From Ferruginibacter sp. HRS2-29 (GTDB lineage: Bacteria; Bacteroidota; Bacteroidia; Chitinophagales; Chitinophagaceae), in contig NZ_RJUB01000006.1 in NCBI RefSeq assembly GCF_024343615.1, forward strand, positions 1-64,000: a stretch of DNA of 64,000 nt. Direction: 5' to 3'. Of the stretch, positions 1-64,000 are shown in pieces; positions within the stretch are counted from its first letter, which is position 1, and each line of letters starts with the position of its first letter. The notes under the pieces were generated by a model, which saw nothing but the letters and a program-made list of their open reading frames with translations, had not been told where the DNA came from and did no database searches. A program made the translations under genes and the position numbers.

Positions 1-1250
1 GGGATAAGATTAATGAGATAGAAAAAGGATCACAGATTTTATAGGGATGAAGGGGATTACACAGATTTTTTCTGCTTCGCAGAAAACGAAATGCAGTTTT
101 TGAAACGTTGACGATATCTTATAAACTGGATTTTCATTTTGCGCCAGCAAAATAATCCGTGTAATCGCCTGATCAGTCTGAAATCCGTGATCAAAAAACA
201 AGTGGCAGAAGAAGGGACGATATTAATGCGATAAAAAGGATCACAGATTTTATAGGGATGAAGGGGATTACACAGATTTTTTCTGCTTCGCAGAAAACGA
301 AATCCAGTTAGTAAAAAGTTCAATTATCTTATAAACTGGATTTTCATTTTGCGCCAGCAAAATAATCCGTGTAATCGCCTGATCAGTCTGAAATCCGTGA
401 TCAAAAAACAAGTGGCAGAAGAAGGGATAAGATTAATGAGATAGAAAAAGGATCACAGATTTTATAGGGATGAAGGGGATTACACAGATTTTTTCTGCTT
501 CGCAGAAAACGAAATCCAGTTAGTAAAAAGTTCAATTAGTTTATAAACTACATTTTGATTTTGCGCCAGCAAAATAATCCGTGCGATCTCCTGATCAGTC
601 TGAAATCCGTGATCAAAAAACAAGTGGCAGAAGAAGGGATAAGATTAATGAGATAGAAAAAGGATCACAGATTTTATAGGGATGAAGGGGATTACACAGA
701 TTTTTTCTGCTTCGCAGAAAACGAAATCCAGTTAGTAAAAAGTTCAATTAGTTTATAAACTACATTTTGATTTTGCGCCAGCAAAATAATCCGTGCGATC
801 TCCTGATCAGTCTGAAATCCGTGATCAAAAAACAAGTGGCAGAAGAAGGGATAAGATTAATGAGATAGAAAAAGGATCACAGATTTTATAGGGATGAAGG
901 GGATTACACAGATTTTTTCTGCTTCGCAGAAAACGAAATCCAGTTAGTAAAAAGTTCAATTAGTTTATAAACTACATTTTGATTTTGCGCCAGCAAAATA
1001 ATCCGTGCGATCTCCTGATCAGTCTGAAATCCGTGATCAAAAAACAAGTGGCAGAAGAAGGGATAAGATTAATGAGATAGAAAAAGGATCACAGATTTTA
1101 TAGGGATGAAGGGGATTACACAGATTTTTTCTGCTTCGCAGAAAACGAAATCCAGTTAGTAAAAAGTTCAATTAGTTTATAAACTGCATTTCTATTTTGT
1201 GCCAGCAAAATAATCCGTGCAATCGCCTAATCAATCTGAAATCCGTGATC
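1..1250. repeat. Tandem array of six ~212-bp hairpin units
   Basis: Six head-to-tail copies start at 1, 214, 424, 636, 848 and 1060; more may lie upstream of the window. Copies 3-5 are almost identical, while 1, 2 and 6 differ mainly in the middle and at the 3' end. Each unit is itself a long imperfect inverted repeat: the left arm starts GATCACAGATTTTATAGG and the right arm ends CTGAAATCCGTGATC, with TCTGCTTCGCAGAAAA near the loop. A single well-matched relative lies at 58193-58373. The short open frames crossing it do not look like genes. Confidence 0.95.
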
Positions 1251-1322
1251 ACATTCCTCGCTCCCTTTTACCCCTTGAAAAAATCTGACTATATTTAGAA
1301 ATCTTATCCTTAAATCTTCGAT

Positions 1323-2237
1323 ATGAAATTTATATCCGCATTCCTGCTCCTCATTGCAGGAATTTCTGCCCATGCGCAGGACACCCTCAAATACACTTCT
1401 ACCGAGATTATTTATGGCCGCAAAGATGGTATGGCACTCACGATGCTCCAGGTAACGCCACGGTCGAATGCCAATGGTAAAGCCATCATCAAAGTGGTGA
1501 GTGGCAATTGGGTTTCTTCTTACAAACGGGCGCAGCGGTTTGCCGAAACGTCGCAGGTCTATCTCGATGCAGGTTATACGGTTTTTGCGGTCATGCACGG
1601 GGCACAACCGATGTATGCGATCGATGAACAGGTCAGCGATCTTAAAAGGGCCGTACGTTTCATCCGTTATAATGCAAAAACTTATAAGATCGATCCGGCA
1701 CACATCGGTATCACAGGTTATTCGTCCGGCGGTCACCTTACATTGAATGTGGCGCTTACCGATAATACACCCGTTGAAGATTCCAAAGACCCCATCGATA
1801 GTGTTTCAGCGAGGGTGCAGGCTGTCGCCGTATTTTTCTCTCCGACAGATTTCCTGAACTGGGGGCAAAAAGGTTTCAATGCCGCCAAATCCGATCTCCT
1901 GCTTCGGCAGGCTGGCGTGGCTGGTGCATTTGATTTCAGAATATGGAGCGACTCAGTGAAACTGATGATACCTGTTACACCCGCAAGGCGCCTGGAACTG
2001 GCGAAGGAAGTATCTCCAATATATGCAGTCAGCAGCGATGATCCGCCGGTATTCATTGTACATGGCGATAAGGACCTGCTGGTTCCGTTGCAGCAATCAC
2101 AATCGCTCCTGCAAAAACTGGAAGAAGCAAAAGTACCTTGTCAGCTGCTGATAAAACCCGGTGGCGGACACGGCTGGGTGGATGCTACGGCAGAAGAAAA
2201 ACAATGCCTTGCCTGGTTTGACAAATACCTGAAATGA
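1323..2237 (+). CDS. Secreted alpha/beta hydrolase (BD-FAE/esterase-like)
   Basis: A 304-residue protein with a Sec signal peptide (about 1-19, ending AHAQ) followed by an alpha/beta hydrolase fold. The nucleophile elbow GYSSG puts the catalytic Ser at 134; Asp251 (HGDKDLLVP) and His283 (GGGHGW) complete a plausible triad. The region before the elbow (DLKRAVRFIRYNA) is typical of fold-3 and BD-FAE-type esterases that act on acylated sugars or small esters. The exact substrate cannot be read from the sequence. It lies 55 bp upstream of an M28 peptidase on the same strand, so both may be co-transcribed. Fold and triad are seen; periplasmic location is inferred from the signal. Confidence 0.85.
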   Translation: MKFISAFLLLIAGISAHAQDTLKYTSTEIIYGRKDGMALTMLQVTPRSNANGKAIIKVVSGNWVSSYKRAQRFAETSQVYLDAGYTVFAVMHGAQPMYAIDEQVSDLKRAVRFIRYNAKTYKIDPAHIGITGYSSGGHLTLNVALTDNTPVEDSKDPIDSVSARVQAVAVFFSPTDFLNWGQKGFNAAKSDLLLRQAGVAGAFDFRIWSDSVKLMIPVTPARRLELAKEVSPIYAVSSDDPPVFIVHGDKDLLVPLQQSQSLLQKLEEAKVPCQLLIKPGGGHGWVDATAEEKQCLAWFDKYLK

Positions 2238-2292
2238 TACAGGTCCTGGTCATGAATTTTTCTTAACTTCCGCTTCCCAAAAAAACAGGTAC

Positions 2293-3843
2293 ATGAAAAA
2301 AATCCCTCTTCTGCTTCTGGCGGCCATATCTGCCACTACGTTTGCTACCGCCCAGGAAAAGATTGATACCAATGCCATCAACAAAATAAAGGCGCAAGGC
2401 CTCGATCATTCAAAAGTGATGGACATCGCCTTTCAACTGACGGATGTAAACGGGCCACGATTGACCAATTCGCCCGGTTATTTCAAAGCGGCCAATTGGG
2501 CAAAAGCCGAATTGCAGAAGTGGGGCCTGGTAAATGCAGCATTGGAACCCTGGGGCGATTTTGGTAAAGGATGGGAATTGAAGAGATCTTACATCGCGAT
2601 GACTGCGCCCTATTATCGTCCGCTGATCGGTTTCCCAAAAACCTGGACGAAAGGAAGCGGCGGTTTGAAAAATGCAAAAGTGATCGTGATAAAAGCGAAA
2701 GATTCTGCCGGGCTTGAGCAATATCGCGGGAAGCTGAAAGGGATGATCGTGTTGCTCGACAGGACAGATACATTGAAACCATCGTACAAGCCGGATGCTA
2801 ACCGTTATGATGACGAGCGCCTGCAAAAGATGGCAGAAGCGAAACCGGTTCGCACGCAAGCCAATGATACTGCGGCAGAACGCAGGAGGAGGCAGTTTGC
2901 CAATCAACCGCAATTCGGCAGGCAATCGCGTAATTTCTTTACCGAAGAAGGGGTACTCGCTATCCTTACGGCAAGCCCTTCGGGCAGGGACGGAACGGTA
3001 TTCGTTTCCGGTGGAGGGGCTTACGGCGCTACCGATCCGGAGAATACCCTGGATGTAACGATCGCGTTTGAGGATTTCATGAGCATCGTACGGCTGTCGA
3101 ACAGCGGCTACCCGGTACAGTTAGACCTCGATGTGCAGACAGAATTTTTCACCAAAGATGTGAAAGGCTATAATGTGGTGGCAGAAATAAAAGGCAGCGA
3201 CCCGAAATTAAAAGATGAACTGGTGATGCTGGGCGGTCATCTCGATAGCTGGCAGGCTTCTACGGGAGCTACTGATAATGCTGCCGGCTGCGCCGTAATG
3301 ATGGAAGCGGTCCGCATTTTGAAACAATCCGGCCTGCAGCCGAAACGTACCATACGCATTGCTTTGTGGAGTGGGGAAGAACAGGGGCTGCTCGGTTCGC
3401 GTGGATATGTGAAAGAACATTTCGGTGATCCGGCAACTATGCAGCTGAAGCCTGAACAGGCAAAAGTATCCGCGTATTTTAACCTCGATAATGGCTCCGG
3501 AAAGATCAGGGGCATTTACACGCAGGGCAACGAAGCCGTAATGCCTGTGTTCACGCAATGGCTCGAGCCTTTCAACAGCCTTGGTGCTAAAACGGTGACC
3601 GTTTCCAACACCGGCGGTACCGATCATTTATCATTCGACCAGATAGGCATTCCCGGTTTCCAGTTCATACAGGACGAGCTGGAATACAATACCCGTACGC
3701 ATCACACCAATATGGACAGTTACGATCATTTGTCGGCGGCAGACCTGAAACAGGCAGCAACAATCGTAGCTGCATTCGTTTACAATACCGCTAACCGGGA
3801 CGACAAATTACCCAGGAAAGAATTACCAAAACCAAGACCATAA
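2293..3843 (+). CDS. Secreted M28 family zinc aminopeptidase
   Basis: A 516-residue protein with a signal peptide (about 1-21). Residues ~130-250 match a PA-like insert, and the M28 catalytic domain follows. Di-zinc motifs are visible: GGHLDSW (~314-320), an Asp in ATDNAAG (~327), the Glu pair in WSGEEQG (~359-365), NLDNGSG (~396), and the last His in TRTHHTNMDSYDH (~466-478). M28 enzymes of this layout are exported aminopeptidases. The C-terminus is basic and proline-rich (KLPRKELPKPRP). Its stop codon is directly followed by a heptamer-word hairpin that fills the whole gap to the next gene. Confidence 0.9.
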   Translation: MKKIPLLLLAAISATTFATAQEKIDTNAINKIKAQGLDHSKVMDIAFQLTDVNGPRLTNSPGYFKAANWAKAELQKWGLVNAALEPWGDFGKGWELKRSYIAMTAPYYRPLIGFPKTWTKGSGGLKNAKVIVIKAKDSAGLEQYRGKLKGMIVLLDRTDTLKPSYKPDANRYDDERLQKMAEAKPVRTQANDTAAERRRRQFANQPQFGRQSRNFFTEEGVLAILTASPSGRDGTVFVSGGGAYGATDPENTLDVTIAFEDFMSIVRLSNSGYPVQLDLDVQTEFFTKDVKGYNVVAEIKGSDPKLKDELVMLGGHLDSWQASTGATDNAAGCAVMMEAVRILKQSGLQPKRTIRIALWSGEEQGLLGSRGYVKEHFGDPATMQLKPEQAKVSAYFNLDNGSGKIRGIYTQGNEAVMPVFTQWLEPFNSLGAKTVTVSNTGGTDHLSFDQIGIPGFQFIQDELEYNTRTHHTNMDSYDHLSAADLKQAATIVAAFVYNTANRDDKLPRKELPKPRP

Positions 3844-3844
3844 A

Positions 3845-3926
3845 AGGTTTAGAGTTTAGAGATTAGGGATCAGGGTTTAGAACTTCTGGTCTTTACTCTA
3901 AACACTAAACCCTAATCTCTAAACTC
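3845..3926. repeat. Heptamer-word inverted repeat (GTTTAGA type)
   Basis: The left arm is built from 7-nt words (GTTTAGA, GATTAGG, GATCAGG) and the right arm at about 3896-3926 is its reverse complement. The element fills the complete spacer between two co-oriented genes, ending one base before the ATG at 3928. It may act as a terminator or hold the start codon of the next gene in a hairpin. Confidence 0.85.
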
Positions 3927-3927
3927 A

Positions 3928-4545
3928 ATGGAAAGAATAAAAGCGCTGCTTAAATCAGGCATGATCGAACTCTATGTGATGGGGCTGGCTGATGCCAACC
4001 ATGCGGCAGAAATAGAAACGCTTGCCCGTTCTTTTCCTGAAATACAGCAGGCTATTGACGATTTTTCTATCCAGATGGAAGGATACCTGCAGCAGAATGC
4101 GGTACCACCATCCATGAAGGTGAAGCCGATGATCATGGCAATCATTGAATATAAGCAACGACTGAAAAACGGGCAGAAGATCAAGGCGCCGCCTGGGTTA
4201 CACCAAGATTCCCGGGCGGCAGATTATGCGGAATGGCTTGCCTTGCCGGGAATGAGTGAACCTTTGCCGGAGGAAAATATTACCTTAAAAATTATCGGGT
4301 TAACACCAACTTCATCACAGGCTATCTTGTGGATCAGGAAAGGAACGCCGTGGGAAACGCACCAGAATGAACTGGAGAGTTTCCTCGTGCTGGAAGGAAC
4401 CTGCATCATCACCATTGGTACAGAAAGGCACCTGTTATCCGCGGGAGATTATCTTGCCATACCTTTGTTTCAACCGCACCAGGTGGTAGTCACATCCACT
4501 ATTCCCTGTAAGGCTATTTTGCAACGACTGGCGCTGGCCGCCTGA
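3928..4545 (+). CDS. Cupin-domain protein with anti-sigma-like N-terminus
   Basis: A 205-residue cytoplasmic protein without signal or membrane segment. The first ~60 residues (ELYVMGLADANHAAEIE, then FPEIQQAI) resemble the N-terminus of anti-sigma factors of the ChrR/RskA type. Residues ~115-200 form a cupin barrel with the glycine turns ETHQNELESFLVLEG and LLSAGDYLAIP and histidines at H-x-n-E and PHQ that could bind a metal. ChrR-like proteins usually sit beside an ECF sigma factor gene; none is present here. The start codon directly abuts the right arm of a hairpin and lacks an obvious ribosome-binding site. Confidence 0.65.
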   Translation: MERIKALLKSGMIELYVMGLADANHAAEIETLARSFPEIQQAIDDFSIQMEGYLQQNAVPPSMKVKPMIMAIIEYKQRLKNGQKIKAPPGLHQDSRAADYAEWLALPGMSEPLPEENITLKIIGLTPTSSQAILWIRKGTPWETHQNELESFLVLEGTCIITIGTERHLLSAGDYLAIPLFQPHQVVVTSTIPCKAILQRLALAA

Positions 4546-4567
4546 AGTTTTATCTAAAAAAATATTT

Positions 4568-5014
4568 ATGATCCGCTTCGGAATAATATTATTGATACTC
4601 TCTTCTTTCACTATTTCGCAACAGGATGGAAAAAATATCCCTTCGCCGTCATGGAAAGACACCAGTCCTTCGATGTTGATCGGCGATTTCAAGGATGATT
4701 ACGGTATCGCCTACACGCTGACGGATAGTTTGTTTACCCAACATCCCAATGTGAAATATCATATCATAAAATGGAACCTGAAGGACAATTATTTCATCGC
4801 AAAAAATGATGGGGCAAACCCTTCCGAGCAAAACCTTTACAGCCGCATCGATTTCATGGAATTCAGTGGCATGGAGCCTTTCAGGTGGGGATTCTGTCTT
4901 ACAGTGTATGATGCACCAACAGATTCCATCGCAGAAACAAAAGCCGTGGCCGACCGGAAGGATCCAAAAAAAGGTTGTGGCGGTTTCCCTTTTTCAAGAA
5001 TGAAAAGGAAGTAG
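4568..5014 (+). CDS. Hypothetical exported protein
   Basis: A 148-residue protein of unknown function. The first ~18 residues (MIRFGIILLILSSFTISQ) look like a signal peptide, so export is likely. The rest is hydrophilic, with a tryptophan-containing middle (HIIKWNLKDNYF), an EPFRWGFCLTVYD segment and a basic, Cys-containing tail (KKGCGGFPF). No catalytic motif is visible. It starts 22 bp after the cupin gene and precedes a di-haem peroxidase, from which a promoter-containing gap separates it. Confidence 0.6.
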   Translation: MIRFGIILLILSSFTISQQDGKNIPSPSWKDTSPSMLIGDFKDDYGIAYTLTDSLFTQHPNVKYHIIKWNLKDNYFIAKNDGANPSEQNLYSRIDFMEFSGMEPFRWGFCLTVYDAPTDSIAETKAVADRKDPKKGCGGFPFSRMKRK

Positions 5015-5066
5015 AGGTTGGATCTGCAAAGCCTTTGCTGTATTGGGATTTGCAACTTTTGTATTT

Positions 5067-5074
5067 TATCTTTG
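5067..5074 (+). promoter_or_regulatory. Bacteroidota-type -7 box TATCTTTG
   Basis: TATCTTTG fits the Bacteroidota -7 consensus TAnnTTTG. A TTG about 21 bp upstream (5043-5045) could serve as the -33 element. It lies ~33 nt before the GTG start of the peroxidase gene at 5107. Confidence 0.55.
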
Positions 5075-5106
5075 TTCCGCCACTGGCAGGATGAAACTCT
5101 TAAATA

Positions 5107-6213
5107 GTGAAAACTTATTCCATTTTATTTACCCTGGTCATTTTGGTAGCATGCTCTGTTACCAGGATAGGGGATGGGCAGCAGGCGAAAATCCCCAAAG
5201 GAAGTTTTGAAGACACGCTGCGTTTTTTATACAGCCTTGCGCCCGAAAAATGGCCCGCGGCTTTTATGGATCCGGGAAAGGAGCTGCATGAATTAGGCGT
5301 TTTACCCCGGGGGCCGTACGCTTCACCATCCGATTCTATCAGGCATATCATTTTACTGGGTAAAACATTATTTTTTGATGAAAGATTGAGCGGCAGCAAC
5401 CGGATATCCTGTGCCAGTTGCCATAAACCCGAACTTTCGTGGACGGATGGCAGAGCAAAGTCTATCGGGCACGCAGGGCTGGTAAACAAACGCAATTCCC
5501 CGACGATACAGAATGCCTGGTTCTATCATAAACTATTCTGGGATGGGCGTAGCCACAGCCTCGAAGACCAGGCATTTGCGCCCATCAACAGCGAAAGCGA
5601 GATGAGCAGCGATATGCCGCAGGTAACGGGTAAGCTTCGCCGTATCAAAGGCTACCGGCCGTTGTTTGATTCGGCGTTTGGCAACCACCAGGTAACACCC
5701 GAACAACTCACAGAAGCACTGGCAATATTTCAACGCACAATTGTGAGTGATCAGTCTGCATTCGATAAATTCCTGCTTGGCCAGCGAGATGCACTCAGCG
5801 ATGAGCAGCTTCGCGGACTGAACCTGTTCCGCACGAAGGCAAGGTGCATCAATTGCCACAACGGGCCTTTGTTTTCCGACAATGAATTTCACAACACGGG
5901 GTTTGCCCGTATAGGCCAGCAGGGCGAAGATATGGGGCGTTTCATCGCTACAAAAAAAGAGGAGGATAAGGGCAGGTTCAAAACCCCCTCTTTGCGTGAC
6001 GTGACCTTTACCGGGCCATGGATGCACAACGGATCAGCGACAGCCCTGGCAGATATCATAACACATTACAATGAAATGCCGCCCGCGTTCAATACAGATA
6101 AAATACTCCGGCCTTTGAAGCTTACTGCAAGGGAGCAAACGGATCTGCTCGCCTTTTTACAAAGCATTTCTTCCGCCCCGCTTCCTTTCACCTTGCCAAA
6201 AAAGCCTGAATAA
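5107..6213 (+). CDS. Di-haem cytochrome-c peroxidase (CcpA/MauG family), lipoprotein
   Basis: A 368-residue protein starting at GTG. The N-terminus (KTYSILFTLVILVAC) ends in a lipobox, predicting a lipidated periplasm-facing protein. Two haem-binding motifs, CASCH (~102) and CINCH (~247), are spaced as in bacterial di-haem cytochrome-c peroxidases. Further family features are SGSNRISCASCHKPELSW, RNSPTIQNAWF, FWDGR, and FKTPSLRDVTFTGPWMHNG with the Met/His region near the second haem. The family reduces H2O2 using cytochrome c or carries out MauG-like oxidation; which applies here is not visible. It has its own promoter and no obvious operon partner. Confidence 0.88.
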   Translation: MKTYSILFTLVILVACSVTRIGDGQQAKIPKGSFEDTLRFLYSLAPEKWPAAFMDPGKELHELGVLPRGPYASPSDSIRHIILLGKTLFFDERLSGSNRISCASCHKPELSWTDGRAKSIGHAGLVNKRNSPTIQNAWFYHKLFWDGRSHSLEDQAFAPINSESEMSSDMPQVTGKLRRIKGYRPLFDSAFGNHQVTPEQLTEALAIFQRTIVSDQSAFDKFLLGQRDALSDEQLRGLNLFRTKARCINCHNGPLFSDNEFHNTGFARIGQQGEDMGRFIATKKEEDKGRFKTPSLRDVTFTGPWMHNGSATALADIITHYNEMPPAFNTDKILRPLKLTAREQTDLLAFLQSISSAPLPFTLPKKPE

Positions 6214-6267
6214 TATCCATTTATCAATTTTTTATGCCTTAATAGCAATATTCCCGGCTTTAAAATC

Positions 6268-6275
6268 TATTTTTG
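6268..6275 (+). promoter_or_regulatory. -7 box TATTTTTG
   Basis: TATTTTTG matches TAnnTTTG and lies 21 bp before the ATG at 6297. It also argues against a TTG start at 6273, which would fall inside the box. Confidence 0.55.
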
Positions 6276-6296
6276 TCAAAATTTAAAAGAACCGAT

Positions 6297-6770
6297 ATGA
6301 AAAAAATATTTCTTATAGCTGTACTTTTCATTGCCACCAAGATCACTTTTGCGCAACCGCCTGCCGGACCTGTAAATCCGGGTGATACTTACGGAGAAAA
6401 AATTCAGCCTGATGGCGCCATCCCGGTAGATGCTTTGCCAAAAGCACTTACTACAAACAATACACTGGATACAAAGATCACTGGTAAGGTAACAGGAGTT
6501 TGTCCTAAAAAAGGATGCTGGCTGACACTCGAAACAGCTGATAAAACAAAAGTGTTCGTAAAAATGAAAGATTATGGTTTCTTCGTTCCGACAGAAATGA
6601 TCGGTAAGACAGTTGTACTGGATGGCCAGGCAAAACTGAAAACTACTTCAGTGGAAGAGTTGCAGCATTACGCGGAAGATGCTAAAAAGTCTAAAGAAGA
6701 AATTGCAGCGATCACCAAACCTGAAACAGAAGTGCGTTTCACCGCTAAAGGAATTTTAGTAGTAAATTAA
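6297..6770 (+). CDS. DUF4920 domain-containing exported protein
   Basis: A 157-residue protein; the ATG at 6297 is chosen because it opens a good signal peptide (KKIFLIAVLFIATKITFAQ) and because the longer frame would start inside the promoter. The mature part matches DUF4920 as found in Bacteroidota: GDTYGEKI near the start, the KVTGVCPKKGCWL segment with two cysteines five residues apart, VKMKDYGFFVPTEM, and the ending EVRFTAKGILVVN. The fold is OB-like in similar small proteins and the Cys pair could bind a metal or redox-cycle; that part is inference. A strong terminator follows. Confidence 0.8.
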   Translation: MKKIFLIAVLFIATKITFAQPPAGPVNPGDTYGEKIQPDGAIPVDALPKALTTNNTLDTKITGKVTGVCPKKGCWLTLETADKTKVFVKMKDYGFFVPTEMIGKTVVLDGQAKLKTTSVEELQHYAEDAKKSKEEIAAITKPETEVRFTAKGILVVN

Positions 6771-6809
6771 TTGTTTTGTGGAAACGTGCCTGTGGCGCGT
6801 TCTGTATAG

Positions 6810-6839
6810 AAAAAAGCCGCTTTCAAAGCGGCTTTTTTT
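6810..6839. terminator. Intrinsic terminator
   Basis: A hairpin of AAGCCGCTTT and AAAGCGGCTT with a two-base loop, flanked by A-rich and T-rich tracts, so it could work in both directions. It follows the DUF4920 gene. Confidence 0.9.
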
Positions 6840-6890
6840 ATTGTGGCAATTTGCGGATATTGCGTTACCGATCATCTTCTAAATTCAGGT

Positions 6891-8048
6891 ATGAAACAAC
6901 TATCTTTTTTGTCGTTGAGTCTGGTGTTGTTAATGACAGTTTCGTGCAGCAGCACAAAGAAGCTGGCAAGCCCGCAGCAGCCCGTCGTAAGCAAAATTTC
7001 TTCATTGAAATTACTGGGACAATACGAAATCCCTTATAACCTGACTTTCAAAAAAACTACCGTAGGTGGATTGTCGGGCATAGACTATGATGCGGCGAAT
7101 GAGCTGTATTACATGGTTTGCGACGACAGGAGCAATATCAACCCGGCACGTTTTTACACAGCAAAGATCTTTATTTCTGCCGCCGGCATCGACAGCTTCA
7201 GGTTTGTGGATATGCAACCGATGTTGCAAGCTAACGGCCAGGTGTACCCGACAAAATTATTCCGTCCTTTTGCAACGGTTGATCCGGAAGCTATGCGGTA
7301 TGATCCGCTGAACAGCCAGCTGGTGTGGAGCAGCGAAGGGGAGCGCATCGTGTCGGTGGAAGATACGATCGTACAGGATCCTGCGATCTATGTAGTTTCC
7401 CGTGATGGTTACTATGTGGGCAGTTACAATTTACCGGCAAATCTTAAAATGAATTCATTCGAAAAAGGGCCGAGGCAAAACGGTGTTTTTGAAGGGATGA
7501 CATTCGCGGATAATTACAAAACCCTTTTTGTAAATGTTGAAGAACCATTGTACGAAGACGGGCCGAGAGTGGACGTGAAAGACCAGGATACTTATATCCG
7601 CATCCTGAAATTTGACACGGAAACAAAAAATAATATTGCTCAATATGCCTACAAGCCTGATGCGGTGGCGTATCCGGCGGTTCCCGAAGATGGGTATAAA
7701 ATAAATGGTATCCCTGATCTTCTTTCCATCGGCCCCGATCGTTTCATCGTGATCGAGCGTTCTTATTCTACCGGAAGGCTGGCGTGCACGATCAAAATAT
7801 TCCTGACTGATTTTTCGGGGGCTACCGATATCAGGCACATCGCTTCTTTGTCCACTGATAAAAATTTTGTTCCCGCCAGCAAAAAACTATTGCTCAATAT
7901 GGACGATCTGGGTATTTATGTCGATAACGTAGAAGGGGTAACGTTAGGTCCGGTACTGCCCAATGGCCATCGCAGCCTGATTTTTATTGCGGATAACAAT
8001 TTTAACGCTGAAGAAAAATCGCAGGTGTTTTTGTTTGAAATAGAATGA
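6891..8048 (+). CDS. Phytase-like esterase lipoprotein
   Basis: A 385-residue protein. The ATG at 6891 gives a lipoprotein signal (LSLSLVLLMTVSCSS, lipid Cys ~19); the longer upstream frame adds no sensible sequence. The body matches 'esterase-like activity of phytase': GLSGIDYDAANELYYMVCDD with RSNINPARFY near the start, DPEAMRYDP and SSEGER in the middle, GVFEGMTF, and ending with NMDDLGIYVDNVEGVTLGP plus IADNNFN. These proteins are predicted beta-propellers; the acidic D/E clusters could bind Ca2+. The substrate is unknown. The stop codon lies at the start of a hairpin element. Confidence 0.8.
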   Translation: MKQLSFLSLSLVLLMTVSCSSTKKLASPQQPVVSKISSLKLLGQYEIPYNLTFKKTTVGGLSGIDYDAANELYYMVCDDRSNINPARFYTAKIFISAAGIDSFRFVDMQPMLQANGQVYPTKLFRPFATVDPEAMRYDPLNSQLVWSSEGERIVSVEDTIVQDPAIYVVSRDGYYVGSYNLPANLKMNSFEKGPRQNGVFEGMTFADNYKTLFVNVEEPLYEDGPRVDVKDQDTYIRILKFDTETKNNIAQYAYKPDAVAYPAVPEDGYKINGIPDLLSIGPDRFIVIERSYSTGRLACTIKIFLTDFSGATDIRHIASLSTDKNFVPASKKLLLNMDDLGIYVDNVEGVTLGPVLPNGHRSLIFIADNNFNAEEKSQVFLFEIE

Positions 8049-8150
8049 ATCTATGATCTATGATGTAAGATCTATGATCTCTTTCTGGTGGAGGTCTTTT
8101 ACGTTTCAGGTAATACATTCCCCTGAAAGAGATCATAGAATCATAGATTG
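8047..8150. repeat. Heptamer-word inverted repeat (TATGATC type) between convergent genes
   Basis: The left arm (8048-8085) has words TATGATC, TATGATG and TAAGATC, and the right arm (8123-8150) is its complement. It sits between convergent genes and overlaps the stop codon of the minus-strand gene, as expected for a two-way terminator. The same word recurs at 21881-22008. Confidence 0.85.
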
Positions 8151-10021
8151 TATTTGTTGTTGCTCAGATCCGCATCCATAAAAATTTCTCCATCCAGTTT
8201 TACAGAGCTGATTGCTTTGGAAGTTCTGATCAATACTTTCGTAACCTGCTGATTTTTTTCCCAGATAGCAGAAGTCTGGTGGAATGTTTCCGTCTGACCA
8301 TCGGCGTAGGTTACGATCACATTCACCGGTGCCGCAAAACCGCCGATATTGCGGAGGTTGACAGCATAACCGCCACTTGCTTTCGCTACTTTTTCTATCG
8401 CAAGATCAATGTATCCATTGCTGAAATACCAGTTGCTCCAGAACCAGTTCAGGTTCTTGCCGCTCACACCGTTGAATGTATAAAAGAAATCCCACGGAAG
8501 CGGGTGTTTGCCATTCCAGCGTTCCATGTAGGCATGCAGGCATTTTTTGAATAAAACATCCCCCAGCATATCTTTTACCGCAAGGTAACCGAGTGAGGCT
8601 TTGCCATATTGGTTGTTGCCGGAAGCCACGCCGGTAAGCACATTGCCCGGGGTAATGATCGGAATATCTTCTTCCGCATTCGGGTCATTGATCCAGTTGG
8701 TCACCCTGAATTGTTTGTAAAATTCCGCAGCTTTTTTATCACCCATATGTTGCTTGTTGAGCAAAAGCTCAAAAGTCGTAGCCCATCCTTCATCCATGAA
8801 CCCATAACGGGTTTCGTTGATGCCCATGTAAAAAGGCATGTAGGTATGCGCAATCTCATGTTCGGCTACAAATTTCGAAAAGGTAGTATCAGGATAACTT
8901 TCATCATTCGCCATCATCGGGTATTCCATGCCTGCAAAACCCTGGAAGATCGTGGTCTTTTCGTATGGATAAGCAATACCCGGCCAGGTGGTCGAAAGCA
9001 GCCTCAGTCCTTCTTTCGCGAAGCCAACTATATAAGTGAAGTCTTTTGATTTGTTATCGTAGGCGGCCTGCACACTCGCCCTTCGGCCGGTGACCGTGTC
9101 TACCATCACACTTCCGGCATCCCATACAAAATGATTGCTCAGGCCAAATGCCATATCCGGGATATGATTGGCCCTGAACTGCCAGGTATTTACATTGTTT
9201 TGTGTGGTGACCTGGTTCGCTGCAAATTCATCTTTTGAAGCTACACGGATGGTTTTATCCGAAGTGAAGGATTCTATGAAACGGGCCAGGATAGCAGGCT
9301 GCAACAGTTTTTCCGGTTGCTGCAGGGTACCGGTTCCCCACACCACATAGTTTGCAGGAACATGAATGCTTATATCATAATCGTTGAAGTCGCTGTACAT
9401 TTCATGATCGTCAGTAAATGGCATCCTGTCCCAGCCATTGTAATCATCATACACCGCTACTCTCGGGTAAAAATAAGCAAGGAAATAAGTGGTGGAATCA
9501 ATCATGCCTTCGCGGCCACTTTGCACCGATACATCATAGTGCCAGTCGAACGACAACTTCACCGAATCCCCCGGCAGCAATGCATCCGGCAATCTCAGGC
9601 GAAAGTTAGTGAATGTACCCGGGTTGTTATCATAAGGCCTTGTCTGTCCATTTACGGCAATTTTGTCGATGAATACACCGTCAGTAAGATAATCCCGTGA
9701 AGCGCTTTGCCCGCGGGCAGCACCAGGCTTATGGATATTGAGGAACAGCTTGATGTTGGGGTTTTTGATGGTATCAGGGCTATTGTTGATATAACTGATC
9801 GTTTCTGATCCTTTGATCAACCTCGACGGTGGCATGGCGGTGATATCGATCTTATACCTGCCTTTGTTTTGCCAGTAGTTTTTCCCTGGCTTGCCATCCG
9901 GCGAACGGGTGCCGTTCTTATAAGCTTTTTGTACATCGCGGGGAGTGTATAATGTCTGTTGTGAAAAACCGGAAAAGCCAGCCAGCAGTGCCGCTGCGAA
10001 TAAATATAATTTCATGATCAT
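8141..10021 (-). CDS. Secreted M1 family metallopeptidase
   Basis: A 626-residue protein with a signal peptide (MIMKLYLFAAALLAGFSGFSQ). An N-terminal beta-domain is followed by the thermolysin-like domain with HEIAH at ~385 and the third zinc ligand Glu exactly 18 residues later in FMDEGWATTFE, the M1 signature HEXXH-x18-E. GMEYPMM just before it corresponds to the exopeptidase GXMEN loop. A C-terminal segment after ~540 is beta-rich, as in Bacteroidota M1 proteins lacking the ERAP domain. Expected role: exported aminopeptidase in peptide scavenging. The last codons lie in the hairpin arm that separates it from the convergent esterase gene. Confidence 0.9.
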   Translation of the reverse strand: MIMKLYLFAAALLAGFSGFSQQTLYTPRDVQKAYKNGTRSPDGKPGKNYWQNKGRYKIDITAMPPSRLIKGSETISYINNSPDTIKNPNIKLFLNIHKPGAARGQSASRDYLTDGVFIDKIAVNGQTRPYDNNPGTFTNFRLRLPDALLPGDSVKLSFDWHYDVSVQSGREGMIDSTTYFLAYFYPRVAVYDDYNGWDRMPFTDDHEMYSDFNDYDISIHVPANYVVWGTGTLQQPEKLLQPAILARFIESFTSDKTIRVASKDEFAANQVTTQNNVNTWQFRANHIPDMAFGLSNHFVWDAGSVMVDTVTGRRASVQAAYDNKSKDFTYIVGFAKEGLRLLSTTWPGIAYPYEKTTIFQGFAGMEYPMMANDESYPDTTFSKFVAEHEIAHTYMPFYMGINETRYGFMDEGWATTFELLLNKQHMGDKKAAEFYKQFRVTNWINDPNAEEDIPIITPGNVLTGVASGNNQYGKASLGYLAVKDMLGDVLFKKCLHAYMERWNGKHPLPWDFFYTFNGVSGKNLNWFWSNWYFSNGYIDLAIEKVAKASGGYAVNLRNIGGFAAPVNVIVTYADGQTETFHQTSAIWEKNQQVTKVLIRTSKAISSVKLDGEIFMDADLSNNKYNL

Positions 10022-10084
10022 GTTTGTGAACCGAAGGTATATTATCAGTAAATCTTAGCTGAATAAGAAAGGATGATTGGTAAA

Positions 10085-10262
10085 ATGGGTCAATAAGTGA
10101 ATAGGGAATAGTCAATAGGGAATAGTCAATAGTCAATAGTAAAACGCTTGAAGTACCTGAGCTGGCCGGAAGTCTTTATAGACTGCATTTTCTGTCGTCG
10201 GTGGTCAGTCGTCTGTCGTCCGTCGTCCATAATTCGTGTAATTCGCAAGAATTCGTGTAATC
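10085..10262. repeat. Unpaired word arms in a divergent intergenic space
   Basis: Three word blocks follow one another: 10085-10141 in 7-nt words (GTCAATA, GGGAATA), 10190-10231 in GTCGTC/GTCCGTC words, and 10231-10256 with AATTCGTGTAATTCG repeated. No complementary arm is seen nearby. The gap separates the divergent M1 peptidase and GH92 genes and must contain both promoters; no clean TAnnTTTG box was found. Confidence 0.75.
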
Positions 10263-10276
10263 AATTAAATTGCAGC

Positions 10277-12583
10277 ATGAAAAAACTTCTCCTTTTCCTC
10301 ATCCTTCCGGTATTCTCCAAAGCCGTTTCCGCACAATTCGTTGATAAAGTAACCGATCCGGTAGAGTGGATCAATCCGTTGATGGGTACCGACTCCAAAC
10401 CGGATCTTTCCAATGGCAATACTTATCCCGCCGTGGCCGTACCCTGGGCGATGAACATGTGGACGCCGCAAACGGGCAAGATGGGCGACGGCTGGCAATA
10501 CCAGTATGCCGCCGATAAACTGAGGGGTTTCAAACAAACGCATCAGCCTTCTCCATGGATGAACGATTACGGACAGTTTGCCATCATGCCACTCACCGGT
10601 GCCATGCGCTTTGAGCAGGACGACAGGGCAAGCTGGTTCAGCCACAAATCCGAAATTTCAAAAGCATATTACTATAGCGTATACCTCGCCGATCATGATG
10701 TGACAGCAGAGATAACGCCTACAGAAAGAGCGGCGATCTTTCGGTTCACTTACCCGAGATCCGACAGTTCCTTCGTGGTGCTCGATGCCTTCAACAAAGG
10801 CTCTTACGTAAAGATCATCCCTTCGCAAAAAAAGATAATCGGTTACAGTACAAAATACAGCCGCGGTAAAATGCCTGGTTTTAAAAATTATTTCGTGCTG
10901 CAATTTGATAAGGCATTTACTATTTCGAACGCATGGCACGGCAAAGTACTGGCAAAGGATACCTTGGAATATTCATCGGATCATGTGGGCGCCATCGTTG
11001 GTTTTGCTACCGTAAAAGGGGAGCAGGTGAACGTTCGCGTAGCCTCTTCTTTTATCAGTGAAGCACAGGCGGAGCTAAACTTACAGGAGCTGGGGAACGA
11101 TAATTTTGACCAGGTGAAAGCGAAAGCTAAACAAACCTGGAACAAAACATTGAGTCGCATCCAGCTCGAAGGCGGAACGATCGATCAGCTGCGTACATTT
11201 TATTCCTGCCTGTACCGCACGTTGTTTTTCCCCAATAAATTATACGAAAAAGATGCCGCCGGAAATATTGTTCATTACAGTCCGTACAATGGCAAAGTGT
11301 TGCCGGGTTATATGTTTGGCGGGACCGGCTTCTGGGATACGTTTCGTGCTTTGTATCCATTCCTGAATCTTGTTTACCCGGAAATAAATAAAGAAATGCA
11401 GGAAGGCCTGATCAATGATTACAAAGAAGGCGGCTGGTTGCCGGAGTGGAGCAGCCCCGGTTACGCGGATATCATGATCGGGAATAATTCTGCGTCGGTG
11501 GTGAGTGATGCCTACATCAAAGGATTGCGTGGATACGATATCAATACCTTGTATGAAGCATTGTTGCATGGCGCCAATAATGAAGGCCCGATGACGGCTG
11601 TGGGAAGAAAGGGGGTGGAGTATTACAACAGGCTGGGGTATGTGCCGTATGATGTGAAGATCAATGAGAATGCGGCCCGTACGCTGGAATATGCCTACGA
11701 CGATTTTACCATTTTTCAACTGGCGAAAAAACTTAACCGGCCGGCGGCTGAGATCGCTTTGTATGCAAAACGTTCGCAGAATTATAAAAACCTTTTCGAC
11801 CCGGAAACAAAACTGATGCGGGGAAAAAATGAAGATGGCAAATTTCAGTCGCCTTTCAATCCCTTTAAATGGGGCGATGCATTTACCGAAGGCAATAGCT
11901 GGCATTACAGCTGGAGCGTCTTTCATGATATCGATGGCCTGGTGAACCTGATGGGTGGAAGGAAAAATTTTGTGCAGATGCTGGATACGGTATTTTCCCT
12001 GCCGCCAATTTTTGATGAAAGTTATTATGGTGGCGTGATCCACGAGATCCGCGAAATGCAGATAGCCAATATGGGACAGTATGCACATGGCAACCAGCCG
12101 ATACAGCATATGATCTATCTCTACAACTATGCAGGCGAACCCTGGAAAACGCAGTATTGGGCACGGGAAACCATGAACAGGATGTACAAAGCCACACCGG
12201 ATGGGTATTGTGGTGATGAAGACAATGGCCAGACTTCGGCCTGGTATGTATTTTCGGCGATGGGTTTTTACCCCGTATGCCCGGCAACCGATCAGTATGT
12301 ACTGGGGGCGCCTTTGTTTAAAAAGATCACCCTTTCCCTTGCCAATGGGAAGAAATTTGTGATCAATGCACCGGCAAATAATCCGGATAATAAATATATA
12401 CAGGGAATAAAATTGAACGGTAACCCTTTCAATACCAACTGGATCAGCCATGAGGCTATTTTTAAAGGAGGGAATTTTGATATTGATATGAACGCATCCC
12501 CCAACCGGAAAAGAGGAACAACAACGGATGCATTCCCGTATTCGTTCAGTACGGATAAAGCGAATGCTGTTTACCTGGAATAA
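10277..12583 (+). CDS. GH92 family exo-alpha-mannosidase, exported
   Basis: A 768-residue protein. The ATG at 10277 opens a signal peptide (MKKLLLFLILPVFSKAVSAQ); the open frame upstream runs through word repeats and is not coding. GH92 features are PVEWINPLMGTDSKPDLSNG at the N-terminus, GFKQTHQPSPWMNDYGQF, GTGFWDTFRALYP, WLPEWSSPGY, the acid-bearing HEIREMQ (~589) and the base-bearing GDEDNGQTSAWYVFSAMG (~645). The family uses Ca2+ and an inverting mechanism to trim alpha-mannosides from N-glycans and yeast mannan. No SusC/SusD pair is adjacent, so it is a stand-alone enzyme rather than part of a utilisation locus. Confidence 0.93.
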   Translation: MKKLLLFLILPVFSKAVSAQFVDKVTDPVEWINPLMGTDSKPDLSNGNTYPAVAVPWAMNMWTPQTGKMGDGWQYQYAADKLRGFKQTHQPSPWMNDYGQFAIMPLTGAMRFEQDDRASWFSHKSEISKAYYYSVYLADHDVTAEITPTERAAIFRFTYPRSDSSFVVLDAFNKGSYVKIIPSQKKIIGYSTKYSRGKMPGFKNYFVLQFDKAFTISNAWHGKVLAKDTLEYSSDHVGAIVGFATVKGEQVNVRVASSFISEAQAELNLQELGNDNFDQVKAKAKQTWNKTLSRIQLEGGTIDQLRTFYSCLYRTLFFPNKLYEKDAAGNIVHYSPYNGKVLPGYMFGGTGFWDTFRALYPFLNLVYPEINKEMQEGLINDYKEGGWLPEWSSPGYADIMIGNNSASVVSDAYIKGLRGYDINTLYEALLHGANNEGPMTAVGRKGVEYYNRLGYVPYDVKINENAARTLEYAYDDFTIFQLAKKLNRPAAEIALYAKRSQNYKNLFDPETKLMRGKNEDGKFQSPFNPFKWGDAFTEGNSWHYSWSVFHDIDGLVNLMGGRKNFVQMLDTVFSLPPIFDESYYGGVIHEIREMQIANMGQYAHGNQPIQHMIYLYNYAGEPWKTQYWARETMNRMYKATPDGYCGDEDNGQTSAWYVFSAMGFYPVCPATDQYVLGAPLFKKITLSLANGKKFVINAPANNPDNKYIQGIKLNGNPFNTNWISHEAIFKGGNFDIDMNASPNRKRGTTTDAFPYSFSTDKANAVYLE

Positions 12584-12584
12584 A

Positions 12585-12760
12585 GAGGCCTCACCCCAAC
12601 CCCTCTCCAGGGAGAGGGAACTGCTAAAGGGTTCATTTAAATGGACTGCGTTTCATTGTGTCCAACTTTGTATTCTTTTGCATTCTTTATTGAGTGGAAA
12701 TGTTCTCTTTGTTCCCTTTGTGCCACTTTGTGGTCTTTGTGTCTTAGTGGTTTAAAAAAA
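12585..12760. repeat. REP-like palindrome and TTTGTG word arm
   Basis: 12590-12620 holds CTCACCCCAACCCCTCTCC followed by GGGAGAGGG, a REP-like palindrome type seen in many bacterial genomes. 12650-12755 carries degenerate words (TTTGTGTC, CTTTGTGCC, TTTGTGGTC) of the kind also found at 62300-62350. No gene is visible in this 220-bp gap. Confidence 0.7.
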
Positions 12761-12803
12761 AGTAGTACATTCGATCAATGTTTAAACAATAAAATTATCA
12801 TTC

Positions 12804-13370
12804 ATGAAAAAGATCATCCTCATCCTTTCGGCGGTATTCCTTACTGCTACTGGTTTTAGCCAGACAACCTGGACAAATGACAAAATGCATTCGAAGCTGA
12901 CCTTTACGGTAAATCATCTTGGCATATCCGACATATTCGGGTTGTTCAAAGACTTTACGGTGAAAGCTACTACCACCAAACCGGATTTCAGCGATGCAGT
13001 ATTCGAACTGACTGCAGATGTGGCTTCTATCAATACAGAAGTGGAGATGCGTGACAATCATTTAAAAAGTGCCGACTTTTTTGATGTGGCAACCTATCCA
13101 AAAATGACCTTCAAAAGTACTTCCATTAAAAATGTAGGGAAAGATAAATACCAGCTGACCGGTGATCTTACGTTGCATGGTGTGACAAAATCGGTAACCC
13201 TTGATCTGTGGTACCGTGGAACTGCTGCTAATCAAAGCAAAAAGGAAGTGGCTGGTTTTCAGTTGACCGGTAAGATCGATCGTTCTGATTTTGGTATCGG
13301 GGGAAAATTTCCTGCGGCTGCTATCAGCAACGATGTGTGGATCAAGGCCGACGGGGAGTTTGGAAAATAA
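12804..13370 (+). CDS. YceI family exported lipid-binding protein
   Basis: A 188-residue protein with a signal peptide (KKIILILSAVFLTATGFSQ). The mature part has the YceI lipocalin-like pattern: HSKLTFTVNHLGISDIFGLF, VASINTEVEMRDNHLKSADFFD, YPKMTFKSTS, LTLHGVTKSVTLD, and the ending DRSDFGIGG with a terminal basic/acidic strand. YceI proteins form an extended beta-barrel that binds polyisoprenoids or fatty amides in the periplasm. It is monocistronic, closed by a terminator. Confidence 0.92.
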   Translation: MKKIILILSAVFLTATGFSQTTWTNDKMHSKLTFTVNHLGISDIFGLFKDFTVKATTTKPDFSDAVFELTADVASINTEVEMRDNHLKSADFFDVATYPKMTFKSTSIKNVGKDKYQLTGDLTLHGVTKSVTLDLWYRGTAANQSKKEVAGFQLTGKIDRSDFGIGGKFPAAAISNDVWIKADGEFGK

Positions 13371-13392
13371 GATTTAGATCGTAGAAATAAAG

Positions 13393-13437
13393 AACGCCAG
13401 CTTTTGCGGAAAAATTCCTGCAGAAGCTGGCTTTTTA
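13393..13437. terminator. Intrinsic terminator
   Basis: GCCAGCTTTTGC and its near-complement GCAGAAGCTGGC enclose an A/T-rich loop and are followed by TTTTT. It ends the YceI gene just before the 17-bp array. Confidence 0.8.
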
Positions 13438-13440
13438 CAG

Positions 13441-13550
13441 TCGACGACTCCCACGAGTCGACAACTCCCCTGAGTCGTCAACTCCCCTGAGTCGACAACT
13501 CCCACGAGTCGTCAACTCCCACGAGTCGACAACTCCCACGAGTCGTCAAC
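13441..13550. repeat. 17-bp tandem array with self-complementary words
   Basis: Six units of GAGTCGACAACTCCCAC (17 bp), alternating GTCGAC and GTCGTC in the core and CAC or CCT at the end. GACTC and GAGTC occur in each unit, so neighbouring units can pair. The array lies between convergent genes and touches the stop codon of the minus-strand gene at 13551. Confidence 0.95.
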
Positions 13551-14027
13551 TCATTTTTCCTTTATCCCCCTCACATACCCCCTGAAGCTTATCTGGTCCC
13601 GAAAATTACTCGTAGCCATCAAATCAGCGCTTCCATCATTGTAAATAGTAAGTACATATTTCGACAGGTTCGTATAGTCTTTCACCCTAAAAGTTACCGT
13701 CCAGCTATTCTTTTTGCGTGGCGTAAAACTATAGTCGAAATCGGTGGAAGTGAAGATCAGCCCCGTTTCGTCCGGCGAGATGGGGGCATTCTGGCTCCTG
13801 CCAAAATACGGCAGGTAACTCACTAGGCTGTCACCCTTTACTTTAAGGTCATAATTTCCGGTGAGAAAACGCGTGGTGCCGCGGAGAGGATCAACGGAAC
13901 TGGCATAAAATATAAACGATTCCGATTTTACCAGGGCAGCTACAGAGTCCTTGCTCAGCTGGGCCTTTGTGGATAGTGATGTCAGTATGATGGTAAACAG
14001 GATCGCGGTCCTTTGTAACATTTTCAT
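13551..14027 (-). CDS. DUF4251 domain-containing exported protein
   Basis: A 158-residue protein. The start at 14027 is preferred because AAAGGA stands about seven bases upstream and it opens a signal peptide (LQRTAILFTIILTSLSTKAQ); the longer frame overlaps the divergent gene. The mature part follows the DUF4251 pattern: ESFIFYASSVDPLRG, LTGNYDLKVKGDSLVSYLPY, GRSQNAP, the FTSTDFDYSF strand and the ending SNFRDQISFRGYV. The function of the family is unknown; it is typical of Bacteroidota. Its stop codon abuts the 17-bp array. Confidence 0.85.
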   Translation of the reverse strand: MKMLQRTAILFTIILTSLSTKAQLSKDSVAALVKSESFIFYASSVDPLRGTTRFLTGNYDLKVKGDSLVSYLPYFGRSQNAPISPDETGLIFTSTDFDYSFTPRKKNSWTVTFRVKDYTNLSKYVLTIYNDGSADLMATSNFRDQISFRGYVRGIKEK

Positions 14028-14136
14028 GATTTCCTTTATGTAACAAATGGTCAAAATAAATGCCATCATTTGCCAATTATCATTTAATACTATTCCTTTT
14101 TCGGTGTTTTCAATATATTTAAACAAAATAATCATC

Positions 14137-15705
14137 ATGCAATCACTTGTACATATCCGGCGTTTTTTTCTCGCAACGGCCATCAGCTTAATTTCTCTCA
14201 GCCTGCCGGCGCAGGTCATCACTTCCAGCCAGGTAGATTCGCTGGTGGAGCGCACATTGAAAACCTTTGATGTGCCGGGCATCGCGGTAGCCATCATCAA
14301 GGATGGCAAAGTCATTCACGCGAAAGGTTACGGGGTACGCTCGCTCGCTTCCCGAAAGCCTGTGGATGCGAATACCTTATTTGGTGTGGCATCCAACAGC
14401 AAAGCCTTTACAGCCGCAGCGCTGGCCATGCTGGTGGATGAAAAGAAAATCACCTGGGACGATAAAGTGATCGATCATATCCCCGAATTCAGGATGTATG
14501 ATCCGTATGTGACAGACGCGTTTACCATCCGCGACCTGCTGACCCACCGCAGCGGATTGGGCCTGGGCGCAGGCGACCTGATGTTCTTCCCCGATGGCAG
14601 CGATTTTGGGATGAAGGATATTTTATACAATCTCCGTTTCCTCAAACAGGAATCCGGCTTTCGCACAAAATTCGATTATGATAATAACCTGTACATCGTT
14701 GCCGGAGAAGTGATCAAAAGGGTGAGTGGCATGAGCTGGGAAGATTTTATCGAGAAAAAGATCCTGCAACCATTGGATATGAGATCAACAGCAGCTTCCT
14801 TTTCAAGATTGAAAGATACCAGCAACGTGATCGATGCGCATGCGCCTGTAAATGGAAAAGTGCAGCCGATCGACCGTGAATGGGAAGAAGTGGCCAATGC
14901 GGCAGGCGGCATTTACAGCAGCGTGACCGACATGGCCAAATGGGCGATCATGCAGATGGATGATGGAAAATATGGGGATGGCAAAACGTTGTTCAGCAAA
15001 AAAGAGCATGATGAAATGTGGTCTTTGCAAACCATCATCAATCCCACTTTTCCCAATACATACAATACCCACTTCGGCGGTTACGGGCTCGGCTGGTTCC
15101 TGGGAGATGTAAAAGGATACAAGCAGGTATCGCACACCGGTGGCCTGGCCGGGATAGTAACGCAGGTGACTTTATTGCCGGAATTGAAACTCGGTATCAT
15201 CGTTTTCACCAATCAGCAGTCGGGTGCGGCTTTCAGCGCAATTACCAATACCATCAAGGATAGTTATTTTGGGATGCCTTACAAAGACCGTGTAAAACAA
15301 TATCATGATGGGGTAGTGGCAAACGAAGCAGAAGCCAAAAAGATACTGGACGATGTTGTCGCAGAAATCGCGAAAGCGCAGAAAGCAAGCGGGCCAAAGC
15401 CAGACATCAATAATTTCATCGGAACATACAGGGACCAATGGCTCGGTGATATCACCATCAGCCTGAAGAACGGCAAACCATGGTTCGACAGCAAACGCAG
15501 CCCGAAACTCACCGGCGAAATGTTTGCCTACAAAGGAAATACATTCGTGGTGCGCTGGACCAACCGGAGCATGGATGCTGATGCATTCGTGGTATTCGGC
15601 CTCGACAGCGAAGGAAAGGGCAGCACCATCACCATGAAACCCATTTCACCGCTGACGGATTTCAGCTATGATTTTCAGCATTTGAATTTCACCAAAGTGA
15701 AATAG
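14137..15705 (+). CDS. Class C beta-lactamase-like serine hydrolase (S12), exported
   Basis: A 522-residue protein. The ATG at 14137 gives a signal peptide (RRFFLATAISLISLSLPAQ); an upstream frame runs into the promoter space. Penicillin-binding motifs are present: S85-N-S-K88 (SxxK), Y181-D-N183 (YxN) and HTGG near 333. Residues ~400-522 form a C-terminal DUF3471-like beta-domain (FIGTYRDQWLGDITISL). Proteins of this layout are usually esterases or D-amino-acid peptidases, not true AmpC enzymes. The stop codon TAG is the first word of the following hairpin. Confidence 0.88.
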   Translation: MQSLVHIRRFFLATAISLISLSLPAQVITSSQVDSLVERTLKTFDVPGIAVAIIKDGKVIHAKGYGVRSLASRKPVDANTLFGVASNSKAFTAAALAMLVDEKKITWDDKVIDHIPEFRMYDPYVTDAFTIRDLLTHRSGLGLGAGDLMFFPDGSDFGMKDILYNLRFLKQESGFRTKFDYDNNLYIVAGEVIKRVSGMSWEDFIEKKILQPLDMRSTAASFSRLKDTSNVIDAHAPVNGKVQPIDREWEEVANAAGGIYSSVTDMAKWAIMQMDDGKYGDGKTLFSKKEHDEMWSLQTIINPTFPNTYNTHFGGYGLGWFLGDVKGYKQVSHTGGLAGIVTQVTLLPELKLGIIVFTNQQSGAAFSAITNTIKDSYFGMPYKDRVKQYHDGVVANEAEAKKILDDVVAEIAKAQKASGPKPDINNFIGTYRDQWLGDITISLKNGKPWFDSKRSPKLTGEMFAYKGNTFVVRWTNRSMDADAFVVFGLDSEGKGSTITMKPISPLTDFSYDFQHLNFTKVK

Positions 15706-15838
15706 TCAATAGTCAATAGTCAAACCTTTGAAGTGTGATGATAAACCTGGAAATTTGTATCATCACGCGGTGAAATTAAAAACTTTGAGTTTATTTAAAA
15801 CCTCCGAAGGTTTGACTATTGACTATTCACTATTGACC
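15704..15838. repeat. Heptamer-word inverted repeat (GTCAATA type) between convergent genes
   Basis: The left arm (15704-15733) repeats AGTCAAT and ends AACCTTTGAAG; the right arm (15801-15838) is complementary. The stop codon of the serine hydrolase lies in the left arm. An ordinary terminator follows directly. Confidence 0.85.
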
Positions 15839-15891
15839 AACAGACGATAATAAAAAATCCCGCAAAGCGGGATTTTTTATTATCGTCTGTT
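15839..15891. terminator. Bidirectional intrinsic terminator
   Basis: A near-perfect palindrome with arms of about 25 bp (ACAGACGATAATAAAAAATC, then CCGC, and the complement) around an AAA loop, with A and T runs on each side. It contains the stop codon of the RRM gene and separates convergent genes. Confidence 0.92.
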
Positions 15892-16164
15892 AAAGTTGTT
15901 ATTATTTCTTGGAGGAGGCCCCGATCTTTCTTCAGCCTGTTTCACCACCAAAGGTTTTTTGCCGAGAGAAATGTCATTCAGGCTTTCGATAGCGTCTTTG
16001 GCTTCAGCAGCGTCAGGCATGTCTACAAATCCGAAACCTTTGCTTTTGCCGGTTTCTTTGTCTATAGCTACCTTGGCAGATAAGGTGGTGCCAAATTTTT
16101 CAAATATTTCCATCAGTTCGGCATCATCCAGATCATAAGGCAGGCCGGCAACAAAAATTTTCAT
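15880..16164 (-). CDS. RRM-domain RNA-binding protein
   Basis: A 94-residue single RRM protein. RNP2 is IFVAGL (3-8) and RNP1 is KGFGFVDM (~43-50), with the expected beta-alpha-beta-beta-alpha-beta spacing; the tail is short and basic/Asn-rich (RNNNNFNRR). Such proteins bind single-stranded RNA and are often cold-induced in cyanobacteria and Bacteroidota. The leader upstream is AT-rich; a possible -7 element (TACTTTTA on the minus strand) is imperfect. The stop codon lies in the shared terminator. Confidence 0.93.
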   Translation of the reverse strand: MKIFVAGLPYDLDDAELMEIFEKFGTTLSAKVAIDKETGKSKGFGFVDMPDAAEAKDAIESLNDISLGKKPLVVKQAEERSGPPPRNNNNFNRR

Positions 16165-16250
16165 GTGATATTAGTTTTTTTGTAAAAGTAGTATTCTTAA
16201 CGGTTATTTAATGGTTTCTTTCATATTTAATTTCTTATTATAGTTGATAA

Positions 16251-16377
16251 TTGATAAGTAAATAATGGATAATGCTAAAATGGATAATGGATAATGTTTT
16301 CACTGGAAGTGCTTTCAACTAGTGAAAATACTTCCAATTTAACGCATTATCCATTATCCATTAATCCATTATCCATT
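16251..16377. repeat. Heptamer-word inverted repeat (GGATAAT type)
   Basis: The left arm has GGATAAT words and continues into CACTGGAAGT; the right arm (about 16331-16377) is complementary and ends at the stop codon of sucC. The same word forms another element at the other end of sucC (17619-17757). Confidence 0.88.
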
Positions 16378-17589
16378 CTAAGCAACCGCTTTATTCACCA
16401 ACGCTGCCGCTTCACTAAGAAGTATGGCGCTCTGAACTTTCAGTCCGCTTTCGTCAATCAGTTTTTTCGCCACATCGGCATTGGTACCCTGCAAGCGAAC
16501 GATGATCGGGATCTCGATGTTGCCAATGCTCTGGTAAGCATCGATCACACCTTGCGCCACACGGTCGCAACGAACGATACCTCCGAATATGTTGATCAGG
16601 ATAGCTTTCACTTTCGGATCTTTCATGATGATCCTGAAACCTGCTTCCACAGTTGTAGCATTGGCCGTACCACCTACATCCAGGAAGTTGGCCGGTTCGC
16701 CGCCGCTGAGTTTGATCATATCCATGGTAGCCATCGCCAGTCCGGCGCCATTTACCATACAACCTACGTTGCCATCCAGTTTTACAAAGTTCAGGTTGAA
16801 TTTTCCGGCTTCCACTTCTGTAGGATCTTCTTCACTGATATCCCTCAAAGCAGCCACATCAGGGTGGCGCATCAGGGCGTTCTCATCCACATTCATCTTA
16901 CAATCTACCGCGATGATCTTATCGTCGCTGGTTTTGAACAATGGGTTGATCTCGAGCATATCGCAATCCAGCCCAACAAACGCGTTGTAAAGATTGGTCA
17001 CAAATTTTACGCAATTCTTAAAAGCCTCACCGCTCAATCCGAGGTTGAAAGCGATCTTACGTGCCTGGAAACCCTGCAGCGGGCCGCCCGGGTGTACCCA
17101 TTCCTTGAAAATAAGTTCAGGCGTATCGTGTGCCACATCTTCGATATTCATACCACCTTCGGTACTGTACATGATCACATTCTGGCCTTTGGCCCTGTCC
17201 ATCAATACCGACAGGTAAAATTCCTTCACCGGGTTCGGCCCTTCATAATATACATCCTGGGCTACCAGTATCTTGTTCACCACCTTTCCGGCAGGGCCGG
17301 TCTGGATAGTCACCAACGTACCACCCAGGAGGTTTTTAGCAATTTCCAATACGTCTTCCGCACTTTTCGCTACCGCCACACCACGCTGATCCTTACCTAC
17401 GATGCTTCCCTTTCCGCGTCCACCGGCATGGATCTGGGCTTTCACCACAGCAAACTTGCTATTGTATTGGGTTTTGATCTGGCGGTAAGCTTCTTCAGCT
17501 TCGCCGGGAGTATTGCACGCAATGCCTTCCTGCACGGGAACATTGTATTTTTTCAGTAATTCTTTCGCCTGGTATTCGTGAAGGTTCAT
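16378..17589 (-). CDS. sucC: Succinyl-CoA synthetase, ADP-forming, beta subunit
   Basis: A 403-residue cytoplasmic enzyme subunit of the TCA cycle. The N-terminus MNLHEYQAKELLKKYNVPV and the ATP-grasp region (KAQIHAGGRGKG ~50-61) are diagnostic. Further landmarks are GGMNIEDVA (~143), LEINPL in the nucleotide-binding part, VNGAGLAMATMD, and the CoA-ligase-like end LINIFGGIVRCD with RLQGTN. The alpha subunit (sucD) is not adjacent; in Bacteroidota the two are often apart. The gene is flanked on both sides by hairpins using the same GGATAAT word. Confidence 0.97.
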   Translation of the reverse strand: MNLHEYQAKELLKKYNVPVQEGIACNTPGEAEEAYRQIKTQYNSKFAVVKAQIHAGGRGKGSIVGKDQRGVAVAKSAEDVLEIAKNLLGGTLVTIQTGPAGKVVNKILVAQDVYYEGPNPVKEFYLSVLMDRAKGQNVIMYSTEGGMNIEDVAHDTPELIFKEWVHPGGPLQGFQARKIAFNLGLSGEAFKNCVKFVTNLYNAFVGLDCDMLEINPLFKTSDDKIIAVDCKMNVDENALMRHPDVAALRDISEEDPTEVEAGKFNLNFVKLDGNVGCMVNGAGLAMATMDMIKLSGGEPANFLDVGGTANATTVEAGFRIIMKDPKVKAILINIFGGIVRCDRVAQGVIDAYQSIGNIEIPIIVRLQGTNADVAKKLIDESGLKVQSAILLSEAAALVNKAVA

Positions 17590-17618
17590 ATAGAAAAATT
17601 TTTTGCGAAGATAATATT

Positions 17619-17757
17619 AATGGATAATTAATTAGTGGATAATGGATAATGTTTTTGATTAAAGATATTTTTTGGCCCTTCTAACCATCCACAAACATTG
17701 AAACCTTGCCGCCGGAAGCATTATCCATTAACCAATTATCCATTATCCATTATCCTC
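17619..17757. repeat. Heptamer-word inverted repeat (GGATAAT type) in a divergent promoter region
   Basis: The left arm (17619-17653) and right arm (17719-17757) carry GGATAAT words and their complement. It lies between the starts of sucC and the nucleoside phosphorylase gene, so here it cannot serve as a plain terminator. Confidence 0.85.
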
Positions 17758-17764
17758 TTTCCCT

Positions 17765-17772
17765 TATTTTTG
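17765..17772 (+). promoter_or_regulatory. -7 box TATTTTTG
   Basis: It matches TAnnTTTG, 21 bp before the ATG at 17794, and starts just after the right arm of the hairpin. No clear -33 element is visible because the arm occupies that place. Confidence 0.5.
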
Positions 17773-17793
17773 CTGTTTACAAATTATCAATGA

Positions 17794-18612
17794 ATGCTTA
17801 TGATGAAAAAAATTGAAGAAGCTGTCAGCTACATAAAAGGGCTGATCGGTGCAGAACCCCAGGTAGGGATCGTATTGGGAAGTGGATTGGGGAGTTTTAC
17901 AAAAGAGATCAATATTGAAAAGGAAATCCCTTACGCGGATATCCCGCATTTTCCTGTCAGTACCGTAAAAGGGCATAGCGGAAAATTGATTTATGGCGAG
18001 CTGAGCGGCAAAAAAGTACTGGCCATGGCAGGCCGTTTTCATTATTATGAAGGATACACCCCGCAGGAAGTGGTTTTTCCGGTAAGGGTAATGAAGTTCC
18101 TGGGTGTTAAAACTTTGCTATTAAGCAATGCGGCTGGCGCAACCAATCGTACTTTTAAGGTCGGCGACCTCATGATAATCAATGATCATATCAGTTTTCT
18201 CACCCCCAATCCTTTGATCGGTAAAAATCAGGAGGAATTGGGTACACGTTTTCCGGATATGACCGAGCCGTACAAAAAAGACCTGATCAAAAAAGCGGAT
18301 GCCATAGCGGCCGCCGCCGGGTATGATATCAAGCACGGCGTATACATCAGTGTAACCGGGCCTACATTTGAAACCAAAGCAGAGTACCGCATGGTGCTGG
18401 CCCTGGGTGCCGATGTGGTAGGGATGAGCACAGTGCAGGAAGTGATCGCCGGGGTGCACATGGGGCTCGATGTTTTTGCGGTAAGCGTGGTAACGGATCT
18501 GGGTATCCGGGAAGAAGAAAATGTGATCACCCATGAAGAAGTGCTGGAAGCCGCTAAAGAAGCGGAACCAAAACTGACACATATATTTAAAGAGCTGGTG
18601 GCGCAGTTATAA
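17794..18612 (+). CDS. Purine-nucleoside phosphorylase (PNP I type)
   Basis: A 272-residue enzyme that splits purine nucleosides with phosphate to base and ribose-1-phosphate in purine salvage. Seen: GIVLGSGLGSF (phosphate loop, ~25-35), the HSGKLIYGEL region, AGRFHYYEGY (~78-87), LLSNAAGATN (~113), NDHISF, and the base-binding YISVTGPTFETKAEYRM (~183) plus VGMSTVQEV and VVTDLG. These place it in the trimeric PNP I/MTAP family. Three possible ATGs lie within ten bases (17794, 17800, 17803). The next gene begins 8 bp after its stop, so co-transcription is likely. Confidence 0.95.
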   Translation: MLMMKKIEEAVSYIKGLIGAEPQVGIVLGSGLGSFTKEINIEKEIPYADIPHFPVSTVKGHSGKLIYGELSGKKVLAMAGRFHYYEGYTPQEVVFPVRVMKFLGVKTLLLSNAAGATNRTFKVGDLMIINDHISFLTPNPLIGKNQEELGTRFPDMTEPYKKDLIKKADAIAAAAGYDIKHGVYISVTGPTFETKAEYRMVLALGADVVGMSTVQEVIAGVHMGLDVFAVSVVTDLGIREEENVITHEEVLEAAKEAEPKLTHIFKELVAQL

Positions 18613-18619
18613 TTTTTGC

Positions 18620-20614
18620 ATGAAGCATCTTGTTTTTTTTATAGTGGTTTTCCTGTCTGCGAAATTAACTTTCGGACAAGAGGAAGTGTTGCGCAGATTG
18701 AATAATGCCGGCAACAGGGGTTCAGGCATTGCCCGGAAAGATACCATCGGCTTCGAACACCGCGATGATCTCAAAGATTCCATCACTATTACCTATCGTT
18801 ACCTCGACTCGACCAGCCGTTACCGCATCGATTCGTCGGTAAACGATTTTGACAATTATTATTCTGTTCCTTCCAGCTATCAATATCTGGGCAACAATGG
18901 CGCTGCCGCTGTTTCCCTGATATTTCGCCCTTATGCAAAAGCAGGGTGGGATGCGGGTTTTCACGCATTTGATGTATATCGTTTTAAATTGGAAGAAACG
19001 AAGTTATACCGCACCACCAAGCCTTTCTCCATGCTGGGTTATCAGCTTGCTTCGGGTAAAGAGCAGATGATAAAAGCCATGCATACACAGAACCCGAGGC
19101 CCAATCTCAATTTCGGGTTTGATTACCGGTTGATCAGCGCACCGGGGCTTTTTGTTACACAAAATACCAGCCACAACAATGTCCGTTTTTTTACCACTTA
19201 CCAGGGTAAGCGTAAACGATACAACGGATCGCTGATACTCATCAATAATGTAATAAGGGCTTCTGAAAACGGCGGCATACAAAATGATTCTTCCTTGATG
19301 GACCCCAATAAAAAAGAGCGCTACGCCATTGATGTGAACCTGGGTAATGCTGCCAATTACACGCCTAACCCATTTATTACAACGATCTCTACAGGCAATA
19401 TCTACAAGGATTTTACGGCCATGTTGCGCCAGAGTTACGATATTGGCAAACGCGATTCGCTGGAGATAAACGATTCCACCACGGAATATTTATTTTACCC
19501 CAAACTCCGCATGCAGCATACGTTTACGTTTAGTTCCTACAATTATACGTTCAATGATCTTGGCGCTGATTCGGCGATCTACAAACAATGGTACGATACT
19601 ACTTTGAAGAAAGAAGTCGACACATTTAAAGTAGCCGAAAAATGGGCAGTGATCAGCAATGATTTTTCCCTGCTGCAATTTCCTGATACAAAAAATTCTG
19701 CCGAGTTTTTCCTTGCCGGCGCTACCATACAGAATATAATTGCGAAACTCAGCACCGGCAATAAAAATTTTTACAACGTCCTGTTGCATGGTGAGTACCG
19801 CAACAGGACCCGCAACCGCAAATGGGACCTTTTGCTGAAAGGTGAGTTTTACCTCAACGGCCTTAATGGCGGCGATTACAGCGCCTCGGGTACCATTGGC
19901 CGTTACCTCAACCGCAAACTGGGGGATGTGAAGATATTCTTCAACAACGTGAACCGTACGCCCTCATTCATTTTCGACAATCGTTCTTCTTTCAATCTGG
20001 GCAACAACAATAATTTTAATAAAGAAAATATCACTTCCTTTGGGGCAAGGGCCGTCAATCCTTTTTTTGCATTGTCTTTCACCAACCATATCATCACCAA
20101 TTACACTTATTTCACCGATTATTTCCATACGGCGCAGTACAGTAAGATCATCAACCTGGTGCAGTTGTCTGCTTCCAAAAAGATAAAGCTGACGAAAAAA
20201 ATAAACTGGTATGCCGATGTGGTGGTGCAGCAGACAGACAAGGCTGCGCCAATAAGGGTGCCGCTTGTGTTTACCCGGAGCAGGTTTTCTTATGAAGGGA
20301 ATTTTTTCAAAAACCTGAATCTCAGCACCGGGCTTGAAGTGAGGTATTACACGCCTTACAAGGCTTATAACTATTCTCCGGTGGTGGGGCAGTTCATGCC
20401 GCAGGATACCATGACGATAAAGAACCTTCCGGACGTAAGCGCTTTTCTGCATTTCAGGATAAAAGGGTTTACGGCCTACATCCGTGCCGAGAATCTCAAT
20501 ACGGTAAGCTTCAAAAATGGCTTCGGATTTATCAACAATAATTTTGCCGCACCGCATTATCCCACACAGGGTTATGTACTCAGGTTCGGTATACAGTGGT
20601 GGTTTGTGAATTAG
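18620..20614 (+). CDS. Putative outer-membrane porin (Bacteroidota family)
   Basis: A 664-residue protein with a signal peptide (KHLVFFIVVFLSAKLTFGQ) and a beta-barrel ending in an aromatic strand (LRFGIQWWFVN). The family pattern of 'putative porin' proteins of Bacteroidota is seen: a Ser/Asp-rich linker near the N-terminus (YRYLDSTSRYRID), LGNNGAAAVSLIF, and NPRPNLNFGFDYRL with HNNVRFFTTYQGKRKRY. It follows the nucleoside phosphorylase gene by 8 bp, a common arrangement in this phylum, so a role in nucleoside or small-solute uptake is possible but unproven. The stop codon is inside the next word array. Confidence 0.85.
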   Translation: MKHLVFFIVVFLSAKLTFGQEEVLRRLNNAGNRGSGIARKDTIGFEHRDDLKDSITITYRYLDSTSRYRIDSSVNDFDNYYSVPSSYQYLGNNGAAAVSLIFRPYAKAGWDAGFHAFDVYRFKLEETKLYRTTKPFSMLGYQLASGKEQMIKAMHTQNPRPNLNFGFDYRLISAPGLFVTQNTSHNNVRFFTTYQGKRKRYNGSLILINNVIRASENGGIQNDSSLMDPNKKERYAIDVNLGNAANYTPNPFITTISTGNIYKDFTAMLRQSYDIGKRDSLEINDSTTEYLFYPKLRMQHTFTFSSYNYTFNDLGADSAIYKQWYDTTLKKEVDTFKVAEKWAVISNDFSLLQFPDTKNSAEFFLAGATIQNIIAKLSTGNKNFYNVLLHGEYRNRTRNRKWDLLLKGEFYLNGLNGGDYSASGTIGRYLNRKLGDVKIFFNNVNRTPSFIFDNRSSFNLGNNNNFNKENITSFGARAVNPFFALSFTNHIITNYTYFTDYFHTAQYSKIINLVQLSASKKIKLTKKINWYADVVVQQTDKAAPIRVPLVFTRSRFSYEGNFFKNLNLSTGLEVRYYTPYKAYNYSPVVGQFMPQDTMTIKNLPDVSAFLHFRIKGFTAYIRAENLNTVSFKNGFGFINNNFAAPHYPTQGYVLRFGIQWWFVN

Positions 20615-20775
20615 TGAATGGTGAATAGTGAATGGTGAATGGTGAATGGTGAATAGTGAATAGTCAATGGTCAATGGTCAATAGTGAATAGTCAAATTAT
20701 GAGCTTTTACATTTTGATTGAACTTCGCAAATCATAAAACCACTAACCCCCTAAACTTCTAAACCCCTAAACGCG
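20615..20775. repeat. Unpaired heptamer array (GTGAATG) and CTAAACCC words
   Basis: 20617-20697 has eleven exact 7-nt words (GTGAATG, GTGAATA, GTCAATG, GTCAATA) with no complementary arm nearby. 20738-20775 has CCACTAACCCCC and CTAAAC words that recur at 56743-56887. The rest of this 240-bp gap holds only a promoter. Confidence 0.9.
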
Positions 20776-20845
20776 GTTATCTGTTAAAAAAATGACAAGC
20801 TGCGTTGTGAGACTTAGGGTTCTTTGCGCCTTCATGGTTTAATCC

Positions 20846-20853
20846 TATTTTTG
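20846..20853 (+). promoter_or_regulatory. -7 box TATTTTTG directly before a GTG start
   Basis: It matches TAnnTTTG and ends only five bases before the GTG at 20859. Transcription would then start at or next to the start codon, suggesting a leaderless message if both calls are right. Confidence 0.5.
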
Positions 20854-20858
20854 TATCT

Positions 20859-21251
20859 GTGAAAAAAATCTTCCTGTCCATATTGACCTTTTTCTACCTG
20901 TTTGTTTCTTCAGGCGTGGCCATGGAGATACATTACTGCATGGGCAAGAAAGCCGGCGTGGATATCTACAAAGCAGACAGCAATAGCAAATGCGGCCGCT
21001 GCGGGATGAAGGATACCAAATCGGGCTGTTGTAAAGACGAGCATAAGTTTTACAAACTCTCAACCGATCACGAATCATCTGTCAACGATTTTCATTACGA
21101 CGTTCCATTCGTCGCCATACCACACGAGTATATCAGTTTCCAGTCGGAAGGCTCTTTGCTTTCGCTGAACAGGAGCACACTTCACAATAACTCTCCGCCA
21201 TATAAACCGGGTACCCCGATTTATATCCGTAACTGCAATTTCAGGCTATAG
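20859..21251 (+). CDS. HYC_CC_PP family protein
   Basis: A 130-residue exported protein named after its motifs, all visible: HYCMGKK (~26-32), CGRCGMK with GCCKDE (~47-60), and the Pro pair in NNSPPYKPG near the C-terminus. A signal-like segment (IFLSILTFFYLFVSSGVAM) precedes them. The cysteine and histidine clusters suggest metal binding; the family often stands beside metal-transport genes in Bacteroidota. Here the next gene has an HMA metal-binding domain. The start is GTG, with a -7 box just upstream. Confidence 0.85.
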   Translation: MKKIFLSILTFFYLFVSSGVAMEIHYCMGKKAGVDIYKADSNSKCGRCGMKDTKSGCCKDEHKFYKLSTDHESSVNDFHYDVPFVAIPHEYISFQSEGSLLSLNRSTLHNNSPPYKPGTPIYIRNCNFRL

Positions 21252-21337
21252 GATTTTTTGAATAACAACAGGCCGTCACACATCATGTGTAACGGGCACG
21301 CGTGTACGCATATTATTTTATTCAAAAAAAATCTACA

Positions 21338-21880
21338 ATGAAAAATATATTTTTAGCGATAGCTATCCTTTTCTCTTTCAGCGCTTCTGCACAGGTAACC
21401 AAAGTAACCTTACAGGCCAGCGGGCTCACCTGCAGCATGTGCAGCAATTCTATCAACAAAGCCCTGCAATCCCTTCCTTCTGTTGAAAAAGTGATGGCAA
21501 ATATCCGCACTTCATCTTTTGACATCACCTTCAAACCCGGCGCCAACATTGACTTTGATGAACTGAAAAACAAAGTGGAAGATGCCGGTTTTTTTGTGGC
21601 AAAACTGACCGCTACTGTCCAGTTCAACAACCAGGCGATAAAGAATGATGAACACATTCAGTCAAACGGGCTTACACTGCATTTTCTGAATGTGAAGGAT
21701 CAGACCCTGTCAGGAACAAAAACCATCCAGGTGCTGGATAAAGGCTATGTCTCCGCGAAAGAGTTCAAAAAAAATGAGCTGTATACAAAAATGGAATGTT
21801 ACAAGACCGGTGTTGCCGGAACCTGCTGCAGCAAAGGCGGAATGGCTAAGGGGGCAAGGATATACCATGTAACCATCTAA
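21338..21880 (+). CDS. Exported heavy-metal-associated (HMA) domain protein
   Basis: A 180-residue protein; the ATG at 21338 opens a signal peptide (KNIFLAIAILFSFSASAQ). Residues ~20-90 are an HMA ferredoxin-like domain with the metal-binding CSMC in GLTCSMCSNSINKAL. The C-terminal half has further cysteines (MECYKTGVAGTCCSKGGMAKG), probably a second metal site. It likely carries copper or a similar soft metal in the periplasm. Position between the HYC_CC_PP gene and an outer-membrane barrel supports a metal-handling operon. A word hairpin begins at its stop codon. Confidence 0.88.
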   Translation: MKNIFLAIAILFSFSASAQVTKVTLQASGLTCSMCSNSINKALQSLPSVEKVMANIRTSSFDITFKPGANIDFDELKNKVEDAGFFVAKLTATVQFNNQAIKNDEHIQSNGLTLHFLNVKDQTLSGTKTIQVLDKGYVSAKEFKKNELYTKMECYKTGVAGTCCSKGGMAKGARIYHVTI

Positions 21881-22008
21881 GATCTATGATCTATGATGTA
21901 AGATCTATGATCTTGATTTCTTTCAACAGTAAGTTCTTACGAATAATTGATAAGGCTTTCACCCAAAAGAGATCATAGATCATACATCATAGATCATACA
22001 TTTTCACG
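21881..22008. repeat. Heptamer-word inverted repeat (TATGATC type)
   Basis: The left arm (21881-21924) and right arm (21967-22006) use words TATGATC, TATGATG and TAAGATC, closely like the element at 8047-8150. It lies within the metal-handling cluster between co-oriented genes. Confidence 0.88.
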
Positions 22009-22023
22009 ACCAAAATACTTATT

Positions 22024-22851
22024 ATGTTTCCAAAATATTCAATAGCACTGTTGTGTTTTTTCTTTTTCTCAAAAACCATTTCAGCCCAGGAATTATTCGT
22101 TTACACCGAGCCTGCCAGCAACATGGCTATGAAGAGCATCGGTATTCGGGTGGCCAATAATTTCATGCGGGTAAGCCCGACTGATCAATATCAATACCGG
22201 CTGGTGCCGGAGATCATGGTAGGGGTGTCCAAAAAACTGATGCTGCATGCGGAGACCTTTTTCAGCAATCAGCTCAATATTTTTCGTTTTAATGGAGCGG
22301 CATTGTATGGGAAATACCGTTTCTACAGCGAAGATGAAGTGCACAGCCATTTCCGGATGGCCGCCTATGGCCGTATTGCGGTGAACAACAGTATTGTTGC
22401 TTCGCCGGCCGTGGATCTTAACGGGCAAAACAGCGGTTATGAAGCAGGGGTTGTTGCTACCAAATTAATTAACAAAACCGCTATCTCGGCAAGTGCCGGC
22501 TTCGTGCAGGCGATGAACAATACCGGCACAAAAAAGTTTGTATTTGAAACCCCGTTAAAAAATCAGCACGCAGCAGGATACTCCCTTTCAATAGGACAAT
22601 TGGTATTGCCGAAAGAATATACCAGCTACGAGCAAACCAATATGAACCTTATGCTGGAAGTACTTGGACAAACCAATCTTTCCTCAGGAAAAAGCTACAT
22701 CGACCTGGCCCCTTCGGTTCAGTTTATTCTGCTCAGCAAAATGCGGCTCGATCTCGGGTACAGGTTCCCGGTAGTAAAGGATCTTTACAGGATGAGCAAC
22801 GACGGTTTCCTGGTGAGGCTGGAATACAACATCTTTAATGCCTATAAATAA
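22024..22851 (+). CDS. Outer-membrane beta-barrel protein of the metal cluster
   Basis: A 275-residue protein with a signal peptide (PKYSIALLCFFFFSKTISAQ) and alternating strands typical of a 10- to 12-strand barrel (VSKKLMLHAETFFSNQL, LYGKYRFYSEDE, LRLEYNIF). No enzymatic motif is seen. Similar barrels accompany HMA and HYC_CC_PP genes in Bacteroidota, so passage or sensing of metals is a guess from context. It is followed without a gap by a tiny Cys-containing open frame. Confidence 0.7.
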   Translation: MFPKYSIALLCFFFFSKTISAQELFVYTEPASNMAMKSIGIRVANNFMRVSPTDQYQYRLVPEIMVGVSKKLMLHAETFFSNQLNIFRFNGAALYGKYRFYSEDEVHSHFRMAAYGRIAVNNSIVASPAVDLNGQNSGYEAGVVATKLINKTAISASAGFVQAMNNTGTKKFVFETPLKNQHAAGYSLSIGQLVLPKEYTSYEQTNMNLMLEVLGQTNLSSGKSYIDLAPSVQFILLSKMRLDLGYRFPVVKDLYRMSNDGFLVRLEYNIFNAYK

Positions 22852-22929
22852 ATGATGAAAAAGACAGGAGAAATACTCAAAAGAATTCTAAAGGCAATTT
22901 TTGTCAGAGAAAAAGATTGCTGCAAGTAA
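22852..22929 (+). CDS. 25-residue Cys-Cys microprotein (candidate)
   Basis: The frame ATGATGAAAAAG starts on the base after the TAA of the barrel gene (22849-22851), which would allow translational coupling. The product is short, basic and amphipathic (KKTGEILKRILKAIFV) and ends REKDCCK, a vicinal Cys pair. In a metal-handling cluster this could be a metal-binding or regulatory peptide. It is too short to be certain; conservation in relatives would decide. Confidence 0.4.
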   Translation: MMKKTGEILKRILKAIFVREKDCCK

Positions 22930-23047
22930 AATGTATGATGTATGATGTGAGATGTATGATGTCTTTATAATTGAAACATCTTTCTATTTTTGGGAAGTGC
23001 TTACAAATCGTAAGATATCCTACATCTCACATCATACATCATACATT
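22930..23047. repeat. Heptamer-word inverted repeat (TATGATG type) between convergent genes
   Basis: The left arm (22930-22964) repeats TATGATG and TGAGATG; the right arm (23015-23047) is the complement and contains the stop codon and last codons of the minus-strand gene. Confidence 0.88.
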
Positions 23048-24028
23048 CTTTATTCCATGTACGATATAATCCAGAAATTTTCCTTCAAAATAATCCTTGC
23101 AGATATCAGAAGCCTGCAACAATATCCTGTCTATTGTATGTTCGCCGGAGCCCAGCAGCTCGCCTGCAATCCTTAGTGCCGTAGCGTTTTCCATGGATTC
23201 TGTCTGCTCAAGCGCTTCCGTGAGGGCATAAAATTTCAATCCCGAGTCTTTGAGTTTGCCGAGTGCCGAGATCATCCAGCTGAGCGCAAGGAAATTATTC
23301 TTTTCAAGCAAAAGGAAAACAGTATTGTCGCCCGGTTCCGGCATTTTGTTGAAAGGGGAGTTCACTATTTCCGGTGTGAGGTAACGGTCGATGCGGGCAT
23401 CTACCGTTTTGCTGTCCGTCAGTTGTATCACACCCTGCAAAGCTTTCGGGTATATACTCAGCCAGCGCAATTCCCTTCTCAACTCATGTACTTCTTCTTC
23501 CAGTTCGGTAAAGCCTTTTTCCGATTCGAGCACCATTACTTTGATCGATTCGATACTCTCATGATAAAAATTTTCAATCCCTTTCACTTCCTGTTTTTCT
23601 TTCAGCCATGCTGCTTCCGATAATTTTTTCCGGATCTTCCTGATGCGGTCGGCATCTTTTCCCAGCCAGCCTTCTTCTATGAGTATCTTATTGAAAAGAG
23701 CTGTTTTTTCAGCAGCCTGGGTTTTGAAATATGCAGTAATGGTAACCGGGATAGAAGCGTTATTGATGAACTCTTTCGCAAACGCATCATAGTAGTCGAT
23801 CGCTCCCAGCGCATCTTCCAGCTGTTTTGCCTGTTCCCTTATCTTGTGAAACTTTTTCGGATTGTGGATGCCTTCATACAATTTTGCCAACCCCTCCAGC
23901 ATGAACATCACTGTTCGTGCATCATTGGCATATAAATAAGCGCCGGGATCCTTTTCTTTGGATGCCTTTGCTAAAAGTTCTTCCAGCTGAATTAAGTAAA
24001 AATCAAACCTTGAGTAACCGTTCTTCAT
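23039..24028 (-). CDS. CHAD-like all-helical protein
   Basis: A 329-residue cytoplasmic, charged, helical protein. Two segments resemble CHAD repeats: FHKIREQAKQLEDALGAIDY (~58-77) and EVHELRRELRWLSIYPKAL (~178-196), each with the His-x-x-Arg core. CHAD domains bind polyphosphate or polyanions, but the match here is by eye and incomplete. Downstream in transcription order it ends an operon-like run with an ATP-grasp protein and a glutamine amidotransferase, so it may serve that pathway. Its last two codons lie in the hairpin arm. Confidence 0.5.
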   Translation of the reverse strand: MKNGYSRFDFYLIQLEELLAKASKEKDPGAYLYANDARTVMFMLEGLAKLYEGIHNPKKFHKIREQAKQLEDALGAIDYYDAFAKEFINNASIPVTITAYFKTQAAEKTALFNKILIEEGWLGKDADRIRKIRKKLSEAAWLKEKQEVKGIENFYHESIESIKVMVLESEKGFTELEEEVHELRRELRWLSIYPKALQGVIQLTDSKTVDARIDRYLTPEIVNSPFNKMPEPGDNTVFLLLEKNNFLALSWMISALGKLKDSGLKFYALTEALEQTESMENATALRIAGELLGSGEHTIDRILLQASDICKDYFEGKFLDYIVHGIKNV

Positions 24029-24166
24029 ATGTGAGATGTATGATGTGAGATGTAAGATGTGAGATGTATGATCTATGATGTATGATGTATGATGTATGAT
24101 GTATGATGTATGATGTATGATGTATGATGTGTGATGTGTGATGTGTGATGTGTGATGTGTGATGTG
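24029..24166. repeat. Unpaired TATGATG heptamer array
   Basis: About nineteen consecutive 7-nt words: TGAGATG and TAAGATG first, then a run of identical TATGATG words, then TGTGATG words. The array stands directly before the start codon of the minus-strand gene, where its promoter should be. The homogeneous run suggests recent slippage. Confidence 0.95.
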
Positions 24167-24169
24167 GAA

Positions 24170-24276
24170 TGTATCACAGAGTTGCGCAGAGTTTGATCAC
24201 AGAGCAACACAGAGTCAACGAGCGGTATAACACAAACTCCGTAAAACTCTGTGTTTCCTCCTTTAACTCTGTGTTT
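24170..24276. repeat. CACAGAG-word inverted repeat
   Basis: The left side repeats CACAGAG (TCACAGAGTTGCGCAGAG, GCAACACAGAG) and the right side carries the complement CTCTGTGTTTCC twice. It lies just past the stop codon of the ATP-grasp gene. Related words occur at 62256-62355. Confidence 0.8.
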
Positions 24277-24279
24277 CCT

Positions 24280-25470
24280 TTAACCTTCTTCAAAAAATGC
24301 CACTCCGCCGCCAACCCAGGTCTTGTCTTTGTTGTAACGTGTGCCGATCATTTTTCCTTTGCTCAGGCGGGCCAGGTTATGCACCGCAACCGGTCTTTTC
24401 CATTCATTTTTCCAGAAATAAAATAAACGGATCTCCGCTTTGGCCGGTTCATCCATCGTTTCGATGATAGGGGCATAATTTACCTTGCGTTGCAATATCC
24501 AGTTTTCCGGATCGGTGATCCTGTCAATATCTGCCTGCGTTACATCGATCACCACACCCATGCCCGCAAAGGAGAACAAAGGCTTCAATACATATTCATC
24601 GAGGTTTACCGGCAACTTTACTTCGTTGAGAAAAAAAGTTTCGGGCACATATTCGTTGTGGATGAAGGGCAGGGTAAACTTGCTGATCCTGTAAAACCAG
24701 TTTGGGTGCGGCACCCATTCCACATCGTATTGTTTGGTAAGGTCTACGATGTTTTCCAATCCTTCCTGCTGGTTCAGGTCGTCGAATATCAACCTGTTGT
24801 AGATCCTTTTCACCTGTATCTTTTCGCCGGCATGTTCGTAATATAATTTATCCCCTTCGGCTGTCAGTTTGGTGAGGCAAACCGTGCGGATGCCCAATTC
24901 TTCTTCGGTTGCGTAAAAATCAATCCGGGTTTTTTGTTTTTCAGGATAGATCTCCAGCAGGATCACGTTCTCCGGTGCATGATCGCCCACAATGATCTCT
25001 TTCAGTAAATTCAAATAACTCTCTTTGTTGTACCCATTCAGATAAGCCGAATAATTGGACGGTACTTCTGCATAAGCAGCGGTGATCTCCGTATGCGAAG
25101 CCTGGAAAGCAAAAAGAGTAGGGAAGCCCTGCATTTCTATCAGTTGCGGCTCCAGTCCACCTTCGGCATTACGACAGATACCAAAATCGAATACGAGGAA
25201 TTGCGTGTGGGCGTCCTCGTCAGGCACCTGCAGATCTTTCGGAATGCTCCGTTGGGTGAGTTCTTTAAAATTGGGCGCCACGATCACATCGATGATATCT
25301 TCGCAGGCGGCCAGCATTTTATTCTTAAAATCTTTCGGGATAAACACCGGCGTTTCCGCATTCCTGAAGTCGAGCGCACCCGGGTGCAGGCCTTGAATCT
25401 TGTCCATATACATCTCGTACTTATCCGCTGTAAAATTTTTATTGAAATTTTCTCTTAAAGATTTTTCCAT
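24280..25470 (-). CDS. ATP-grasp family protein (glutathionylspermidine synthase-like)
   Basis: A 396-residue protein without signal. LDEYVLKPLFSFAGMGVVID (~290-309) looks like the ATP-grasp nucleotide-binding strand and glycine loop, and RLFYFW (~361) with VHNLARLSKG supplies the acidic/Asn metal region. The N-terminal half has FLVFDFGICRNAEGGLEPQL-type substrate-domain strands. This suggests ligation of an amine or amino acid to a carboxylate via acyl phosphate. The next gene upstream in the operon is a glutamine amidotransferase, which could supply ammonia. The substrate is unknown. Confidence 0.65.
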   Translation of the reverse strand: MEKSLRENFNKNFTADKYEMYMDKIQGLHPGALDFRNAETPVFIPKDFKNKMLAACEDIIDVIVAPNFKELTQRSIPKDLQVPDEDAHTQFLVFDFGICRNAEGGLEPQLIEMQGFPTLFAFQASHTEITAAYAEVPSNYSAYLNGYNKESYLNLLKEIIVGDHAPENVILLEIYPEKQKTRIDFYATEEELGIRTVCLTKLTAEGDKLYYEHAGEKIQVKRIYNRLIFDDLNQQEGLENIVDLTKQYDVEWVPHPNWFYRISKFTLPFIHNEYVPETFFLNEVKLPVNLDEYVLKPLFSFAGMGVVIDVTQADIDRITDPENWILQRKVNYAPIIETMDEPAKAEIRLFYFWKNEWKRPVAVHNLARLSKGKMIGTRYNKDKTWVGGGVAFFEEG

Positions 25471-25507
25471 GATAATGCGTTGAAAATTAATGTCTGCTAA
25501 AATAACT

Positions 25508-25630
25508 AATTAATTACGAATTACGAATTAGGAATTACGAATGATCGTCAAAAGAAAAGCCTTTATTTTACATAAAGGCTTTCGACTACAATGAACCCAT
25601 TCGTAATTCGTAATTGATAATTCGTAATTG
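25508..25630. repeat. Heptamer-word inverted repeat (ATTACGA type) with inner terminator
   Basis: The left arm (25511-25541) has ATTACGA words, the right arm (25601-25630) TTCGTAA words. Between them, 25555-25582 forms a separate hairpin (AAGCCTTTAT/ATAAAGGCTT). The same words recur at 30184-30266 and 55531-55636. Confidence 0.9.
25555..25582. terminator. Hairpin inside the word element
   Basis: AAGCCTTTAT, a five-base loop and ATAAAGGCTT, with A-rich flank on one side and TT on the other. It lies between two co-oriented minus-strand genes. Confidence 0.6.
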
Positions 25631-25631
25631 G

Positions 25632-26477
25632 CTATGCTTCTATTAGCTGCATTTTTTCAACAGCATTGTTCAAAAAATTGGGAAGTATGTGAGCGTAAGT
25701 ATGCATGATCTTATCGGGATCGTTGAGCTGATCGATCATCGATTGCCATTTCGGCTCGCCATGGTTCTCGATCACGGTTTGTTTTTTATCGGGTTTCTGG
25801 AGGTGCAGCGACATACCCACGGCATCCGCTTCGGGGTGAAACTGGGTGCCGATCATATTTTCATTGAAGCGCATCGACATGATGGCCCTTTCCAGCGGAA
25901 CGTGTGCCCTCGCTTTTTCGATGGCTAAGATATGGCCGCCCATTTCGTGGATGCGGTTGTGGTTGGGGCGGGTAACCTGGTAATCCCTGCTGTCGACAGC
26001 ATAAAACGGATCCTTCAACCCCGCGAAAATGGGTTCGTTCTCGGCATTGCCCATATAGTGCACCGGGAATACCCCGAACGCGGTACTTTTCCTTTTGGAC
26101 ACCACCGCAGCATCAAAATACCTGCAGGCGAGTTGAAATGAATGGCAGATAAAAAATACCTGTTTTTTGATCACATGGGCCTGGCTGGCATTGTAATCTT
26201 CCACCGAAGCGATCCATTTGAAATAAGCATTTTCCCATGCGGATCCTTCACTATCGAGCGGGCTGCCCGGGCCGCCACTGGAAATATACACATCGAAATC
26301 CAGTCCCGGTAACTCAATATTCCTCCTCACATCAAATTCCTCCCGGTTTACTGACAGGTTATTCATTTCGCCAAACTGGTTCAGTATTTCCCGGATACAA
26401 CGCATCCCCTGGTTCTCCGCACCTTCATATAAGTCCAGAATGGCTACTCTTAAATGGTTTTTCTCTGTCCAACTCAT
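25632..26477 (-). CDS. Class I glutamine amidotransferase-like protein
   Basis: A 281-residue cytoplasmic protein of the GATase1 fold. SSGGPGSPLDSE (~66-77) is the oxyanion loop, FFICHSFQLACRYF (~107-120) carries the nucleophile Cys, though the usual GxCxG elbow is changed to ICHSF, and GTQFHPEADAVGMS (~212-225) carries the catalytic His and Glu. The N-terminus RVAILDLYEGAENQG fits. It is the first gene of the minus-strand run with the ATP-grasp and CHAD-like genes. The divergent elbow could mean altered substrate use. Confidence 0.8.
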   Translation of the reverse strand: MSWTEKNHLRVAILDLYEGAENQGMRCIREILNQFGEMNNLSVNREEFDVRRNIELPGLDFDVYISSGGPGSPLDSEGSAWENAYFKWIASVEDYNASQAHVIKKQVFFICHSFQLACRYFDAAVVSKRKSTAFGVFPVHYMGNAENEPIFAGLKDPFYAVDSRDYQVTRPNHNRIHEMGGHILAIEKARAHVPLERAIMSMRFNENMIGTQFHPEADAVGMSLHLQKPDKKQTVIENHGEPKWQSMIDQLNDPDKIMHTYAHILPNFLNNAVEKMQLIEA

Positions 26478-26490
26478 TTTGCAAAATTAC

Positions 26491-26700
26491 ATGATTTGAT
26501 TACACGGATTTTGGCGAATTACACGAATTACACGAATTATTAACACGTTGTGGTTAAATAGTTGACCTGCGCTTTACGCTTCAAACGTGCTTTCATGAGG
26601 AATATCAATGTTTAAACAGTGTTACCGGCATTTAACGAACTCATAAAACTATACGAACAATTCGTGTAATTCGTGTAATTCGCCAAAATTCGTGTAATAA
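26491..26700. repeat. 9-nt word inverted repeat (ATTACACGA) in a divergent promoter region
   Basis: The left arm (26497-26541) carries GAATTACAC words after GATTACACGGATTTTGGC, the right arm (26656-26698) TTCGTGTAA words. The ~115-bp loop region holds no gene. It separates the divergent amidotransferase and rimO genes, and the rimO -7 box begins directly after the right arm. Confidence 0.9.
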
Positions 26701-26705
26701 AACCT

Positions 26706-26713
26706 TAGCTTTG
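26706..26713 (+). promoter_or_regulatory. -7 box TAGCTTTG
   Basis: It matches TAnnTTTG and lies 11 bp before the rimO ATG. The word arm lies where the -33 element should be. Confidence 0.55.
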
Positions 26714-26724
26714 CGTCCTGAATT

Positions 26725-28035
26725 ATGAAGACAAAATCTATCAAACGCGACAAAGTAAACATTATCACCCTGGGGTGCAGCAAAAATATGGTTGACAGCG
26801 AGGTGCTGAGTGGGCAACTCCTTGCCAATGAGATAGATACGGTGCATGAAAGCGGTAAACGCGATCATAATATTGTCATCATAAATACCTGCGGGTTCAT
26901 CGAAAAAGCCAAAGAAGAGAGCATCAATACTATCCTGGATAATGTAGAGCTGAAAAAACGCGGTAAACTGGACAAGGTTTACGTAACGGGGTGCCTGAGC
27001 GAACGCTACCGCAACAACCTCGAAGCCGAGATACCGGAAGTGGACGCTTTTTTTGGTACGATGGAATTGCCATTGATCCTCAAACGCTTTGAAGCGGATT
27101 ATAAAGGCGAACTGATCGGCGAACGATTGCTCAGTACGCCGCAGCATTACGCATACATGAAGATCAGCGAAGGGTGTAACCGCACCTGTTCATTCTGTGC
27201 CATCCCGCTGATGCGGGGAAAACATACCAGCCGCTCCATAGAAAGCCTGGTAGAAGAAGCCAGACAACTGGTACAGCGTGGGGTGAAAGAAGTGATGCTG
27301 ATAGCACAGGAACTGACCTATTACGGATTGGATATTTATAAAAAACGTGAGCTTCCAAAATTGCTGAATGCCCTGGCAGATGTGCAGGGATTGGAGTGGA
27401 TACGTTTGCATTATGCCTATCCGTCTAAATTTCCGATGGATATCATCGATGCGATCAAAGATCGTCCGAATATCTGCAACTACCTGGATATGCCGCTGCA
27501 GCACGCCAGCAACAATATGCTTAAAGCGATGAAGCGCCAGATCACCCGCGAGGAAATGGAAGACCTGATCGGCAACATCCGTTATAAGATACCGGACATT
27601 TGTCTGCGTACCACACTCATCGCCGGTTTCCCGGGCGAAACAAGGGATGATGTGGAAGAATTGAAAACCTTCCTGCAGAAAATGCGGTTCGACAGGGTGG
27701 GTACATTTACCTACAGCCATGAAGAAGATACCAGCGCATTCGACCTGGTGGATGATGTGCCGGCTGACGTGAAGGAAGAAAGGGCGCAGGAGATCATGGA
27801 AGTGCAGCAGGAAATTTCGCTCGAAAAAAATGAAGAAAAGGTTGGCAAGACTTTCAAAGTGATCGTAGACAAAAAAGAAGCGGGCCGTTATCTTGGGCGT
27901 ACAGAATTTGATAGTGTGGAAGTAGACAATGAAGTGATCATCAACAGCAGTAAAAAATTACATCCCGGCGATTTTGTAAATGTGAAGATCACTAAAGCAT
28001 ACGATTTTGATATCGAAGGGGAAGTGGTTGGCTGA
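26725..28035 (+). CDS. rimO: Ribosomal protein S12 methylthiotransferase RimO
   Basis: A 436-residue radical-SAM enzyme that methylthiolates an Asp of ribosomal protein S12. The N-terminal MTTase domain has its three cysteines in LGCSKNMVDSEVL, NTCGFIEKAKEES and TGCLSERYR. The radical-SAM cluster CNRTCSFC begins at Cys152 and is followed by RGKHTSRS. GWIRLHYAYP-like strands (EWIRLHYAYPSKFP) and YLDMPLQHAS are specific to RimO, and a TRAM domain ends the protein (~370-436). It opens a plus-strand housekeeping run with bshC, ruvX and def. Confidence 0.97.
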   Translation: MKTKSIKRDKVNIITLGCSKNMVDSEVLSGQLLANEIDTVHESGKRDHNIVIINTCGFIEKAKEESINTILDNVELKKRGKLDKVYVTGCLSERYRNNLEAEIPEVDAFFGTMELPLILKRFEADYKGELIGERLLSTPQHYAYMKISEGCNRTCSFCAIPLMRGKHTSRSIESLVEEARQLVQRGVKEVMLIAQELTYYGLDIYKKRELPKLLNALADVQGLEWIRLHYAYPSKFPMDIIDAIKDRPNICNYLDMPLQHASNNMLKAMKRQITREEMEDLIGNIRYKIPDICLRTTLIAGFPGETRDDVEELKTFLQKMRFDRVGTFTYSHEEDTSAFDLVDDVPADVKEERAQEIMEVQQEISLEKNEEKVGKTFKVIVDKKEAGRYLGRTEFDSVEVDNEVIINSSKKLHPGDFVNVKITKAYDFDIEGEVVG

Positions 28036-28044
28036 TCCGTTACC

Positions 28045-28117
28045 AATGTCAGCCTGAGCTTGTCGAAGGCAAATAGCTGACTGTTTCTGAAGGCTTCGAC
28101 AAGCTCAGCCTGACATT
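28045..28117. repeat. Inverted repeat with CTTCGACAAGCTCAG arms
   Basis: The arms AGCCTGAGCTTGTCGAAGGC and its complement (28092-28117) enclose about 20 bases. This arm sequence is not a heptamer array and resembles a palindrome widely scattered in bacterial genomes. It lies between rimO and bshC. Confidence 0.9.
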
Positions 28118-28154
28118 CCGGTTGGGAAATAACTTAAGGCAGGAAATTACAGTT

Positions 28155-29753
28155 ATGAATTTTAAAGCACAACAAGTCGGATACAAACAGACCAATTCTT
28201 TTTCAGCCCTCGTACTTGATTACATTTCCGGCGCAACCGACCTGAAAGATTTTTATGCATATTCACCTGACCTCGATGGCGTAAAAAAAGCGATCGAAGC
28301 CAGAAGGTCTTTTGTCACCAATCGTAAAGTATTGGTAGACCAGTTGAATGAACAATACAATAACTCCCCGGTATCCGATAAGCTGCAAGCCAATATCGAC
28401 GCCCTTTTGGAAGAAAATACCTTTACGATCACCACGGCGCATCAGCCGAATATTTTCACCGGTCATTTATATTTCATTTATAAAATAATTCACGCCATCA
28501 AAATGGCGGATCAGCTTTCCGCGAAACTACCGGGGAATAAATTCGTACCTGTTTATTATATGGGCAGCGAAGATGCCGACCTGGAAGAGCTGGGGGAAGT
28601 GGTGGTAAAGGGAAAAAAATATGAGTGGCACACGGATCAGAAAGGTGCTGTAGGACGAATGGTGATCGATAAGGCTTTCATGGAGATCGTGCAGGGGATT
28701 GATGGCCAACTGACAGTTGATCCATTTGGTACAGAGATCATGGAACTGGTGAAAGATGCGTATTCATTGGGCAAAACGATCCAGCAGGCAACATTCGATT
28801 TTTGCAACGAGCTTTTTAAAGATTTTGGGTTGATCATATTGATACCGGATTGCAGTGCGTTGAAAAATGAATTCAAAGGTATTGCGGTGAGGGAATTGAA
28901 AGAGCAATTTTCGAGCCTTGCGGTAAAAGAAACCATCGCGGCTTTCCCGGAAAAATATAAAGTGCAGGCGGCAGGGCGTGATATCAATTTATTTTACCTG
29001 AAAGAAAATATCCGCGAAAGGATCGAAACCGTAAAAGACGGGTATGCTGTCGCCAATACGGATATACCTTTTACAGAAGAAAGCCTGTTGAATGAGATCA
29101 ATACCAACCCCGAGCGTGTAAGCCCCAACGTTATACTGCGCCCCGTTTTCCAGGAATTGATATTGCCGAATATCGCATTCATAGGCGGTGGCGGCGAACT
29201 GGCTTACTGGCTTGAACTGAAAAAAGTTTTTGAAGCGGCAGCGGTACCATTCCCGGTGCTGGTGTTGCGCAATTCTTTTTCATGGATAAATAAAAAAACG
29301 GATGCACTGATCAACGGGTTGAAGCTTACGGCGGAAGATTTTTTTTCCAACGAACAGCAACTCATCAACACTATCGTGCAGCGTGATGCGGAAGTGAAAC
29401 TCAATATGAGCGAAGAAAAACTGTCGTTCATTAAGTTGTATAAACAGGTTCGTTCAGATGCCACTAAGGTGGACAGTACATTGGAACGACACGTGTGGGC
29501 ACTGCAATCGCATGCCTTGCAAAAACTGGAGCAGCTTGAAAAGAAAATGCTGAAGGCGGCAAAAAAACAATTTGATGCGCAGCTGAGGCAGGTGCAGAAA
29601 GTAAAAGCGAATTTATATCCATCCGGAAACCTGCAGGAACGGGTAGATAATATGCTGCCTTATTACAGCAATTACGGAAGAGAATTTTTCAACGTATTGT
29701 ATGAGCATTCCAATACATTCGAGCAAACTTTTTGCATCATTACGGAGCAATAA
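28155..29753 (+). CDS. bshC: Bacillithiol biosynthesis cysteine-adding enzyme BshC
   Basis: A 532-residue protein. The ATG at 28155 is chosen because AGGAAA lies just upstream and the N-terminus MNFKAQQVGYKQTNSFS fits the family; an earlier start adds unrelated residues. Family landmarks are the TTAHQPNIFTGHLYFIYK segment (~93-110), VPVYYMGSEDADLEEL (~132-147), KTIQQATFDFCNELF, and RPVFQELILPNIAFIGG (~320). A coiled coil (~440-500) precedes the end. BshC adds Cys to glucosaminyl-malate as the last step of bacillithiol synthesis; BshA and BshB are not in this window. Confidence 0.95.
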   Translation: MNFKAQQVGYKQTNSFSALVLDYISGATDLKDFYAYSPDLDGVKKAIEARRSFVTNRKVLVDQLNEQYNNSPVSDKLQANIDALLEENTFTITTAHQPNIFTGHLYFIYKIIHAIKMADQLSAKLPGNKFVPVYYMGSEDADLEELGEVVVKGKKYEWHTDQKGAVGRMVIDKAFMEIVQGIDGQLTVDPFGTEIMELVKDAYSLGKTIQQATFDFCNELFKDFGLIILIPDCSALKNEFKGIAVRELKEQFSSLAVKETIAAFPEKYKVQAAGRDINLFYLKENIRERIETVKDGYAVANTDIPFTEESLLNEINTNPERVSPNVILRPVFQELILPNIAFIGGGGELAYWLELKKVFEAAAVPFPVLVLRNSFSWINKKTDALINGLKLTAEDFFSNEQQLINTIVQRDAEVKLNMSEEKLSFIKLYKQVRSDATKVDSTLERHVWALQSHALQKLEQLEKKMLKAAKKQFDAQLRQVQKVKANLYPSGNLQERVDNMLPYYSNYGREFFNVLYEHSNTFEQTFCIITEQ

Positions 29754-29773
29754 TGTTCATTTAATTTTTATAC

Positions 29774-30184
29774 ATGGCACGGATAATGGCGATCGATTAT
29801 GGAGGAAAGCGTACAGGCATTGCCGTTACAGATCCTTTGCAGATCATCGCTACGGGGCTTACCACCGTTGAATCCAAAGAACTGATCCCTTTTCTAAAAA
29901 CATATTTTGCAAAGGAAGAAGTAGAACTGATCATCATTGGGTTGCCGGTAAACTGGGATGAAAGTGATACACATGGTACGCCGTTGGTAAGAGCTGCCAT
30001 CAAAAAGATCGAAAAGGAATTTCCGTCTATGCCGCTCAAGACGGTTGATGAACGTTATACTTCCAAAATGGCGAAAGACGCCATGATAGAAATGGGCATG
30101 AAAAAAAAGGATCGGCGCGTAAAAGGAAATGTGGATGAAATAGCAGCAACTATATTATTGCAGGAATACATGCAGAACAATTAA
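29774..30184 (+). CDS. ruvX: Putative pre-16S rRNA nuclease / Holliday junction resolvase-like protein YqgF
   Basis: A 136-residue RNase H-fold protein. RIMAIDYGGKRTGIAVTD gives the first catalytic Asp (7), LIIGLPVNWDES the second acidic region (~55-66), and VDERYTSKMA (~90-99) plus GNVDEIAATILLQEY the third. YqgF family members process the 5' end of 16S rRNA and may resolve branched DNA. It starts 20 bp after bshC, so the two are probably co-transcribed. Its stop codon forms part of the first word of the following hairpin. Confidence 0.93.
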   Translation: MARIMAIDYGGKRTGIAVTDPLQIIATGLTTVESKELIPFLKTYFAKEEVELIIIGLPVNWDESDTHGTPLVRAAIKKIEKEFPSMPLKTVDERYTSKMAKDAMIEMGMKKKDRRVKGNVDEIAATILLQEYMQNN

Positions 30185-30266
30185 CAATTAACAATTACGA
30201 ATTGCGAATTACGAGATACATTCATCGGGTCAATTCGTAATTCGTAATTTTTAATTGCCAATTGAT
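30184..30266. repeat. Heptamer-word inverted repeat (ATTACGA type)
   Basis: The left arm carries CAATTAA and AATTACGA-type words, the right arm (30226-30266) TTCGTAATTCGTAATT and its degenerate continuation. It separates ruvX and def. Confidence 0.85.
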
Positions 30267-30268
30267 TA

Positions 30269-30276
30269 TATCTTTG
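30269..30276 (+). promoter_or_regulatory. -7 box TATCTTTG
   Basis: It matches TAnnTTTG, directly after the hairpin's right arm and 19 bp before the def ATG. Confidence 0.55.
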
Positions 30277-30295
30277 CAACCCAAATATTAGAATC

Positions 30296-30874
30296 ATGAT
30301 ACTTCCAATTGTAGCATACGGTACCCCCATCTTACGCAAGATAAGCGAGGACATTACCCCTGATTATCCGGGTCTTGAAAAGCTGATCGCGGATATGTGG
30401 GAAACCATGTACAATAGCAATGGTGTGGGGCTGGCTGCCCCGCAGATCAATAAAGCGATCCGTTTATTTGTGGTGGACAGCGAACAGATTTTTGAAAACC
30501 AGGAGGAAGATGAAAAAGGTGAATACCCGGATGAGCCTGGTTACAAAGGTGTTTTCATCAATGCTCACATTACAAAGCTGGAAGGTGACGACTGGTCATA
30601 CAACGAGGGCTGCCTCAGCATTCCGAAAGTGAGGGAGGATGTGATGCGCCCGCAGACTGTGACATTGGACTTTGTGGACGAAAATTTCAAACCGCATACT
30701 AAAACATTCAACGGTATTACCGCCAGGGTGATACTGCACGAATATGATCATATCGATGGTAAATTATTCATCGATCATATCAAGCCGCTGAAGCGGACGT
30801 TGCTCAAACGTAAACTCGATGACATCACAAAAGGTAAAGTGAACGTGGATTACAGGATGGTATTTCCAAAATAG
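30296..30874 (+). CDS. def: Peptide deformylase
   Basis: A 192-residue metalloenzyme removing the formyl group from nascent chains. The three conserved motifs are GVGLAAPQI (~42-50), EGCLSIP (~103-109, metal Cys) and HEYDHIDG (~148-155, two metal His and catalytic Glu). The N-terminus ILPIVAYGTPILRKIS and the C-terminal LLKRKLDDI fit. An acidic insert (NQEEDEKGEYPDEP, ~68-81) is typical of Bacteroidota versions. It has its own promoter. Confidence 0.97.
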   Translation: MILPIVAYGTPILRKISEDITPDYPGLEKLIADMWETMYNSNGVGLAAPQINKAIRLFVVDSEQIFENQEEDEKGEYPDEPGYKGVFINAHITKLEGDDWSYNEGCLSIPKVREDVMRPQTVTLDFVDENFKPHTKTFNGITARVILHEYDHIDGKLFIDHIKPLKRTLLKRKLDDITKGKVNVDYRMVFPK

Positions 30875-30878
30875 TTTC

Positions 30879-30915
30879 CCGCAGATTTTCGCGGATGGAT
30901 GCACGAAGGAAGGGG
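30879..30915. repeat. Lone CGCAGAT-word arm
   Basis: TTTCCCGCAGATTTTCGCGG directly after the def stop codon is the same word arm as at 31917-32001 and, inverted, at 52793-52878. No complementary arm is seen nearby. Confidence 0.7.
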
Positions 30916-30991
30916 CGGCTACAGCAACTGAAAAATCCTGGAATTAAATTTTAACAGCCGGGTTCTGAAAAGTTACGATTATTTTGCAGGT

Positions 30992-31918
30992 ATGAAACGG
31001 ATGTTCATACCTGCTTTTTTTATGCTGTTATCCCTGGCGGGGAAAAGCCAGGTAGTGTCGGACAGTACGTTGGTGGATGGAAAGAAGGTCATCACACTCA
31101 GCAACATTGTGCTGGATAATAAACTGAATGTGCCCGCATTTATTCAAAAGATCAAAAACGATACAAGTTTTTACAAAGCTTTCCGCAACCTGCATATCAT
31201 TGGCTACACGGCATTGAATGATATCCGCATGACGGATAAAAAAGGGCAGGTGATCGCCTCCCTCAGCAGCAAAACCAAACAGGTGCGCAAAGATAATTGC
31301 CGCTCGATGGAAACGCTGGAAGAAACCACCAGTGGCGATATTTACACCGACGACAAACAATTCAACTATTACACCGCCAGCATGTATGCCTCTTTATTTT
31401 TCACCAAAGGCTCGGTTTGCGGAGAAGATAATATTGTGGCCGGCAGGGAGTTCAGCACACAAGGCAAAAGCGGGTTGGAGAAACACAAAGAACAATTGAA
31501 AATGCTGTTTTTTAACCCTGGAAAAAGGATCAATGGCATTCCCTTCATGAGCAACAAAACAGCCATATACGAAGATGATATGGCTGACCGCTACGACATG
31601 AGCATCGATATGGATGTGTACAACAAAACCAGCTGTTATGTTTTTCACCAGAAAGTAAAACCCGGGCATGAGGATGGGGTGGTAGTGGATGAAATGACCA
31701 CCTGGTTCAATGATTCTACTATGGAAGTGGTGGCAAGGAACTATGTATTGAGTTATGATGCCGGTGTGTACGATTTTAAAGTGAGCATGGAAGTGCAGAT
31801 GACCACATTCAAAGGCCTTACTGTTCCTTCACTGATAAAATACAATGGCAACTGGAAAGCTGTCACAAAGAAGCGGGAGCGGGGGGTGTTTACGGCTACG
31901 TTGTACAACTTCGAGTAG
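30992..31918 (+). CDS. Exported protein of unknown function
   Basis: A 308-residue protein with a signal peptide (RMFIPAFFMLLSLAGKSQ). Mixed alpha/beta sequence with landmarks TLSNIVLDNKLNVPAFIQ, TDDKQFNYYTASMYASLFF, INGIPFMSNKTAIYED and the ending GVFTATLYNFE. No known domain or catalytic motif is recognised. It is the last gene before the toxin island; its stop codon is followed at once by a CGCAGAT-word arm. Confidence 0.65.
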   Translation: MKRMFIPAFFMLLSLAGKSQVVSDSTLVDGKKVITLSNIVLDNKLNVPAFIQKIKNDTSFYKAFRNLHIIGYTALNDIRMTDKKGQVIASLSSKTKQVRKDNCRSMETLEETTSGDIYTDDKQFNYYTASMYASLFFTKGSVCGEDNIVAGREFSTQGKSGLEKHKEQLKMLFFNPGKRINGIPFMSNKTAIYEDDMADRYDMSIDMDVYNKTSCYVFHQKVKPGHEDGVVVDEMTTWFNDSTMEVVARNYVLSYDAGVYDFKVSMEVQMTTFKGLTVPSLIKYNGNWKAVTKKRERGVFTATLYNFE

Positions 31919-32001
31919 TTTCCCGCAGATGGATGGCACGCAGATTTTCGCAGATGGGTAGCACGCAGATTTCCGCAGATTTTGTTGTGAAGCATGCGTG
32001 T
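31917..32001. repeat. Left CGCAGAT-word arm at the toxin-island edge
   Basis: TTTCCCGCAGATGGATGGCA is followed by CACGCAGATTTTCGCAGAT, one more such word, and TTGTGAAGCATGCGTGTTTTT-like end. Its reverse complement is found at 52793-52878, 20.8 kb away, matching over the beginning, the middle word and the GCGTGTTTTT end. The two arms flank the whole toxin island. Confidence 0.85.
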
Positions 32002-32003
32002 TT

Positions 32004-32240
32004 TTATAACTTATTTACCTTTCTAAAAATGGAAGTTGCAATATTATCACTGGTAAAATTGACCAATATGCCCAGTCGTTTATCGGCCAGCCGGAGGTAG
32101 GTTAATAATTGCTTATGATGAAGTTCAGCCAGGTGTTCTACAGATTTTATTTCAATTACGACTTTATCTTCAACCAACAAATCCATGCGGTATCCTACAT
32201 CTAATCTTATTTCATTATAAATGAATGGCACGCCGATCAA
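32004..32240 (-). pseudogene. 5'-truncated GxxExxY family protein
   Basis: The ~78 residues (VPFIYNEIRLDVGYRMDLLV, then VEDKVVIEIKSVEHLAELHH and LLTYLRLADKRLGILVNF) match the C-terminal two thirds of GxxExxY proteins, which are usually ~125-130 residues. The N-terminal part with the GxxExxY motif is missing; the frame meets a stop 15 codons upstream and no homologous sequence is seen. Only a TTG start is available. It is a remnant at the left edge of the toxin island. Confidence 0.7.
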
Positions 32241-32616
32241 TGGCGATTTTCTATTTCATGCAGGCTGGCGAATCTAATCGTGCAATCTATACACTTTTTA
32301 ATGGCCCGCCGCGGGCACGACTTTAAAGAGGACCGGCTGGCGTGGCCTACAGGCCGGTGCGTTGTGAGGGTGGAAGTTGACGCCAATCACGGCGAAGTGA
32401 CCTGGGCAAAATTAAAATGCAGTCATCAATAGCACAGTATTTTTACGATTTGTAAATGCGTATTCATATATTATTTATTTTAATAAATATTATCTGTTCG
32501 GTATTACACATAAAATCAGTAAGGGAAAAATACCCTATTTTCTTTCACCCCTTTTTCATAAAGCTAAATCTCTTTAGGTTAGGGGGTGTATTCATCATTA
32601 CCCTTAAACCAGCAGC
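32241..32616. other. 376-bp gap at the left end of the toxin island
   Basis: 32301-32432 (+) is a GC-richer open frame of 43 codons (MARRGHDFKEDRLAW, then TGRCVVRVEVDANHGEVTWA) that I cannot assign; it may be a gene fragment. 32440-32540 is very AT-rich and may hold the promoter of the following operon, but no TAnnTTTG box stands out. Nothing else is recognised. Confidence 0.4.
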
Positions 32617-34074
32617 ATGAGCAACCCTAAGCTCATAATCTTTAGTATCTTTCTCACACTCCTTTGCCACTCCGTACTGGCGCAGGCTGATAGTACTATG
32701 GCCACGCTGCAGCAGATCCCCGGTAAATACATTGGCCAGGTTAATAAAAAAATTGACCGGTACACCCATCGCCTTACATCCAAAACAGAGAAGACGCTCA
32801 CCAAACTCTGCCGTTGGGAAAACCGTGTGCAAAAGCTTTTGCAGAAAGCAAGCCCTGAAACAGCCGAAAGATTGTTCGCCAATAAAGACCTCACGTTTGC
32901 GGGGCTGCTCGAAAAACTTCAGCAAGGCAAAGCCATCACCGCTAACACCACAGCACAGTACAACGACTACCGCGATAAACTTACCACCAGCCTCAAATAC
33001 CTGGAACAACAAAAAGCATTGATAGATAGCAACATAGTAAAACCGGTGAAAGCCACCAGGGAAAAGATGGAGGAGCTGGAAAAGGAAATGGCGCAAACAG
33101 AAGCGGTGCAAAAATTCATCAAAGAAAGAAAGCAGCAACTCATCAGCGAATCCATCAAATACATCGGCAAGAGCAAATACCTCACTAAGATCAATAAAGA
33201 AAGTTATTACTATGTGGAAACGCTGAAGAACTATAAAGAACTTTTCTCGGATCCTAAGAAGGCTGAGCAAACTGCCAGAGAGATCCTGAACAAGATACCT
33301 GCTTTCCAGAAGTTCACCCAACAAAACAGTATGCTGGCTTCACTCTTTGGCACACCTGCAAATTACGGTACACCGCAAAGCCTGGCTGGCCTGCAGACCC
33401 GCAGCAGTGTGAACAGCCTTATACAAGACAGGCTGGCCGCAGGTGGCCCCAATGCCCAGCAAATGATGAAAGAGCAAATGCAGCTGGCGCAGGCGGAGAT
33501 GAACAAAATGAAAGACAAGCTGCTCAAAAATATTCCCTCCAACGGCGAAGGAGAATTGCCGGATTTTAAACCTAACAACCAGCGCAGCAAAACTTTCGCC
33601 CAGCGTACCGAATACAACTTCAACCTGCAGTTTGCTAAATCCAACTTGTTGCCATCTACCGCCGATATCGGGCTGGGCATCGGCTACAAGATCAATGACA
33701 AAAGCAGCGCGGGGGTGGGCATGAGTTACAAACTCGGCATGGGTAGTATACAACATATCAGCTTTACGCACCAGGGTATTGGCCTGCGGAGTTATTTGGA
33801 TTGGAAACTTACTCTCCCCCGTGGGGGAGCCGGAGGGGGCTTGTTTATCAGCGGAGGATTTGAACTGAACCATAATGCCGCCTTTAAAAAGATCAACGAG
33901 CTGAAAGATAAGGCCAGCTGGCAACAGAGCGGGTTGATCGGCCTGAAGAAGAAGCTGCCGATGAAAACGAAGCTGGTGAAGAATACGCAGGTACAATTAT
34001 TATACGATATACTATTCCGTACACATATACCGGTTAGCCAGCCGGTGGTGTTCAGGGTTGGGTATGGATTCTAA
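32617..34074 (+). CDS. Coiled-coil and beta-barrel protein of the RHS operon
   Basis: A 485-residue protein with a signal peptide (about 1-22, ending VLAQ). Residues ~40-330 are charged and helical with long coiled-coil stretches (KATREKMEELEKEMAQTEAV), followed by a beta-rich C-terminal third (NFNLQFAKSNLLPSTADIGL, GIGYKINDKSSAGVGMSYKL) ending FRVGYGF, the aromatic end of an outer-membrane barrel. It is the first gene of the toxin operon, 17 bp before the giant YD protein. I infer an outer-membrane anchor or export partner for the RHS proteins. LPRGGAGGG near residue 405 is encoded by a REP-like palindrome inserted in frame. Confidence 0.7.
   Translation: MSNPKLIIFSIFLTLLCHSVLAQADSTMATLQQIPGKYIGQVNKKIDRYTHRLTSKTEKTLTKLCRWENRVQKLLQKASPETAERLFANKDLTFAGLLEKLQQGKAITANTTAQYNDYRDKLTTSLKYLEQQKALIDSNIVKPVKATREKMEELEKEMAQTEAVQKFIKERKQQLISESIKYIGKSKYLTKINKESYYYVETLKNYKELFSDPKKAEQTAREILNKIPAFQKFTQQNSMLASLFGTPANYGTPQSLAGLQTRSSVNSLIQDRLAAGGPNAQQMMKEQMQLAQAEMNKMKDKLLKNIPSNGEGELPDFKPNNQRSKTFAQRTEYNFNLQFAKSNLLPSTADIGLGIGYKINDKSSAGVGMSYKLGMGSIQHISFTHQGIGLRSYLDWKLTLPRGGAGGGLFISGGFELNHNAAFKKINELKDKASWQQSGLIGLKKKLPMKTKLVKNTQVQLLYDILFRTHIPVSQPVVFRVGYGF
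33811..33840. repeat. REP-like palindrome inside a coding sequence
   Basis: CTCCCCCGTGGGGGAG followed by CCGGAGGGGGC lies in frame inside the barrel gene and encodes LPRGGAGGG. The same style of G/C-rich palindrome is normally intergenic. Confidence 0.65.
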
Positions 34075-34091
34075 AAATTAAATAGTGTTTT

Positions 34092-37000
34092 ATGAATTAT
34101 AAGGCTCGTTTTTATGTTATTTTTTTCTGTTTATTGTCGTTAGGAATTGTTTCTAACGCACAGACACTGCCCAATTATATCGCGTTCAAGGCTCCAGAAG
34201 TTGCGTCGATCAATCATTTTGTAGAAACGCCAGTGTCCATGTATAGCGGCACTGCCTCGATGAGTATTCCACTTTATGAGATAGAAATTAAAGGAGTAAA
34301 GGTTCCTGTAGTTTTAAATTATCATTCTGGTGGGATCAGAGTAGATCAGGAGGCGACATGGGTCGGTTTGGGATGGAGTCTGGACTACGGGGGAAGCATT
34401 ACCAGAAAGGTAAATGGCATTAAAGATGAAACCGCTTTTGTGAATACCACATCGGCTTCCCCGAATAGTATAAATTCTTTTCGACAGTTACCGCATAACT
34501 CAACAGATCCTTACCTTGTTCAGAGATTCAGTTATCTCGCGCCTGCTAAGTTTGGGAATGCCGATTACAGGCCGGACGAATTTTATTATTCCGCATTAGG
34601 ATACTCTGGCAAGTTTATGTTTAGCCAGGAACAAAACAAATTCATCCTGTTTCCAAAAGAAGATATTGAAATTACCCAGGCTCTTCATCCTTCTAATTCA
34701 ATACCATTATATTCTTTTACAGCCAAATTACCCGAAGGAAATGCCGTTGACTTTGGCCGCGATGCAACAAATTACCAGATTGATCCAAACGGATCCTCGA
34801 GTACACGAAATTTATGGCAGATCAAAACCATCCGAAATATCTACAACGACAGTATCACCTATAATTATGAAAGCTATAATTATTGGAGTTATAAAATGTT
34901 CGGTCAAACATATGAGTTTCATTCAGCCCAGGCCAGCAATCCTCCTTCTACAACCGTTTCAAAAATAAATTATTACGATACGCGGCTGCAATCCATTAAT
35001 TTTCCGGGGGGTGTCATAAATTTTTATACCATCTCCAGGGATGATATGCCCACAAAAGCCCTTGATGAAATTACGGTTCAAAATACTGAAGGAGTTATTG
35101 TAAAGCGGATAAAGTTTTATTACAGTTATTTTTATGGGAACAATTATGATGTGCTGCCAATGGTCAATTCCACTGCTAATGGCAACATTCCATCAGGGTA
35201 TAAGTTTCAACGCTTAAAATTGGACTCGGTAAGTATGGGCGTAGGGCAAAATTTACCGGTACGTTACCGTTTCAATTATTATACAAATAATCCTCTCCCT
35301 TCAAAATATACTTTTTCACAAGATCACTGGGGATTTTATAATGGAATCGCGAATACTTCTGCCAATTCTTATTTGCCAAATATAATACCACAGCTTTTTA
35401 CCGGGGGCGACAGAAGGGTAAAACCGGATTATAGCAATGCCTTTGCGTTAAAATCTATCACTTATCCTGAAGGTGGAAAAACAGAATTGGTCTACGAAAA
35501 TAATCTGACGGGTGTTTGGAATACACCCCAATACCTGATGGACATGTACCAGGATGACAACCTGGTAAACAAGTTTTCTGCTATGACCATTTCAAGTTAT
35601 AGCCGGAGTACCTCTAATCCGGCCCCGACTTATACCGACGCTAATGGAACACGTTTTTTTAAAAAACAATTTACAGTGGCAAACGGTTTTGTGATGGATG
35701 GGTTTGGATGGCAATGCTCTACAAACTTTGGCATTTCTTCTTTAGAAACCACCATGCCTTACAATACCAACAATGTGACCTTTAAGTTGGAGTTGATAGG
35801 TTCCGGCGGAACCCGTACTACCATAAAAGAATGGAATAATACGCAGAATATATCTCCCTATACCCGTACATCCTCTAACAACCAATCAATCGCGTTACGT
35901 GCAGGCAATTATGAAATGACTGTGGCCCTGGTGTATGCTAACCCTGTAGGATCTGCTGCAGAAAACCAACCTTACAACCTGTATTTTAATTTGTACTGGC
36001 GGGAATTGAATCCCGCTACCAATGCCCTTTACGCAGGTGGATTAAGAATAAAAGATATCAATTACTATAGTTCCGAAGGAATACTGGCAAAGAAAAAGAG
36101 CTATTCGTACACTAATCCTTATGCAGACGCGAACCTCCCAAATTTTACATCGGGCAGAGCAATAACATTTCCAAATTATTATCAAAAGAAAATTGTAATA
36201 AAAACACCACCCGACGTAACAGACTTTATAGAATTTTTCAGTTCAAATTCTATTGATCCGCTTGAAACTACTGGTGGTGGGTATAGTGGATATGAATATG
36301 TGGATGAGTATGATATTGATTATAATAATCCATCCAATAATATGCGGACAGGGTATCATTTTTCTTTCAATATGCCTTATTTCGGCCAGCTATATAATTA
36401 TATTGGGCGAGCTATTACAGAACCCCAGGAGTGGATGCGGGGAAAATTACTTTATAAATACAGTTATAAAAATAATACTATCATAAGAAAAGAAGATTAT
36501 GCTTACTACGATTGGTCCCCACATCTTTCCAATGGCACCAATGAAGACTATGTTCAGGATATTAACACTGACCTGATAAGTTTTCAATACTTCCAACGAA
36601 TTATGAATCAGGCCGGCAGTAATAATATAACATACTACCAGGCTGATTTTTACGATGTAAATAACGATTGCATGTACTGGTACTACGGTGCGGACGATTA
36701 TACTCAGACCAATCCACCCGGAGAGCTTTTTTGCAACAATGCGGTGCATGTGCCCTACGTTTTACATTACACAGCTTTCGATAAACCCAAAACAAAAACC
36801 ATTACAACTATTGATGACAATAATAATAGTATCGTTCAAACTGAAAATTATTTCTATGACAGGACACCCAATTTACATCAGCTGACACGGTCCGAAACGA
36901 ATAACAGCCTGAACCAAACCATCAAGTCTGAAACAAAGTATCCTTTCGACTTTTCCACTACGTCACCTTACAATACAATGCTGACGCGGCATATACTGAA

Positions 37001-38282
37001 TACCCCGGTAGAGCAATTGAACTCTAAAGGCTCTCTATTGATGAATGCATCCAGGACTAACTTTTTCGATTGGGGCAATAATATCATCGCCCCGCTGGAT
37101 ATACAGCAAAAGTTTCTGACGAACGCTTACGAATATCGAATGAGATTTACTTCGTATGATACAAAAGGAAATTTATTAGCTGCAAATAAAGAGAGCGACC
37201 AAAAGGTCAATTATATCTGGGACTATGCCAAAATGTATCCGGTAGCTGAAATTTCCAATAGTCAAAACGGAATTTTTGCCTACACGTCCTTCGAAACAAC
37301 GGAAACAGGGAACTGGGCTTATTCAGGTACACCTGTTGTAAATACAACGGCTATTACCGGGAAAAAAGTTTATACATTCAATGGAAGCAATAGTATCAGT
37401 AAAACCGGGTTAACGAGCGCAAATTCATACATAGTATCTTACTGGACCAATACCGGCGCAGCTTTAAGTATTGCGGGGACGCAGGCAGGGTTTCCTCTAC
37501 AGGGCCGCACAGTTGCCGGGTGGACCTATTTCGAACACCAGGTAACCGGACAGACACAGGTTTCTTTATCCGCCACCTCCGGATCTATAGATGAAGTGAG
37601 GCTCTACCCATTGAACGCCCGCATGATGACGTATACTTACACCCCATTGGTAGGTATGTCGTCGCAATGCGATGCCAACAACCGCATCTCTTATTACGAA
37701 TATGATGCTGTTAACAGGTTGACGCTTATTCGGGATCAGGACAAAAACATCCTTAAAAAGATCTGCTACAATTACGCAGGCCAACCCATTGATTGCAGCA
37801 GCCCTTGTGTAAATACTTCTCCCAGCTGGCAAAACACGACTGATCCATTGCGTTGCCAAACCAATAGCTGCGGCAACACCGGTTACCAGGAGCAAAAGCA
37901 ACAGGACGTGAATATCTGCAGCCCTACCTATGGTCAGTACCAATGGGTAACGGCGGGTAATAATCCTTCGGTGTGTGTGCCGGTAGCGGGTATAAATATC
38001 TCTTATTCCAATACGGATAATATTGCAGGGTATGTAGCGGTGTATACCAATACCAGCACCAATGTGGTAACTACCTTCACGATCCCTTCCGGAACAGGTA
38101 CATTGGGTTGCCTTCCTTCCGGTATTTATACAGTAGACATTCACAAAGTATCAGGTATCGCGCCGTTCCTGGCCATATCCTGTGGGGCAACCACTGTTAC
38201 GGGAACATCTGCTATATTCAATAATGTCAATATCGGGAGGATCTCGAGCCGTTCCATTTCAATCAGCTATAACGCCTTATAA
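34092..38282 (+). CDS. Giant secreted SpvB/YD-repeat-type protein
   Basis: A 1396-residue protein with a signal peptide (about 1-23, ending SNAQ). The N-terminus (PVSMYSGTASMSIPLYEIEI, VVLNYHSGGIRVDQEATWVG, LGWSL) matches the SpvB/RHS-shell opening of Bacteroidota proteins. The long middle consists of Tyr/Asn-rich strands. Near residue 1195 typical YD repeats appear (ISYYEYDAVNRLTLIRDQD and ICYNYAGQP), and a Cys-containing C-terminal beta-module follows (ICSPTYGQYQWVTAG). There is no toxin tip, so it is probably a structural partner or shell of the complete RHS protein downstream. The base composition is more AT-rich than the housekeeping genes. Confidence 0.75.
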   Translation: MNYKARFYVIFFCLLSLGIVSNAQTLPNYIAFKAPEVASINHFVETPVSMYSGTASMSIPLYEIEIKGVKVPVVLNYHSGGIRVDQEATWVGLGWSLDYGGSITRKVNGIKDETAFVNTTSASPNSINSFRQLPHNSTDPYLVQRFSYLAPAKFGNADYRPDEFYYSALGYSGKFMFSQEQNKFILFPKEDIEITQALHPSNSIPLYSFTAKLPEGNAVDFGRDATNYQIDPNGSSSTRNLWQIKTIRNIYNDSITYNYESYNYWSYKMFGQTYEFHSAQASNPPSTTVSKINYYDTRLQSINFPGGVINFYTISRDDMPTKALDEITVQNTEGVIVKRIKFYYSYFYGNNYDVLPMVNSTANGNIPSGYKFQRLKLDSVSMGVGQNLPVRYRFNYYTNNPLPSKYTFSQDHWGFYNGIANTSANSYLPNIIPQLFTGGDRRVKPDYSNAFALKSITYPEGGKTELVYENNLTGVWNTPQYLMDMYQDDNLVNKFSAMTISSYSRSTSNPAPTYTDANGTRFFKKQFTVANGFVMDGFGWQCSTNFGISSLETTMPYNTNNVTFKLELIGSGGTRTTIKEWNNTQNISPYTRTSSNNQSIALRAGNYEMTVALVYANPVGSAAENQPYNLYFNLYWRELNPATNALYAGGLRIKDINYYSSEGILAKKKSYSYTNPYADANLPNFTSGRAITFPNYYQKKIVIKTPPDVTDFIEFFSSNSIDPLETTGGGYSGYEYVDEYDIDYNNPSNNMRTGYHFSFNMPYFGQLYNYIGRAITEPQEWMRGKLLYKYSYKNNTIIRKEDYAYYDWSPHLSNGTNEDYVQDINTDLISFQYFQRIMNQAGSNNITYYQADFYDVNNDCMYWYYGADDYTQTNPPGELFCNNAVHVPYVLHYTAFDKPKTKTITTIDDNNNSIVQTENYFYDRTPNLHQLTRSETNNSLNQTIKSETKYPFDFSTTSPYNTMLTRHILNTPVEQLNSKGSLLMNASRTNFFDWGNNIIAPLDIQQKFLTNAYEYRMRFTSYDTKGNLLAANKESDQKVNYIWDYAKMYPVAEISNSQNGIFAYTSFETTETGNWAYSGTPVVNTTAITGKKVYTFNGSNSISKTGLTSANSYIVSYWTNTGAALSIAGTQAGFPLQGRTVAGWTYFEHQVTGQTQVSLSATSGSIDEVRLYPLNARMMTYTYTPLVGMSSQCDANNRISYYEYDAVNRLTLIRDQDKNILKKICYNYAGQPIDCSSPCVNTSPSWQNTTDPLRCQTNSCGNTGYQEQKQQDVNICSPTYGQYQWVTAGNNPSVCVPVAGINISYSNTDNIAGYVAVYTNTSTNVVTTFTIPSGTGTLGCLPSGIYTVDIHKVSGIAPFLAISCGATTVTGTSAIFNNVNIGRISSRSISISYNAL

Positions 38283-38287
38283 AACCA

Positions 38288-38824
38288 ATGATTATGATCA
38301 AAAATATTTTAGTACTGTTGGTGCTAAACATACTGGTGGGAAGTATATATGATTATACTATCCCTACCATAGAGGGAAATACCGTTGCGTTGTCGTCTAT
38401 GCAGGGCAAAAAGATGCTCTTTGTCACCTTGCCCATCACGGAAGACGACGCCTCGGATTCGATGTTATCGAGCCTTGACTCTATCGCCACCCTTCACTCC
38501 GATAGCCTTGCTGTAATAGCATCCCCGTCTTACGAAGATGGTTATACAACGGCACAAAAAGATAGCCTTAGAAACCGGCTCAGGATAAAACTTAGTAATG
38601 CCGTGATCATTACCGATGGGATTTATACACGAAAAACCTCAGGCACTGCCCAGCAGGATTTTTACCAGTGGTTGACGCAGGTATCAAAAAATACTGTGTT
38701 GGATATTGATGTGGATGGCCCGGGCTATAAATATTTTGTAAATAAGGACGGGGAACTGTACGGGGTACTCCGAAGCCAGACCCGCATCACTAGTTCGCTG
38801 GTAGATAAATTGATCCGACAATAA
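38288..38824 (+). CDS. Cysteine-free glutathione peroxidase-like protein
   Basis: A 178-residue protein with a signal-like N-terminus (KNILVLLVLNILVGSIYDYT). YDYTIPTIEGNTVALSSMQG and KKMLFVTLPI match the start of GPx/redoxin proteins, and GYKYFVNKDGELYGVL their later strand, so a thioredoxin fold is likely. It contains no cysteine at all, so peroxidase or thiol chemistry is impossible. It lies five bases after the giant YD protein and 27 before the RHS gene, so it belongs to the same operon, perhaps as a folding helper. Confidence 0.6.
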   Translation: MIMIKNILVLLVLNILVGSIYDYTIPTIEGNTVALSSMQGKKMLFVTLPITEDDASDSMLSSLDSIATLHSDSLAVIASPSYEDGYTTAQKDSLRNRLRIKLSNAVIITDGIYTRKTSGTAQQDFYQWLTQVSKNTVLDIDVDGPGYKYFVNKDGELYGVLRSQTRITSSLVDKLIRQ

Positions 38825-38851
38825 TTACATGCATTGTAAAAATACCATCCA

Positions 38852-41800
38852 ATGAAATTTTTGAATAGCTATATACGGGCAGGTTTGCTCTTTACTTGTT
38901 TGTTATCAATCGCAGGCGAAGCTGCTTATGCCCAACGAGCGGTTCCGGCAGCTTATCCGGCCGGTACCAATATAAATTTTGTCCGCACCTGGGATGCCAC
39001 TGCTCCCGAGCAGGACGGCAATATCCTCACCACACGTCTTTTGAAGGATGTGAAGACGGCTACCCAATACATCGACGGGCTTGGCCGCCCCTTACAGACC
39101 GTCATCAAACAAGGCTCACTGGTTACTGGCGGATCTGGCCCAACTGATATGGTGAGCCCGGTGGAGTACGACGAGTTTGGCAGGCCACGGTTTCAATATT
39201 TGCCTTACGCGGAAGCGTCTTCAGCAGACGGAGCGTTTAAAACAAACCCTTTTGCGGCGCAGGCTACTTTTATGAATGCCCAATACAATACTACCCAGGG
39301 GGATAGCTGGTATTATGGGCAAACTGATTATGAAGTATCCTCATTGAATCGTGTTCTGAAAACTATGGCACCGGGCAATAACTGGGTCGGAGCTGGCCGC
39401 GGTGTGAGTATGCAGTATTCCATGAATACGCCGACAGATGCGGTGCGTATCTGGAACGTGGCCAACCAGTCTAATGCGTTCGGGAGTTATACCAGCCCGG
39501 GAGCTTACCCAGCCGGCACTTTGTATAAAAATATCACAACTGATGAGAGAGGTAACCAGGTGATCGAGTTTAAGGATAAGGAAGGCAAAGTGATCCTGAA
39601 AAAAGTACAGCTGACCGCTTCACCAGATCTTGGTGGTGGCAGTGGTCATAGTGGCTGGTTGTGTACCTACTTCCTGTATGACGACCTTAATAATTTGCGG
39701 TGTGTGATCCAGCCGCGGGGAGTGGAGTTGATTAGTTCTACCTGGTTGTTAGATGATGCCACCTTCATGGCAGAGCAATGCTTCCGGTACGAATATGATA
39801 CCCGCAACCGGATGAACCGTAAGCAGGTGCCGGGTGGCGGTGAAACCTGGATGGTATACGATGCGCTCGACCGGGTGGTGCTGACCCAGGATGCCAGCCT
39901 GCGTGGCGGACAAAAAAAATGGTTGTACACGCAATACGACGAACTTAACCGCCCGGTGGCTACCGGGCTCATTACGGATAATGTAAATTTCAATAACCTG
40001 GCCTATCATACAGCCTTAGCTTACTCCAGCACGGCTTACCCCAACCTGGCTAATTACAGCGGTTATGAAGTGCTGACCAACACTTTTTACGATAATTACA
40101 ATTGGCAATCGACCTATACAACAGGACTAACCGCCGGTTATGATAACAGCTTCGATACTTATTTTGATCCGGTGAGCAATACCACCTGGCCCTACGGCCA
40201 ATCCAACACGGCTAGCACACTGCTGAAAAATATGGTAACAGGCAGCCGGACAAAAATATTGGGTACTACCAGCTGGTTGTACACGGCACTTATTTATGAC
40301 GCTAAAGGACGGGTGATCCAGGCTAAAAGCACCAATAATTTAGGCGGCGTGGATATCAATACCACGCAATATACCTGGGCGGGGCAACCGCTGGTAACCG
40401 TATCCAAAACAAATATATCCGGTACCAATGCGCAAACCAGTGTGACCGTATCGCGGATGACCTATGATGACCTGGGCCGGGTGGTAAAAACACAGAAGAG
40501 AATCAAAAACTCGCTGGTAAACGGCGACGCGATGCCGGGTTATAGTACCATCAGTACTGTGGCTTACAATGCCCTGGGCCAGGTGAAGAATAAAAACGTA
40601 GGCTCCAAAGCGGTTTCCCCGACAGATCCGCTGGCAAAGCAGGACTATGAGTACAATATCCGTGGCTGGCTGCTATCGTCCAACAAAGGTTACCTTGCTA
40701 CGACCAACAACGATCAATATTTTGGGTATGAGCTCGGGTATGATAAAAATGCTTCGCAGGGAACTTTTGCGGCGCAATACAATGGTAATATCAGCGGTAC
40801 TATCTGGAAAAGTGAAGGCGACCAGCAAAAAAGAAAATACGATTTTACTTATGATCCTGTAAACCGCCTGATGTCAGCAGACTTTAATCAATATACCGGA
40901 AGCTCGTTCAATAAAACTGCCAACGTTGATTTTAGCATGAAAATGGGAGATGGCAGTACCTATACCTCTGCATACGATGCGAATGGGAACATCAAGCAGA
41001 TGCAGCAATGGGGCTTATTGGTCAATACCAGCGGGCAGATAGATAACCTTCGTTACACCTATAATACCAACAGCAATAAACTGAAAAGCGTAAAAGATTT
41101 TAACAATGATCCCATTACAAAACTGGGAGATTTTAAAACCAATACTACGCACCCTCAAAATTCCACTAAAGCCGCCCTTACTACTTCCAGCACGCAGGCA
41201 CAGTTTGATGCGATAACGGACTATACTTATGATGTGAATGGTAATCTTGCTTTAGACAATAACAAAGGTATCGGCGCCATCGCTTACAATTACCTGAACC
41301 TTCCACAAAACATCACCGTGACCAGTAAAGGCACCATCGCTTATACCTATGATGCGGCCGGCACCAAGCTGAAGAAAGTCACTACCGAAAGCCCTTCTAC
41401 CGCCAATGGCAATAAAACGATTACTACTACCACCCATTATATCGGCGGCCTGGTATACGAAAGCAAAACTACCAGCCCGGCCAATAGCCCCAATGACGAT
41501 TACAGCAATGTGCTGCAGTTTTTACCGCAGGAAGAAGGACGGGTGCGCTTTAAAGCAGGCACTACACCGGCGCTGTTTTACGATTACTTTTTGAAAGATC
41601 ACCTGGGGAATGTGAGGATGGTGCTGACAGAAGAAAAGCAACAAAATGTATATCCTGCTGCCACCATGGAAGGTACTTACGGAGGCACTACCAATAGCAT
41701 GGTCAACTATGAGAATCAATTTTATAAAATCGACAACACGAAAATTGTAACTGAACCATGGACAGGCGAAACGGTCGCAAATACAAAGTTGTATTATAAT

Positions 41801-43345
41801 TACAATGTATCCCCGCCGGGCAATCCGAGTTACCCAACCGGTTGTACCCCTACACAAACAGATGGCAGCAGCAAAGTATATAAATTGAATGCGACCACTA
41901 ACAAAACAGGGCTGGAATTTGTAATGAAAGTGATGGCAGGAGACGTGATCGACATCATGGGCAAATCGTACTACGTAAACACCAGCAACATTACCAATGC
42001 CAATTCTACTGCGCTCGATTTACTTGGACTGATGACGAATTTTTTAACCGCTCCTACTAATGCCGCAGTGGGTAAAGGTTTTACAGCTGGCATTTTGAAT
42101 ACTGCAAATAATGGCGTTATCCCCAATTCTTTTTTCAGGGGTAACAACAGCGAACCGACCACTACCATTCCTAAAGCCTACATCAACTACATATTCTTTG
42201 ACGAACAATTCAATTACAAAGGGGGTGGCTTTAGCCGGGTGGGTGCCACGAGCGGTTCGGTATGGGATCACTGGCAAAATGACCCGGCACTACAAAACCT
42301 TGTAGCACCCAAAAATGGATATATATTTGTGTACGTTAGCAATGAAAGCAATTTAGATGTGTTCTTTGATAATTTACAGGTGATCCACAAGCCGGGGCCG
42401 ATATTGGAGGAAACGCATTATTATCCGTTCGGGTTGACGATGGCGGGGATAAGTTCGAAGGCAGCGGGGCAGTTGGAAAATAAACTGAAGTATAATGGTA
42501 AGGAAGAGCAGCGGAAGGAGTTTAGTGATGGAAGTGGGCTGGAGTGGATGGATTATGGAGCGAGGATGTATGACGGGCAGGTGGGAAGGTTTTTTACCCA
42601 GGATCGATTTGCAATAAAATATAATCATTTGTCCCTTTATCAATATGCGGCCAATGACCCCGTAAAAAATATTGATGTTAACGGCGATAGTGTATGGGTC
42701 ACTACTCAAAATATTTATAACAATAAGGGAGAAGTGACAGGAATTAATTATACATTACATGCGACCATCAAAGTTCTTAATTTGGCCGATGGCGAATTAA
42801 ATATAAAATCTTTGGCTTCAGATTTTCAAAATCAATTGTCTGGAGCCTTGTCAGGTTGGGACTCGAAAGATATATTTAGTACGGATATTCAAGTATCTGT
42901 GGCAAATTCTATGGATGATGTTTTTGATAGTGACCATTTGTTAGCAATAGTGGATGATGTTGAGTCAATGACTGATATATTTAGTGATAAAACTGTTGGT
43001 ATGGCTAGGCTTAATGGGAAAATTGCTTATGCTGAAAAAACTTCATTCGGTATGCTCTTAAATACAATGACTCACGAGTTCGGACACAATCTTGGATTAG
43101 GCCATAGTGATGATCCTGATAACTATATGTCTAACGCTAAAAGTGATAGACAAAATTTTACAGGTACACAAATCAAAACAGCCTTCAACAATTCAATGCA
43201 AGGAAAACTTAATAAAGGATCTAATAGTGAAAGAGCCATTCGAGCATCTAACAATTGGTTTTGGCATAATTCAACAAATACGGAGCCTTATGATTTTAAT
43301 GTCAAACAAGGACAACGAATTCCAGCAACTGTAGATAGTTTTTAA
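38852..43345 (+). CDS. Full-length RHS protein with metzincin-like peptidase tip
   Basis: A 1497-residue polymorphic toxin. A signal peptide (~1-28, ending AAYAQ) predicts Sec export. A DUF6443-like N-terminus ([18 protein letters not shown]) leads into YD repeats (~300-900) and a pre-core module (~930-1180), then the RHS core: [50 protein letters not shown] (~1245). After [20 protein letters not shown] the toxin tip differs from all neighbours and carries H1408[10 protein letters not shown]1418, the HEXXHXXGXXH zinc motif, with a Met-turn candidate NYMS near 1426. A lipoprotein gene follows 11 bp later as probable immunity factor. Confidence 0.9.
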
Positions 43346-43356
43346 AATAAATCATA

Positions 43357-43761
43357 ATGAAAACATTACCCTTTTCAATACTAATAATAATTGGATTGAT
43401 ACTTATTATTAATAGTAGTTGTACTTCTAGTAAGTATGTTTATTTTTATTTAGAAAATATCGGAAATGATTTTGAAAAAGTTGAGATGAAAGTTTTTATC
43501 GACGATTCACTCTATATAGATAAAAATGTTCGTACATCTTCTGTAAGTCCCAGTTATTCACAATTTCGGTTTGGTTTAAAAAAGGGAATCCATGTTGTGA
43601 AAGTCTTGGTTGATTCTTTAGAAAAATCAGATACTTTAAGTTTAGATAAAGTCACGTACTATTACATAACGCATGAATCTAAAAACGATTCGGGTCTTGC
43701 AAAAAATATAATAAGAAAAATCTATCTTCAAAAGACCACAAGTAATTTATCTCATAGATAA
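43357..43761 (+). CDS. Probable immunity lipoprotein to the peptidase toxin
   Basis: A 134-residue protein with a lipoprotein signal (ILIIIGLILIINSSC, lipid Cys ~22). The mature part is short and beta-rich (YVYFYLENIGNDFEKVEMKV) with a C-terminal YYYITHESKN segment. Its place directly behind the toxin tip, 11 bp from the stop, and the surface or periplasmic location suit an inhibitor of an exported peptidase. No named immunity family is recognised. Confidence 0.6.
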   Translation: MKTLPFSILIIIGLILIINSSCTSSKYVYFYLENIGNDFEKVEMKVFIDDSLYIDKNVRTSSVSPSYSQFRFGLKKGIHVVKVLVDSLEKSDTLSLDKVTYYYITHESKNDSGLAKNIIRKIYLQKTTSNLSHR

Positions 43762-43813
43762 CATTCAAAACAGCTTTTCCCCCCTCTGCCCCCTTCTGGC
43801 GGGAGTGATCCCT

Positions 43814-43909
43814 GTTGGTTGGGGTATTGGATTAGCTTGGACAATTGGAGATATTATTACAAAAGGAGTAACCGGTAAGAGTATAACTGAAAATATATTT
43901 GATCCATAA
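43814..43909 (+). pseudogene. Remnant of an RHS toxin tip
   Basis: An open frame of 31 codons without start (VGWGIGLAWTIGDIITKGVT, then GKSITENIFDP and stop) resembles the last residues of toxin tips that pair with the membrane immunity type encoded next. It follows a G/C-rich junction piece (CCCCCTTCTGGCGGGAGTG) at 43783-43810. Confidence 0.55.
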
Positions 43910-43919
43910 AATTTAAAGC

Positions 43920-44306
43920 ATGTATAATTTTGTGTTTTGGTTTTTTTATAAATTCTTTGAATGGCGAAAAGGTTTTAAATCAATCTTTTTATCTGCTGCT
44001 ATGGTAGGACTTACTGTTTTAATACATCTTTTGTTACTCTATGCTGTTATCAGATATTTTACCAATACGACTTTAGGTAAGTTAAACGGAAGCTATACAG
44101 ATCGTAAACTCCTGTATTCACCTTTTGTTATTGGAATCTTTCTAATTGTTTATTTTTTTTACTATAGAAGAAAATCCGAAGTGGTCTTAAATAAGAAAGA
44201 AAATGACCGTTTTTCTAGGCCTATAAATATTTTTTACATCATATTAATCTTAGTGGTTCCTTTGCTTTTGGCAATATTATTTACAAATAAAGCACTCAAT
44301 CAATAA
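43920..44306 (+). CDS. Membrane immunity protein (orphan)
   Basis: A 128-residue protein with three predicted membrane helices (about 25-47, 70-86, 103-122) and a Phe/Trp-rich start (MYNFVFWFFYKFFEWRKGF). Similar small membrane proteins often follow toxin tips in Bacteroidota RHS loci. Only the last 31 codons of its toxin remain just upstream, so it is an orphan immunity gene that may protect against kin carrying the intact toxin. Confidence 0.6.
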   Translation: MYNFVFWFFYKFFEWRKGFKSIFLSAAMVGLTVLIHLLLLYAVIRYFTNTTLGKLNGSYTDRKLLYSPFVIGIFLIVYFFYYRRKSEVVLNKKENDRFSRPINIFYIILILVVPLLLAILFTNKALNQ

Positions 44307-44342
44307 ATATTATTTACTCAGTTCAATAATCATAAAAAATAC

Positions 44343-44372
44343 AAAAAGCCACTCATCATTGAGTGGCTTTTT
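44343..44372. terminator. Bidirectional terminator
   Basis: AAAAAGCCACTCA, a four-base loop and TGAGTGGCTTTTT. It lies between the orphan immunity gene and the convergent HTH remnant. Confidence 0.9.
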
Positions 44373-44374
44373 TA

Positions 44375-44611
44375 TTACTGCATAGTTGCAACAAAATCTT
44401 TGAACGTCTTTTTAGTTATAATGGTATCAATCAAACGGAACACCATTGCTTTATCTTCTTCGTGCAGCGTGCTGATAAGTTGTAATTGTTCCATTGCTGT
44501 TTTATCTTCTATTTTTTCTTCGGTAGGAACTTTGCCTTTAAAGTTCACCAGTTCATCAAGTGTCATACCAAAATGCTTTGCCACTTTAGCCAGGGCGGTA
44601 ACAGAAAGCTC
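44375..44611 (-). pseudogene. 3' remnant of an XRE-type HTH regulator
   Basis: The ~78 residues at the C-terminal side (LAKVAKHFGMTLDELVNFKG, then KVPTEEKIEDKT and LHEEDKAMVFRLIDTIITKK) match the end of a Cro/C1-type regulator. The helix-turn-helix N-terminus is replaced at about 44611 by the cassette-edge repeat, so the gene is cut. The frame continues into the repeat as meaningless sequence. Confidence 0.7.
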
Positions 44612-44751
44612 CCGTTCCCCCTTTCTGGCGCGAGTGTTCCGCAGGATCACTCGTGTCTCTTCAAGGTGGCAGGTCTGCGACCGGGATAAGAACCAATACA
44701 CTTCCAAAATTACTGCAATAACAAATGTGCAACAGAAAGCCACACTCCTTA
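44612..44751. repeat. Cassette-edge repeat, copy 1
   Basis: Starts with CCGTTCCCCCTTTCTGGCGC and the small hairpin CGAGTG-ttccgcaggat-CACTCG, then runs ~100 bp to CAACAGAAAGCCACAC. A copy with few changes stands at 47022-47175. It ends where RHS homology of toxin cassette 1 begins. Confidence 0.85.
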
Positions 44752-44809
44752 CCCTGCATTAAGTTTCGGAGGCGCATCCGGAAGTACGGAAGTAACTAAT
44801 CAGTCGGCC

Positions 44810-46402
44810 ATGTGGGAGAAAGCCGACGGTACCCCATTCGATGTAACGGGTAGCCGTACCACCAATGCGCAACTACAGGCAGCTACTACACTAGTGCCTG
44901 CAACAGGTACTTACAGTTTGCTGGTGCGCAGCAGTACTGGTAAGATCGGCGCAGGGAAGCTGCTGAAAGTGATGAGCGGCGATAAGATACATGCTACGGT
45001 ACAATATTATTTCAGTGCCAATACCGGAGGTTCCGGCACCGGATTGAGTACGCTTGTGAGTGCGCTGACCAATATACTGACTAACAGCGTGGCTAGTTCA
45101 GGCGTAGTAAAATCCAACGCGGCTGCACTATCTTCTGCGGTAAATGTAGATCCTGCCGCAGCCACTTACTTTACAAACGTTAACAATGCTTCGGGTTCTA
45201 CCCGTCCCAAGGCATACCTGAATATTTTATTTTTTGATGAACAATTCAGGTTTGATGCCGCAGCCAGCTACACTGAACAGATCGGTACTACGAACCCCGG
45301 TCAGATAATCGTAGCATTAGGCAGTGCTAAACAAGCAAAGAAGAATGGATATTGCTATATTTACATCAGCAATGAAACCAATGATATGGTGTATTTTGAT
45401 AACCTGACATTGAAGCATGAGCGGAGTCCTATTCTTGAAGAGACGCATTATTATCCATTTGGGGTACCTATGGCCGGGATATCTTCCAAGGCCGCAGGCA
45501 GCATGGCAAATAAGTTCAATTACAATGGCAAAGAAGAACAGAACAAGGAGTTCAGTGATGGCAGCGGTTTGGAGTGGTTGGATTATGGTGCGAGGATGTA
45601 TGATAATCAGATAGGGAGGTGGAATCATGTTGATCCTTTGGCCGACAAAATGAGAAGGCATTCATCTTATAATTATGCTTTTGACAATCCGATAAGATTT
45701 ATTGACCCAGATGGAATGAAAGCAAGAGATTGGTATAAAAATGAGGGTGGAGATTTAACATGGTTTGAAGGGAGTCGTAATCATATTGGATATCAGAATG
45801 TAGGAAAATCTGGAAGCTTCAATTCTTACACAGAATATAATGGCGAAAAAGAACTGGTAAGTTCATATCGACTTAATTCTGATGGAACTGCAACTAAAAA
45901 TGGAGTGGCCTACTACGGTGGTGCAAGTATTTCGACAGAAGGAGGACATACTATAACAACAGGTGCTAAAAGTGATATCTATACTATCAATCAAGAGGAA
46001 CCTCGTGATGGAGGAGGAATTGTATTTACATCAAGTTCTGGCCAAGGAGGAGCTCCATATGCACCTAATTCTGATTCAAAAGTTGAGAATATAGATGTTC
46101 TTATGCAAACTTTTTCAATGACTAGTAAAGTCGGTCCTTTAAAACAGCCTGATTTTACAGATCTTTGGGATGCGACAAAAATGTTTATTAAGGTTGGGAA
46201 ACAGGTAGCGACAGATATGATGAAAGATCAAAATTCCACGTCGGAAACTCAAAGTAGATGGAATGATTATCCTAAACCTGGAATTAAAGCAAATACCGTT
46301 GTAAACTTTGGTACTATAAATTACTTAAAAATAGATGATTCGACCTGGGAGCAGGTATATTTACCAGCTACCGATACAAGTCCTGTCTATTTAAAAAAAT
46401 AA
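44810..46402 (+). CDS. Truncated RHS toxin cassette 1
   Basis: RHS homology starts without a start codon at about 44752, the first ATG is at 44810 (530 residues). A pre-core module of the second type ([38 protein letters not shown]) is nearly identical to cassette 3. The core follows ([58 protein letters not shown]), then from ~305 a unique tip ([38 protein letters not shown]) of unknown activity. There is no signal peptide or promoter, so it is probably silent until recombined into the full-length gene. An immunity gene follows after one base. Confidence 0.8.
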
Positions 46403-46403
46403 A

Positions 46404-47015
46404 ATGAAATATTGTTATATATACATATTACTTTTTCTCTCCTGTAAATCGCCAGCAAGAATTGAAAATTGTGACAAGAATATCAAAAACCTTTTGAAAA
46501 AAAATAGTGATAGGTTAGAGGTGAATGATAGTTTTAGCAACGGTGCGATTTCTATGATGGTTGATAAAAAAACATCTTCTGTTTTCGGCGCTTATTATTT
46601 TTATCCATCTGGAGAATTAAAGTCCTATAAATTTTTTATGTCACCACCAACTTATGTATATAACGAAGAATTTGATTCTTTAGGTAATCAATTTAAAACA
46701 GAGGGTAAATCGTTGATGGCGCACCTGTTCAGAAAAGCAGATTCTCAAAACGTAGAATTTACTTTTCTATTTTTTTCACTCAATAAAAATTATAGAAATA
46801 TTCACATCAGATCTAGTATAGGGAGTAATCAATCATTTGAGGAAATACAACCTTACAAATTACTTACGAATGTTCATTTCTTAACATTTCAATTACCAGT
46901 TGTAAAATCTTTTAATAAACTTTCTCTTTTCACAACTTACGAAGTAGAAAATAAGTGCTCTGGAACATATCAGGTTTTTATTGATACTGCCGTGTTCCAA
47001 AATTTTCAGCTTTGA
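46404..47015 (+). CDS. Probable immunity lipoprotein of cassette 1
   Basis: A 203-residue protein starting one base after the toxin stop, so translation is probably coupled. The N-terminus KYCYIYILLFLSC is a lipoprotein signal. The mature part has no known domain; landmarks are YYFYPSGELKSYKFFMSPPT and VENKCSGTYQVFID. AT content is clearly higher than in the RHS core, as for the other tips and immunity genes here. Confidence 0.6.
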   Translation: MKYCYIYILLFLSCKSPARIENCDKNIKNLLKKNSDRLEVNDSFSNGAISMMVDKKTSSVFGAYYFYPSGELKSYKFFMSPPTYVYNEEFDSLGNQFKTEGKSLMAHLFRKADSQNVEFTFLFFSLNKNYRNIHIRSSIGSNQSFEEIQPYKLLTNVHFLTFQLPVVKSFNKLSLFTTYEVENKCSGTYQVFIDTAVFQNFQL

Positions 47016-47021
47016 TAAATA

Positions 47022-47175
47022 ATTCCCCCCTTCTGGCGCGAGTGTTCCCCCTTTCTGGCGAGTGTTCCGCAGGATCACTCGTGTCTCTTCAAGGTGGCAG
47101 GTCTGTGACCGGGATAAGAACCAATACACTTCCAAAATCACTGCAATAATCAATGTGCAACAGAAAGCCACACCC
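47022..47175. repeat. Cassette-edge repeat, copy 2
   Basis: TTCTGGCGCGAGTGTTCC occurs once, then a second partial copy leads into the same hairpin and ~100 bp as at 44612-44751. About 100 bp of unassigned AT-rich sequence separate it from the RHS homology of cassette 2, which begins near 47278. Confidence 0.85.
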
Positions 47176-47305
47176 GCCATTGATCTTAAGTCATCCAACA
47201 ATTTTTTTCTTAAAAGATAGTTAACCGTAAATATGTTCAATATCGATGTGCCCTTTTTCATTTGTAAAATAATCCCAAACAGATGGCAGCAGCAAAGTAT
47301 ATAAA

Positions 47306-48763
47306 TTGAATGCGACCACTAACAAAACAGGGCTGGAGTTTGTAATGAAAGTGATGGCAGGAGATGTGATCGACATTATGGGTAAATCATACTACGTCAA
47401 TACTACCAACATTACCAATGCCAATTCTACCACCCTTGATGTATTGGGTTTGATGACCAATTTTTTAACTGCTCCTGCCAATGCAGCTGCGGGCAAAGGG
47501 TTTACAGCAGGCATTTTGAATACCGCAAATAGTGGTGTTATCCCCAATTCTTTTTTCAGGGGTAACAATAGTGAACCAACCACTACCATTCCTAAAGCGT
47601 ATATCAACTATATATTTTTTGATGAACAGTTCAATTACAAAGGGGGTGGCTTTAGCCGGGTGGGTGCAACGAGTGGATCAGTATGGGATCACTGGCAAAA
47701 TGATCCTGCACTACAAAATCTTGTAGCACCCAAAAATGGATATATATTTGTGTACGTAAGCAACGAAAGTAATTTAGATGTGTTCTTTGATAATTTACAG
47801 GTGATCCACAAGCCGGGGCCGATATTGGAGGAAACGCATTATTATCCGTTTGGGTTGACGATGGGGGGGATAAGTTCAAAAAGTGAAGGTAGTTTGGCAA
47901 ATAATAAGAAATGGAATGCAGGCAGCGAATTAAATACAAATTTTGATATAAATCTGTATGAAACACAATTTAGAAGTCTGGATCCTCAATTGGGAAGATT
48001 TTGGCAAATAGATCCTAGGCCAAATTTGGAGATGAGCCCGTATTGTTCTATGGGCAATAATCCGATTTTGTTAAATGATCCTTTAGGTGATACGACAAGA
48101 ATTATGATTGGAGATCAATATTACAATTTACAAAGAAATAAGGATGGAGGAATTTCCTTTTATGATAATAACGGGAAAATGTACAATGGAAAACTAGACG
48201 AGTTTTCTCAGAGTGTTTTGACAACCGTTAATTCTATCGCAGGAATTAAAGATGAGGAAGTACAATCTCGATTAACTGAAGTTTTGGGTGGCACAAAGAT
48301 GATTACTGTAATGGACGGGTTACAAAACTTTGATGGAAAAACAGGTGATTTGTCCTGGTTCGATAATAAAGCTGGAAATAGAATAATGAGCAATAATGGT
48401 GGTAATATAGAGAAAGATGGACCATTTACTAAAGTTACACGGGATTCTGATTTAGAATTTATTCATGAATGGCTAGGTCATGGTTTTCAATATTCAAAAG
48501 GAATGTTGAATCATGATAGAATACTCCCATTTACGGAAAATGGCAGACTTATTGGTTGGCCCGAAAAAGTTGAAGCTGATGCTGCAACTATCGTTACAAG
48601 AGCAGCAGAGGCATCTGGTAGACCACAAATGGGACAGCCTGTTTACATTGAAGACGCAAAACGGCCGGATGGCACTCCAATACAACGGCTATTTCACGTA
48701 ATTCCTCGAGGCTATCTCTTAACAAATAGTGAATCTCAAAAACCACCTAATTACAGGCGCTAA
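47306..48763 (+). CDS. Truncated RHS toxin cassette 2 with HEXXGH peptidase-like tip
   Basis: RHS homology begins near 47278 within the pre-core module of the first type ([40 protein letters not shown]), almost identical to the full-length gene; the first usable start is TTG 47306 (485 residues). The core is shorter ([35 protein letters not shown]), followed by a tip with H387-E-W-L-G-H392 in LEFIHEWLGHGFQ and a downstream acidic EKVEADAATIV. This is an HEXXGH motif, a variant zinc-peptidase signature known from M49 peptidases. No promoter or signal peptide is present. Confidence 0.78.
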   Translation: MNATTNKTGLEFVMKVMAGDVIDIMGKSYYVNTTNITNANSTTLDVLGLMTNFLTAPANAAAGKGFTAGILNTANSGVIPNSFFRGNNSEPTTTIPKAYINYIFFDEQFNYKGGGFSRVGATSGSVWDHWQNDPALQNLVAPKNGYIFVYVSNESNLDVFFDNLQVIHKPGPILEETHYYPFGLTMGGISSKSEGSLANNKKWNAGSELNTNFDINLYETQFRSLDPQLGRFWQIDPRPNLEMSPYCSMGNNPILLNDPLGDTTRIMIGDQYYNLQRNKDGGISFYDNNGKMYNGKLDEFSQSVLTTVNSIAGIKDEEVQSRLTEVLGGTKMITVMDGLQNFDGKTGDLSWFDNKAGNRIMSNNGGNIEKDGPFTKVTRDSDLEFIHEWLGHGFQYSKGMLNHDRILPFTENGRLIGWPEKVEADAATIVTRAAEASGRPQMGQPVYIEDAKRPDGTPIQRLFHVIPRGYLLTNSESQKPPNYRR

Positions 48764-48774
48764 TATTAATAATT

Positions 48775-49326
48775 ATGAAACTACTAACGTTAATTTTCTG
48801 TCTTTGGATGAATCCATCGTATCAGACCCATACTTGTACAACTTCTTTGGTTGATAAGGCGTATGATCCAAAATTTAAAGCGGATTACTTCCTTTTTATT
48901 CCTGTCGAAACTTCAAAATATAGGAACGCGAGGTTGATGATTTTAAAAGAAAACTTTAGAAAGTATATGATTGCTTTTGATTCATCCTATTCAGACAATG
49001 ATAAATTAAAAAATTATTTAAAAGAATTATTAGATAAAAAGGAAAAATTGTTTTTTCATGAGATATTTTACACTACTAATTTCGGGTTAGCAGAATATAA
49101 AGTATTGAATGAGAAAAATACAATTGATATCAGTACAATAAAAAAGAGAGACTTTTTTTTAAAAACATATTTATTTGATTATGCTCCAAATAAAAAATAT
49201 TTTAATCTAAATGTATCTGCGAATATTAAAAATTACTATTTCGTATATGAAAGATTATTTACGATGAATTATTTAGTCGCTAACGGCGATGGTGTAATTG
49301 GTGTATTTAAAGTAGCCTGTAAATAA
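48775..49326 (+). CDS. Probable immunity protein of cassette 2
   Basis: A 183-residue protein 11 bp after the toxin stop, with a signal-like start (KLLTLIFCLWMNPSY) and therefore probably exported. Lys/Phe/Tyr-rich and AT-rich, with landmarks SLVDKAYDPKFKADYFLFIP and VFKVACK at the end. No family is recognised. Export would fit a target acting in the periplasm or at the surface. Confidence 0.55.
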   Translation: MKLLTLIFCLWMNPSYQTHTCTTSLVDKAYDPKFKADYFLFIPVETSKYRNARLMILKENFRKYMIAFDSSYSDNDKLKNYLKELLDKKEKLFFHEIFYTTNFGLAEYKVLNEKNTIDISTIKKRDFFLKTYLFDYAPNKKYFNLNVSANIKNYYFVYERLFTMNYLVANGDGVIGVFKVACK

Positions 49327-49365
49327 TAGAAAGTTCTCCCCTCTTGCGCCAGGGGCGGATTACTT

Positions 49366-49635
49366 AAATTCGGAGGTGAAGATGTGCTGTATAATGTACA
49401 AGATGCAGGAAATTTTATGACTGGGTTAGCATTTATATTAGTTGGGATGTCGGGTACCACCACCCAATTCGGAGCGCAAATAAATGAATTTGGTAAAGAC
49501 ACGGATGCAGATCAAAGAGCTATTGGTAATGGAGCAAATTAAAATGGTGTGAAATTGTCGGGAAGTAATGCACAAGATTCTATGAATTCGTTACGCGAGG
49601 CAGCTAAAGCTATTTTCTCATTCAATTGGTTTTAG
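49366..49635 (+). pseudogene. Remnant of an RHS toxin tip with an in-frame stop
   Basis: KFGGEDVLYNVQDAGNFMTG and FGKDTDADQRAIGNGAN form the first part; after an in-frame TAA at 49540-49542 the same frame goes on as NGVKLSGSNAQDSMNSLREA and ends at 49635. No start codon or RHS core precedes it. It is a decayed tip, preceded by a junction piece (CTCTTGCGCCAGGGGCGG). Confidence 0.6.
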
Positions 49636-49638
49636 CAT

Positions 49639-49758
49639 ATGAAATATAGTAAAATTGCAATAATCCTATTTATTAGTTTTATCCTTCGCCGTTGTTGGTG
49701 TTATCACCAACAACTTCCCAGATTTTCCCCTATTGAGTCACTCAGCGAGGTGAGTTAG
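49639..49758 (+). pseudogene. Immunity gene start cut by a hairpin element
   Basis: ATG starts four bases after the remnant toxin and encodes MKYSKIAIILFISFIL, a signal peptide, then runs at codon ~16 into the CGCCGTTGTTGGTG hairpin and ends soon after. This looks like an immunity gene interrupted by the element at 49684. Confidence 0.5.
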
Positions 49759-49851
49759 CATGTTAAAGTTATCAATAGCCGAATAATAAAACTTTCTTTC
49801 TCTTTCTAAGTTGCAAGATGTTATTGGTGATAACACCAACAACGGCGAAAA
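49684..49851. repeat. Inverted repeat left of cassette 3 (CGCCGTTGTTGGTG type)
   Basis: The left arm CGCCGTTGTTGGTG-ttat-CACCAACAAC is itself a hairpin; the right arm (49819-49851) is the reverse complement. RHS homology of cassette 3 starts at the very end of the right arm. A second copy stands at 52338-52427. Confidence 0.92.
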
Positions 49852-52033
49852 TGATCCCACTACAAAGCTGGGAGACTTTAAAACCAATACTACACATCCG
49901 CAAAATTCCACTAAAGCCGCCCTTACTACTTCCAGCACGCAGGCACAGTTTGATGCGATAACGGACTATACTTATGATGTGAATGGTAATCTTGCTTTAG
50001 ACAATAACAAAGCTATCGGTGCCATCGCTTACAATTACCTGAACCTTCCACAAAACATCACCATAACCAGTAAAGGTACCATCGCTTATACCTATGATGC
50101 GGCAGGTAACAAGCTAAAAAAAGTCACTACCGAAAGCCCGTCTACCGCCAATGGCAATAAAACCATTACTACTACCACCCATTACATCGGCGGCCTGGTA
50201 TACGAAAGCAAGACCACCAGCCCGGCCAATAGCCCTAATGACGATTACAGCAATGTGCTGCAGTATTTACCGCAGGAAGAAGGGAGGGTACGGTTTAAGC
50301 CAGGCACTACACCGGCCTTGTTTTATGATTATTTTTTGAAGGATCACTTGGGGAATGTGCGGATGGTATTGACAGAAGAAGCGAACGCCGACACCTACCC
50401 TGCATTAAGTTTCGAAGGCGCATCCGGAAGTACGGAAGTAACTAATCAATCGGCCATGTGGGAAAAAGCCGATGGTACCCCATTTGATGTAACGGGTAGC
50501 CGTACCACTAATGCGCAACTACAGGCAGTTACTACATTAGTGCCTGCAACAGGTACTTACAGTTTGCTGGTGCGCAGCAGTACTGGTAAGATCGGCGCAG
50601 GAAAGTTGCTGAAAGTGATGAGTGGAGACAAGATACATGCCACCGTGCAATATTATTTCAGTGCCAATACCGGAGGTTCCGGCACCGGATTGAGTACGCT
50701 TGTGAGTGCGCTGACCAATATATTGACTAACAGCGTAGCTAGTTCCGGCGTAGTAAAATCCAACGCGGCGGCACTATCTTCTGCGGTAAATGTGGATCCT
50801 GCAGCAGCCACTTACTTTACAAACGTTAACAATGCTTCGGGTTCCACCCGTCCTAAGGCATACCTGAATATTTTGTTTTTTGACGAGCAATTTAAGTTCG
50901 ATGCCACAGCCAGCTACAGTGAACAGATCGGCACTACGAACCCTGGACAAATAGTGGTAGCATTAGGCAGTGCTAAACAGGCAAAGAAGAACGGATATTG
51001 CTATATTTACATCAGCAATGAAACCAATGACATGGTTTACTTTGATAACCTGACATTGAAGCATGAGCGGAGTCCTATACTGGAAGAAACTCATTATTAT
51101 CCGTTCGGGTTGACGATGGCGGGAATAAGTTCGAAGGCCGCAGGAGTGACACCTAATAAAGAAAAGACTTTTCAGGATCAACGTTTTGATGATGATTTAG
51201 GATTGAACTGGGTGCAGTTCAAATGGCGGAATCATGATCCCCAGATCGGCAGATTTATAGAAATCGATCCCCTTGCTGATAAATATGTTTACAACAGCAC
51301 ATATGCTTTTTCAGAAAATAAAGTTACTTCTCATGTTGAGTTAGAATGCTTGGAAGCTGTTTTAATGGAGTCGATGCAGGAAGACCAAGATTGGCTAAAT
51401 ATTTATGATGGAGATAGGGATAAATTAGTTGCACGTCAAACTCAAGAAGGCAAAGGAATGGCTTTGGCATTAGGGGTTTCATTAGGGATTTGCTTTCCTG
51501 AACTTGGGCAGCTTCTTATCGCTTCTTACATGTGCGGAGTACCTCTTAATGGATCTCCACAATTGATGGCCGAATCAGTCGCCTCTCAAGTTGTATCAGA
51601 AGGAGGAGCAACAGCTTCAGGAGTTTCATTAGCAGATAAAGCACGAGTTCTTACGGCTGGAGGAGAAGTAGGAATGATGGACGGAACTGCAAACTTAGTA
51701 GTTGACGCAAAAACAGGATTTTTCAACATAAAATTAACTACAGGTTCAGAAACCGGGATTATTACCGGAGAAGTCAATATTAATAACAATGCAATTAAGT
51801 TTAGTGATATCGAAATAATTAATGCCAAAGGAGGATTAGGAACTATTGGGCAACAAGGTTCTATAGGGGCTACTTCTTTTAGCAAATTAACGAAGGAAAT
51901 TACCGAACTGAGTAAGGCGGGTGGGTTTAATAAGGCCACAGTTGAATTTTCACGACTGAGACCACCAGGCTCAAATCTTCCAGACACAGATACAAGAACT
52001 ATTACCTTATTTGATATAACACCAAACCCATAA
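49811..52033 (+). CDS. Truncated RHS toxin cassette 3
   Basis: RHS homology starts at about 49850 ([15 protein letters not shown]) and covers the last YD repeats, the pre-core module of the second type (as in cassette 1) and a third core variant (LNWVQFKWRNHDPQIGRFIE). The frame opens at TTG 49811 inside the hairpin arm (740 residues); no signal peptide exists. The tip from about 520 on (HVELECLEAVLMESMQEDQD, hydrophobic Gly/Ala-rich helix LALGVSLGICFPELG) ends with LSKAGGFNKATVEFSRLRPP, of unknown activity. The last part could be a small nuclease or deaminase but no catalytic set is visible. An immunity gene follows after two bases. Confidence 0.8.
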   Translation: MQDVIGDNTNNGENDPTTKLGDFKTNTTHPQNSTKAALTTSSTQAQFDAITDYTYDVNGNLALDNNKAIGAIAYNYLNLPQNITITSKGTIAYTYDAAGNKLKKVTTESPSTANGNKTITTTTHYIGGLVYESKTTSPANSPNDDYSNVLQYLPQEEGRVRFKPGTTPALFYDYFLKDHLGNVRMVLTEEANADTYPALSFEGASGSTEVTNQSAMWEKADGTPFDVTGSRTTNAQLQAVTTLVPATGTYSLLVRSSTGKIGAGKLLKVMSGDKIHATVQYYFSANTGGSGTGLSTLVSALTNILTNSVASSGVVKSNAAALSSAVNVDPAAATYFTNVNNASGSTRPKAYLNILFFDEQFKFDATASYSEQIGTTNPGQIVVALGSAKQAKKNGYCYIYISNETNDMVYFDNLTLKHERSPILEETHYYPFGLTMAGISSKAAGVTPNKEKTFQDQRFDDDLGLNWVQFKWRNHDPQIGRFIEIDPLADKYVYNSTYAFSENKVTSHVELECLEAVLMESMQEDQDWLNIYDGDRDKLVARQTQEGKGMALALGVSLGICFPELGQLLIASYMCGVPLNGSPQLMAESVASQVVSEGGATASGVSLADKARVLTAGGEVGMMDGTANLVVDAKTGFFNIKLTTGSETGIITGEVNINNNAIKFSDIEIINAKGGLGTIGQQGSIGATSFSKLTKEITELSKAGGFNKATVEFSRLRPPGSNLPDTDTRTITLFDITPNP

Positions 52034-52035
52034 AA

Positions 52036-52311
52036 ATGAGAATACATCCCAAAATCAAAATATACATGGATTTACTTAGCGATTTAAGAGCTGAAGATTT
52101 TAAGGAGCGAGATTTGGAAATTCTAGGGATTTTGAATAATGCAGGCACAACGTCTACAGAAGCTATTATAGCATTACATTTTGCCTTAAATATTGAAATG
52201 GAAGTTGCTGAAAAGGTAGTTTATGCTTCTAATTTATGGAAGCCTGAACACATACAAGACATAGCATATCAAACAATGTTGTATATGAGCGACTATGATC
52301 TAAATCATTAA
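52036..52311 (+). CDS. Probable cytoplasmic immunity protein of cassette 3
   Basis: A 91-residue helical protein starting two bases after the toxin stop. It has no signal or membrane segment, so it should act in the cytoplasm, which implies that the cassette 3 toxin works inside the target cell. Landmarks are LRAEDFKERDLEILGILNNA and EVAEKVVYASNLWKPEHI. No named family is recognised. Confidence 0.6.
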   Translation: MRIHPKIKIYMDLLSDLRAEDFKERDLEILGILNNAGTTSTEAIIALHFALNIEMEVAEKVVYASNLWKPEHIQDIAYQTMLYMSDYDLNH

Positions 52312-52337
52312 ATAACCATAACTTATCAACCAAAGTC

Positions 52338-52427
52338 GGTCATTTTCGCCGTTGTTGGTGTTTTCACCAACAACTTCTATCAAGCCTCAAGATGTCGTTG
52401 GTGAAAACACCAACAACGGCGAAAAAT
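52338..52427. repeat. Inverted repeat right of cassette 3 (CGCCGTTGTTGGTG type)
   Basis: The arms are TTCGCCGTTGTTGGTG-tttt-CACCAACAAC and the complement ending CCAACAACGGCGAAAA. The element closely matches the one at 49684-49851 but has a shorter middle, so cassette 3 with its immunity gene is bracketed by two copies. Confidence 0.92.
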
Positions 52428-52737
52428 AAATTTAGACGTCCCACCTTATAATGCATCAACAGGCATCCTACTTAACTGGAAGGATAATTTCGAAATAACG
52501 GTTATCCTTCAAAGCGACACTGTATGCCTAAAAGCGAATCAGGCGGGTTTAATATCTCTCGCCAACCATTTACTAAATATTGCTCAGAATGACGTGCCTA
52601 TTGGGTCTCATATACATCTGGATGAATATAACTCATTGGAGGAAGGATATAATGAGTTTATTATCGAAAAAATCTGGCATTCCATGGAAGAGCCCAATCA
52701 GGTCTTTCACGGAGAGGTGTTGCGAGGCATGAACTAA
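52405..52737 (+). pseudogene. Imm32-like immunity protein without start codon
   Basis: From about 52435 the frame reads DVPPYNASTGILLNWKDNFE, then ITVILQSDTVCLKANQAGLI and HIHLDEYNSLEEGYNEFIIE, which matches the Imm32 family pattern. No ATG, GTG or TTG lies between the upstream stop (52402) and the homology; the hairpin element replaces the 5' end. It is an orphan immunity remnant and the last toxin-related item of the island. Confidence 0.65.
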
Positions 52738-52792
52738 AGCAATCTGCCCGCATTCATTTAGAATCGGAAGAGATTCCATGCTCCGCTCGAGA

Positions 52793-52878
52793 TGACACAA
52801 AAAAACACGCAAACATTCACAAAAAAATCTGCGAAAATCTGCGTGTTATACATCCGCGTCTATCTGCGGGAAACCTTC
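52793..52878. repeat. Right CGCAGAT-word arm at the toxin-island edge
   Basis: AAAATCTGCGTGTTATACAT and TATCTGCGGGAAACC are the reverse complement of the arm at 31917-32001, and the AACACGCAAACATTCAC end also matches. The arm touches the stop codon of the M49 peptidase gene. Confidence 0.85.
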
Positions 52879-54980
52879 TAATTCTTCAACGGCAGGAACG
52901 AATAATTTTTTCCGTATTCCATCATCTGTGCAAAAAAGCTGGTCGGGTATTCGATCTTTACATCCGATATCTTATCTCCATCCATTACCGGCACCAGCTT
53001 TGGCTGTATGAATCCACGATATGGCTTCACATTCAGTTTTGCATATCTTTCTAGTACTTCTTTATGCAATACCGGATCTACCATTACCCCATAAGTTTCT
53101 ACCAGGTTTTTACCGGCATTGAAGTCGCCTTCTGATTTGATGCGTTGTATCTCTCTCAGCAACTGGCCAAACAATGTCCTTAGCTGTGCATAATCATTGA
53201 TCTGCACATAAGTCTTGCCGTTTCTTTTCACCAACTCTACCACATTGTTCGGTTTGCCTTTTTCAAAAGCCCATTTTGCTATCAGCTGACGGTTACGCAT
53301 ATGCGCTTCTTCCACCTGGTCACCGAGTTTGAGCCTTGTAAGCTGCGTCATCAGGCCGTTCATCATGTAGTTATCATATTCCGCTTTGCCTACTTCCGTG
53401 GAAGGCGTAACACCGATATCTACCAGTTTCTGATCCATGATATAATACAATGCCACCAGGTCGGCACGGCCTTCTTCGAGGCAGCTGGCATAATTTTTCA
53501 ACGTTTTTTCAGGCGTTTCCACACCTGGATTCAGTTGCCCGCTGGCATGGCCTATGCATTCGTGCATGTCTGTATGGAGATCAGCGGCCAGGCTGCCATA
53601 TTTTCTTGCCCTTGCAATGATGGAATCGTTCAGGGCGAATTCATTGAGCACACCGCCTTTGGAAGAAGCTACATTGTAAGAATAAATGATATTGCTCAGC
53701 GAAACCGATTTCGATCCGGAATCTTTTCTGATCCAGTCAGAATTGGGCAGGTTGATACCGATAGGGGTGTTAGGTGCCGCATCGCCAGATTCCACCACGA
53801 CAGTGATCGCTTTGGCGATGATGCCTTTCACATTTTTCTTCTTGTGCTCCGGTATCAGCGGGGAATTGTCTTCAAACCATTGTGCCTGTTTGGCGATGGC
53901 ATCAATGCGTTTGGTAGCTTCCATGTCTTTTACAGAAACCACACTTTCAAAACTTCCTTTTTTACCAATAGGGTCCATGTACACTTCAATGAAACCATTC
54001 ACCACATCCAGGTGGCTGTTCACATCCTTTACCCATGCTATGCTGTATTCGTCAAAAGTTTTCAGGTCGCCCGTCTGGTAATATTTTATCAAAAGGGTCA
54101 ATGCTCTTTTCTGCTCTGCATTTTCTGCTACCTCAGCGGCTTTCTGCAGCCAGCCTACCATGCGTTCTATCGCAAAACTGTACATGCCGCCAACTTTCCA
54201 GGTCTTTTCCACCAGTACACCATTTTCTTTGATGAGTTTGCTATTGAGCCCCCAAAGCGGCGCATTGCCCTTCGAGTTGAATTTTGAATAAAAGGCTTCC
54301 ACTTCTTTTTGTGTAACCCCTTCGTAAAAGTTTACAGACGATGCGGCTACGTTATCGATGTTAGCGGCAAGGTTTACCAGTTTTGGTTCGAATTTAAGAT
54401 CAAAGACCAGCGGCTGTATTCGTGTAAGGAATGCTTTCACCGATTCCGAAGTATCCCTTGGCAGGGCTGCGGTATCGCTGGCGGCAACAATCTGAGAAAA
54501 ATAATCGACACTTACTTCCGGGATGAATTTTTCGTTACCATAATGATGGTGGTTGCCATTGCTGAACCACACACGGCCACAATATTCTTCAAATTTTTTC
54601 CAATCGCTGCTGTTCTTATCGCCTTTATAGGTACCGTACACTGTTTCGAGCGTGCGGCGCAACAGAAGCCCATAGCGGCTTTTCTGGTCGTAAATGATAT
54701 CGCGGCCACTCAGTGCGGCCTCGTACAGGTAATAAGCCAGCTGCTTTTGTTGCAGTGTAAGCTGGTTAAACCCGGGCACCTGGTAACGTAATATCTGCAG
54801 GTCGGCAAATGATTCGGCTTCTACGTTAAAACTGGTGTCGTACGAGATGGCGGAAGCGCCATCAGCAGTGTCTGTAAGTTTGGCGTCTTTGTTGTTATTG
54901 TTGTTGCAGGAAAAAATAGCAACAAAGGCAGCCAGCAAAAGGAAAGAACGGCTGCCGGAAATTTTGAATATCCTTGGCAT
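52878..54980 (-). CDS. M49 (dipeptidyl-peptidase III) family metallopeptidase, lipoprotein
   Basis: A 700-residue protein with a lipoprotein signal (SRSFLLLAAFVAIFSC, lipid Cys ~25) and an Asn-rich stretch after it. The zinc motif HECIGH in DMHECIGHASGQ (~470) has the M49 form HEXXGH, and LEEGRADLVALYY (~500) supplies the second Glu. YCGRVWFSNGNHHHYG and PNSDWIRKDSGSKSVSLSN are further family landmarks. DPP III proteins remove dipeptides from oligopeptides; the exported Bacteroidota forms are less studied. It is divergent to a small membrane protein and bounded by word arms on both sides. Confidence 0.88.
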   Translation of the reverse strand: MPRIFKISGSRSFLLLAAFVAIFSCNNNNNKDAKLTDTADGASAISYDTSFNVEAESFADLQILRYQVPGFNQLTLQQKQLAYYLYEAALSGRDIIYDQKSRYGLLLRRTLETVYGTYKGDKNSSDWKKFEEYCGRVWFSNGNHHHYGNEKFIPEVSVDYFSQIVAASDTAALPRDTSESVKAFLTRIQPLVFDLKFEPKLVNLAANIDNVAASSVNFYEGVTQKEVEAFYSKFNSKGNAPLWGLNSKLIKENGVLVEKTWKVGGMYSFAIERMVGWLQKAAEVAENAEQKRALTLLIKYYQTGDLKTFDEYSIAWVKDVNSHLDVVNGFIEVYMDPIGKKGSFESVVSVKDMEATKRIDAIAKQAQWFEDNSPLIPEHKKKNVKGIIAKAITVVVESGDAAPNTPIGINLPNSDWIRKDSGSKSVSLSNIIYSYNVASSKGGVLNEFALNDSIIARARKYGSLAADLHTDMHECIGHASGQLNPGVETPEKTLKNYASCLEEGRADLVALYYIMDQKLVDIGVTPSTEVGKAEYDNYMMNGLMTQLTRLKLGDQVEEAHMRNRQLIAKWAFEKGKPNNVVELVKRNGKTYVQINDYAQLRTLFGQLLREIQRIKSEGDFNAGKNLVETYGVMVDPVLHKEVLERYAKLNVKPYRGFIQPKLVPVMDGDKISDVKIEYPTSFFAQMMEYGKNYSFLPLKN

Positions 54981-55037
54981 ACAAAACGATTTAAGTGGAT
55001 GATAAAAATAAGCTATTCAAGCAGAACCAGTAAGAAT

Positions 55038-55098
55038 TTTGCCGGGAAGACGGGAAGAAAAGTTCAATAATATTAATTTCTTCCCGTCTTCCCGGCAA
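55038..55098. repeat. Perfect inverted repeat in a divergent promoter region
   Basis: Arms of 22 bp, TTGCCGGGAAGACGGGAAGA plus AA and its complement, enclose ~16 AT-rich bases. It lies between the starts of the M49 peptidase and the small membrane protein, so it could be an operator or an element of the word family (GGGAAGA 7-nt word). Confidence 0.88.
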
Positions 55099-55120
55099 AA
55101 AAAAATGTTTAAATTGAAGG

Positions 55121-55528
55121 ATGATGGATATGACGAAACAAGTAGCGGATCTTTTTTTGCTGGCATTACCGATAGCCTGCATTGCCTGGACGGTTACGCA
55201 TGAGGAGATATTCCGCGAGCCGCGGGAATTCTGTGTGAAAAAATCAAAAGATTGCAGGAATGTTCTGCAACGTAAATTCTTTTATGTTTTTACCTGCGAA
55301 TATTGTTTCAGCCATTATGTAACGTTGGCTTTTCTTTTCATCAGCGGCTATCATCTATTGTTTGAGGATTGGCGCGGTTATCTTATAGGCGGCTTTGCGC
55401 TTGTATGGATAGCTAATATTTACATGAGTCTCTTCGGGCTTGTAAGAGTGGGTATGAAGCGGGAAAAGATGGAGGCGGATATAAAGGAAGTGGAGCTGAA
55501 AGAAGTAAAAGAAGAAATTAAGAATTAA
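55121..55528 (+). CDS. Small membrane protein, DUF1360-like
   Basis: A 135-residue protein with two or three membrane helices (about 8-24, 60-78, 85-107). The motif FTCEYCFSHYVTLAFLF (~51-67) resembles the CxxC..SH core of DUF1360 membrane proteins. The C-terminal tail is a charged helix (EADIKEVELKEVKEEIKN). GAAGG stands before the start ATG. Function unknown. The stop codon TAA is the start of a GAATTAA word array. Confidence 0.6.
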   Translation: MMDMTKQVADLFLLALPIACIAWTVTHEEIFREPREFCVKKSKDCRNVLQRKFFYVFTCEYCFSHYVTLAFLFISGYHLLFEDWRGYLIGGFALVWIANIYMSLFGLVRVGMKREKMEADIKEVELKEVKEEIKN

Positions 55529-55530
55529 AA

Positions 55531-55636
55531 ATTAAGAATTAAGAATTAAGAATTAAGAATGCTGATGGATGCGATAAGGAAATGCAATTAGTAGAGTTCA
55601 TTCGTAATTCGTAATTGACAATTCGTAATTAATTAA
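55531..55636. repeat. Word element (GAATTAA left, TTCGTAA right)
   Basis: The left arm repeats AATTAAG in exact 7-nt steps; the right arm (55600-55634) has TTCGTAATTCGTAATT and AATTCGTAATTAATTA. The arms match imperfectly. It lies before a gene remnant whose stop codon is inside the right arm. Confidence 0.8.
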
Positions 55637-55713
55637 AGCGGAAGGTAAATGACACACCCGAAGAAGAAGCCGTTCTGCCAAAAAGAAAGTCTTCATAGAA
55701 GGCCTGCCAATGA
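55633..55713 (-). pseudogene. C-terminal remnant of an outer-membrane barrel protein
   Basis: A 26-codon frame without start, WQAFYEDFLFGRTASSS and then GVSFTFRFN and stop, is a typical last strand of an outer-membrane barrel. Upstream the frame is closed and no further homologous sequence is seen. The gene has been deleted except for its 3' end next to the hairpin. Confidence 0.55.
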
Positions 55714-55752
55714 CCACATCATCACTTTCAGGAAAATACTTAAGTGTTTGAA

Positions 55753-56733
55753 TTACAATTTTTTCTTAAAACATACACTGTTTTCTACACCTGCATACTG
55801 ACCGTAGTTTGGGATCACGGAATAGTTGTTTTTTTTGTACAACGCGATGGCTTCGGGTTGCCGGATGCCCGTTTCGAGTACACAAGTAGAGTAACCTAAT
55901 TCCTTTGCCCAAGCTTCAAGAGCTGCCAGTAACAAACCTGCAATCCCTTTGCCACGGTAAGCGGGCAACACATACATACGTTTTACTTCCATGCAGGAAT
56001 CGTCGAATTCCTTGATGGCCCCGCAGCCAACAGCCATGCCTTTATAATACATGACCAGCACATGTTTGATATGGGTGACATGATTGTATTGTGCATAAAA
56101 TGCATGTTCATCCCCATCGCGGATGGCGAGATCAGCATCTAGTTCAGCTACCAGCTTTTTGAAATCAGGGTTGGCAGATTCAGTTCTGATAATAGTGAAA
56201 TTACCGGGACGGTTTGCTTTTTTCAATTCAAGCCAATTCGTTGGGGCACCTTCGTAATCAAATACCTCCACGAGTTCGAAACCCGATTTGCGGAGCACTT
56301 TTACAGAGTTTTCATTTTTGGGATCGGTGATGGCATAAATGGATTCAACATCAAAGGTTTCAAAGCCGAAATCTATGGCCGCCCGGGAAGCTTCCGTAGC
56401 ATAGCCTTTTCCCCAATGTTTCTTTTTAAAGCGATAGCCTAATTCGTAAAAGTTGATATGGCCATTCAATGGCTGGTTGAAATATTTCAATCCGCACCAG
56501 CCAAGCCATTCATTCGTTTTTTTATCAACAACCGCCCAGCGGGCAGTACCAAATTGTTGCTGCTGAGATCGGAGCATACCAATCACCTCACGGATCTTTT
56601 CAATAGAATCCACCGGTTTGTTTTCGATATATAAGTGCACTTCAGGGTCGCTGTCCATTTCAAACATGTCAGCATCATCTGTCATTTCTATTTCGCGAAG
56701 AATAAGCCTGGGGGTTTCTGCAAAAATTTTCAT
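55753..56733 (-). CDS. Double GNAT acetyltransferase
   Basis: A 326-residue fusion of two GNAT domains. Residues 1-170 are RimJ/RimL-like (AETPRLILREIEMTDD, ELGYRFKKKHWGKGYATEAS with the acetyl-CoA loop, DPKNENSVKVLRKSGF). Residues ~180-326 are a second GNAT with MEVKRMYVLPAYRGKGIAGL and ALYKKNNY. The start is ATG 56733; a TTG six bases upstream is less likely. Substrates are unknown; the first domain is of the kind acting on protein N-termini or ribosomal proteins. Fusion of two GNATs suggests either two substrates or a regulatory domain. Confidence 0.85.
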   Translation of the reverse strand: MKIFAETPRLILREIEMTDDADMFEMDSDPEVHLYIENKPVDSIEKIREVIGMLRSQQQQFGTARWAVVDKKTNEWLGWCGLKYFNQPLNGHINFYELGYRFKKKHWGKGYATEASRAAIDFGFETFDVESIYAITDPKNENSVKVLRKSGFELVEVFDYEGAPTNWLELKKANRPGNFTIIRTESANPDFKKLVAELDADLAIRDGDEHAFYAQYNHVTHIKHVLVMYYKGMAVGCGAIKEFDDSCMEVKRMYVLPAYRGKGIAGLLLAALEAWAKELGYSTCVLETGIRQPEAIALYKKNNYSVIPNYGQYAGVENSVCFKKKL

Positions 56734-56742
56734 ACCCAAAAA

Positions 56743-56887
56743 TAGGGGTTTAGGGGGTTTAGGAAAATATTACTGCTTCCTAAGCCCCTAAAATTCTAAA
56801 CCCCTAAACTTCTAAACCCCTAAACTTCTAAACCCCTAAACTTCTAAACCCCTAAACTTCTAAACCCCTAAACCTCTAAACCCTAAA
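56743..56887. repeat. 8-nt word inverted repeat (CTAAACCC)
   Basis: Left arm AGGGGTTTAGGGGGTTTAGG; the right arm repeats CTAAACCC and CTAAACTT alternately about six times. It lies between two minus-strand genes and reaches to the stop codon of the hydrolase. Confidence 0.92.
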
Positions 56888-57709
56888 CTAACTCTGAAAG
56901 AATTCCAAGAGGTCTTTATTGATCGTTGCAGCTTCGGTAGTAGGCATGCCATGCGGGAAGCCCGGGTAGGAGATCAGTTTGCCATTTTTCAGCAATGCCA
57001 CAGCTTTCGGTGCAGTGATCGCATAGGGAACTATCTGGTCGTCTTCGCCATGTAGCACCAGCACGGGGATATCCACACTTTTCAGGTCTTCGGTAAAATC
57101 TGTTTCAGAAAAGGCTTTTACACAGTCGTGGTGTGCTTTTACAGAACCCATCATCCCCTGGCGCCACCAGTTGTCGCGTACACCCTGGGATATTTTTGCC
57201 CCTTCGCGGTTGTAGCCATAAAATGGTAAGGTAAAATCCTGGAAGGTTTGTGAACGGCTGAATGCAGTCCCGTTGCGGATATCGTCGAATACGGATGGAA
57301 GTACTCCATCGGGGTTGCTGTCGGTTCTTACCATCAGTGGAGTAACGGCGCTGATGAGCACGGCTTTTGCCACGCGGCCTTTTCCATATTTTGCAACATA
57401 ACGGATCACTTCGCCGCCGCCGGTAGAATGGCCCACGTGGATGGCATCTTTGAGGTCGAGAGCCTGTACCAGTTCTGCCACATCAGCAGCATAAGTATCC
57501 ATTTCATGTCCTTCGGAAACCTGCGAAGACCTTCCATGCCCGCGGCGGTCATGGGCGATCACGCGATATCCTTTTTGCAGAAAAAACATCATCTGGTTAT
57601 CCCAGTCGTCGCCGGACAAAGGCCAGCCATGATGAAAAACGATCGGCTGGCCTGTGCCCCAATCCTTGTAATGAATTTCAGTACCATCTTTGACAGTGAT
57701 CTTGCTCAT
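56888..57709 (-). CDS. Alpha/beta hydrolase, non-haem chloroperoxidase type
   Basis: A 273-residue cytoplasmic hydrolase. The start at 57709 (MSKITVKDGTEIHYKDW) matches the usual N-terminus and length of the family. VFHHGWPLSGDDWDNQM (oxyanion loop), HDRRGHGRSSQ, the nucleophile VGHSTGGGE (Ser ~96), HGEDDQIVP (Asp ~224) and GFPHGMP (His ~253) form the full set. Such enzymes are esterases that also show perhydrolase activity. A perfect palindrome TATACCGGTATA lies ~70 bp upstream. Confidence 0.92.
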   Translation of the reverse strand: MSKITVKDGTEIHYKDWGTGQPIVFHHGWPLSGDDWDNQMMFFLQKGYRVIAHDRRGHGRSSQVSEGHEMDTYAADVAELVQALDLKDAIHVGHSTGGGEVIRYVAKYGKGRVAKAVLISAVTPLMVRTDSNPDGVLPSVFDDIRNGTAFSRSQTFQDFTLPFYGYNREGAKISQGVRDNWWRQGMMGSVKAHHDCVKAFSETDFTEDLKSVDIPVLVLHGEDDQIVPYAITAPKAVALLKNGKLISYPGFPHGMPTTEAATINKDLLEFFQS

Positions 57710-57776
57710 GTGTGTTGATTTAATTATCGTGATGAAATAAATGATGTGGAAAGCAGCCGGAAAGGACTTTACCGGG

Positions 57777-57788
57777 TATACCGGTATA
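57777..57788. promoter_or_regulatory. Perfect palindrome TATACCGGTATA, possible operator
   Basis: A 12-bp perfect palindrome in the upstream region of the chloroperoxidase-like gene, in the plausible range of its promoter. No regulator gene is adjacent. Confidence 0.25.
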
Positions 57789-57875
57789 GCCAGGTGTAGG
57801 CACACAATTTACAAAATAATCGGAGATATAACAGGAGCCGAAAAGGATTAAAGAAAAAATAATAATGCCCGTCGG

Positions 57876-58055
57876 TCACTTTCTTTTTTTCAGCGGCTTA
57901 TCGTTACTGGCTTTAGTTTCAATGACTTCATTCTGCTTTTTAGCCGCTTTGATGCTGGTGATGGATTCCTTGTCATTGTTATCATGATTTGCCGAACGGA
58001 AGTTTGTTTCTTTATCTTTTGTTAGCGGGGCTGATTTTTTTACTGTCTTTGCCAT
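57876..58055 (-). CDS. Small lysine-rich protein
   Basis: A 59-residue hydrophilic protein (start 58055, MAKTVKKSAPLTKDKETNF, ending NDKPLKKRK), Lys- and Asn-rich and without predicted fold. A longer frame begins further upstream but its N-terminus lies outside good coding sequence. Small basic proteins of this kind may bind nucleic acids; function unknown. Confidence 0.5.
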   Translation of the reverse strand: MAKTVKKSAPLTKDKETNFRSANHDNNDKESITSIKAAKKQNEVIETKASNDKPLKKRK

Positions 58056-58107
58056 AAGGTGGTTTTGGAAAAAAAGTACAAAACACGTACCAAGGAAGGA
58101 TAAACGC

Positions 58108-58145
58108 AGATTATAGTTGATTACGCAGATCTCGCAGATTATATT
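58108..58145. repeat. Lone CGCAGAT-word arm
   Basis: ACGCAGATTATAGTTGATTACGCAGAT-like words (written in parts: GATTACGCAGATCTCGCAGA) stand before the larger hairpin and resemble the arms at 30879 and 31917. Confidence 0.6.
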
Positions 58146-58192
58146 CTGCTTGCAGAAAATGAAGATTGCGTACCGGGGAGAAGGGATCACAG

Positions 58193-58373
58193 ATTTTAAA
58201 GGGATAAAGGGGATTGCACAGATTATTTTCTGCTTTGCAGAAAACCAACATGCAGTTTATAAGAACTTGGTTTCATAAAAGTAAATCAAGTTCTTACAAA
58301 CTGCATTTAGTTTTTCACGCAGTGAAAAATAATCTGTGCAATCCCCTTTATCCCTTTAAAATCTGTGATCCCC
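58193..58373. repeat. Long hairpin of the CACAGATTTTAAAGGG family
   Basis: Arms of about 85 bp: left GGGATCACAGATTTTAAAGG through TTATAAGAACTTG, right the complement CAAGTTCTTACAAACTGCAT through TTTAAAATCTGTGATCCCC, with a short loop. It is a single well-paired copy of the family that is tandemly repeated at 1-1250. The right arm encodes the last residues of the PepSY protein. Confidence 0.92.
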
Positions 58374-59475
58374 TTTTTTTCTTCCTTCTTCCCCACCAGA
58401 TGATAAATCCCGTTACCGGCAGGCTCGCCGCGATCAGGCTTCCGAAGAAAGCGAGTATTTTGCCCGGCAGCCCCAGCACAGCACCCACATGGATATCATA
58501 ATTCATGCGTACTATCTTATCAGCAACTTTTGCATCCCTGAATGCCCCGGCGTAACTGCCTGTTGCCGGGAGATCTTTGCCGGTGTATTGATCGTGGTGA
58601 TAAAAATCGGTATTATAATATGTACCAGGGCGATGATTGATACCTACTTCAATGGGGTCGGTGTTGGTGGACGGGAAGTAGATGCCGAGGCTTTCATTGT
58701 CTTTTAAGGTTAACAAATGTTCTTTCCAGATCACATCCGCCATGTTTTTGCTGATGGCTACTTTGGTGGTATCGGATAGGGGATGCGCATGTTCTACGGG
58801 AGTTTTGCCACCGCTGCTTACCCAGTAAACCGTTTTGGCAAACCATTGAAAACCGAATACGAGCCCGGTAATAGCCAGGAAGATGGCCACCCAGGTCATG
58901 TAAAATCCGAGTACATTATGCAGGTCGTAATTTTTTCTGCGCCATCTGGCACTCCATTTTACCGAAAAGCGTTGTTTGCGTGCTGCTTTGTTTTTGGGCC
59001 ACCAGAGAATGATCCCGGAGATCATCATCACCAGGAAGATCAGTGTGGCTGAAGCCATGACAGGCTGCCCGATATTATCCGGGAGCCAGAGATAAAAATG
59101 CCCATCGAGTATGAAACGGAAAAAATCCTTCTTCATGTTCCTGTGCTTTGTAACATGCCCGTTGTATGGGTTTACATAAACGATCTCGTAATGATCCGCA
59201 TCATAATAAGAAACCACCGCGGCCTTTGCCGGGCCCGGATATTCGATGCCCAGCGCTTTTTTGGAAACAAGCACCTGTTCGGCTATCACACGGATATCGG
59301 ATGGCGGGAGATAGGCGACATTTTCCTTGGGTACTTTTTTGTAAGGTTCGGTGAGGTTGCGTATCTCGGTTTCAAAAGCGAGTATACAACCGGTGATGCC
59401 CAGGATAACGACGATAACCCCTGAAGCCAGGCCGAGCCAGAGATGAATGATGCGTACCAGTTTTTTAAATGTCAT
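58348..59475 (-). CDS. PepSY-associated membrane protein (iron-uptake reductase type)
   Basis: A 375-residue inner-membrane protein with four helices (about 13-35, 140-160, 187-210, 335-357). IIHLWLGLASGVIVVILGIT at the N-terminus, the PepSY-like extracytoplasmic part (DHYEIVYVNPYNGHVTKHRN), the DGHFYLWLPDNIGQPV segment and MNYDIHVGAVLGLPGKILAF with haem-ligand-like His are typical. Relatives work with siderophore receptors as ferric-siderophore reductases. The adjacent gene is a TonB-dependent siderophore receptor. The last residues (SQILKG) are encoded by the hairpin arm. Confidence 0.88.
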   Translation of the reverse strand: MTFKKLVRIIHLWLGLASGVIVVILGITGCILAFETEIRNLTEPYKKVPKENVAYLPPSDIRVIAEQVLVSKKALGIEYPGPAKAAVVSYYDADHYEIVYVNPYNGHVTKHRNMKKDFFRFILDGHFYLWLPDNIGQPVMASATLIFLVMMISGIILWWPKNKAARKQRFSVKWSARWRRKNYDLHNVLGFYMTWVAIFLAITGLVFGFQWFAKTVYWVSSGGKTPVEHAHPLSDTTKVAISKNMADVIWKEHLLTLKDNESLGIYFPSTNTDPIEVGINHRPGTYYNTDFYHHDQYTGKDLPATGSYAGAFRDAKVADKIVRMNYDIHVGAVLGLPGKILAFFGSLIAASLPVTGFIIWWGRRKKKRGSQILKG

Positions 59476-59511
59476 ATCCTGAAAAATGTACCTTTTTTAT
59501 TTATACTGCAA

Positions 59512-59657
59512 CGACTCAAATACGGACGACGTACGACCGACGACGGACAACCGATGCTTTTTTAAAGTTGAAAATTTATACTATCTATGATAGTATTTTA
59601 ACCTTCAGCTTGAACGAAGTAGCGGTCGTCTTTTGTCTGTCGTCCGTCATCTGTTCT
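59512..59657. repeat. Inverted word repeat (GTCGTCCGTC type)
   Basis: Left arm with ACGGACGACG and CGACGACGGAC, right arm with GGTCGTC, GTCTGTC and GTCCGTC words and a hairpin-like middle (ACTATCTATGATAGT). It lies between two minus-strand genes and touches the receptor's stop codon. Related words occur at 10190. Confidence 0.8.
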
Positions 59658-62035
59658 TAAAACTTATAACTCACGCTAAACCTTGCATTGGTGCCCGGTT
59701 CAGCCTGCCAATAGTAATGATCGGCATAAGGCCCGCCCGAATATAAATATTTATTCAGCAAATTATTTACCACCAGGTTGAAACCGATCTTTTCTTTCTG
59801 ATAAGACAAACTACCATCCATGCGGAAATAATCCGGCAGGCTGTATTGTGAGCCATCAAATACATACCAGGGAGAACGTTTTACCTGGTATTGATAACCA
59901 ACGGAAATACCGAAACCGGTGAGGGCGCCTTCGTCTATGCGATAGTTCAGCCAGGCATTCTGTACATGTTTGCTTGATCCCGGTACCTGGTTGCCCACGT
60001 TTTTAGGATCGGAATCTTTGGTCGTTTTTGCTTCCGTGAATGCATAGTTGATGATCACATCCAGCCCACGAACGATCTGGCCGCGGATATCCACTTCAAC
60101 ACCTTTGGTTTTTTGCTGGCCTGTCTGCCTGTAATAAAATTGTCCGGTGGGATCTCCGTTATTGTCATAAACAGGATGTTCCGGATCAATAGTAAGTACA
60201 TTGTTGCGGGTGATCTGGTAGGCAGATACCGCTGAGTTCCATTTACCATTCAGCCAGTCGCGTTTGAAACCAACCTCCATATTGGTTCCGTTGATAGGGT
60301 CAAATGCTTTCTTCTGCCAGTCGCTGCCGTAATTTTCTACAAACGATTCATCCCTCAGGAAATATGCAGAAGTGTTTTGATCGATCGAATAGCTCAAACC
60401 TACACGTGGCGTGAATTTGCTGTTTTTGGAATCACCATTGTATGCATCGCCCGCTTTCAAAGTGGTGTATCTGCCGGCAAGGGTTAAACGAAGTTTGTTT
60501 TCGAGGAAACCAAGTTCATCCTGCGCATAAAAACCGGAGTAAGCGTTGTAATACCGAACACCCCTGTCGCGTACATTTTTGGTACGGTCAAATGTCGGGG
60601 GAGTTGCCAGGCCGTACACAGGCGCGTAGATATTGAACGGGCCACCGAGGTTTCCGCTCTGACTGAAGTCGTGGTAATAATCTTTATTGCTGATATCCAG
60701 TCCGCCGAGTATCTTTTGTGTAACAGCGCCGGTCCTTACTTCACCATTCAAAAACATCTGTCCCATTTTGCTGGTACCAAGGATATCCCAGATGCCATTG
60801 GTGCGTTGTACAATACTGTCGTTGGTAGGATCAAATCCTGCAACCCACATGGATGAGCCTTCCTGCTGGTAATTGAAATAAGCCATCTGTGCCGTGAATT
60901 TCCAGTCGTTGTTGATCTTATGATCGAATATCGCGAGAATGCTGCGGTCGTTCATTTTAGTTTTGGGGATATTGTTTTCCGTATTGGTAAAACTTTTTGG
61001 AACGGTAGCATACCCCGTTTTTGCAAAAACATAATTGGAGCCGATCACGTTCACTTCAGAATATTGCTGGGTGTATTCCAGCGTGATAGCGGTTTTGTCA
61101 TCCACCAGGTATTTCAATACCGGCACGATAGAGTAGCGGTTGTTGAAGTCAAATTGCCTGTGAGAACCTTTTTCCTGGCCCATTACGTTGAGGCGGTATA
61201 ATAATTTTCCGTCTTTTGATAACTTTCCATCAAGGTCGATGGTGGCACGGTACATATCAAAACTTCCTATAGATAAACCGATCTCACCTTTGGTACGACC
61301 GCTTGGTTTTTTTGTAACAACATTGTAGAAGCCGCTCGGGTCGCCGTTTGCCAGCATGAAACCTGCCGGGCCTTTTACAAATTCAATGCGTTCTACCATG
61401 CTCATGTCTTCCGTAAGCGGCCCCCAGGTGGTAGATACATTCATCCCATTGCGGAATGCGCCCACATTGCTGCCCCGCATGGTGATACGTGCATAGTTGT
61501 CCCAGTGCTCGATCCTTGTAGCGCCGCTTACGTTGCGGGTAACACCTTCAAGCATGTCGAATATCTGCTGGTCATTGATCAGCTTTGCAGTTACTACCTG
61601 TATGTTCTGCGGGATTTCGAGAATGGAACTTTGCAGGCGCATGGAAGAAGAAACGCGGTTGGTCTTGAAACTATTCTTATTGGCAACCACCACCACTTCG
61701 TTCAGTTCTTTGTTGGTCTGCACCAGTTCAAAAGATATATCTGTTGTTTTTCCCGGGGTAACAGTCACTTCCTGCTCCAGGTCTTTATAACCCACAAGGC
61801 TGACCAATACCGTGTATTTCCCGGCTTCGATATTTTTTAGCTGGAAAGCGCCCCGGTTGTCAGCCGTAGCATTTTTAGCCGTATTCTTTAAAAGGATGGT
61901 CACACCTTCCGCAGGTTGTTTGTCGGCCGTGATGATCTTCCCGGAAATTGATCCTGTTGATTGCTGTGCAAAGAGGTTGGCAGAGATCATTCCGAGCAGC
62001 ATTAAGAGCATCGCTGTTTTCTTCATAATGTTCAT
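59657..62035 (-). CDS. TonB-dependent siderophore receptor
   Basis: A 792-residue outer-membrane receptor. Signal peptide (~4-24, ending LFAQ), then a carboxypeptidase-regulatory-like domain (GSISGKIITADKQPAEGVTI, ~28-105), the plug (VRNVSGA-type segment VTRNVSGATRIEHWDNYARI, ERIEFVKGPAGFML) and a barrel ending FSVSYKF. KGVEVDIRGQIVRGLDV and LNYRIDEG are typical of FhuA/FecA-like receptors. Expected substrate is a ferric siderophore, supported by the PepSY gene downstream. No FecI/FecR pair is adjacent. Confidence 0.93.
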   Translation of the reverse strand: MNIMKKTAMLLMLLGMISANLFAQQSTGSISGKIITADKQPAEGVTILLKNTAKNATADNRGAFQLKNIEAGKYTVLVSLVGYKDLEQEVTVTPGKTTDISFELVQTNKELNEVVVVANKNSFKTNRVSSSMRLQSSILEIPQNIQVVTAKLINDQQIFDMLEGVTRNVSGATRIEHWDNYARITMRGSNVGAFRNGMNVSTTWGPLTEDMSMVERIEFVKGPAGFMLANGDPSGFYNVVTKKPSGRTKGEIGLSIGSFDMYRATIDLDGKLSKDGKLLYRLNVMGQEKGSHRQFDFNNRYSIVPVLKYLVDDKTAITLEYTQQYSEVNVIGSNYVFAKTGYATVPKSFTNTENNIPKTKMNDRSILAIFDHKINNDWKFTAQMAYFNYQQEGSSMWVAGFDPTNDSIVQRTNGIWDILGTSKMGQMFLNGEVRTGAVTQKILGGLDISNKDYYHDFSQSGNLGGPFNIYAPVYGLATPPTFDRTKNVRDRGVRYYNAYSGFYAQDELGFLENKLRLTLAGRYTTLKAGDAYNGDSKNSKFTPRVGLSYSIDQNTSAYFLRDESFVENYGSDWQKKAFDPINGTNMEVGFKRDWLNGKWNSAVSAYQITRNNVLTIDPEHPVYDNNGDPTGQFYYRQTGQQKTKGVEVDIRGQIVRGLDVIINYAFTEAKTTKDSDPKNVGNQVPGSSKHVQNAWLNYRIDEGALTGFGISVGYQYQVKRSPWYVFDGSQYSLPDYFRMDGSLSYQKEKIGFNLVVNNLLNKYLYSGGPYADHYYWQAEPGTNARFSVSYKF

Positions 62036-62139
62036 GTATGGTCTGGTTTATATGTGTTTTAAATGAAAGGTCTTTTAATTATCTTTTTTAAAATTTCAAG
62101 CTGGCGCAATGTTTATTGCATACCGAAGTGATACGGGCG

Positions 62140-62147
62140 CAAATGTA
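62140..62147 (-). promoter_or_regulatory. -7 box TACATTTG for the siderophore receptor
   Basis: On the minus strand TACATTTG matches TAnnTTTG, about 105 bases before the receptor start. The long leader includes the small hairpin GCAAT-gttt-ATTGC at 62106-62119. No Fur box was recognised. Confidence 0.4.
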
Positions 62148-62255
62148 TCTGCACCAGGGTGGTGGCGACGTTGTAATCGGGAAAAATGTTTACGAATGCG
62201 GTAAAAGGCGGTGTAGGAAAGCCTATTGTCAGAGAAGTGTAAATTTATTGAACCA

Positions 62256-62355
62256 CAGGACCAAGAGTAGTACAGAGTAGCACAGAGCTAAGAATAGAAT
62301 ATATTAATTCTCCCTCTGTGTCCCTTTGTGTCTTTATGTGTCTTTGTGGTTCTCC
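62256..62355. repeat. CACAGAG/CTTTGTG inverted word repeat
   Basis: Left GAACCACAGGACC and GTAGTACAGAGTAGCACAGA, right CTCTGTGTCCCTTTGTGTC and TTTGTGGTTC. The words resemble those at 12650-12755 and 24170-24276. It lies between the receptor promoter region and a permease remnant. Confidence 0.82.
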
Positions 62356-62470
62356 TTATTCTGCACGCAAACTTTGAGCAGGATTTGTCATCGATACTTT
62401 CAATGCTTTGTAACTGATGGTAAGGCCCATACAGGTGATGAAGATCAAAGCGAAACGGCGAACATAACAT
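62356..62470 (-). pseudogene. C-terminal remnant of an ABC transporter permease (MacB/FtsX type)
   Basis: RFALIFITCMGLTISYKALK and VSMTNPAQSLRAE with stop match the last helix and the NP..SLR(A/S)E end of Bacteroidota MacB-like permeases. Upstream the frame runs into unrelated sequence overlapping the GLPGLI gene end; the rest of the permease is absent. As at 55633, only the 3' end next to a word hairpin has survived. Confidence 0.65.
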
Positions 62471-62525
62471 CCGGAATTAACCTGAAATGCTGTGTTCGCC
62501 GTGTCCATGTGCCGTTGTGTTTGAC

Positions 62526-63281
62526 TTACAGTTGCGTACTCCAGTACAACTGTGCGATCCATTGTTTCGAATCTTCATCTTCATCCGAACTCCAGTCTTT
62601 CACCCTTTCTTTGAGTGTAGATTTGAGAACGGCATTGGTCATATATTTTTTGGCAGATGCCGGCTTGATCACTTTTTCGTCTACATTTTGTGTAGTGATC
62701 TTAGTAGCGATATAAGATGTATACATCCTCGGAATGGTAAGCCCCAGTATGGTTCCGGGCAAGCCGCTGATAGAGCATGGCCCGCCTGAAAGCGTGATCT
62801 CATCGGTGTAAAATGCGAATACGTATACGCTGTCCATGATCACACCAACAGCCTTGCGGCAATTATAACCCGCTATGATGCGGCTTTCGTTGGATAATTT
62901 CCATTGAATGTTGCGAACGGAATCTTCTACATTGAAATTAGAACCATACACATTTTTCTGCATGATGTATTTCCCGGTGTTATGATCAAAATACCAGGAA
63001 TTTTCTTCATCGCTCTTGCGAAGGAATTCAGGTACTTTGGCGCCGGGTTCCCAGTGGTCAAATTTGAAGATGCTTTTGTTGTCGGCGAATGTAAGTGTAT
63101 AAAAACCTGTCTTGAACTGCGAGGTCATATTCTCTTTGAGCATTTCCGCCCAGGAACTTGTGCCCAGCGTTTTTACAACATTTGTCTTCACTTCGTATTC
63201 GATCACCCCTTTGGAAATAAATTGCTGCGAATTTGCCTGCAGGCAACAAAACAGCGCAACTATTGATATGATTGTTTTCAT
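62526..63281 (-). CDS. GLPGLI family exported protein
   Basis: A 251-residue protein with a signal peptide (KTIISIVALFCCLQANSQ). The name-giving motif is in GPCSISGLPGTILGLTIPR (~175-193), preceded by GYNCRKAVGVIM and FAFYTDEI. The ending is acidic (DWSSDEDEDSKQWIAQL). GLPGLI proteins are found in Bacteroidota beside outer-membrane barrels; the function is not known. The next upstream gene is such a barrel, 17 bp away, so they form an operon. Confidence 0.93.
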   Translation of the reverse strand: MKTIISIVALFCCLQANSQQFISKGVIEYEVKTNVVKTLGTSSWAEMLKENMTSQFKTGFYTLTFADNKSIFKFDHWEPGAKVPEFLRKSDEENSWYFDHNTGKYIMQKNVYGSNFNVEDSVRNIQWKLSNESRIIAGYNCRKAVGVIMDSVYVFAFYTDEITLSGGPCSISGLPGTILGLTIPRMYTSYIATKITTQNVDEKVIKPASAKKYMTNAVLKSTLKERVKDWSSDEDEDSKQWIAQLYWSTQL

Positions 63282-63298
63282 CCTTTAAGTTTAAGTAG

Positions 63299-64000
63299 TT
63301 ATTTTGTTTTAGAACCTTTGTTTTTGAAATCCCACTGGAACCCAAGCAGGAAGTACCTTTTCAGACGATCATTCCTTTGCTCCGTGTAAGTGTTCTGATA
63401 AAAGTTCCTTTCAATACCGATGTTCTGGTTCAGGATATCCCTCACTTTCAGATATGCGGTAAATTCATTGTTTTTGAATGTTCGCTGCAATTTCGCATTC
63501 CACATATTGTTGTTGAGGTCGGTGGTATTGTTGTTGAGTTTCTGGCGATAGTAGAACTGGTAGTCCGATTGTATCGACCATACTTTTTTGTAATAAACCG
63601 TTGCATCCAGCTGAAGCGTGTTGGTGCTGTAGCTGTAATTGCCCGCGCTGTTGTTGGTCTTGCTTTTGTTCAGGTTGAAATCGTTTCCAAGAGACACATC
63701 GTATTTTTTGTCTTTTGATTTTGACATCCAGAATCCTAAGCCAATATTACTGTTATTGGAATGGCTCAGTTCATTATTGATGATATTGGCATACCTGTTG
63801 AAACCTGCATTTACATTGAGGTTGAAACGGGTGTCGATCTTTTTGGCTTTAAAACCGAAGCCTCCATAAAAATTAGCGTTCACATTACCGTCAGTATTTA
63901 CCGGGCGGGAAATGGTTTTACCATCCGATGTATACGTGCGGCTATCCGTGATAGAATTATTTGTCAGGGAAGTATAAACGGATTGGTATGTCCAGATATC
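63299..64000 (-). CDS. Outer-membrane beta-barrel protein (C-terminal part, runs off the window)
   Basis: The open frame continues without stop to the window end (234 codons visible). Alternating aromatic strands (GFGFKAKKIDTRFNLNVNAG, DATVYYKKVWSIQSDYQFYY, WNAKLQRTFKNNEFTAYLKV) and the ending FLLGFQWDFKNKG are typical of the OMP_b-brl_3 barrels that accompany GLPGLI proteins. VRDILNQNIGIERNFY near the end is characteristic. The start, signal peptide and any N-terminal domain lie outside the window. Confidence 0.85.
   Translation of the reverse strand, partial: DIWTYQSVYTSLTNNSITDSRTYTSDGKTISRPVNTDGNVNANFYGGFGFKAKKIDTRFNLNVNAGFNRYANIINNELSHSNNSNIGLGFWMSKSKDKKYDVSLGNDFNLNKSKTNNSAGNYSYSTNTLQLDATVYYKKVWSIQSDYQFYYRQKLNNNTTDLNNNMWNAKLQRTFKNNEFTAYLKVRDILNQNIGIERNFYQNTYTEQRNDRLKRYFLLGFQWDFKNKGSKTK

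Follow-up and report, generated by a model that had tools for sequence, protein, structure and literature searches.

What is the repeat that stands at the left edge of more than one truncated RHS toxin cassette, and how did it come to lie there? In the window, i.e. the whole 64,000-nucleotide stretch of Ferruginibacter sp. HRS2-29 DNA analysed here, a block precedes two such cassettes, and the initial annotation read it as an end sequence of the mobile cassette unit or a recombination site.

The block indeed recurs where it had been placed, at 44612-44751 and 47022-47175. By blastn, 44614-44745 and 47044-47173 align over 132 bp with 95.5% identity, and have an ungapped stretch of 116 bp at 97%; such a match is not chance. 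The CGAGTG/CACTCG hairpin noticed in the block is present, with compensatory changes in other genomes. A block fragment reported near 43783 exists too, although its position is 43792-43811.

A blastn search of the whole genome (5.07 Mb, 161 contigs) with a 140-base block query found a third long copy on contig C1 (C1:141772-141901), 90% identical over query positions 7-136. The remaining matches all fall within query positions 8-79, i.e. the REP part. With 47020-47260 as the query, 233 of the 241 bases are covered on C1 at 85%, and copy 2 is longer than earlier stated, its blastn homology to C1 spanning 47026-47273 at 85%. The block and its fragments comprise the following features.

44612-44749, plus strand: block copy 1, made of REP1 and RAYT 3′ untranslated sequence (the RAYT would be on the minus strand); blastn identity 95.5% to copy 2 and 90% to the C1 copy
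44625-44657, plus strand: REP1 hairpin A of copy 1, by hairpin comparison
44670-44684, plus strand: REP1 hairpin B of copy 1 (CAGGTCTGCGACCGG), by hairpin comparison
47022-47274, plus strand: block copy 2, longer, made of a partial REP, REP1, 3′ untranslated sequence and RAYT gene tail; homology to C1
47026-47048, plus strand: extra partial REP1 ahead of copy 2; pattern match at 47029-47048 with 0 mismatches
47055-47085, plus strand: REP1 hairpin A of copy 2, 2 bp shorter
47098-47112, plus strand: REP1 hairpin B of copy 2
47221-47274, minus strand: RAYT gene end, the last 17 codons (DYFTNEKGHIDIEHIYG) and stop, resembling C-terminal ends of RAYTs
43792-43811, plus strand: REP1 fragment, 2 mismatches to the pattern
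49336-49355, minus strand: short REP1-like fragment 3′ of cassette 2, by eye

The block corresponds to the 3′-terminal part of a RAYT (REP-associated tyrosine transposase) element and consists of the two-hairpin REP1 and the RAYT 3′ untranslated sequence. This identification follows from the tail frames, which resemble RAYT C-terminal ends, together with an intact RAYT on contig C126 that lies between inverted REP1-type sequences. In the RAYT tail frame, the C1 copy encodes LDQLHYNPVRAGMVLQPEQYLYSSAIHYFTNQKGLIDIAHIYG followed by a stop (NPVRAGMV...DIAHIYG, stop). The C126 RAYT, 200 aa long and ending in LDYLHENPVRAGFVYEPQQYIYSSAVDYYTDRKGLIKIEYL, is among the proteins that the tails of copy 2 and C1 resemble. 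It passes NF047646 (REP-associated tyrosine transposase) with 106.4 bits against a cut-off of 80 and is a Y1 HuH family gene, with PF01797 above cut-off.

The same association is seen in other genomes. Among 75 loci selected there for REP1, some of them overlapping, a RAYT occurs at 14, which come from 10 genomes; with the pattern relaxed slightly, every one of the 14 has REP1 no more than 500 bp from that gene. Upstream REP1 in the same orientation and downstream REP1 inverted is the rule in 13 of them; the exception, L127, has a distant RAYT. Both sides are occupied at L166 only.

In the window, the RAYT gene survives solely as the 17-codon tail. None of the three long block copies keeps an intact RAYT, and that on C1 is interrupted by a second REP family, REP2. 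A genome search for an intact copy of the block's exact RAYT found none, so the cognate pair was not seen whole. The elements in the window are dead fragments.

The left edges of the cassettes are set out below.

38852-43345, plus strand: full-length RHS gene, the reference for truncated cores; TIGR03696
44375-44611, minus strand: 3′ remainder of an RstR/XRE-type repressor gene, its 5′ end replaced by the block; NF041951, below cut-off
44750-46402, plus strand: RHS orphan cassette 1 (3′ core and tip), core homology beginning at the block end; TIGR03696 and core homology
47276-48763, plus strand: RHS orphan cassette 2, core homology beginning at the RAYT tail; TIGR03696 and core homology
49685-49850, plus strand: REP2 doublet (REPIN2) bordering cassette 3 on the left; a doublet on contig C19 is 85% identical
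49850-52033, plus strand: RHS orphan cassette 3, core homology beginning at the REPIN2 end; TIGR03696 and core homology
52343-52425, plus strand: REP2 doublet 3′ of cassette 3

All three truncated cassettes match TIGR03696, and their cores are 91–93% identical to other cores of the array by blastn. The mobile-element homology ends at 44747, 47273 and 49850 and the RHS core homology starts at 44750, 47276 and 49850, respectively, so every 5′-truncated cassette of the window starts within 3 bp of a REP or RAYT element end. The placement of the block at the left edge of cassettes 1 and 2 therefore holds in the window; as a general border marker it fails, with 129 of 134 REP1 sites in other genomes lying away from RHS cores. 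The two block-to-core junctions fall at different internal points of the RAYT element: one is in the 3′ untranslated region, the other 17 codons short of the stop. Such variation is at odds with a defined cassette end or recombination site.

On its left side, copy 1 abuts a broken repressor gene. The minus-strand frame ending at 44375 matches positions 37-106 of the 108-position RstR-type repressor model NF041951 (E 1.4e-7, 31.7 bits, under the cut-off of 80). About 36 first codons are absent and block sequence occupies their place; the match starting at model position 37 thus bears out the earlier reading that an XRE/HTH gene is cut at 44611, with the block replacing its 5′ part. A Pfam search of the remnant gave no match. 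An intact close copy of the gene, representing the empty site, was sought across the genome and none was found, the sole other match being 35% identical.

REP2 (CCGTTGTTGGTG/CACCAACAAC) forms about 22 clusters in the genome and occurs on both sides of cassette 3. The REPIN2 at its left edge interrupts a short signal-peptide-like frame. That frame follows a degenerate stretch at 49360-49636 between cassettes 2 and 3, which may be an older tip remnant; the frame, its interruption and the stretch were all read by eye. The related REP2 doublet on C19 likewise sits immediately to the left of a truncated RHS cassette, some 26 bp from it. Elsewhere in the window, 56764-56891 carries tandem 8- and 16-bp repeats of CTAAACCCCTAAACTT.

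These junctions suggest a history. An element bridging two truncated genes is the residue expected of deletion or unequal joining at mobile elements, and the block is very probably a RAYT/REP element end fused in this way to the cut left ends of the toxin cassettes, not a dedicated cassette end. The identity of the block is observed, and the order of events is what we infer from it. A RAYT element would once have lain downstream of RHS units and their putative immunity genes, an arrangement of which C1 keeps a remnant. Deletions or other joining events between sequences sharing little if any homology would then have removed the RAYT 5′ part and the next RHS gene's 5′ part together, leaving the RAYT-tail-to-RHS-core junctions. 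The REP2 doublet before cassette 3 would be the same outcome with the other REP family. REPs of this kind are presumed to be cleaved and mobilised by the RAYT in single-stranded form.

Alternatively, a whole RHS unit with its block was duplicated in tandem, and the border position was inherited rather than formed twice. The 95.5% identity of the two copies and their tandem order in the array agree with such passive copying. However, the copies end at different points of the RAYT and join the cores at different positions, and the core relatives differ as well, the core of cassette 1 being 92% identical to that of cassette 3 and the core of cassette 2 being 91% identical to the full RHS gene. 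Passive copying of the unit is therefore unlikely, although the REP end may have been duplicated ahead of the joins.

Do mobile elements edge other cassettes too? We surveyed the left edges of 12 truncated cassettes in HRS2-29, excluding a 13th that is cut by the end of contig C38. At six, the neighbour is firmly a mobile element (RAYT tail, REP2 doublet and tyrosine recombinase, two each). Four have weak or by-eye signs, namely one recombinase-like tail, one transposase-type HTH (E 0.0088, below cut-off) and two short palindromic repeats, and the last two have none. Among 33 orphan RHS frames of other genomes (shorter than 800 aa, some of them truncated at a contig end), a tyrosine recombinase stands at the left edge of two and a RAYT at none, by a search that also misses the window's two short tails. 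A RAYT at the edge of an RHS cassette is so far confined to HRS2-29.

In three genomes, an orphan RHS tip faces a tyrosine recombinase gene head-to-head, and one further such gene precedes a tip in the same direction. These pairs were found in stretches chosen for RHS.

L095:4620-5972 (C140 of HRS2-29): tyrosine recombinase, head-to-head; 108 bp from its assumed start codon to the YYPFG codons of the core
L191:5636-6877 (G392): tyrosine recombinase, head-to-head; 111 bp likewise
L217:4558-5610 (G427): tyrosine recombinase, head-to-head; 111 bp likewise
L014:4631-5428 (C38 of HRS2-29): tyrosine recombinase, same direction as the tip, 90 bp upstream
L014:4541, L095:5757, L095:7357, L095:12778, L191:6746, L217:4500 and L201:2105: YYPFG-start orphan RHS fragments

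The G392, C38 and C140 recombinases are 45–53% identical, PF00589 was found in the first two, and the G427 member was found by phmmer. A fifth, weaker match on C140 (L095:661-1050) lies away from RHS edges. A search of 698,870 further bases, which took in the window and partly overlapped, gave no family member at E 1e-5. Among 39 inspected orphan RHS frames, seven, belonging to four genomes, start at the YYPFG (or HPFG) core codons or only a few codons away, and an GTTCTTTGA-like motif was seen by eye 23–49 bp upstream in six of the seven. The YYPFG codons look like a fixed breakpoint. Direct repeats were sought as att sites around the recombinase-tip pairs and none was convincing.

A wider and rather doubtful proposal is that the left edges of Chitinophagales orphan RHS tips are generally made by DNA recombinases, i.e. 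RAYT/REP and the tyrosine recombinase family, not by homologous core recombination. The RAYT tails at cassettes 1 and 2, the REPIN2 at cassette 3 and the recombinases head-to-head with YYPFG tips would then be traces of one process that would create and move toxin-tip cassettes. The recombinase-edged RHS tips are something to test across the order.

Whether the block belongs to the RHS loci can be judged from its distribution. In HRS2-29, REP1 is a dispersed conserved palindrome with 11 loci, counted after tandem arrays were merged and three weak 3-mismatch matches dropped. Six of them have an RHS core within 3 kb, whereas 0.17 would be expected (P 5e-9), by a null that takes account of length only, not intergenic length, and with copies within one array not being independent. 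Collapsed by contig, the count is 4/9 (P 6e-6), and with the three weak matches 6/14. For REP2, 5 of 22 hand-merged clusters are near RHS against 0.33 expected. This pile-up exceeds what plain random insertion needs.

Other genomes give a different picture. REP1 with at most one mismatch occurs in 11 of 396 genomes of the order, HRS2-29 included. In the ten others, 5 of 14 sites have an RHS core no more than 3 kb away (G036 3/3, G382 1/2, G392 1/1, the rest 0/8), and 16 further genomes have 0 of 120. Over these 26 genomes together, 129 of 134 sites either share no contig with an RHS core or are separated from the nearest one by more than 3 kb, short contigs limiting such distance counts. REP1 is a general Chitinophagales REP with a local pile-up in a few RHS arrays. 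In G036, a distant genome of family f2, all three sites (L188, L189) are downstream of RHS tip frames and share their direction, which is also the case in the window.

REP1 might instead be retained at RHS borders, the hairpins having a putative role in ending or stabilising the transcripts of the putative immunity genes. Passages of PMC6006769 report that REPs stop transcription or stabilise mRNA, and copy 2 starts no farther than about 10 bp from the stop codon of frame 46404-47015, a putative immunity gene by position only. On the other hand, copy 1 follows the broken antisense XRE-type gene, and the absence of RHS cores near the 120 REP1 sites of the 16 further genomes also argues against retention. 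We regard this role as very unlikely to account for the block.

The cassette-end idea itself, which takes the block for the genuine terminus of a mobile RHS tip cassette or for a site of tip-swapping recombination, is largely refuted and now highly improbable. It would suit the three long copies, all of which lie in RHS loci downstream of an RHS gene and a putative immunity gene, the six REP1 loci in RHS territory in HRS2-29, and the G036 sites, all within 3 kb of RHS cores and in one direction. Against it stand the 129 sites away from RHS cores, the opposite of what would be seen if the block always lay at cassette borders, as well as junctions at differing points of both the element and the core. 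Moreover, neither cassette 2 nor cassette 3 has a long copy at its right end; after cassette 2 only the short REP1-like fragment at 49336 was found. The core site motif of the integron attC is GTTRRRY, and such a motif is absent from both strands of the block. A dedicated RHS recombination site was rejected on the genome-wide REP1 distribution. The first reading is thus partly right: the block is a mobile-element end, that of a RAYT/REP, but neither an RHS cassette end nor a dedicated site, given the sites off RHS and the different internal junctions.

The hairpins were characterized by comparison. REP1 begins with CTGGCGC and is without the canonical GT[AG]G tetranucleotide at the hairpin foot. 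A hairpin A pattern with its variable positions left open, run on GTDB genome contigs, matched 86 sites in 61 stretches, 60 of which are, by record title, from Bacteroidetes (Chitinophagaceae, Ferruginibacter, Taibaiella and others); the single Planctomycetaceae match looks like chance. Position pair 6/26, unconstrained in the pattern, is complementary in 79 of the 86 sites (GC 48, AT 27, CG 3, TA 1). For hairpin B, 92 sites were compared, six of them from HRS2-29 itself and recovered with a looser pattern. The stem reaches 4 bp or more in 85, and the loop is TGT or TGC in 69 of those; shuffled letters attain the observed stem length in a mean of 7.35 of 85.

In 38 chosen REP1 sequences, a subset of the sites, 93.6% of the cells pair. 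Cells changed on both sides number 80 versus 25.4 in shuffles, none of 500 shuffles being as high, and a slid partner reaches 13 at most. Two of the five covariation measures are not clearly above shuffles (pairs changed on both sides 29/500; further pair types 259/500), and related sequences can inflate the remaining ones. Since the search pattern fixed most hairpin A letters, hairpin B and pair 8/28 carry the covariation evidence. A single-sequence RNA fold of the block is not clearly better than shuffles (z −1.2, 22/200 as good), so the hairpin signal comes from sequence comparison. REP1 is a concrete, covariation-supported REP for Chitinophagales RAYTs. That the block is instead a structured non-coding RNA gene is almost certainly wrong, for two hairpins with compensatory changes would suit it but Rfam gave no match at the gathering threshold or even at E up to 1, and the inverted placement around RAYT genes fits transposon DNA hairpins.

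The RAYT/REP origin replaces the tempting idea of a purpose-built cassette end with a checkable history, in which the toxin-tip cassettes of this array are cut exactly at small mobile elements and the block serves as a breakpoint marker. In a literature search of partial coverage, mostly of titles, no paper was so titled as to place REP/RAYT elements at RHS cassette edges, and none dealt with REPs in Chitinophaga.

Among known systems, the closest are the RAYT/TnpA_REP elements with their REPs, especially subclass 2.6 (RAYT group 5), which passages of PMC6006769 describe as Bacteroidetes RAYTs with motifs NH[LIV]H, WQ and YIH[QN]NP and with atypical REPs without the GT[AG]G foot. The REP1 loci match the REP–RAYT arrangement described in part of PMC2817692. 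They share with these systems an NCBIfam-recognised RAYT, the inverted REP pair, copies elsewhere, the Bacteroidetes host, the missing foot and the atypical structure (PMC6006769 and PMC2817692, in the passages concerned). The C126 RAYT has NHLH, FWQQ and YLHENP, the last departing from the subclass consensus YIH[QN]NP as given in PMC6006769.

REP1 differs in being made of two hairpins side by side, with a stem that varies freely and a mostly TGY loop in the second, although the two-hairpin form may be in the published subclass 2.6 motif table. It is also common to several genera of the order, and its window copies are dead tails at RHS cores. Its copy number is low, with the 11 loci contrasting with the more than 100 that a passage of PMC2817692 gives as usual for REPs.

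REPINs and BIMEs are resembled by the RAYT-free REP1 doublets on C7 and in the C144/C153 array and by the REP2 doublets in the window, whereas the window REP1 copies are not doublets but single ends with a gene tail. The array in question is a 365-bp unit with a REP1 doublet, repeated in tandem at two contig ends (L012:1-1290 on C153 and the start of L013 on C144), which are probably one array broken by assembly.

As a side lead only, the rAID arrays (PMC12247911, in part) likewise have a tyrosine recombinase beside polymorphic-toxin related genes, but contain orphan immunity genes, not RHS tips. The displaced RHS C-terminal tips described in 2009 (PMC2935791, in the relevant passages) share the partial core, the tip and the following gene, downstream of a full RHS gene. 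In that model, homologous recombination between cores forms the core fragments, whereas the left edges in the window abut mobile-element tails.
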